DNA of 24,719 bases from a virus, in the IMG/VR virus record IMGVR_UViG_3300001533_000850, positions 1 to 24,719 of that record. One strand, given 5' to 3'. Below, piece after piece: positions 1-24,719 of this stretch (the stretch's first letter is position 1; every line of letters starts with the position of its first letter). The notes under the pieces are model-generated. The model was given only the letters and a program-made list of their open reading frames with translations, had not been told where the DNA came from and did not search any database. The position numbers were made by a program, and so were the translations under genes.

Positions 1-23
1 TTTACCTTTACCTTTAATTGATA

Positions 24-45
24 GGGAAACCCGAAGGGGTTTTCC
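24..45 (-). terminator. Hairpin terminator after the polymerase-like gene
   Basis: GGGAAACCC and GGGTTTTCC flank a GAAG loop, giving a nine-pair stem with one G-T pair or A-C mismatch depending on strand. It lies 12 bases beyond the stop codon of the minus-strand gene ending at 58. No long T tract follows, so this rests on the hairpin and its position. Confidence 0.55.
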
Positions 46-57
46 GTTCTCAATAAT

Positions 58-1242
58 CTATAACTTTAATTTAATTTTTAGGTTGTCAAATTCTTTTATT
101 AAAAAGTCTTTGGTTCTTGATTCATTACTTAAACTAACTATTACTTCATCGTGTCTTAATAATTTAAACACCTTTAACTTACCAATGTTATTCACGAATA
201 TATTCGATTCAATAGTTTGAAGTTTTTTAGCTAAACAAGTATCTTCTTTTATTTTATTAATTTGTTCTACAACTCCATTATATCTACTATTCATCGCATT
301 GTATAACTTACCACTCTTTAACTTATTCTTACCAAAGAATATATACTTGTAACACATAACCTTAATTTCATTTCTACCTATTTCTTCCGGCAAGATTTTA
401 ATTAATTCGTCATAAAATAATCCATTAACGCAATCTTTTTTATACAACTTATTATCTATCATAGTTGATAGTAATAAGGGTTGACAATTACTAATATCAA
501 CTGATGTTGTTTTTTCATTATATAATCTTATAAACTTAACTGAGCTCTTTGGTAAATTACTTATTGATGAATAAAATCTGCCTTCATCAGAGATTTTGAA
601 CCATAAATTTTGTAGATTGACTTTTAAAGCCATACAGAAGTATAAATAAACCTTATCCTCAGTTAAGAATCTCTTTTCTAGTATGCCTGTTTTTTTATTA
701 TAGACAGGATTTAATTCAATTCCTATATTGTTTTGCATCCAAAATAAATAATCATCTAAATCTATTGAAGCATTATAACAATCTTCTATTAGGTTTTTAT
801 TATTTGGATATTTATTGAGCCAAAATTCCTTACTTAATGTTTTCTTAAAGATTAAATCCAAATCAATATCACACTCAGTTAATTTACTTACTTTTAAAAA
901 ATCAGTATTTATTCTGTAACCAGTTGAATACTGACCACTAAAATATGTTCCATTAGATTCAATTAAACGACTCATTAATTTTAATAAATCTTTATAATTT
1001 AACCTTATACCACCGACTTTTATTCCGAAGTTGGTGAAATTATTACTATGTATGTCTGTATAAAACTTTAAGTTGATTGCATCATTATCATCTATTTGTT
1101 TTTGGTATATAAAAAACCAAAATTCAATTAATCTTTTTATTAGTTTTTGTTTTTTCGGTTCTTTTAGTTCATTAAATCTATAATCTATATCTACCGATTC
1201 AATTACTTTTTCTATTAATAAGGTTGGGATTTTTATTTTCAC
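58..1242 (-). CDS. Small family-A polymerase-like protein (palm/fingers motifs only)
   Basis: 394 aa, with a GTG start directly preceded by an in-frame TAA; the next Met is near residue 90. The C-terminal half carries the family-A (Pol I/T7-like) motif series in order: GRFYSSISNL (221-230), resembling the Pol I segment GRLSS..PNL; VDISNCQP (248-255), a motif A candidate with Asp249; R290-x3-K294 followed by F302-F-G304, a motif B candidate; and RHDEV (363-367), a motif C candidate with the His-Asp-Glu triad. There is no 3'-5' exonuclease domain and the protein is far shorter than normal Pol I (about 600 aa or more). The N-terminal 190 residues are not recognisable. By inference it is a reduced DNA or RNA polymerase, possibly for replication or priming. 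It lies alone on the minus strand behind a structured leader. The motif reading is by eye, so the catalytic role is likely but unproven. Confidence 0.6.
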   Translation of the reverse strand: MKIKIPTLLIEKVIESVDIDYRFNELKEPKKQKLIKRLIEFWFFIYQKQIDDNDAINLKFYTDIHSNNFTNFGIKVGGIRLNYKDLLKLMSRLIESNGTYFSGQYSTGYRINTDFLKVSKLTECDIDLDLIFKKTLSKEFWLNKYPNNKNLIEDCYNASIDLDDYLFWMQNNIGIELNPVYNKKTGILEKRFLTEDKVYLYFCMALKVNLQNLWFKISDEGRFYSSISNLPKSSVKFIRLYNEKTTSVDISNCQPLLLSTMIDNKLYKKDCVNGLFYDELIKILPEEIGRNEIKVMCYKYIFFGKNKLKSGKLYNAMNSRYNGVVEQINKIKEDTCLAKKLQTIESNIFVNNIGKLKVFKLLRHDEVIVSLSNESRTKDFLIKEFDNLKIKLKL

Positions 1243-1246
1243 TTAA

Positions 1247-1329
1247 ACTCGTTTTATTCATATACTCGTTTTAGATAGGCGGGAGGGTGATCAAACCCTC
1301 CCTTAACGAGTTAAACCTATACTAGTATA
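1247..1329 (-). promoter_or_regulatory. Structured leader of the polymerase-like gene
   Basis: This gap holds a GC-rich hairpin (GGGAGGG 1281-1287, eight-base loop, CCCTCCC 1296-1302) that stands out from its AT-rich surroundings. An outer arm AACGAG (1305-1310) can pair with CTCGTT at 1265-1270 or with the second copy at 1248-1253, both parts of a repeated ACTCGTTTTA (1247-1256 and 1264-1273). A perfect palindrome TATACTAGTATA lies at 1318-1329. No T tract follows the hairpin on either strand, so a simple terminator is less likely than a leader, operator or origin element. Confidence 0.5.
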
Positions 1330-1344
1330 TATATTACTTATTTG

Positions 1345-1533
1345 TCAATTTGTTTTCAATATGTCACGCAATTTAAGTTCTCTTTTTAGAGAAATTGGAA
1401 ATGGATATATTGCCATACAATCTCCAACTATCACAACAAATTCTGCTTTATGGTAATCGATTTCTCCAATTCTAACCCATGTTCCGAATTTATAATGTTC
1501 TCTAAGAATTGTTCTTATTTTCTTATCATTCAT
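1345..1533 (-). CDS. Hypothetical small protein, 62 aa
   Basis: An ATG-started, basic 62-aa protein with no family I recognise. It starts with MNDKKIRTILREHYKFG, has a hydrophobic central stretch (AEFVVIVGDCMAIYPF) and ends in a Lys/Arg-rich helix-like segment. No signal peptide is evident. It lies upstream of the polymerase-like gene on the same strand, separated by the structured leader, and is divergent from the plus-strand early block; the 119 bases to the start at 1653 must hold promoters for both directions. Its place beside the putative replication gene suggests an early function, but nothing in the sequence shows which. Confidence 0.55.
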   Translation of the reverse strand: MNDKKIRTILREHYKFGTWVRIGEIDYHKAEFVVIVGDCMAIYPFPISLKRELKLRDILKTN

Positions 1534-1620
1534 ATTATTATTATATATTAGTATGAAAATATGGTTTTTAGAAAACGTGGATTGTTTGAAATATTTATTT
1601 TTTTATTCGATAATTTTTTG

Positions 1621-1628
1621 TATATTTG
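1621..1628 (+). promoter_or_regulatory. Bacteroidota -7 element TATATTTG
   Basis: TATATTTG matches the Bacteroidota -7 consensus TAnnTTTG and lies 24 bases before the ATG at 1653. The -33 position at the usual 19-base distance reads TTT rather than TTG. It sits just before the palindrome at 1632-1647, so a bound regulator could block it. Confidence 0.5.
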
Positions 1629-1631
1629 TGT

Positions 1632-1647
1632 TGTATAAAACGATACA
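1632..1647 (+). promoter_or_regulatory. Operator-like palindrome, copy 1
   Basis: TGTAT-AAAACG-ATACA, perfect five-base arms with a six-base centre. It lies between the -7 element and the start at 1653. The same 16 bases recur at 1922-1937 before the paralogous gene, with the same flanking context leading into CTTATGAAA. A shared repressor site is the likeliest reading. Confidence 0.5.
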
Positions 1648-1652
1648 CACTT

Positions 1653-1892
1653 ATGAAACACTCAATCAAACAATACTTAATAACTCTCGGGTTCAAAGAT
1701 ACCCCATCACTTGACTATTTCATAATAGATTTAATTGAACAAAAGGTTACTGACAACGAACTTTTATCAGAAAGTGAAATTATTCACATCAATAGTATAA
1801 TTGATGAATCTAATCCAACTGATAGATTTAAAGAACTCATTGACTCACTATATTTTCTTTTTATTGAAAGAATTATCAGAACGAGGTTATAA
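1653..1892 (+). CDS. Hypothetical small protein, paralogue of the gene at 1941
   Basis: 79 aa from the ATG at 1653. An in-frame TTG at 1626 would lengthen it but lies inside the promoter/operator, and the paralogue supports the ATG. The N-terminus aligns with the next protein (MKHSIKQYLITLGFKDTPSL against MKDSIKHY...KIGFKDTTSL), then continues DYFIIDLIEQ against DDFVIELINE, after which the two diverge. It is helical and acidic in the middle, with no known family. The pair looks like a tandem duplication with the operator copied along. An early, regulated function is inferred from position only. Confidence 0.6.
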   Translation: MKHSIKQYLITLGFKDTPSLDYFIIDLIEQKVTDNELLSESEIIHINSIIDESNPTDRFKELIDSLYFLFIERIIRTRL

Positions 1893-1921
1893 AATCTAAA
1901 TTATTTTCCTTATCTTTACAT

Positions 1922-1937
1922 TGTATAAAACGATACA
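1922..1937 (+). promoter_or_regulatory. Operator-like palindrome, copy 2
   Basis: Identical 16 bases to the copy at 1632-1647 (TGTAT-AAAACG-ATACA), three bases before the ATG at 1941. A weak -7-like TATCTTTA lies at 1911-1918, and no -33 element is seen. Confidence 0.5.
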
Positions 1938-1940
1938 CTT

Positions 1941-2117
1941 ATGAAAGACTCAATTAAACACTACTCAATTAAAGACTATTTACTTAAAATAGGATTCAAA
2001 GACACAACATCATTAGATGATTTTGTTATCGAACTTATTAATGAAGGCTACGAACCTTACGATGGCCTAGAACATTATGATGCTTTCCATAGGCGCTATC
2101 CTCTAATCATTAGATAA
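1941..2117 (+). CDS. Hypothetical small protein, 58 aa, paralogue of the gene at 1653
   Basis: ATG start three bases after the second palindrome, TAA stop. It shares its first 35 or so residues with the upstream protein (MKDSIKHY, GFKDTTSLDDFVIELINEG) and has its own C-terminus with aromatic and charged residues (YEPYDGLEHYDAFHRRYP). A four- or five-residue insertion near residue 8 repeats the SIK motif. No family is recognised. The shared leader and N-terminus suggest joint control and perhaps a shared partner. Confidence 0.55.
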   Translation: MKDSIKHYSIKDYLLKIGFKDTTSLDDFVIELINEGYEPYDGLEHYDAFHRRYPLIIR

Positions 2118-2158
2118 TTTCATTATTTTTTTTATATTCATATTAAACTTAAATACTT

Positions 2159-2389
2159 ATGAACAAATCACAATTAATAAACATCTCTAATGAGATATGG
2201 TTATCTATGAATGAACTACAAACTCTTATACCTTCATACATGCTTTGTATGAATCTGAACCCATCATTAATTTATAATGATGAAACTCGCACTCAATCTT
2301 TAATCAAGAGAGAACTCAAAGAGTATGTTGAGAGCTACTCAGATATTATTTCAGTAGTTCGAATACTCAAAGAACACTTAGTAAAATGA
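2159..2389 (+). CDS. Hypothetical early protein, 76 aa
   Basis: ATG start after an A-rich leader of the same style (AAACTTAAATACTTATG) as the neighbouring plus-strand genes. The protein is probably all-helical, with SLIKRELKEYVESYSDIISV near its end and several Met/Leu residues. No catalytic motif, cysteine cluster or membrane segment is visible. It is part of the plus-strand block of small genes. No clear promoter of its own is seen, so it may be read from upstream. Function unknown. Confidence 0.55.
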   Translation: MNKSQLINISNEIWLSMNELQTLIPSYMLCMNLNPSLIYNDETRTQSLIKRELKEYVESYSDIISVVRILKEHLVK

Positions 2390-2431
2390 AATATAAAATA
2401 TACACAATTAATAAATAACCCCACCTAAGCC

Positions 2432-2764
2432 ATGATAAAAGTAAGTAGATATAAAATAACCGAACCTGTATTGGTTATTGCTGGTGAACCCAATAAAGAG
2501 AAAGCTGTTAGGCTTGAAGTAGGTGATACTATTTCAGTTAATTATTCGGGTGCTCTATTAGATAAGCAAGAGCTATTTATTAATACTAAATATATTGATA
2601 TACTTCCTTTGTTTCCTATGCCTACCTTAAAAGTGTTTATATCAACACCAACAAATAGTTCTAATATGTCTATTGTAATTGAGGACTACCAAGGTTTTAC
2701 CAAGGATGATATTTTAGCCAAAATAAAAGAAAAGATGAAGCCATGGCCTTACGCCAGTAGTTAA
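2432..2764 (+). CDS. Hypothetical early protein, 110 aa
   Basis: ATG start 42 bases after the preceding stop. The protein looks mostly beta-stranded (for example VLVIAGEPNKEKAVRLEVGD and TISVNYSGALLDKQELFI), followed by a short lysine-rich helix (DDILAKIKEKMK) and an odd last seven residues, PWPYASS. A Lys/Glu-rich frame continues right behind it in another register (to 2882), so the C-terminus may have been altered by an indel. No family is recognised. Confidence 0.5.
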   Translation: MIKVSRYKITEPVLVIAGEPNKEKAVRLEVGDTISVNYSGALLDKQELFINTKYIDILPLFPMPTLKVFISTPTNSSNMSIVIEDYQGFTKDDILAKIKEKMKPWPYASS

Positions 2765-2792
2765 ATCTAATAAAGAAAAAATAAAAGAACAA

Positions 2793-2882
2793 ATGAAGGA
2801 ATGGTATCAAGCTAATAAAGAAAAGAAGAAAGAATATGATAGAGAACGATACCAAAAAATAAAAAGAAAAAATAATTTGTAA
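2793..2882 (+). pseudogene. Lys/Glu-rich coding remnant
   Basis: In a frame different from the preceding gene, an open stretch from about 2745 to 2882 encodes residues such as NKEKIKEQMKEWYQANKEKK and YDRERYQKIKRK, of the type found in phage HNH/zinc-finger proteins and echoed by YYQKNKERLKEASRIW in the protein at 3536. The only start is the ATG at 2793, giving 29 aa. It is either a very small gene or the displaced C-terminus of a longer one. Confidence 0.3.
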
Positions 2883-2906
2883 TCTCAAAAAAATTTGTTA
2901 TATTTA
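2877..2906 (+). promoter_or_regulatory. Bacteroidota-type promoter (TTG-N19-TATATTTA)
   Basis: TTG at 2877-2879, 19 bases, then TATATTTA at 2899-2906, 32 bases before the ATG at 2939. It has the same spacing as the three other plus-strand promoters at 3235, 3502 and 4049; only the last -7 base differs from consensus. Confidence 0.55.
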
Positions 2907-2938
2907 CATTATTAAATTACAAATAAAACTTAAACCTA

Positions 2939-3178
2939 ATGACACCTCAAGAAATTAAAAAAGTATTAAGCAATAAATATACCAGGCAACTTGTAGAATA
3001 TGTAGATTCTACAAGTAAAACTAGTAAAATGCATCTTTCACCGCAATTTTTTCACAAAACCCATACCAAGCGTGACAGAGATATTATCGTCAAATTACTT
3101 TTGAATTTTTATGATAATAAGATTGTTATTAAAAGGATTGGTAATGATGGTGTATCCATTGACTTCTCAAACCTATAA
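2939..3178 (+). CDS. Hypothetical early protein, 79 aa
   Basis: ATG start 32 bases after a promoter. The protein is basic, beginning MTPQEIKKVLSNKYTRQLVEYV, with a polar centre (HLSPQFFHKTHTKRDRD) and a C-terminal part (IIVKLLLNFYDNKIVIKRIG) that could form a helix followed by a beta hairpin, as in winged-helix proteins. No family is recognised, and a DNA-binding role is only a guess from basic charge and size. Confidence 0.55.
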   Translation: MTPQEIKKVLSNKYTRQLVEYVDSTSKTSKMHLSPQFFHKTHTKRDRDIIVKLLLNFYDNKIVIKRIGNDGVSIDFSNL

Positions 3179-3227
3179 TTATAAATTGTCAAAAATTATC
3201 CGTTCAACAAGATAAATTTTATCACTC

Positions 3228-3264
3228 AAAAATGCTGCCGATTAAATTATAATCCGTATATTTG
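3228..3264 (+). promoter_or_regulatory. Promoter with box AAAAATGCTGCCGATTAA and TATATTTG
   Basis: CTG at 3235-3237, 19 bases, then TATATTTG at 3257-3264. The upstream box (AAAAATGCTGCCGATTAA) recurs with one change at 3496 before the zinc-finger gene, at exactly the same distance from the -7 element. It is 28 bases before the ATG at 3293. Confidence 0.6.
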
Positions 3265-3292
3265 TATAACAAACAAACAAAAACTAAACACT

Positions 3293-3493
3293 ATGAACGA
3301 CTTAACAAAAATGCAACAGCTATTATCAAAGACTATGAACATTTATAGCGATGATGTTTTTATTGACATGATTACAGAATTAGATGTCCCTGAATTTTGG
3401 CAAGAATTGGTTCTCGAAGAACTAACCGATGATGAGTGTATTTATGCTATTAGTAGATTATTATCTACCTATCGTGACTGGAATTTAGCTTAA
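3293..3493 (+). CDS. Hypothetical acidic early protein, 66 aa
   Basis: ATG start 28 bases after a good promoter. The protein is strongly acidic in its second half (VPEFWQELVLEELTDDECIY) and likely helical; an acidic, short phage protein could be a host-factor inhibitor or DNA mimic, but no family is recognised. It shares its promoter box with the next gene, which suggests coordinated early expression. Confidence 0.6.
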   Translation: MNDLTKMQQLLSKTMNIYSDDVFIDMITELDVPEFWQELVLEELTDDECIYAISRLLSTYRDWNLA

Positions 3494-3495
3494 TA

Positions 3496-3531
3496 AAAAT
3501 GCTGTCGATTAATTAAAATTTTGTATATTAG
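3496..3531 (+). promoter_or_regulatory. Promoter with box AAAAATGCTGTCGATTAA and TATATTAG
   Basis: CTG at 3502-3504, 19 bases, then TATATTAG at 3524-3531, five bases before the ATG at 3536. One base differs from the box at 3228 and the spacing is identical. The short distance to the ATG implies a nearly leaderless transcript. Confidence 0.55.
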
Positions 3532-3535
3532 TAGT

Positions 3536-4066
3536 ATGGAAAAATTGTGTAGACATTGTAATGAGCCTATTGTAAAAAAAGAAGGCGAACGCATTAGAAG
3601 ATTCTATTGCTCTCATACTTGTTATCAAAGGTATACCTCTCGTGTCAAATATTATAAAGACATAGAGAAGACGAAGGCTCGCACTAAAGAAAGGAACTCA
3701 TTAGAATCTACCAAAAAAAGATACAAGCAAACCATCGCCAAACACAAGGAGTGGATTAAAGAGAATGGACTTACCACCACTCAATACAATGAGTTTGGAT
3801 ATACATTCCTTTTTGAAAACCCTCAAGTAGTAGAGACTCTTGTTTTAGTTAATCAAATAAATGATATCAATCGATCCGAACAAGAGTTAAAAGAGTATAA
3901 AAAGTCTTACTATCAGAAGAATAAAGAAAGGCTAAAAGAAGCCAGTCGTATTTGGAGATTAAAGAATAAAAAAGAGACTCCTCCTAAAGTTGAGAAAACA
4001 GAAGAAGAAAAGAAAGAAATAAAAAAAGAAAAAAGGCGTGAATACTATTTGAAATATGGAATATAA
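3536..4066 (+). CDS. Zinc-finger protein with Lys/Glu-rich tail, 176 aa
   Basis: Starting at the ATG at 3536 (an in-frame TTG at 3521 lies in the promoter). The N-terminus has a four-cysteine module, C5-x2-C8 and C25-x3-C29 (CRHCNEPI ... FYCSHTC), typical of a treble-clef or zinc-knuckle fold. The rest is highly charged and helical, with YYQKNKERLKEASRIW and a C-terminal run of Lys/Glu, as in many phage HNH-associated or nucleic-acid-binding proteins. No HNH catalytic signature is visible. Likely a nucleic-acid-binding protein of unknown target. Confidence 0.6.
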   Translation: MEKLCRHCNEPIVKKEGERIRRFYCSHTCYQRYTSRVKYYKDIEKTKARTKERNSLESTKKRYKQTIAKHKEWIKENGLTTTQYNEFGYTFLFENPQVVETLVLVNQINDINRSEQELKEYKKSYYQKNKERLKEASRIWRLKNKKETPPKVEKTEEEKKEIKKEKRREYYLKYGI

Positions 4067-4078
4067 TATCTATATTTG
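4049..4078 (+). promoter_or_regulatory. Bacteroidota-type promoter (TTG-N19-TATATTTG)
   Basis: TTG at 4049-4051, 19 bases, TATATTTG at 4071-4078: an exact consensus match. It overlaps the end of the preceding gene and lies 23 bases before the ATG at 4102. Confidence 0.65.
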
Positions 4079-4101
4079 TATTACTAAAAAAAAACATCAT
4101 T

Positions 4102-4290
4102 ATGAACATTCAAGAACTAAGAAACGAATTACTAAAATCATTTTCTGATTTACAGAACGGAAAATTAAAAACAAAGGATGCCAAAGAATTGACAAACCTA
4201 TCCGGCAAGATCATTCTTTCCGCGAAAGTAGAATTAGATTATAACAAGTTTATGAAACATAACAAGAAAATTGATTTCCTTGATGTATAA
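4102..4290 (+). CDS. Small conserved-type phage protein, 62 aa
   Basis: ATG start behind a consensus promoter. The sequence (MNIQELRNELLKSFSDLQNG, then AKELTNLSGKIILSAKVELD, then IDFLDV) resembles short phage proteins of the pattern 'L..L.nG.i....A..l.nl.GKii.s.k..l.Y', which have no known function. Helical and soluble. Last gene of the plus-strand block; its stop codon lies inside the hairpin at 4274-4296, facing the convergent methyltransferase gene. Confidence 0.6.
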   Translation: MNIQELRNELLKSFSDLQNGKLKTKDAKELTNLSGKIILSAKVELDYNKFMKHNKKIDFLDV

Positions 4291-4296
4291 GGAAAT
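4274..4296. terminator. Bidirectional terminator between convergent genes
   Basis: ATTTCCTT (4274-4281), seven-base loop, AAGGAAAT (4289-4296): an eight-pair stem overlapping the stop codons of both the plus-strand gene ending at 4290 and the minus-strand gene ending at 4296. The AT-rich flanks could serve as the slippage tract either way. Confidence 0.5.
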
Positions 4297-4964
4297 TAAA
4301 TATGAGAGTTTTTAACATAACCTTCACTTATTTCAAATCCTATAAAATCTCTATTCAAAGTCTTAGACACCTTTTGAGTTGTTCCAATACCAGCAAATGG
4401 GTCTAAGACTAAATCACCTTCATCAGTAGTTAATAATATGCAGTTTTGAACTAGTTTTGTTGGAAATGTCGCTGGATGTAATTTGCTTCTATTTGGTGTT
4501 ATGTTCCATATATCTTTGATTGAATCTAATTTATTTCTATAAACCTTTGGAGTTTTTTGATTTTTAGTCATCCAAAAAACATACTCATATGTTGGGAGTA
4601 GATGTGTATTGCCTATACTTGGTGATTGATTTCTACTCCATATTATAGTCTGATATAAGTTTAATTTACTTTTAGTTATCCAATCATGTGGTGTCCATTC
4701 TTTACAATTGACTCTTCTGTTTTTATGATTATAAAACATACTACCATTTGGCTTTAAAACTCTATGACATTCGTTCAATACTTCTATCTGCCATTTTTGA
4801 TATTCAATCTCATCCATATCATCATGATATTCATCATACTTAATTCGTCTATGATTTAGCTTTGATAAACCATATTTATTATATGGCGGTGATGTTATTA
4901 TTGTATTGACTGTATTATCTTCTATGTTTTTAAATCCTTCAAGGACATCTATATTGTAAATCAT
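4296..4964 (-). CDS. DNA methyltransferase, N4-cytosine/N6-adenine type
   Basis: 222 aa. It carries the catalytic SPPYN motif (25-29), HPATFPTKL (163-171) and the AdoMet-binding motif DPFAGIGTT (188-196). With the catalytic motif before the AdoMet motif this is the beta-class order. It transfers a methyl group from AdoMet to an exocyclic amine of a base in a short DNA site. The length is normal for a compact phage enzyme. Its ATG overlaps the stop of the upstream GIY-YIG gene by four bases (ATGA), so the two are translationally coupled. It could protect phage DNA from host restriction, or be half of a restriction-modification pair. The target sequence cannot be read from the gene. Confidence 0.9.
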   Translation of the reverse strand: MIYNIDVLEGFKNIEDNTVNTIITSPPYNKYGLSKLNHRRIKYDEYHDDMDEIEYQKWQIEVLNECHRVLKPNGSMFYNHKNRRVNCKEWTPHDWITKSKLNLYQTIIWSRNQSPSIGNTHLLPTYEYVFWMTKNQKTPKVYRNKLDSIKDIWNITPNRSKLHPATFPTKLVQNCILLTTDEGDLVLDPFAGIGTTQKVSKTLNRDFIGFEISEGYVKNSHI

Positions 4965-5311
4965 TTACTAAAATGCGTATTATTTTTATTCAACGAGAAA
5001 TTGATGCTATGCCTACCCATCCATTCCTTCTCTTTCATTAGTAGAAGTTTTCTAAAACCATCCTTACTAAACCCATTCTTTTTAGCATCAGTTATACTTA
5101 CATATTCTAAAATAGTAAAAGTAAAATCAGAAATATCACAACTTTCATTAAATAAATCTTGAAGTTTCGTAGAGCTATGTCTATTCATTCTTAAATCGGT
5201 GTAATGGTTTTGTAGTCTATTCCAAATATCAACCGACATACCAATATAATAATGTTCAGTCTTCTTATGTAGAATCATGTAAATGCCAGACAATTTTATT
5301 TTAGGAATCAT
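4961..5311 (-). CDS. GIY-YIG endonuclease
   Basis: 116 aa. GIY at residues 9-11 and YIG at 22-24, the catalytic arginine candidate in NRLQNH (Arg32), and a glutamate candidate in MKEKEWMG (Glu94 or Glu96). These fit the single GIY-YIG nuclease domain, which makes metal-dependent nicks or breaks in DNA. There is almost no extra DNA-binding domain after it, so specificity would have to come from the core or a partner. The gene overlaps the methyltransferase start by four bases. It is either a free-standing homing nuclease of the Seg type or a restriction partner. It starts 18 bases from the strong hairpin at 5329-5359. Confidence 0.8.
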   Translation of the reverse strand: MIPKIKLSGIYMILHKKTEHYYIGMSVDIWNRLQNHYTDLRMNRHSSTKLQDLFNESCDISDFTFTILEYVSITDAKKNGFSKDGFRKLLLMKEKEWMGRHSINFSLNKNNTHFSK

Positions 5312-5328
5312 TCATTTAAATCGATTTT

Positions 5329-5359
5329 AAGAGGTTCAATCTTTTAAATTGAACCTCTT
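5329..5359. terminator. Strong hairpin terminator between fibre gene and nuclease gene
   Basis: AAGAGGTTCAAT (5329-5340), loop CTTTTAA, ATTGAACCTCTT (5348-5359): a perfect twelve-pair stem. It lies 33 bases past the stop of the minus-strand fibre-like gene (5392), with AAAATCG following on that strand. It separates the virion operon from the nuclease/methyltransferase pair. Confidence 0.75.
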
Positions 5360-5391
5360 ATCATTTGTATATAGAAAACCTCTCAGAGTTC

Positions 5392-5955
5392 TTACAACTC
5401 CCTTACAATTAAATTATAATTCTCAACCGACACGCTGGTTGTTGATGAAACATTCATAGTCCACACTTCAATATAATCATTCGTATCTAACTCTATTAAA
5501 CATTGTATTGGAACGGGATTTGATTTTGTTGATGTAACTCTTTGGACTTGTTCTGAACAAGGAACGATTGTATCATTCTTAAAAAAAGCTAAGTGAACTT
5601 CATTTCCATTGCCAGATTGTAATGATAGGATTGCATTGGCTTGAACTACTCTTGACCTACCAGTATTTGTAATTCTATTATCAGTGTGGACAAATCCATC
5701 TCTGTTAAATCCTTCAGTAGTGTCGATGGTCACTTTTGTAAATTCTGATTGTGTTCCTATGGTTGTAACACTCACAGTTCCAAAAGTGAAACAATTGATA
5801 TAGGCTGAACCAGTCAACACTCCATTATTATAAAGTAACCCATCACCAACAGCGTCTGACCTGATGTAAGTTGTTTGTGTTCCTTCTTTTGATATGCTCG
5901 TCAGGACTCCGTGGTCTGAATCAAGTATATTAGATCTTTCGTTTAAAAATGACAT
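5392..5955 (-). CDS. C1q/TNF-like virion appendage protein
   Basis: 187 aa, ATG start. A short N-terminal part (SDAVGDGLLYNNGVLTGSAY) is followed by a beta-rich domain with features of C1q-like trimeric heads: TNTGRSRVVQANAILSLQSG, then HLAFFKNDTIVPCSEQ, then a late strand with LIELDTNDYIEVWTMNVSST. Such domains usually end phage fibres and bind the host surface as trimers. No stalk or collagen repeat is present, so it may attach to another fibre protein or decorate the head. Last virion-type gene before the terminator at 5329. The function is inferred from the fold pattern. Confidence 0.6.
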   Translation of the reverse strand: MSFLNERSNILDSDHGVLTSISKEGTQTTYIRSDAVGDGLLYNNGVLTGSAYINCFTFGTVSVTTIGTQSEFTKVTIDTTEGFNRDGFVHTDNRITNTGRSRVVQANAILSLQSGNGNEVHLAFFKNDTIVPCSEQVQRVTSTKSNPVPIQCLIELDTNDYIEVWTMNVSSTTSVSVENYNLIVREL

Positions 5956-6000
5956 AATTTAATTTTTTTTTTTTTACGATTTCTCGTTGATATTCTGTAA

Positions 6001-6453
6001 TTATAAAAAGTCGTCTTTGAATGTTTTAAAACTTTTTAATAACTTTTTAAGCATTTCGATTATTGACTTTCCAGTTATTACTTTTATGTTTTCATCTATA
6101 CTAAAAATCTCTATACTAATCATCACTAAACATATAACCTTAGTTAAGAAGAAATCCATATCTATTATCAACTTAGTAAATTGGCTTATTAAATTCACAT
6201 CTAAAAAGTAGATGCTAATAGCCACCATTTGATATACAAACATCTTCGATATACAAGAACTCATTCTTCTACTCGTTATCGGAACACCTGTCTTTTTTGA
6301 TTTCCATATACCAGTAAAAGTATCAACAAATATACTAAGTCCAATCAAAATCATTAAAGGAATCAAGGGCGTGAAAAACGCCATACTAACTACGAATAAT
6401 GAAAAAAGATTCTCCTTAAACTTATCAATCAGATTCAAACTTATGCTTTTCAT
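6001..6453 (-). CDS. Holin, phage holin family 4 type
   Basis: 150 aa. Hydrophobic segments at about 15-43, 71-88 and 100-118 would span the inner membrane. The pattern VDTFTGIWKSKKTG (43-56), a serine-rich stretch SRRMSSCISK (61-70) and a charged C-terminus (KSFKTFKDDFL) match the family-4 (phi29/Cph1-like) holins, which form pores at the end of infection so that endolysin can reach the cell wall. No endolysin gene is seen in the window. The gene overlaps the small basic ORF upstream by 29 bases and belongs to the same minus-strand transcript as the portal and adaptor genes. Confidence 0.75.
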   Translation of the reverse strand: MKSISLNLIDKFKENLFSLFVVSMAFFTPLIPLMILIGLSIFVDTFTGIWKSKKTGVPITSRRMSSCISKMFVYQMVAISIYFLDVNLISQFTKLIIDMDFFLTKVICLVMISIEIFSIDENIKVITGKSIIEMLKKLLKSFKTFKDDFL

Positions 6454-6553
6454 TCCTTTTATATAATTTTTTAGATATTTTAATTTTAGTCCTACACTTT
6501 CGTCTTATTTGATTTTGTATATGACCCTTTTCTTCTTCTCTTCTTTTTTTCAT
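6425..6553 (-). CDS. Possible small basic protein, 42 aa
   Basis: An ATG lies one base after the stop of the upstream adaptor gene and opens 42 codons to a TGA at 6425-6427, overlapping the holin start in another frame. The product is very rich in Lys and Arg (MKKRREEEKG, QIRRKCRTKIKISKKLYKR). The tight spacing on both sides suggests a real gene filling the otherwise non-coding 101 bases, perhaps coupling holin translation. No family is recognised. Confidence 0.4.
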   Translation of the reverse strand: MKKRREEEKGHIQNQIRRKCRTKIKISKKLYKRNEKHKFESD

Positions 6554-6554
6554 A

Positions 6555-7133
6555 TTACCAATTTAGATTGTAAGAATCCAAACGAGTAGGAGCTGGGCAG
6601 AGAGCGCCTCTTTGAAAAGGCACATACATACCACCAAAAATCATATAGTTATCAGACTTAGCAAAAGTATCAGAAAATCCACTATTACCCGATAAGTATT
6701 CGGGAAATAAATTTGGATTATCCTTTAAAAAGTTAGAAATCTTTTCAGTATAGAACTCAGCGTTATCCCTTATGTTATTTTTAAGTGCTATAACTTGGTT
6801 AAAATCAGCTGGTGTTGAATTATCACTACTCTGTAAGGAAACTGACTTATTTGTTAGTTTAAGACTACTCCACATTATGTATTCATGTAGAACCCAATAC
6901 TGAAGTGCTGGTTGAATATATCCTCTTAATAATTTTTCTTGATCGCTGCTAACAGTATTATTTGTTATAGCATCCATAATAGTTCTATAAAGATTTGAAC
7001 CCAATGCTCTTTCGATGTATAAATCCTGCGCCGGTTTTATAAATGTTCTTAATTCATCAGAGTTAATATAACCTAATGCTCCAGTATTATCTAAAATATA
7101 CTTTGTGGTAATAAATGCACTAAATGTTGCCAT
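6555..7133 (-). CDS. Head-tail adaptor-like protein (DUF6712 type)
   Basis: 192 aa. The N-terminus (FITTKYILDNTGALGYINSD, FIKPAQDLYIERALGSNLY) follows the pattern of the DUF6712 family common in Bacteroidota phages, in which a helical protein next to the portal gene joins the portal to the tail. The middle is helical (LQYWVLHEYIMWSSLKLTNK), and the C-terminus has a loop rich in Pro/Gly. It lies 20 bases downstream of the portal gene, the usual place for an adaptor. The adaptor role is inferred from family resemblance and position. Confidence 0.65.
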   Translation of the reverse strand: MATFSAFITTKYILDNTGALGYINSDELRTFIKPAQDLYIERALGSNLYRTIMDAITNNTVSSDQEKLLRGYIQPALQYWVLHEYIMWSSLKLTNKSVSLQSSDNSTPADFNQVIALKNNIRDNAEFYTEKISNFLKDNPNLFPEYLSGNSGFSDTFAKSDNYMIFGGMYVPFQRGALCPAPTRLDSYNLNW

Positions 7134-7153
7134 ATTCTAATTATTTATTTTTG

Positions 7154-8317
7154 TTACAAACCTTCATTTGTTGCCACTATTTTTTGTTTATCAATCTCAT
7201 ATTTATTAATAACCAAATTTTCAACTATCCCATTCACATCTTTTAACTTATTGAAACAATCCTCAATTAATTTTTGCTTGTAATTTACATACACTGATTG
7301 AAATATTTCTAAACCTTCAACCATTTGTTGTTTACCACCCAATTGACCTGGCACCGATATACCGAAAATCTCAGGATTAACAACTTCGTTAGCAACAAAA
7401 ATGTTAGACCTAATCAAGTCATTTAAAGAAGTATATCTCGCGTCAGTATCAGCCAGTGGAATAGGTTCTAATTTAGGTGCCTCATCTTGACCATTTGAAA
7501 AAGTTAAAATGAACTTACCTGCATTCCAAGTCCCTGTGTATTTGTTTTGGATTTCGCGATAGGCTGTCTCGATTTCCTCAGGACTTGGAACTCCTGTTGC
7601 GAAGTTCAATATGAATCCAGCATTGAATCCACTCTGTATAGTGCTTCTATGGAAATTACTTATTTCCCACTCACTTAAAATCCAATTTATAGAAGAATAA
7701 TATGTAGGAATTGGATAGAACATTCTACTGCCTGGAATATATTCGGCTTTATAAAGGATTTGACTTTTCTCTTGTTTATACTTTTTAGAATAAGCTTGTT
7801 TTTTAACTGGTTTGTATTTTCTAGTATTAGACCAATCATCACTAACCCAATAATAATCAGGCTCACCACTTTTTCCGTTATTCTTATCAACTCTTACAGT
7901 TTCGAATGGAATGTGTTCTATTTGAGCTATTGAGTTTCCATCTTGAGACCAAATTATATTTAAAGCGAATCCAGCATTAATTTCTAAATCATATGCGACT
8001 TTAATTAATATTTCATCCAATGTATCATCACTAAAAGAGTTTTTCCAAAACCTCATTAATTCAGGTGATGTAGGTTTTTTCCAACCTTCACCAGCTATCA
8101 TTTTCTGTTTTCTGTTAATAATAGTCTTTTGTGTAATCGACTTCATAATATAAACATCTTGTAGGAATTGTGGAAATAAGTTATCATCGCCATAATCAAT
8201 CCATTCTCTATATCCAGTTTCTCTAAAAAGTGGTAGATTGATTTTAGTATTCAAATCTATAATCCTAAATTTTGAGCTAACTAAACTCATATTGTCCTCA
8301 TCTCTTTTTACATTCAT
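7154..8317 (-). CDS. Portal protein
   Basis: 387 aa. Portal features in order: a wing with DYGDDNLFPQFLQDVY (42-57 or so) and ITQKTIINRKQKMIAGEGW, a strand-rich centre, the stem-like region SEWEISNFHRSTIQSGFNAG, then DARYTSLNDLIRSNIFVANEV, followed by GISVPGQLGG and an EGLEIFQSVYVN helix, as in compact HK97-type portals. Twelve copies form the ring at one capsid vertex through which DNA passes and to which the tail attaches. It is short for the family but complete. A downstream Met (residue 10) is an alternative start. No terminase gene is adjacent, which is unusual. Confidence 0.85.
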   Translation of the reverse strand: MNVKRDEDNMSLVSSKFRIIDLNTKINLPLFRETGYREWIDYGDDNLFPQFLQDVYIMKSITQKTIINRKQKMIAGEGWKKPTSPELMRFWKNSFSDDTLDEILIKVAYDLEINAGFALNIIWSQDGNSIAQIEHIPFETVRVDKNNGKSGEPDYYWVSDDWSNTRKYKPVKKQAYSKKYKQEKSQILYKAEYIPGSRMFYPIPTYYSSINWILSEWEISNFHRSTIQSGFNAGFILNFATGVPSPEEIETAYREIQNKYTGTWNAGKFILTFSNGQDEAPKLEPIPLADTDARYTSLNDLIRSNIFVANEVVNPEIFGISVPGQLGGKQQMVEGLEIFQSVYVNYKQKLIEDCFNKLKDVNGIVENLVINKYEIDKQKIVATNEGL

Positions 8318-8319
8318 AA

Positions 8320-8718
8320 TTATTCAAAGTATTTTATCGTGTCATTATCACTAGCATTATAATACACAGTTTCAGGCACCACATCACCCTCAATCTTTAA
8401 CTCACCATAATAAATACCAATAGAAGATGCGGATGCTAAATTTATGCTGTTTGCAAATTGAGTTTCGTAGATTGTTAAAAAGTATTTCCCAGCATCTAAA
8501 TCAAATCGACTCTGTGTGGCTGAGAAAGTGACTCCATTCACAAATAAAAATTCATTGTATGATAATGGAGCTGGTGACACATCAGTCGAGGTGAATAGAG
8601 TTTTTATCTTACTATCTTGATTTTCTAACTCAAAGATATAATAAGGCTCCGTGTAGAGGCTTATCTTATTTAACCGATAAATAACTGAACTCGTGCCTGA
8701 GTCTCTAATGGTTTGCAT
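8320..8718 (-). CDS. Small virion-associated protein, 132 aa
   Basis: Stop two bases before the portal gene start, so the two are tightly linked. The sequence (LYTEPYYIFELENQDSKIKT, then FTSTDVSPAPLSYNEFLFVNG, later GKYFLTIYETQ) is beta-rich and resembles short proteins next to portal genes in Bacteroidota phages, where a conserved 'PYYLF.F' and 'Y.IYE' pattern recurs. Exact role unknown; probably structural (head or neck). No cysteines or membrane segments. Confidence 0.55.
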   Translation of the reverse strand: MQTIRDSGTSSVIYRLNKISLYTEPYYIFELENQDSKIKTLFTSTDVSPAPLSYNEFLFVNGVTFSATQSRFDLDAGKYFLTIYETQFANSINLASASSIGIYYGELKIEGDVVPETVYYNASDNDTIKYFE

Positions 8719-8740
8719 GATGTTTGTATTAAGTTTATAC

Positions 8741-8751
8741 TATAAATATAT
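8741..8751 (-). promoter_or_regulatory. TATAAATATAT motif before the gene at 8718
   Basis: On the minus strand ATATATTTATA, 22 bases before the start codon, containing TATATTTA, one base from the Bacteroidota -7 consensus. The same eleven bases precede three other minus-strand genes. No convincing -33 TTG is seen. Confidence 0.3.
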
Positions 8752-8767
8752 ATTTTCGCTTATTGTT

Positions 8768-9259
8768 TCATTTTTTTATTTTTAATTCTTTTAGTTGTAT
8801 CTTTTTTTTGTATTCTCTGAGAAAATCCCACATAGCTTTCAATTGTAAATTCGTAGGTAATTTATCGATGTCTTTATTACATCCATAATAATTAAATAGG
8901 GTAATCATATCCACAAACATATCCTCAAGGCTTGCTAATCCATTGCGTCTTTCAATTCTATTCACAAAATTAAATAATAGATTTTTATAATATTTTTTGT
9001 CGGCTGTTTCCGTAGGTAGAGTTGTATCCTTTTTACCCTTGACAACCAAATCTTTCACAATCGCTATTCCATTCCCTATTTCTACAATATGCTTCGGATT
9101 TTTACTTCTGTTTTTTATATAATAATCTTTAGTGCAATCATTACACATTGGCATCTTGTATGATTCTTTCTCAACGCCACATTTACATATTTTATAATAG
9201 GTTCTGCCATTCTCTACAACTTTATCAATTCGAGAACCTCTAATCTTTACTTCTTTCAT
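8768..9259 (-). CDS. Zinc-ribbon protein, 163 aa
   Basis: N-terminal zinc ribbon with Cys24, Cys26, Cys38 and Cys41 (CKCG ... MCNDC) followed by a basic linker (KDYYIKNRSKNPKH). The C-terminal half is helical (YYKNLLFNFVNRIERRNG, LQLKAMWDFLREYKKK). Small zinc-ribbon proteins of this kind occur beside head genes of Bacteroidota phages; a DNA-binding role in packaging, such as a small terminase, is conceivable but not shown. It sits behind the terminator at 9279-9308, so expression needs read-through or its own promoter. Confidence 0.55.
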   Translation of the reverse strand: MKEVKIRGSRIDKVVENGRTYYKICKCGVEKESYKMPMCNDCTKDYYIKNRSKNPKHIVEIGNGIAIVKDLVVKGKKDTTLPTETADKKYYKNLLFNFVNRIERRNGLASLEDMFVDMITLFNYYGCNKDIDKLPTNLQLKAMWDFLREYKKKIQLKELKIKK

Positions 9260-9278
9260 TACTAATTATATAAAAAAA

Positions 9279-9308
9279 AACACCCATAGATTTTATTCTA
9301 TGGGTGTT
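9279..9308 (-). terminator. Rho-independent terminator after the tail-tube gene
   Basis: AACACCCATAGA / TCTATGGGTGTT, twelve-pair stem with a TTTTAT loop (minus-strand ATAAAA), followed on the minus strand by a run of T (TTTTTTTTTATATAA). It starts 21 bases after the tail-tube stop codon. The clearest terminator in the window. Confidence 0.85.
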
Positions 9309-9329
9309 AAAGTAAAGAAAATGAAATCT

Positions 9330-9839
9330 TTATACTATCAAAGATTCAGCGAAAACAGGTTCCAATTCAACTGCTGGTGTTGGTTCTTTTGCCTCAAAGG
9401 TAATGCTAAATCCAGCCAAATCGCCAAAAGCAGTTCCTGGCCCGGCACTTCCAGCCGAAGCTCTTGCACCATTGACTTGACCTATCAAGAAATATCGACC
9501 ATTTTGAGTTTTCACTATAATTCTTACTCTTGCTTGAGTTAGAACCAAGAACTGAGCTCTTGTTGCTGTATCCATTTTTTCAAGTATGATAGTTACATTC
9601 TGAGTATAGAAACCAGTTCCATTTAAGTTATCAAAAGCACCCTCTTGAGTCGAACCACCCTGCTCAGGAAATTGTTCGAACTTGAAAAAAGAAGCTGTTG
9701 GTGAAAAAGAGTTCACCGAATAGGTTGTTCCTAATGAATAGGTTGTTCCTGAGTTATAAGCAGAAATTGCCACCCATTCCAAACCACCTACGGAGTCTCT
9801 ACAACCTAAACTGTATCCACTATTAATTACACATGCCAT
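9330..9839 (-). CDS. Major tail tube-like protein
   Basis: 169 aa. The start MACVINSGYSLGCRDSVGGL matches the pattern 'MAC.I.SG....C+DSVGG' of tail tube proteins in Bacteroidota siphophages and prophages. The middle (TGFYTQNVTIILEKMDTATR) and the C-terminal part (GQVNGARASAGSAGPGTAFG, then DLAGFSITFEAKEP) give the beta-sandwich plus helix order of this fold, with the typical glycine-rich loop. The protein would polymerise as hexameric rings around the tape measure. It lies between two strong terminators, directly downstream of the capsid gene, which points to high expression. The chaperone gene usually found next door is 14 kb away. Confidence 0.7.
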   Translation of the reverse strand: MACVINSGYSLGCRDSVGGLEWVAISAYNSGTTYSLGTTYSVNSFSPTASFFKFEQFPEQGGSTQEGAFDNLNGTGFYTQNVTIILEKMDTATRAQFLVLTQARVRIIVKTQNGRYFLIGQVNGARASAGSAGPGTAFGDLAGFSITFEAKEPTPAVELEPVFAESLIV

Positions 9840-9866
9840 ATTAGTTTTTTAATTTTTTATATCTTT

Positions 9867-9903
9867 AAAACGAGTGGATTCATTATTCGAATCCACTCGT
9901 TTT
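9867..9903. terminator. Strong terminator after the major capsid gene
   Basis: AAAACGAGTGGATTC (9867-9881) and GAATCCACTCGTTTT (9889-9903) form a perfect fifteen-pair stem with a seven-base loop. The outer A/T pairs give T tracts on both strands. It begins 13 bases after the capsid stop and would cap a capsid transcript. Confidence 0.85.
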
Positions 9904-9915
9904 TATTTTAGATTG

Positions 9916-10875
9916 TTAGATTTTGTAAAGGACAACGAATTCAGGGAAAGCTATTTGAGCTCCAATTTTCCATTTAGACCTGAAATATACTTTGTCATCT
10001 TTTTGGTGGTAGAATACTTCAAAAGTTTCGTAATCATTGAACAAATCTACACCCATATAAAGGTTAGCAGCTGGTGTCATAACAATTCTGTTAGTAGCAT
10101 TCAAACCTCTCACCGCTATTACATTGAACTGAGTTCCAAGATAACCATTTATTCTGAAATCACCTTGATTAGCATCATAGTGGAAGTAGTTAGCATCTCT
10201 TAGAGCTTGAGTCAATAATGTAAAGTTAGGATAAGAAATATAGATGTTAATATTCTCTTCACCAAGAGCATCACTCGCATCAGCGTTAAATTTGTTGATG
10301 ATTGAATCAATAATATCAATCGCTGTTGATTTTGAAAAAGAAGCAGTTGTGCCTGGAGTCAACACACTCGATGTTGCTGAAGTAAATTGAAGAATATCCA
10401 ATATACCATCACATAGAGCGAATTGACCAGAAGCCGCACCAGCACCAGTTACATTGTTACCTGATTTAGAACCTTTCCAATATAGGTCTTCAATTAAAGC
10501 TTGGATTTTTTCAACCTTATTATCAGTATAAAGTTGTTCGAAAGGAATAGTTTCATTGTATGAACCTCTATTCATTAGTTTACCAGCCCAGTATTGTTCC
10601 AAGTCGTTCAAACAAATATCCTCAAATACTGTTAAAGGACATACTTCCAAATCTCTTTGAGAAAGGACAACCGAACCTGTTGCTGAAATACCACAACCAC
10701 CAGCCTGAGCTGTAAGTGTTGAATTCATAAGGTTTAGAGCTGATTTATATTTTACATCAGGTTGGATTGTGATACCAGTGTCCTGAGTTCTACCTCTCAA
10801 AACTGCTTTGCTTATAAGCTCAATAGCTAGTTCGTCAGTATATTTTGTTAATGCAGCTAAATTAATTACACTCAT
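9916..10875 (-). CDS. Major capsid protein
   Basis: 319 aa. The N-terminus (LAALTKYTDELAIELISKAV), the centre with CPLTVFEDICLNDLEQYWAG, and the C-terminal part INGYLGTQFNVIAVRGLN, then MTPAANLYMGVDLFND, follow the order seen in HK97-fold capsid proteins of Bacteroidota phages (N-arm, E-loop region, P- and A-domain strands). There is no obvious N-terminal delta domain; instead a separate scaffold gene lies 20 bases upstream. Hundreds of copies build the icosahedral head. The strong terminator just after it and the scaffold/protease genes just before it support the assignment. Confidence 0.85.
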   Translation of the reverse strand: MSVINLAALTKYTDELAIELISKAVLRGRTQDTGITIQPDVKYKSALNLMNSTLTAQAGGCGISATGSVVLSQRDLEVCPLTVFEDICLNDLEQYWAGKLMNRGSYNETIPFEQLYTDNKVEKIQALIEDLYWKGSKSGNNVTGAGAASGQFALCDGILDILQFTSATSSVLTPGTTASFSKSTAIDIIDSIINKFNADASDALGEENINIYISYPNFTLLTQALRDANYFHYDANQGDFRINGYLGTQFNVIAVRGLNATNRIVMTPAANLYMGVDLFNDYETFEVFYHQKDDKVYFRSKWKIGAQIAFPEFVVLYKI

Positions 10876-10895
10876 CTTTTTTATAATTTTTTTTA

Positions 10896-11483
10896 TTATC
10901 CTCTAACAAGGATATTCTTTATTCTATTCATTTTTTCTTCTTTAACAGAAAGTTTATTTTCTACTAGGTTTTGAAATCCTGATTTTTTGAATTCAATTTT
11001 TTCACCTGCTGGTGATTTTGAAAACTCTTCAGCTAAAAATACTGTTGCGTCTTTTACAGCTGATAGGTCACTTTCAAACATTTTCTTTTCACCCATCATT
11101 TGTTCGTGTTCAGCTTTTAAAACTGCTATCATTTCTTCTAATTGTGCAACTTTTTCAACCAATGAAGCAACTACACTTTCATCTACTTGCATTTTGTCTT
11201 CTTTAACCAATTCTTCTTCAACTTCTGTTTCAGCAGCTTCAATTTCAGTTATAATTCCACCCAATGTTGTAACTAATGTTCCATCCTCAAGTGTGTGTTC
11301 AGCATCAGGTGCTGGAACTTCATTTCCTTCAGCATCAACCACCAAAACTTGCGAACCAATAACTAATTCACCATCAACTTTAACTTTAGTTCCGTCTTTT
11401 AAAACAGCATCTAAAAACTTATTTTCAACAGGCTTGTTAAATAACAATCTTTTGACTTCACTTAGTATTTCTTCTTTATTCAT
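10896..11483 (-). CDS. Capsid scaffold protein
   Basis: 195 aa, acidic and mostly helical. Residues 24-80 hold a small beta domain (LKDGTKVKVDGELVIGSQVL, DGTLVTTLGGIITEIE) often found at the start of scaffold proteins in Bacteroidota phages. A coiled coil follows (about 100-135, VEKVAQLEEMIAVLKAEHEQ), and the C-terminus is basic (KMNRIKNILVRG), suited to binding the inside of the capsid shell. It would be removed by the protease encoded upstream. Its position between protease and capsid genes is canonical. Repeat copy 1 and a TATAAATATAT motif precede it. Confidence 0.75.
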   Translation of the reverse strand: MNKEEILSEVKRLLFNKPVENKFLDAVLKDGTKVKVDGELVIGSQVLVVDAEGNEVPAPDAEHTLEDGTLVTTLGGIITEIEAAETEVEEELVKEDKMQVDESVVASLVEKVAQLEEMIAVLKAEHEQMMGEKKMFESDLSAVKDATVFLAEEFSKSPAGEKIEFKKSGFQNLVENKLSVKEEKMNRIKNILVRG

Positions 11484-11516
11484 ATAATTTGACTGTTTTT
11501 TTATTAGTCTTTCAAC

Positions 11517-11527
11517 TATAAATATAT
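11517..11527 (-). promoter_or_regulatory. TATAAATATAT motif before the scaffold gene
   Basis: Same eleven bases as at 8741, 14916 and 23165; here 33 bases before the scaffold start codon, in the gap that also holds repeat copy 1. A possible late promoter for scaffold and capsid. Confidence 0.35.
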
Positions 11528-11559
11528 TTATTCTATTTTTGTGCGCTTTTTATTTGATG

Positions 11560-11643
11560 TTTTGTTGGTTTCATTAGGTTTTTTTAAAAAGGTGCAGACA
11601 TTGTAATTTATTATATATTTATTTTATATTAATTTATTATAAT
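11560..11643. repeat. 84-bp direct repeat, copy 1
   Basis: Identical to 24628-24711 except for one base (C at 11572, T in the other copy); offset 13,068 bases. It includes the last 20 bases of the protease gene (final six codons plus stop) and 64 bases of the gap before the scaffold gene. Very AT-rich apart from GGTGCAGACATTG. Sequence beyond both edges differs between the copies. Confidence 0.9.
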
Positions 11644-12553
11644 AATTGTCAATCTTTTCATCTTTATTGAAATCACTATTAAGTATTTCAATCATTGTTT
11701 CATATTTCTCATCCTCATTCAATTGCTCATTTCTAATCTGTTTTAATTTTCGAACAGCCCATTGAATACCTTCTTTACCTCCGAAACTATATAGCATTAA
11801 TTTAGCACATCCTTCACCTAATGGCTTGTCAATCCAATGAAGATGTCTAGCATATGCAGCCATACGAGATATAGTGAACTCATTTATAGGTTCTCCGTTT
11901 GCAAGTTGTTTGGCTTTTATTTTACTAGTAGGAGTTCCACAATAACCCCATCCGTTCTTTTCTGCCCAATTAATGGCTTTTTGAGCATTAATTGTTGCTG
12001 CTTTTGGATAATCAGTATATGAATCCAATTTTAGAAAATCTTGTTTTTCCAAATGAGATAATATCTCTACCGAAAACCCTTTTAGAGTTTCCGTTTCAAT
12101 GAAATCATTCCAAAAAACTTCATCTTCAATATAAACACTACCAACCCAACTGCCATCAGGAACTTCGAAACCGAAATCCACTTTAATTTTGTCTGATGTA
12201 ATAAAGTTTTCAACCACATAACCATTAACCTTATTATCTCCGTGTTGAAAATTTATATTTTTATTGTAATTGTTTTTGTTGAATTTCTTAACAATTTTTT
12301 CAATGGTTTCTTTCGAGAAAAAAGTCAAGTATTGACCAATAGATTCACTTTCCCTATACATTTTTTTATCAGGGGAAATAAAAACTCCGTAAATCATTTT
12401 CTTATTTTTATCAGATTTAAATGAAATTTTCTGTTTTTCAAATTTCAACCATTCGAAATCATTCGCTGGCTCATCAACCAAACTAATGAAATCAACTCCT
12501 GTCAATTCATCATTTTCGTCTATAACGATCTCATATATAGGTAGTTTATCCAT
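11624..12553 (-). CDS. Prohead protease (XkdF-like) with C-terminal accessory domain
   Basis: 309 aa. Residues 18-165 follow the XkdF-like phage serine protease pattern: GVDFISLVDEPANDFEWLKF, GVFISPDKKMYR, FFSKETI, then catalytic candidates His104 (NFQHGDN) and Ser161 (KGFSVEIL). It would cut the scaffold inside the prohead. Residues about 183-272 form a second module (YPKAATINAQKAINWAEKNG, YCGTP, AKQLANGEPI, RMAAYARH, GWAVRK-like end) seen in other phage head proteins, of unknown function. The stop codon lies within repeat copy 1. Scaffold and capsid genes follow in the expected order. Confidence 0.75.
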   Translation of the reverse strand: MDKLPIYEIVIDENDELTGVDFISLVDEPANDFEWLKFEKQKISFKSDKNKKMIYGVFISPDKKMYRESESIGQYLTFFSKETIEKIVKKFNKNNYNKNINFQHGDNKVNGYVVENFITSDKIKVDFGFEVPDGSWVGSVYIEDEVFWNDFIETETLKGFSVEILSHLEKQDFLKLDSYTDYPKAATINAQKAINWAEKNGWGYCGTPTSKIKAKQLANGEPINEFTISRMAAYARHLHWIDKPLGEGCAKLMLYSFGGKEGIQWAVRKLKQIRNEQLNEDEKYETMIEILNSDFNKDEKIDNYYNKLI

Positions 12554-12570
12554 ATCAATTTATTTTTTTT

Positions 12571-14910
12571 TTATACAATAGTAGACCTGTCATCTATAGC
12601 AGTAACCCTGTTCTGAACTTTGGTGATATCAGCTTCAACCACGAAAACTCTTCTATCTGAATTATCAGTTTTGCCTGAGCCAGATGGTTGACCTAATCCT
12701 TCTATATTTCCACTTCCACCAACGGCACCTGAATTTACAGGAAACAGGTCGGCAGTTCTATTCTCATTTTTACCAGCATCACTTCCACCTGCACTTCCAA
12801 GATTTAATGATGGTATTGTGGGAGCTGATATAGATGGTGGTGTGCCAGCTACATACTGTTGTTTCGCAATATTAGCTATATTCACCGCACCGAATGCTAA
12901 TACCGCCGCAGACAATATACCACCAACGATTGGGCCGGCAATTGGGCCTAACTGAAAGGCAGTTGCAAACGCGGTAACCGCACCTTGAATCATGTCAATG
13001 GTTGCTGAAGCAATTCTTAACTTTTTCTGTCTTTCAAATTCTTTCTTTCTTTCCTTTTCAACCTTTTTGAATGTTTCTAGTTCTAATTTTTGTTTAGCCT
13101 TAGTTAACTCAACGGATGTTATTGTTTCATTATTGAATTGTTGTTCAAGATTTGCTTGCTGTATGGCAGTCTCATTTTCAATTCTACTTATACGCTGTGC
13201 TGATTTTTCCTCACTGGAAGCAGCGATTTGGTCTAATGCCGCACCAAATATTTCTAATCCTGCTGTAATTGCCGCACCGACTGCTAGCACTTTATCTCCT
13301 AAATCTGCACCTTCATCATTGAAGGTTGTTATGGCACTAGTTATACTGTCAGTGAACAGGGAAGCATTATTAGTTGCCGTATTAAAAATAGCACCAATAG
13401 ATTCTAAAGGCCCTCTAATAGCACCAATAGAATTTCCTAATCTTATAAGGTTTGATGATATAATTTCTCGTCTTTCCTCAACACTTACTTTAAAATTATC
13501 ATTTTCCTTTTTTCTATAAGACTCATCTAATGCTGCTAAATCTGCAAAATACTGCTCATTAATTAACTCCTTTTCATTCTTTGTAAGCTCTTCATTTTGA
13601 AGTTCTATGTCAGATTGTAATAGAAGCTTTCTTTGTAATATGTCCAACTCGGCCAATGAGCCTTTTTCAACATTTAGAAGTTCAATTTCTATCGCAGCTA
13701 AATCATCTCTATTTTGTTTTTTTAATTCATCATCCCTTAATTTCTTTAAGTCTTCGGCAGCCTTTTTCTTCGCGTTTATTTCATATTCAAATTGTTTATT
13801 AATCCTTCTAAAATATTCCTGTTGTTGTTTATTCTCTTCTTCATTTTCAACCCTTCTTCTTTCTTTCGCATCATTAGCATTTTTTTCTTGTAATTCAGCT
13901 TCTTTTTTTAGGTTTGCTTGTATTACTTGACTGAACTCATTTTGAAGTAAAGTTAGTTCGAAATATAATTTATCTGATTCTGCTTTTGCGGCATCGACAT
14001 AATCCCTATCGGCTTGTCTAGCTACACCAGCCCTTTCTAAGAAGAATAGATATCTTTCTGCATTTTTTCTTTCAATCTCTTGGATTGCAATTTCTTCTTT
14101 TTTTCTTTTTATAAGTAACTCATCAACAGCTTTTCCTAATGACCTATTTAAAGCTATCTCCTTATCAATATCAGATAATCTTTTTTCATTAGCCTTGTCA
14201 TATGCTTCCTTCTCTTTTCTTATTCTCTCTAATTGGTTTTCAGACTGTTGTTTTCTCTCTTCTTCCTGTTTAGATTCTATAATTCCTAATTCTTCTAAAG
14301 CAAATTGTATTCCTTTAATTACTCCAATCATCGGAAATAATATAGACACAACGACTTTAACACCCGTTCCTAAACTATCAAAAGCATCTATCGCACTACT
14401 TACCGCACTAACAACCTTGTCCCAATTCGCTACTAATGTGCCAATTGCTACAACAAAAGCTCCTATACCAGTCGCAACAAGTGCTAATCTAAATAATTTA
14501 AGAGCACCAGTGGTTGTTCCAACAACTGCGGCATAAGCCGCCTGAGCAACAGTAGCTAATTTTGTTGCTGCTGATGATTCTAATAAAAATTCAGAAAAAT
14601 CTTTTAAACCAGTTGTTAGTGCTAAGGCTGATTGGACTTTTAAAAGAGTTTGAGCTACTTTTTCATTTTCTACTCCAAATACACCTAAAGAACCGGCAGC
14701 TAAATTGACGGCGCCTGATATACCTTTTGCAGCAGTTGCAAATCCTTTCGCTGCTTTTTCGAATGAATTGTTTAGTTTATCTAGGTTTACATTACTGACA
14801 CCCTCAACATTTTGTTTTGTTTGTTCTATCTCACTATTGAGTTTGTCAAAATCTTTAATCGATTCACCAACACCGTCAATTACTAAGTCAAACCTAATTT
14901 CTCTTGCCAT
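12571..14910 (-). CDS. Tape measure protein
   Basis: 779 aa, the longest helical protein of the window. Hydrophobic stretches occur at about 120-205 (ALVATGIGAFVVAIGTLVAN, VVVSILFPMIGVIKGI) and 635-690 (GPIAGPIVGGILSAAVLAFG), with a long charged coiled coil between about 215 and 480 (KQEEERKQQSENQLERIRKE and similar). This is the classical tape measure design, setting tail length and being ejected into the cell envelope. Tail length would be on the order of 115 nm by the usual per-residue rule, which is an inference. The upstream neighbour is a fibre-like protein and the downstream one the protease, not the chaperone as usual. Confidence 0.85.
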   Translation of the reverse strand: MAREIRFDLVIDGVGESIKDFDKLNSEIEQTKQNVEGVSNVNLDKLNNSFEKAAKGFATAAKGISGAVNLAAGSLGVFGVENEKVAQTLLKVQSALALTTGLKDFSEFLLESSAATKLATVAQAAYAAVVGTTTGALKLFRLALVATGIGAFVVAIGTLVANWDKVVSAVSSAIDAFDSLGTGVKVVVSILFPMIGVIKGIQFALEELGIIESKQEEERKQQSENQLERIRKEKEAYDKANEKRLSDIDKEIALNRSLGKAVDELLIKRKKEEIAIQEIERKNAERYLFFLERAGVARQADRDYVDAAKAESDKLYFELTLLQNEFSQVIQANLKKEAELQEKNANDAKERRRVENEEENKQQQEYFRRINKQFEYEINAKKKAAEDLKKLRDDELKKQNRDDLAAIEIELLNVEKGSLAELDILQRKLLLQSDIELQNEELTKNEKELINEQYFADLAALDESYRKKENDNFKVSVEERREIISSNLIRLGNSIGAIRGPLESIGAIFNTATNNASLFTDSITSAITTFNDEGADLGDKVLAVGAAITAGLEIFGAALDQIAASSEEKSAQRISRIENETAIQQANLEQQFNNETITSVELTKAKQKLELETFKKVEKERKKEFERQKKLRIASATIDMIQGAVTAFATAFQLGPIAGPIVGGILSAAVLAFGAVNIANIAKQQYVAGTPPSISAPTIPSLNLGSAGGSDAGKNENRTADLFPVNSGAVGGSGNIEGLGQPSGSGKTDNSDRRVFVVEADITKVQNRVTAIDDRSTIV

Positions 14911-14915
14911 ACTAA

Positions 14916-14926
14916 TATAAATATAT
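14916..14926 (-). promoter_or_regulatory. TATAAATATAT motif before the tape measure gene
   Basis: Five bases before the tape measure start codon. The position is too close to be a normal promoter unless the transcript is nearly leaderless; it may instead be an AT-rich translation enhancer. Confidence 0.25.
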
Positions 14927-14942
14927 TTTTAGAACTTTTGAT

Positions 14943-15533
14943 TTATTTATATGATACCTCATAATACCAACTAAAAGTTCTACTGTCAATACAATTGACA
15001 TTCAATCTTAAATTATTATTATCTACAATTTGAAATGAGTAGGAAAAAGTTCCAAAATCACTAACTGAGTGTATGTCTGATTGAGTTCCAACGAGTGTTG
15101 CTATTCCATTTACATTTTTAAATGACCTATAAAAAGAAAACTGATAATATGTGCTAATGTCATCATCATTTCCAGTAACATCAACGAATGCCGTTTGAAA
15201 GAAAGAACCAGTTCCTAAATTCCTGTTATATAAGCTAAATGTTGAACCACTATTACTTACAGTTGAGCCAGTATCAGCATTCAATGATATAGACCCATCA
15301 TATCTTAATCCATAACCAACTAAGTTATCAGTTATAATATCGCGTATGCTTGAACCTATTCTTATTGAGGCTTTGTTGGTATCCTCATTGACACCTAATT
15401 CACTCTTACATAAATCTTGACTATCCCAAGAGCCAGTGCCACTGAGTGTAAAATCTTCTTGTGTTGGAACTGAAAAAGTGCCACCAGTGATTGTGTGATG
15501 ACTTATTCTGCTATATTGTTTTATAATGCTCAT
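14943..15533 (-). CDS. Tail fibre/baseplate-associated protein, 196 aa
   Basis: The N-terminal half has the phage structural pattern W-x3-DL-x3-ELGVNEDTNKASIRIG (35-59), followed by IRDIITDNLVGYGLRYDG; the same motif recurs in many tail fibre and minor tail proteins. The C-terminal half is beta-rich with conserved-looking strands (YYQFSFYRSFKNVNGIATLV, TFSYSFQIVDNNNLRLNV) resembling compact receptor-binding or fibre-attachment domains. It sits between the large tail protein and the tape measure, so a baseplate or tip location is likely. No signal or membrane segment. Confidence 0.55.
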   Translation of the reverse strand: MSIIKQYSRISHHTITGGTFSVPTQEDFTLSGTGSWDSQDLCKSELGVNEDTNKASIRIGSSIRDIITDNLVGYGLRYDGSISLNADTGSTVSNSGSTFSLYNRNLGTGSFFQTAFVDVTGNDDDISTYYQFSFYRSFKNVNGIATLVGTQSDIHSVSDFGTFSYSFQIVDNNNLRLNVNCIDSRTFSWYYEVSYK

Positions 15534-15555
15534 ATTATTTTATTTTTTTTTATCT

Positions 15556-18500
15556 TTATACTCTATCAAGTCCACCTGAAATTATATTTATATTTTCAAA
15601 ACTACCTAAATTTCTAACTGCATCAACTGACCCACTTATATAGTTAATTATACCATCAGAGAATGGATTTAGCACTTCGTCAGTTGAAGCACTTATAAAA
15701 TTAGTTCCTTTAATAAGAATACCACCAATTTTAGTAACATTATCAGAATCAACATATTCACCATTGCCATTTATGATTACAGAATTGTCTGACTTTATTG
15801 TATTATTAGAACCACCAATAATTATAGAATTTTCAGAGTTTTCAATTATATTGTTAGAACCTATGACTATTGATTCATTAGAAAATCCTTTAATGTAATT
15901 ATTATTACCAAATACAACATTGTCCCTATTCAAAGGTGATATATTGTTTGTATCACCAAAAATAAATGACTTACCACCAAATGAAGATTCGTTATTATCA
16001 CCCATAATGAAAGTCATGAAGGAGCCTTCTGATTTATTTACACCAACTTCAATCTTTCCAGGCTTACTTCCGTTATCAGTCGTGTTGAAACCTATTAATG
16101 ACTTTAAATATTTAGGACTATTATCTACAAATTCTTGATAATCAATTTCTATAATTTTGAATAGCTCAATTTCATACGAATCCTTAAATGAAGAGTTATA
16201 TGTCAATTGATTTATACGAAAATATGATGGTGCAGAAAATGATGTGTTTTCAATATAAATTGTATCATACAAATTTAACTCCGATAAATCTTGAGTTGTA
16301 AGATTTACATATAATTTAACCAATCTACTATCTTTATTGTATAGCTCTAAAAAAGTCCTACGCCAATAATTGTTATACAAATTATTTGAAGTAATTTTAT
16401 TGCCGGGATAGTATAGTCCTTCAGTCGTTCCAAAATTTATATCACTAGTTCCTGTTAAAGGATGATTGAAATGACCGCAATATGGATATGTGTTATAAAA
16501 AGTTCCTTCGAACTTCCAAGGCGTTGTTGTTGATATAACTTTATTAACATTTCTTTGTAATATACGAAGATTTGTTCCTACATATTCTCTAATAGCGCCA
16601 GAAGCCGTTTGTTGAGTTAGTATGCGTGGTATGATTATATCAGTTGATACGAACACATTTTGAAGTGGTGATGGACTAAATATAGTTTCAATCCTTTCTT
16701 CACCTTTGACAAATTCATTTTCTAATGAGTATAAATAAGCACCATATGTGGTTTTAATTTTATCTAAATAATCTTTATTTAAAAAGTCACTATCATTTTT
16801 GTGAGAAAGTGTGATTAGTTTCTTTTGTTTATCAGCTACAAGATCCTGAATTACATCCTTTTGTATATCGACCTTTTTTGACCAATCCTTTATAGTTCCC
16901 AAATTGTAATAATCATCTCTTGGTTCTATTATAAATTTATTCGGATTTAATTTATCAATATCAATATAGAGATTAAACATTTTAGCCAATGAAGTTATAA
17001 AGTCAATCTTTTTAACCTTCTTAGGTATGATGGTATTGAAAGCAATAGTTTGATTTTTTAATAGCTTTGTTTGAATTTCATTCTTTATGCTATTACCGAT
17101 TTCTAATATAATTTTATCAGTATTAAAATGATAAAAGTTTCCCATGTATCTATTCATTACTGGAACACATTCGACCCATACTTTTTCACCATTAAATAAA
17201 GGATATGCTAGTGGTGTTGAGCCATCAAGTTGGATTGTTTTTACAACCTTAACATATCTGTCAAAGTCATTAACAGATGAGCTAGTTCCAACAAGTGAGG
17301 TGAATATATCAGAAGGTTTGAATATACTATCATATTCATAAAGAACAGTGTTATCAATCGTCGTTGGACTTCCTGGCGCAAAACCACTTGAACTAGTTGT
17401 TCTTATTGTATAATCAAATATAGCCTTTTGTGATGGGTCTAGTGGTGCATTTAGTGATGACTGATGAGTATTGTATAAAAATGCCCAATCACCATTTATA
17501 TTTTTAGGAATCGAAATTGGAAGTGGGTTTGGAAATGGCAATATACCGGCAGCATATCTTTCCGAAGGTGAATTAATTGTAGTGTAGTCATATCCTTGAA
17601 GCGGAATATAAGCAACAGCAGGGTTGCCATTTATATCAAACTCTCTTCTAACTCTTGTAAGAATACTTATTTGATTTGGATTGTCAATTAAATTACCTTT
17701 ATTGCTTACATCAAATGATGTATCACCAAGATTATTACTCATAAAACTACCAGTCGCAACTTGAGCACTATATGAAAAAGTTCCACTTCTATATAAGAAC
17801 GGATTTTTAATAGTCACATCGAAATTAACAACAAATTGCTGAACTAGTGGCACATTACCATTTGTAAATTCAAACAATGTTGTGTCCCATTTGTTACCAG
17901 CATCACCATATGAACCAGTTGTTTCGTCAGTGTATTCTATTCTACCATTTCCAAAAGCGGCTGGTGCTGGAAGATATGAATATATTAGATTTAAAGAATC
18001 ATAACTATTTATATTATGACCTACCGCATTAAGAAATACTAGTGTTTCAAAACTTGAACTAGGTGGTGCGGATAAACGAGCTGAATAATTCGCATAGACT
18101 TTTGGTATTTGAGTAGTTGTTGGAAAAAACGCAGTTTGTGAAGTAAATGGTCCAACAGCTGGTGGTGCTAGTGTTTGTAATGAAGGATCTATTCCAATAA
18201 ATATCTTGTTATTAACATTCAAAGATTCACTATTGATGAGCTGTTCTTTTTGACTATATGGAATCAATAGATTTTTAAATAAATCTGAGTTTAAAAAATT
18301 AGACTGATAAAACTTTCCTTTTTCTAAAAAAATCCTATCAAAAAGATACTTAACAAAAATTGCTGGCTTAAAGTCTTCAACGATTGTTCCTAAATCAGGA
18401 TAGAAATTCTGTGAGTTAATTGGTATGTCAAAGTTTGGTGAGTTGTAATCTATTAAAGGATATGTATATCCATCATTGTAATCATGCTGCCAAGAATCAA

Positions 18501-18933
18501 CTATCACTGATTCAGAATATGTATGTCCAAGTCCGCTTAAATCTATATCTTCTATGAATTCGTTTTCAATTTCTTCAAAAAACTCTAAAAGCTCAGAATA
18601 TATGACACCTTTATATTTTACTAATCCATTTGGAAGTTTCTCAATAGAGGTGAGCTGAAGAGAACCACTAAATATGTTAACACCTTCTTGGACAAGATAA
18701 CATGGTGTTTTTTTATTTGGATTGAAATCAGTAACATTGTTAATATCATACAAGTGGTATAATATGTTCGCATTATTATCAGTATTAGGTATTGTAATTG
18801 TTTTTGAAGAGGATCCCCTTCTTTTAAAAGGGAGAGATATATCAGAAACTCTGAAATCATAAGCTAATCCAGTTTCGCCATCAATATCGAGTATTTTATA
18901 TTCGTTTTCAAAGAATATGTATAATTCAGTCAT
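15556..18933 (-). CDS. Large tail tip/baseplate protein with beta-roll C-terminus
   Basis: 1125 aa. The N-terminus (FRVSDISLPFKRRGSSSKTI, then TIPNTDNNANILYHLYDI) matches the pattern of large tail proteins of Bacteroidota phages and prophages that form the tail tip or baseplate hub. The region 620-800 includes IIPKKVKKIDFITSLAKMFN and later tail-hub-like strands. Residues about 981-1066 are a repeat of 13-17-residue units with I-x-x-G-x-N-N cores (SIVIGSNNIIENS, SIIIGGSNNTIKS), like YadA/Hia-type trimeric head repeats or a left-handed beta roll. The last 50 residues are less regular. By inference it anchors to the tail tip and projects a stiff fibre that touches the host. Confidence 0.7.
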   Translation of the reverse strand: MTELYIFFENEYKILDIDGETGLAYDFRVSDISLPFKRRGSSSKTITIPNTDNNANILYHLYDINNVTDFNPNKKTPCYLVQEGVNIFSGSLQLTSIEKLPNGLVKYKGVIYSELLEFFEEIENEFIEDIDLSGLGHTYSESVIVDSWQHDYNDGYTYPLIDYNSPNFDIPINSQNFYPDLGTIVEDFKPAIFVKYLFDRIFLEKGKFYQSNFLNSDLFKNLLIPYSQKEQLINSESLNVNNKIFIGIDPSLQTLAPPAVGPFTSQTAFFPTTTQIPKVYANYSARLSAPPSSSFETLVFLNAVGHNINSYDSLNLIYSYLPAPAAFGNGRIEYTDETTGSYGDAGNKWDTTLFEFTNGNVPLVQQFVVNFDVTIKNPFLYRSGTFSYSAQVATGSFMSNNLGDTSFDVSNKGNLIDNPNQISILTRVRREFDINGNPAVAYIPLQGYDYTTINSPSERYAAGILPFPNPLPISIPKNINGDWAFLYNTHQSSLNAPLDPSQKAIFDYTIRTTSSSGFAPGSPTTIDNTVLYEYDSIFKPSDIFTSLVGTSSSVNDFDRYVKVVKTIQLDGSTPLAYPLFNGEKVWVECVPVMNRYMGNFYHFNTDKIILEIGNSIKNEIQTKLLKNQTIAFNTIIPKKVKKIDFITSLAKMFNLYIDIDKLNPNKFIIEPRDDYYNLGTIKDWSKKVDIQKDVIQDLVADKQKKLITLSHKNDSDFLNKDYLDKIKTTYGAYLYSLENEFVKGEERIETIFSPSPLQNVFVSTDIIIPRILTQQTASGAIREYVGTNLRILQRNVNKVISTTTPWKFEGTFYNTYPYCGHFNHPLTGTSDINFGTTEGLYYPGNKITSNNLYNNYWRRTFLELYNKDSRLVKLYVNLTTQDLSELNLYDTIYIENTSFSAPSYFRINQLTYNSSFKDSYEIELFKIIEIDYQEFVDNSPKYLKSLIGFNTTDNGSKPGKIEVGVNKSEGSFMTFIMGDNNESSFGGKSFIFGDTNNISPLNRDNVVFGNNNYIKGFSNESIVIGSNNIIENSENSIIIGGSNNTIKSDNSVIINGNGEYVDSDNVTKIGGILIKGTNFISASTDEVLNPFSDGIINYISGSVDAVRNLGSFENINIISGGLDRV

Positions 18934-18997
18934 TTTATTTGTTTTTTTATTTCAAGATTTTCTCAATCTTTATTGTCATACTTATTATATTAATAAT

Positions 18998-20533
18998 TTA
19001 TATGTTAGACAGTTTATCATAACCAAATCTGAAATTAATTGTATATTGTATTAGCAAATCATTTAATGTAGTTTTCAAATCGTATGAATTATCTGTTATA
19101 ACTATTGGTAACTTCAAACCATCCTTTAGATAATATACATATGGACTTTCTACTAGTTCTTTGATATAGAGAGCTTCATCATCACTTATAAAGTCACTAT
19201 TAATAGTATAATCCTCAAAAATATCAACATTTATATTTTGATAATTCAAATCACCAATTTTATATTCAAACGAAAGAGGTTCTTTTATTACTGTGCGTGA
19301 TATATTTGACCTAACTTTGCTTACTAAATTAAAAGTGAAATATTCCATAGCACCTAATTTATTCACAAATGCTAACTCAATAAGTTCATACTCCCTACAT
19401 TGTTTAACAATTTTGAACCATCTTTTTTCTGACATTCTAGCTCTTGGTGAGTCTCTATCTAAAAACACTTCATAACTTTTAATTGTATTATTAAATAGTG
19501 CTGGAAGATTAGCAGGCCCAGCAGGTATGTCATATCTTAAAGTTCCACCAATCAAAGAAGCAGTTATACCAATATCAATTGATGTTGCGAAGTTTAAGCC
19601 TTCTTCATCGGTATATAAATTATATTGAGCAGTAAGAGGTGATGCAGTCAATCCAAAATAACTCTGAGTTGACAATATGAAACTTAAAGTCTGCCATGTT
19701 GAATATATTCCTGAGGCGGTGGCTGAATAATATATTGGTTTCTTTATTGCTGAAGGAACAGTGCTACTAGTGGTTGCATTTGGGTATATGTTGAGAAATT
19801 TATAATTAAATGGTGTTGATGAAGATGTTGGACTACCAACTAAATAATTTAAGTATGTTGAACTCCAAGTATTTAATTCGTCATATTGCTTTGTTGCATT
19901 AAATGAAGCCAATGATGAACTTGTTCCAACTCTTCTTCTTAGTTCAATTATACGACCTGTATCAGCAGTTAATACTCCAGGCGTTACACTATTAGCTACA
20001 ATGTTCGAGTCTGTCGTTACTTGATTAGCAAAACCAAAAAACGATTGAGTTGATACAATTGTTGTTTCAACATCAAATACTATATTTGTTGTTTTGTCAT
20101 CTTTATCCAATCTTATTATGTCGCCTGGTAATAAATCAACTCCTAAATTTGTTAAAAATGATAAAGTTCCGCCTAAACTAACTCCTACGCTGCTGTAAGT
20201 TATGCCTGGATTATAAAATTCATATAGAGCCATTCTATAATGAACTAATGATTCGGTCGCAGCAGTCACAGTTGTTATAAATGGATTTACTGAATATCCT
20301 AAATTAGCCTTCAATATGTCGTGAGGTGTTATTAATCCAGTTCCATCAGGCCTTGGTGTATGATTTATTGTTGTCCTGTATGAATATGAACCATTAATAG
20401 TTTCTGATGTATATACTTCAAATAAATATTTGAAATTACTAAAAGTTGCATTAGTAGAGCTGTATTTAAAAGGCATCGCATATTGAAATGCTGGTTCTAA
20501 AAATAAAGGTTCTCTTATTGTTGTTATTGCCAT
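18998..20533 (-). CDS. Tail structural protein, 511 aa
   Basis: Beta-rich protein. The start AITTIREPLFLEPAFQYAMP and the C-terminal part (RWFKIVKQCREYELIELAFV, NKLGAMEYFTFNLVSKVRSN, later SPYVYYLKDGLKLPIVI and TINFRFGYD) match a family found next to the large tail-tip protein in Bacteroidota phages. The central residues, rich in Ser/Thr, carry no known motif. The conserved 'C..YE...L.F.N..G..E.F.F' segment suggests a distal tail or baseplate component that binds the tail-tip protein encoded 64 bases downstream. Exact role not known. Confidence 0.6.
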   Translation of the reverse strand: MAITTIREPLFLEPAFQYAMPFKYSSTNATFSNFKYLFEVYTSETINGSYSYRTTINHTPRPDGTGLITPHDILKANLGYSVNPFITTVTAATESLVHYRMALYEFYNPGITYSSVGVSLGGTLSFLTNLGVDLLPGDIIRLDKDDKTTNIVFDVETTIVSTQSFFGFANQVTTDSNIVANSVTPGVLTADTGRIIELRRRVGTSSSLASFNATKQYDELNTWSSTYLNYLVGSPTSSSTPFNYKFLNIYPNATTSSTVPSAIKKPIYYSATASGIYSTWQTLSFILSTQSYFGLTASPLTAQYNLYTDEEGLNFATSIDIGITASLIGGTLRYDIPAGPANLPALFNNTIKSYEVFLDRDSPRARMSEKRWFKIVKQCREYELIELAFVNKLGAMEYFTFNLVSKVRSNISRTVIKEPLSFEYKIGDLNYQNINVDIFEDYTINSDFISDDEALYIKELVESPYVYYLKDGLKLPIVITDNSYDLKTTLNDLLIQYTINFRFGYDKLSNI

Positions 20534-20542
20534 AATTAAATG

Positions 20543-20875
20543 TTAAATTTCTAATAATCTTTTTTCTATTGCTAGTATAATTTCTTCTTCTAATATATCT
20601 TCCAATACATCGGTTTCTTTTTCTATGATATCATTGAAAAACTTTCTAGGACTTATATATACTGTTCCCTCATCAACAAATTTTCCATATTCAACCATTT
20701 CAAATGTGATTTTAGCTTCATCTCCATCAAAATCCATATTCCAATCTATACTATCAAGTAATCGACCAGTATCAATCGCATCAACAGCAAGAATTCTGTT
20801 TTTTATTTTTCTTTTAGTGTTATTTGCCCAATCCTTCAAAAAAGCTCTTATCTCCTTTTCATTATATTTATTCAT
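20543..20875 (-). CDS. HK97 gp10-like neck/tail completion protein
   Basis: 110 aa. The core DTGRLLDSIDWNMDFDGD, then MVEYGKFVDEGTVYISPRKF matches the HK97-gp10-like family, which has the pattern 'DTG.L..S' and 'YG.FVE.GT....R.FF' and forms the neck ring joining head and tail. The length fits the family. It overlaps the upstream gene by eight bases and ends nine bases before the next, so it belongs to a compact operon. Confidence 0.75.
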   Translation of the reverse strand: MNKYNEKEIRAFLKDWANNTKRKIKNRILAVDAIDTGRLLDSIDWNMDFDGDEAKITFEMVEYGKFVDEGTVYISPRKFFNDIIEKETDVLEDILEEEIILAIEKRLLEI

Positions 20876-21050
20876 TGATAGATTTTATTTTTTGGTCTTT
20901 AAAGATTTCGCCAGAAGCGACTGCTTGTTGTATCACTTTCTTTTTCGATTCCTTTTTTGACTTGTTAGTTCCATCGTGAATATAACACTTTCCAGCATCA
21001 CCCCACTTGTAACCACTTTTTCCTTCTTCACTACATTCTTTAATTGGCAT
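20868..21050 (-). CDS. Small conserved phage protein with GYKWG..GKCY motif
   Basis: 60 aa. The N-terminal motif MPIKECSEEGKSGYKWGDAG, continuing KCY, is a signature of small proteins in many tailed phages, usually near head or neck genes; the two cysteines (Cys6 and Cys22) may bind metal. The rest is Lys-rich and helical (NKSKKESKKKVIQQAV). Function unknown; a structural or assembly role is inferred from its neighbours. It overlaps the gp10-like gene by eight bases. Confidence 0.65.
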   Translation of the reverse strand: MPIKECSEEGKSGYKWGDAGKCYIHDGTNKSKKESKKKVIQQAVASGEIFKDQKIKSINE

Positions 21051-21052
21051 AA

Positions 21053-21232
21053 TTAATCATTATTTATTTCACTAAAAGTTGCTCCCAATCCAATAGAAAT
21101 TGACTTCGAATCTTCAAAGATGTTCGGTAATTCTAAATTTAAAATACGACTAAACTCATTTGTGAATAAATCGTGATTGTGTTGGTCAGGAAAAATTAAA
21201 GTTATATTTCCAAAAATAAATTCATATTTCAT
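21053..21232 (-). CDS. Hypothetical small protein, 59 aa
   Basis: ATG at 21232 and TAA at 21053, two bases before the next ATG, which is the tight spacing expected of a real operon member. The product begins MKYEFIFGNITLIFPDQHNH and ends SIGLGATFSEINND; acidic with some beta character, no known family. It fills the only otherwise empty stretch between the fibre gene and the GYKWG protein. Confidence 0.55.
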   Translation of the reverse strand: MKYEFIFGNITLIFPDQHNHDLFTNEFSRILNLELPNIFEDSKSISIGLGATFSEINND

Positions 21233-21238
21233 ATTTTT

Positions 21239-21908
21239 TTATAATTTTTTTATTGTGAGCATTTTTAAAGTAACCAATGTCGTTGCTGCTCCACTAGTTA
21301 AAGTGGGATATATGTAATTATCAACAGTCGTATCAAAAATTGGTGTTAAGACGGCTGCTGTTGAAACTATTCCAATATCACTATAACTTACTTGACCTGT
21401 AGCAAAGGAAGCTGAAACACCAGTTATCAATATATTATTTCTAATTAAACTCACAAATTTTGTCTGACCTCCACTCGAGGGGCCTGTAGCTAATAATTCT
21501 CCATTCGCAATGACAGGAGCTGGATCTACTAACGAGTTTCTAAATCTTAAATTGAAGATGGGGCTACATCAGTTTCAAACACAGCGCTAATTTGCATTAT
21601 ATCACCAGTCGTGAAAGTATTCGCTGGAACTAAAAAGTAATCAAAGTCCTTTTCACCACCACCACTCTTTGAAATTGCTCCGACAAATTAACAATATACG
21701 GACTCGGTGCTGCTCCCAAACTCAATCTATCATTAGAATCTAAAACAACATAACGATCTGAAGTTGAAGTAGAATATGTCGATAAAATCGCACCCTGTTC
21801 GTCTATTCTAAAATATTCATCACCTGTAATTAGATTATTAAATCTAGCTGATGAGGTCGGAAAGTTAAAGTTTATTCCACTCGAACTATTCGTCATATAT
21901 ATCTTCAT
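21239..21908 (-). pseudogene. Fibre-tip gene broken by two frameshifts
   Basis: Three successive frames give one continuous protein. Frame 1 from 21908 (or the ATG at 21896) runs to about 21680 and includes TGDEYFRIDEQGAILSTYST and NDRLSLGAAPSPYIVNLSEQ. Frame 2, about 21680-21550, reads GAISKSGGGEKDFDYFLVPA, then NTFTTGDIMQISAVFETDVA. Frame 3, about 21560-21239, reads FNLRFRNSLVDPAPVIANGE, then LLATGPSSGGQTKFVSLIRN and the end LVTLKMLTIKKL. Each junction fits the loss of a single base. The composite (about 220 aa) resembles C1q-like fibre tips: a short coil start, 'LVPANTF..GD...I.A.F', and a late hydrophobic strand. It overlaps the end of the collagen-fusion gene by 11-23 bases. It is either a decayed fibre-tip gene or a good gene with two assembly errors. 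Confidence 0.7.
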
Positions 21909-23145
21909 TTATATCTAAAAAATTTCTATCATTTGTTGATAGATTTTCTGTTGATATGTTTACACCATTTCTATCAACAATAACATTTGAACTAAGTATC
22001 GTGTTATTATAATTTAAAACTGCGCTAGTTCCAAATATACCACTAATTATTTCAAATCCTGACTGAGTTAAATAAAATGCTGTAAAGTTACTATCATTAA
22101 AAATATATGAGTTTTTAGGACTATATCTATTGAAAAAAGTGCCATCATTTGAAATAGACATAATGGTCTGACTATTTGTTCCCAACCATTCAGTATGTAT
22201 AACTGAGGAAGTTGCTAATAATCGGATTCCAAAAGAACCTTCATCATATAATAGTAGATTGTCTGCTACTCCTGTCGCTCCTACTGGGCCTTGACTACCT
22301 GTTGCTCCTGCTGGCCCTGTTGCTCCTGCCACACCTGCTGGCCCTGTTGCTCCTGCTGGGCCTTGACTACCTGTTGCTCCTGCTGGGCCTGTTGCTCCAT
22401 CAACACCTGCTGGGCCTTGACTACCTGTCGCACCTGCTGGCCCTGTCGCACCAAATCCAGCAGCTCCAGTCGCACCTGTTGAGCCTGTTGGGCCAGGACT
22501 TCCAGTTGGCCCTTTAGCTCCATCAGGCCCTGTTGCGCCTGCCGGGCCAGTTGCGCCCCTTAAATCTATTCCCTCTATACAATCTTTAACCAATCCACAG
22601 AATGACTGAGTCACTGTAAGAAACATATCTGATATGTAAAGAGCATCCAACTCATCCACTGGATTGGAGCAAAATGTATATTTAAACGGAAATCTTAAAG
22701 TTAAATTTACAACAACTCTATTCGTAATATCATCGTTCTCCTCAAACTCATAATCCATTCTGACATCATCAACTAGCGTCACATTATTTTGTGCGTAATA
22801 TGGGTGTTGTGATAATTCTGATATCATTGCCATAGCAATTTCACCTACATCGCTCAATGTTTCTACATCATTTTTCAAGTCAGATCTTAGTTTGTCTGCG
22901 ATATAGCAGTTGAGCTCTACCTCAATTATAGAGTATCCACTTTTGGTTGTCCTGTCATTTGACAGAACTGTTATATTAACTGGAGCTACATATAGATAAG
23001 GATAACCTAAAACTAATGGGTTCAAGTTCTCTATCTTGCCAAATCCGAAATGTCCTTTCAAATCTCTCGACCTAAGAGCGAAGTCCTGAAAGATTTTGAA
23101 GACCCACTGAAGTGATTTAGGTGAATTTGATATTGGTAGTGCCAT
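21886..23145 (-). CDS. Tail-completion domain fused to collagen-like stalk and fibre domain
   Basis: 419 aa in three parts. Residues 1-180 resemble tail completion/terminator-like proteins of Bacteroidota phages ([50 protein letters not shown], and a strand [15 protein letters not shown]). Residues 197-292 are about 32 Gly-X-Y triplets, rich in GAT, GPA and GSQ with one break (GAAGFGAT), which would form a trimeric collagen stalk. Residues 293-419 are a Ser/Asn-rich beta region with short repeats ([18 protein letters not shown]). The layout suggests a neck or tail fibre (whisker) built directly on a neck ring protein. The broken fibre-tip gene follows and may carry its head. It lies downstream of the chaperone, as a tail-completion gene could. 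Confidence 0.7.
22267..22557 (-). repeat. Collagen-coding repeat tract
   Basis: DNA encoding about 32 Gly-X-Y triplets, with nearly identical nine- to 24-codon blocks (units such as GATGSQGPA followed by GATGPA). The tract is GC-richer than its surroundings and opens long Leu-rich and Gln-rich frames in other registers, which are not genes. Copy number may vary by slippage. Confidence 0.85.
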
Positions 23146-23164
23146 TTACTAACTTATTATTTTA

Positions 23165-23175
23165 TATAAATATAT
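23165..23175 (-). promoter_or_regulatory. TATAAATATAT motif before the collagen-fusion gene
   Basis: Nineteen bases before the start codon at 23145, in the 47-base gap after the chaperone extension. Same eleven bases as at 8741, 11517 and 14916. Confidence 0.3.
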
Positions 23176-23192
23176 TTTTTTACTTTTTGATT

Positions 23193-24007
23193 TTAATAAC
23201 CAAATGCTCCCTTTTGTTTATTTTCGATTCGTTTCTGAACATCATCTCGCTCTTTCATATAACTAAGCCAGTTGCAAGAAGCTATAAAATTCATATCATA
23301 TACTTGATCAGGATTATAATTTAACTCATCTACTAATTTCTTAGTCAGTGAAAACCAGAGCCAGCGGTCATCAAGCCTATCAACAACATCTACCTCTTTT
23401 AAGAATTTGCTTTTACTTTTCTCATTTTTAGAGCTGAAGAAGGCGCCAAATTCTTCATAGTAGATCCAGTGCCTCCATTCATAAAATTTATTAGAGGCCC
23501 ATATACCTCACCAATCATCATTTTATTTTTAAAGAGTTCAGCCCTTTCTAAAATGACATTGTAATCGCTTTCCAATGGTGCGATTTTACCATTAACAATT
23601 GGTCTAAAAAGAATAGAAAGAACTAAATGAATATTATCTTTGTTATCTTTTAGATTTGTATTGAATGATTCAACTGAAATCATTTCACCAGTTGTAATAC
23701 CATTCAAATCTAAAAATCCATATTCGACACCCTCTACAATTATTTTCTTGGTTTTCTTTTTTAAAGGAGTCTGTGTAATCCAATTGACTTCTTTTATAAG
23801 GGTATTCATATCATTTAGATTTAATCCGTATAGAGTATCAATTTCACATCCTATAATTGTTGATATTAGATTTAGTGAGAATTTAAAATCACTATCGTTT
23901 TTCTTATCTTCTAATATTTTAGATAGTGTTATAAATTTACCTAATGAAAGCTCATCATAATTCTCTGGCAAATCATATTCTTGTTCTCCAATTGTTAGTT
24001 TAATCAT
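23193..24007 (-). CDS. Tail assembly chaperone frameshift fusion (GT-like product)
   Basis: If one in some ribosomes slips -1 at the AAATTTT site (23489-23483), the chaperone reading frame leaves its own stop at 23399 and continues in the -1 frame to the TAA at 23193-23195, giving about 175 + 96 = 271 aa. The extension begins YEWRHWIYYEEFGAFFSSKN and ends DMNFIASCNWLSYMKERDDV with a basic tail. It has no ATG, GTG or TTG start near its beginning but is clearly protein-like, and its composition fits the second half of G/GT-type chaperones. By analogy with lambda gpG/gpGT, the short form coats the tape measure and the long form recruits tail tube subunits. Confidence 0.7.
23399..24007 (-). CDS. 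Tail assembly chaperone (G-like, unshifted product)
   Basis: 202 aa from the ATG at 24007. An earlier ATG at 24067 would overlap the preceding gene's end by 41 bases and adds a Lys-rich, unlikely leader, so the later start is preferred. The sequence IKLTIGEQEYDLPENYDELS, the strand-helix centre and GEMISVESFNTNLKDNKDNI, then LVLSILFRPI, follow the pattern of tail assembly chaperones in Bacteroidota phages. The stretch after the slip site (MNGGTGSTMKNLAPSS and so on) is the short-form tail. Located upstream of the tail-completion gene, as expected for a tail assembly gene, but far from the tail tube and tape measure. Confidence 0.7.
   Translation of the reverse strand: MIKLTIGEQEYDLPENYDELSLGKFITLSKILEDKKNDSDFKFSLNLISTIIGCEIDTLYGLNLNDMNTLIKEVNWITQTPLKKKTKKIIVEGVEYGFLDLNGITTGEMISVESFNTNLKDNKDNIHLVLSILFRPIVNGKIAPLESDYNVILERAELFKNKMMIGEVYGPLINFMNGGTGSTMKNLAPSSALKMRKVKANS
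23483..23489 (-). promoter_or_regulatory. Programmed -1 frameshift slippery site A_AAT_TTT
   Basis: Minus strand AAATTTT, read in frame as A AAT TTT, which is the X_XXY_YYZ heptamer with X = A, Y = T, Z = T. After the slip the next codon is TAT. A weak stem (GAAGAA 23451-23456 region with TTCTTC, around GGCGCC at 23442-23447) lies 26 bases downstream, a little far for a classical stimulator. Confidence 0.65.
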
Positions 24008-24026
24008 ATTGTTTTTGTTTTTTTTT

Positions 24027-24623
24027 TCAAAAGTTTTTAATCCATTTAATTTGTGTTTCACCTTCATAACTTTTATCCCAAGTAATCCAGCAAAAACTCA
24101 TACCAGTTATACATTTTTCTGGCAATCCACCTCCTTTAATAAAACTTATCCTCTTTGAATATATAAGGACACTTTTACAAGGAAACTCTTTATTATGAAA
24201 AACTGGAAATCTTTTCATGGTATCTAAATAATTTAGTGGCACTAAAAAACTTATTTTTTTATTTGATACTTTGAATGCTTTTTCAATAAACTCTAAATTA
24301 AGATTGAATGGTGGATTAGTTATTATGTAGTCATAGTTATCATTACATTTAAGAAAATCAACATCTTCTAATATATCATCACCACATACATCAAATCCAA
24401 AATCTTGCATTTTTTTATATAGGTATTTATTGACCCCATAACAAGGTTCATAATAAGTTCCATCATTAGTATAAGGCTCATACTTAAATAAATCATCTAA
24501 ATATATTGGGTTAGTTTCATATAAATCTAATTGTTTATTTTCATCATATCTATCAGAACGACCAACAAATGTTTGACCCAATCTTTCAACTCTTTTTCTA
24601 TTTTTACTTCCTTTTTGATTCAT
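24027..24623 (-). CDS. Orphan N6-adenine-type DNA methyltransferase-like protein
   Basis: 198 aa. NPPF at 103-106 (DYIITNPPFN) is the catalytic motif of amino-methyltransferases, and YYEPCYGVNKYLYKKM (57-72) resembles the AdoMet-binding motif 'EP..G.G.....L', followed by acidic Asp residues (GDDILEDVDF). Motif I before NPPF gives the gamma-type order. The DNA target is unknown and no restriction gene is next to it. The ATG lies four bases from repeat copy 2, and the stop is 19 bases before the chaperone. It is first in the long minus-strand operon, so it is probably expressed with virion genes, perhaps to protect packaged DNA. Confidence 0.75.
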   Translation of the reverse strand: MNQKGSKNRKRVERLGQTFVGRSDRYDENKQLDLYETNPIYLDDLFKYEPYTNDGTYYEPCYGVNKYLYKKMQDFGFDVCGDDILEDVDFLKCNDNYDYIITNPPFNLNLEFIEKAFKVSNKKISFLVPLNYLDTMKRFPVFHNKEFPCKSVLIYSKRISFIKGGGLPEKCITGMSFCWITWDKSYEGETQIKWIKNF

Positions 24624-24627
24624 ATTC

Positions 24628-24711
24628 TTTTGTTGGTTTTATTAGGTTTTTTTAAAAAGGTGCAGACATTGTAATTTATTATATATTTATTTTATATTAA
24701 TTTATTATAAT
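24628..24711. repeat. 84-bp direct repeat, copy 2
   Basis: Same sequence as 11560-11643 with one mismatch. It ends eight bases before the window end, and starts four bases before the methyltransferase ATG. It carries the 20 bases that in copy 1 belong to the 3' end of the protease gene, with no protease gene beside it here. Confidence 0.9.
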
Positions 24712-24719
24712 CTGCCTTT

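Follow-up and report, generated by a model that had tools for sequence, protein, structure and literature searches.

A widespread family of miniature family A-type polymerases in Bacteroidota phages and mobile elements, with a candidate role as replication primase-polymerase

We analysed a viral DNA stretch of 24,719 nt (the window), a fragment without end overlap which breaks off 57 nt past a gene for a miniature polymerase. The gene and the parts of its product are listed below; counts refer to the 66 relatives described further on.

58..1242, minus strand: stand-alone miniature family A-type polymerase ORF, 394 aa with a GTG start (relatives; AlphaFold model with pLDDT 92.0 and pTM 0.88)
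910..1161, minus strand: putative winged-helix-like N-terminal region, residues ~28-111, its wing holding G103 and the near-invariant Y109 (conservation and the secondary structure seen in both models)
613..831, minus strand: putative thumb-like helical region, residues ~138-210 (helices in the model and position before the palm)
61..600, minus strand: palm and fingers catalytic region, residues ~215-394 (conservation, model, fold matches and profile comparison)
577..582, minus strand: hairpin arginine motif G221-R222 (R222 in 66/66)
475..498, minus strand: motif A, D249-I-S-N-C-Q254-P-L, with the catalytic Asp and a Gln at the steric-gate position (D+5)
331..375, minus strand: motif B (O-helix), R290-x3-K294-x3-Y298...F303-G304 (K294 in 65/66; Phe at the Tyr766/Tyr639 position)
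208..219, minus strand: Q342-x2-E345 motif between B and C, conserved and also present in TV-Pols
145..153, minus strand: motif C, H364-D365-E366 (D365 in 66/66, H364 in 54/66)
25..45, minus strand: hairpin with a UUCG loop directly past the stop codon, without a U tract (-12.1 kcal/mol, z -1.9), a weak candidate for a terminator

Elsewhere in the window, a 39-nt direct repeat (1610-1648 and 1900-1938; 79%), which holds GTATAAAACGATAC, precedes two similar short ORFs with starts near 1653 and 1941 and may serve a small duplicated gene as a shared promoter or operator. An N6/N4 DNA methylase gene (PF01555, 4296-5311) overlaps a GIY-YIG nuclease ORF by 4 nt, a 198-aa ORF at 24027-24623 has a DNA-methylase-like NPPF motif and no Pfam match, and a 419-aa ORF at 21886-23145 with collagen-like GATGPAG repeats probably encodes a tail fibre.

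The initial annotation, made from the DNA letters, had described a series of family A polymerase motifs in this protein, and G221-R222-F-Y-S225-S226...N229-L230, D249-I-S-N-C-Q254, R290-x3-K294...F303-G304 and H364-D365-E366 are indeed present, all within the last 174 residues. Searched as a single sequence, the 394-aa protein gave no significant match in Pfam, PHROGs or the PDB, with nothing at E<=1 for Pfam DNA_pol_A (PF00476) and hence nothing at its cut-off, so that profile libraries miss motifs which can be seen by eye. Single-sequence searches of plasmids and of IMG/VR viral contigs also found nothing, and PDB sequences searched with the family profile returned noise only. The N-terminal ~200 residues give no exonuclease match, in keeping with the earlier view that the protein lacks a proofreading domain.

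Relatives were collected by a tblastn search of phages, followed by an alignment, a scan of IMG/VR and the construction of a profile of 49 members. The tblastn search found six records at 22-28% identity with a best E of 5e-9; all six are uncultured huge phages, 595-735 kb in length. A bacterial relative was found in Algoriphagus. The alignment-based scan recovered 118 loci, of which 80 were kept, nearly all with intact ORFs of ~375-450 aa. The small size noted at first (394 aa) is not singular, since the whole phage family measures ~390-420 aa. With the profile of 49, the gene was found once per record in 17 phage records (23-735 kb); as these had been selected as carriers of the gene, they show copy number and not universality, and for the same reason we do not claim that the gene is universal in huge phages. 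Cultured, annotated phages gave no match in the phage searches. Gene-carrying records correspond in length to the four largest complete phage genomes (634, 636, 642 and 735 kb), which are placed in the Mahaphage clade and are predicted to replicate in Bacteroidetes (Al-Shayeb et al., PMC7162821). Furthermore, relatives with ORFs of ~385-690 aa were found in integrative elements in 17/396 Bacteroidota genomes, and another on a Hymenobacter plasmid that has its own annotated replication initiator; full-length hhalign comparison of phage and bacterial members gave 100%. In a tree, the window protein groups with small-phage relatives (100/100), the deep order being unsettled with long branches. 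Judged by sequence, the protein is a member of a large family of Bacteroidota phages and mobile elements that has almost no annotation. One Bacteroidota member of 686 aa (L088:1504-3561) has a C-terminal extension of the GIY-YIG homing-endonuclease type (TIGR01453, E 8e-13), which is a fusion or a captured homing gene.

Conservation was counted over 66 diverse, non-identical relatives, most of which share ~20% identity. All 66 have R222, E345 and D365; D249, Y277 and K294 are kept in 65/66, N252, Q254 and P255 in 63/66, Q342 in 60/66 and H364 in 54/66; a motif series that is near-invariant over such distances is not a product of chance. The order of motif A Asp, O-helix RxxxK and motif C HD is that of family A DNA polymerases. 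Motif C reads HDS in most members, and one small-phage clade (L014, L016, L017, L020, L021, L037, L043, L052 and L054) has LFD[AS] instead of HD[SE], keeping the Asp and replacing His by Phe. At the steric-gate position (motif A +5), Gln is found in 63/66 and His in 3/66, in place of the Glu of PF00476. Gln254, five residues after the motif A Asp, stands at the position of Klenow Glu710 and T7 RNA polymerase Gly542, and a Phe eight residues after the O-helix Lys at that of Klenow Tyr766 and T7 RNA polymerase Tyr639, where the window protein has one extra residue and reads FF; for Klenow we take Glu710 to be the motif A +5 residue and Tyr766 the O-helix Lys +8 residue. The exchange of the steric-gate Glu for Gln and of the O-helix Tyr for Phe suggests that the choice of sugar may be relaxed. 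In T7 RNA polymerase, the Tyr639 hydroxyl touches the ribose 2'-OH and the Y639F exchange widens the substrate range (PMC4551944).

AlphaFold also modelled a 418-aa relative with confidence (pLDDT 91.5, pTM 0.87), and the top PDB fold matches of both models (Foldseek) were all family A polymerases, with apPol first (E 4e-4 and 6.7e-5), then Pol theta, Bst and Taq, and with mitochondrial RNA polymerases lower down the list. Probabilities were ~1.0 and TM-scores low (0.3-0.43), so the predicted structures support a family A palm/fingers fold class and not a close relationship. A fold without a palm, which would have spoken against a polymerase, was not what the search returned. In both models the N-terminal elements follow the order helix-strand-helix-helix-wing, which suggests that this region is a winged helix. 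Among viral predicted structures (BFVD), the best matches were A0A516L5C2 and A0A8D9FR19 (E 1.6e-14 and 8e-14; TM 0.63, 18-22% identity, ~405 aa), followed by divPolA2-type proteins. Both are probably relatives already in UniProt; A0A8D9FR19, from an uncultured marine phage, is entered as 'Putative DNA polymerase I', and for the two proteins we found a database label only and no published study.

Profile comparisons with hhalign place the protein in the TV-Pol/divPolA2 neighbourhood of family A. The family matched divPolA2 at 96.2% and its bacterial members did so at 97.6-97.9%, and a profile of six TV-Pol sequences gave 95.2% with the bacterial members versus 38.8% with the phage subset; TV-Pol as a single sequence gave no signal, and six unrelated families used as controls stayed below 1%. 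Together with the near-invariant motifs and the Foldseek matches, these values bear out the family A-type core that had been proposed. Its motifs mark the family as a distinct branch, with the signature D-I-x-N-[SC]-Q-P; the closest named relatives of this branch are divPolA2 (2024) and TV-Pol (2008). DivPolA2 (for divergent PolA 2), which occurs in barbaviruses, ICP1 and Vibrio/Aeromonas phages (PMC11348598), is also small (~430 aa), with palm and fingers, no exonuclease and an unusual N-terminal domain. However, the match is limited to palm and fingers, the N-terminal domains do not align, motif A of divPolA2 keeps Glu at +5 (DFKAFE) where the window family has Gln, and its hosts are gammaproteobacteria, unlike those of the window family. 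The TV-Pols, which have been predicted to be prim-pols, are minimal enzymes, with a family A-type core of 400-600 aa that includes a conserved Arg, two Asp and RxxxK (PMC2579912); LQxxE and a D-x3-[CS]-[H/Q] motif A are common to both families, as is their occurrence in mobile elements including those of Bacteroidota. TV-Pol motif A is usually D-x3-C-H, however, whereas the window family has Gln, the link to D5-type helicases known for TV-Pols was not seen for the window family, and the two profiles match different Bacteroidota genomes. TV-Pol-like proteins also occur on Polaromonas plasmids (L165:787-2292 and L166:37-1653), one of them just upstream of RepA and one carrying the label of a Clp protease N-terminal domain protein.

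CcPol-MP, an enzyme based on family A, has proven primase activity (PMC7581432), and it and PolA-SSB resemble the window family in having a family A palm without active proofreading and, on our reading, in serving mobile-element replication (PMC7581432, PMC10061031). CcPol, however, closely resembles bacterial Pol I, retains the equivalents of Glu710 and Phe762 and requires an OB-fold partner (PMC7581432), and no such neighbour was seen for the window family. DNA polymerase I of PF00476 and the mini-PolA proteins of huge phages have the same motif order A-B-C and fold class, but the window protein has no Pfam match, its pocket Glu and Tyr are replaced, and hhalign with the phage family gave 0.7-3.5%.

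These mini-PolA genes are canonical members of PF00476 (406-429 aa, E ~1e-17 to 1e-22), and in three huge phages (G007, G014 and W03) the family gene lies directly upstream of one. A conserved gene of ~186 aa follows the mini-PolA gene.

L107:1489-2775: mini-PolA after the family gene (PF00476); ~186-aa gene at L107:872-1438
L108:1492-2781: mini-PolA after the family gene (PF00476); ~186-aa gene at L108:877-1437
L109:1432-2652: mini-PolA after the family gene (PF00476); ~186-aa gene at L109:867-1409

The three phages have two tandem miniature family A polymerases plus a PolIII alpha. The product of the ~186-aa gene looks sigma-like by eye ('DDFEDINQELIMSLIRAGSYY'), and the one copy tested matched neither Pfam nor PHROGs. 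Among the 20 records searched, PolB-like ORFs were found in 11 and PolIII alpha in 3, all of them huge phages, and a DnaB-type helicase lies <=21 kb from the gene in 8/10 huge phages with a DnaB match over the cut-off, which represent only about three lineages. A DnaG-like protein was found in the three tandem-arrangement phages as well (E 2e-15 to 4e-20), so that another enzyme may prime there and the polymerase gene is not simply filling the slot of a missing primase. The notion that huge phages lack a primase, from a DNAG_N match in 1/20 records, was dropped because the dnaG model gave three clear matches and six further weak ones. In Mahaphage-like genomes, a conserved gene of ~444 aa lies just upstream on the same strand (L004:3975-5297 and relatives, 33 loci); neither this neighbour nor another of 179 aa matched any family.

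On the small-phage side, the contigs of three close relatives (G003, G004 and G005; L111-L116), classed as 'linear' in IMG/VR, have identical ends of 121-126 nt, which indicates that the genomes are circular and complete, with sizes of about 31.4, 34.0 and 31.0 kb. In these genomes, models for DnaG, DnaB, PolB and PolIII found nothing. G004 has a 1166-aa helicase gene divergently adjacent to the polymerase gene, and a P-loop scan found an 895-aa protein with GTGKS in G003 and the terminase only in G005. No conserved neighbour and no MP-like small partner was seen beside the polymerase gene in small phages. Near the bacterial copies, a tyrosine integrase was found at 7/17 loci, and HTH_17, AAA_24, DUF3871 and RadC genes also occur, which places these copies in integrative elements.

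The initial annotation had left the function open between a specialised polymerase, a primase-like enzyme and a divergent RNA polymerase; the evidence leans, without being decisive, towards a primase-polymerase of replication. From sequence and models, we therefore give a slight preference to a catalytically competent, template-dependent family A-type polymerase without exonuclease, which would serve phage DNA replication as a primase-polymerase. As we infer its working, the enzyme would consist of palm and fingers with a short helical region resembling a thumb and, at the N-terminus, a winged-helix-like domain that would hold template or origin DNA. R222, together with R290 and K294 of the fingers, would place the template and the incoming nucleotide, D249 and D365 would bind two metal ions, and Gln254 and the O-helix Phe may loosen sugar selection, which would fit a chain-starting enzyme. 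By analogy with CcPol-MP and with what has been predicted for TV-Pols, there is a good chance of priming activity; since CcPol, a proven primase, keeps the Glu gate (PMC7581432), the Gln is not required for it. We count in favour of this reading the conserved motifs, the confident models with their family A fold matches, the profile matches to divPolA2 and TV-Pol, the single copy per phage record, the proximity of DnaB, the tandem position before a mini-PolA in three huge phages, the 31-34 kb genomes in which the models tested found no other polymerase, the integrases near bacterial copies and the precedents of TV-Pol and CcPol-MP, and against it the small number of huge-phage lineages, the selection of the phage records as carriers of the gene, the missing PF00476 profile match, TM-scores of only 0.3-0.4 to solved polymerases, the DnaG-like proteins of the tandem phages, the absence of an MP-like partner and of a D5-type helicase link, and the weak direct comparison of TV-Pol with the phage subset (38.8%).

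The strongest alternative is an accessory enzyme, a DNA polymerase acting in repair or lesion bypass that would extend primers but could not start chains; we regard it as possible though rather unlikely. The complete 31-34 kb genomes, in which no other polymerase was found with the models tested, speak against it, as does the position of the gene near DnaB in huge phages; repair polymerases are rare in phages of so small a size. In its favour are the huge phages, whose own PolB or PolIII alpha implies that the small enzyme is not their replicase, and three of which also have a DnaG-like protein; specialised polymerases commonly have no exonuclease, and repair is among the roles offered for divPolA2 (PMC11348598). 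A divergent single-subunit RNA polymerase transcribing phage genes, with a winged-helix region that recognises promoters, has likewise been considered for divPolA2 (PMC11348598), and would agree with the HDS motif C of most members, as in T7-type enzymes, the loss of the steric-gate Glu and the mitochondrial RNA polymerases among the fold matches; we think it improbable here, as the equivalent of Tyr639, which contacts the ribose 2'-OH in T7 RNA polymerase (PMC4551944), is Phe, that of Gly542 is Gln, there is no Pfam RNA_pol match and hhalign against the single T7 sequence gave 0.1%. That the protein is a winged-helix, origin-binding replication initiator with a minor polymerase domain is very improbable, for despite the wHTH-like N-terminus of both models and the presence of the gene in small phages and on a plasmid, its catalytic residues are near-invariant and the Hymenobacter plasmid already has an initiator.

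The primase-polymerase reading can be taken further, to single-polypeptide, partner-free enzymes derived from family A that would accept ribo- and deoxynucleotides. Complete ~31 kb Bacteroidota phages would then have no other replication-type polymerase, and the largest known phages would carry the gene as standard, in a single copy. We put this forward as a speculative proposal with a modest chance of being right; if true, DnaG and AEP would be joined by another lineage of primases, one without a separate partner.

Set beside the earlier work on TV-Pol, CcPol and divPolA2 and the database labels already present, the family stands out by its spread across Bacteroidota phages, huge and small, and by the signature of its nucleotide pocket. 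The findings give a likely polymerase function to a gene that is common to small Bacteroidota phages and the four largest complete phage genomes (PMC7162821), and for which annotation pipelines see nothing in those phages. They also place next to TV-Pol and divPolA2 a well-populated branch whose Gln/Phe nucleotide pocket is unusual, which makes sugar choice in family A and the gain or loss of chain starting directly testable in a protein of 390 residues.
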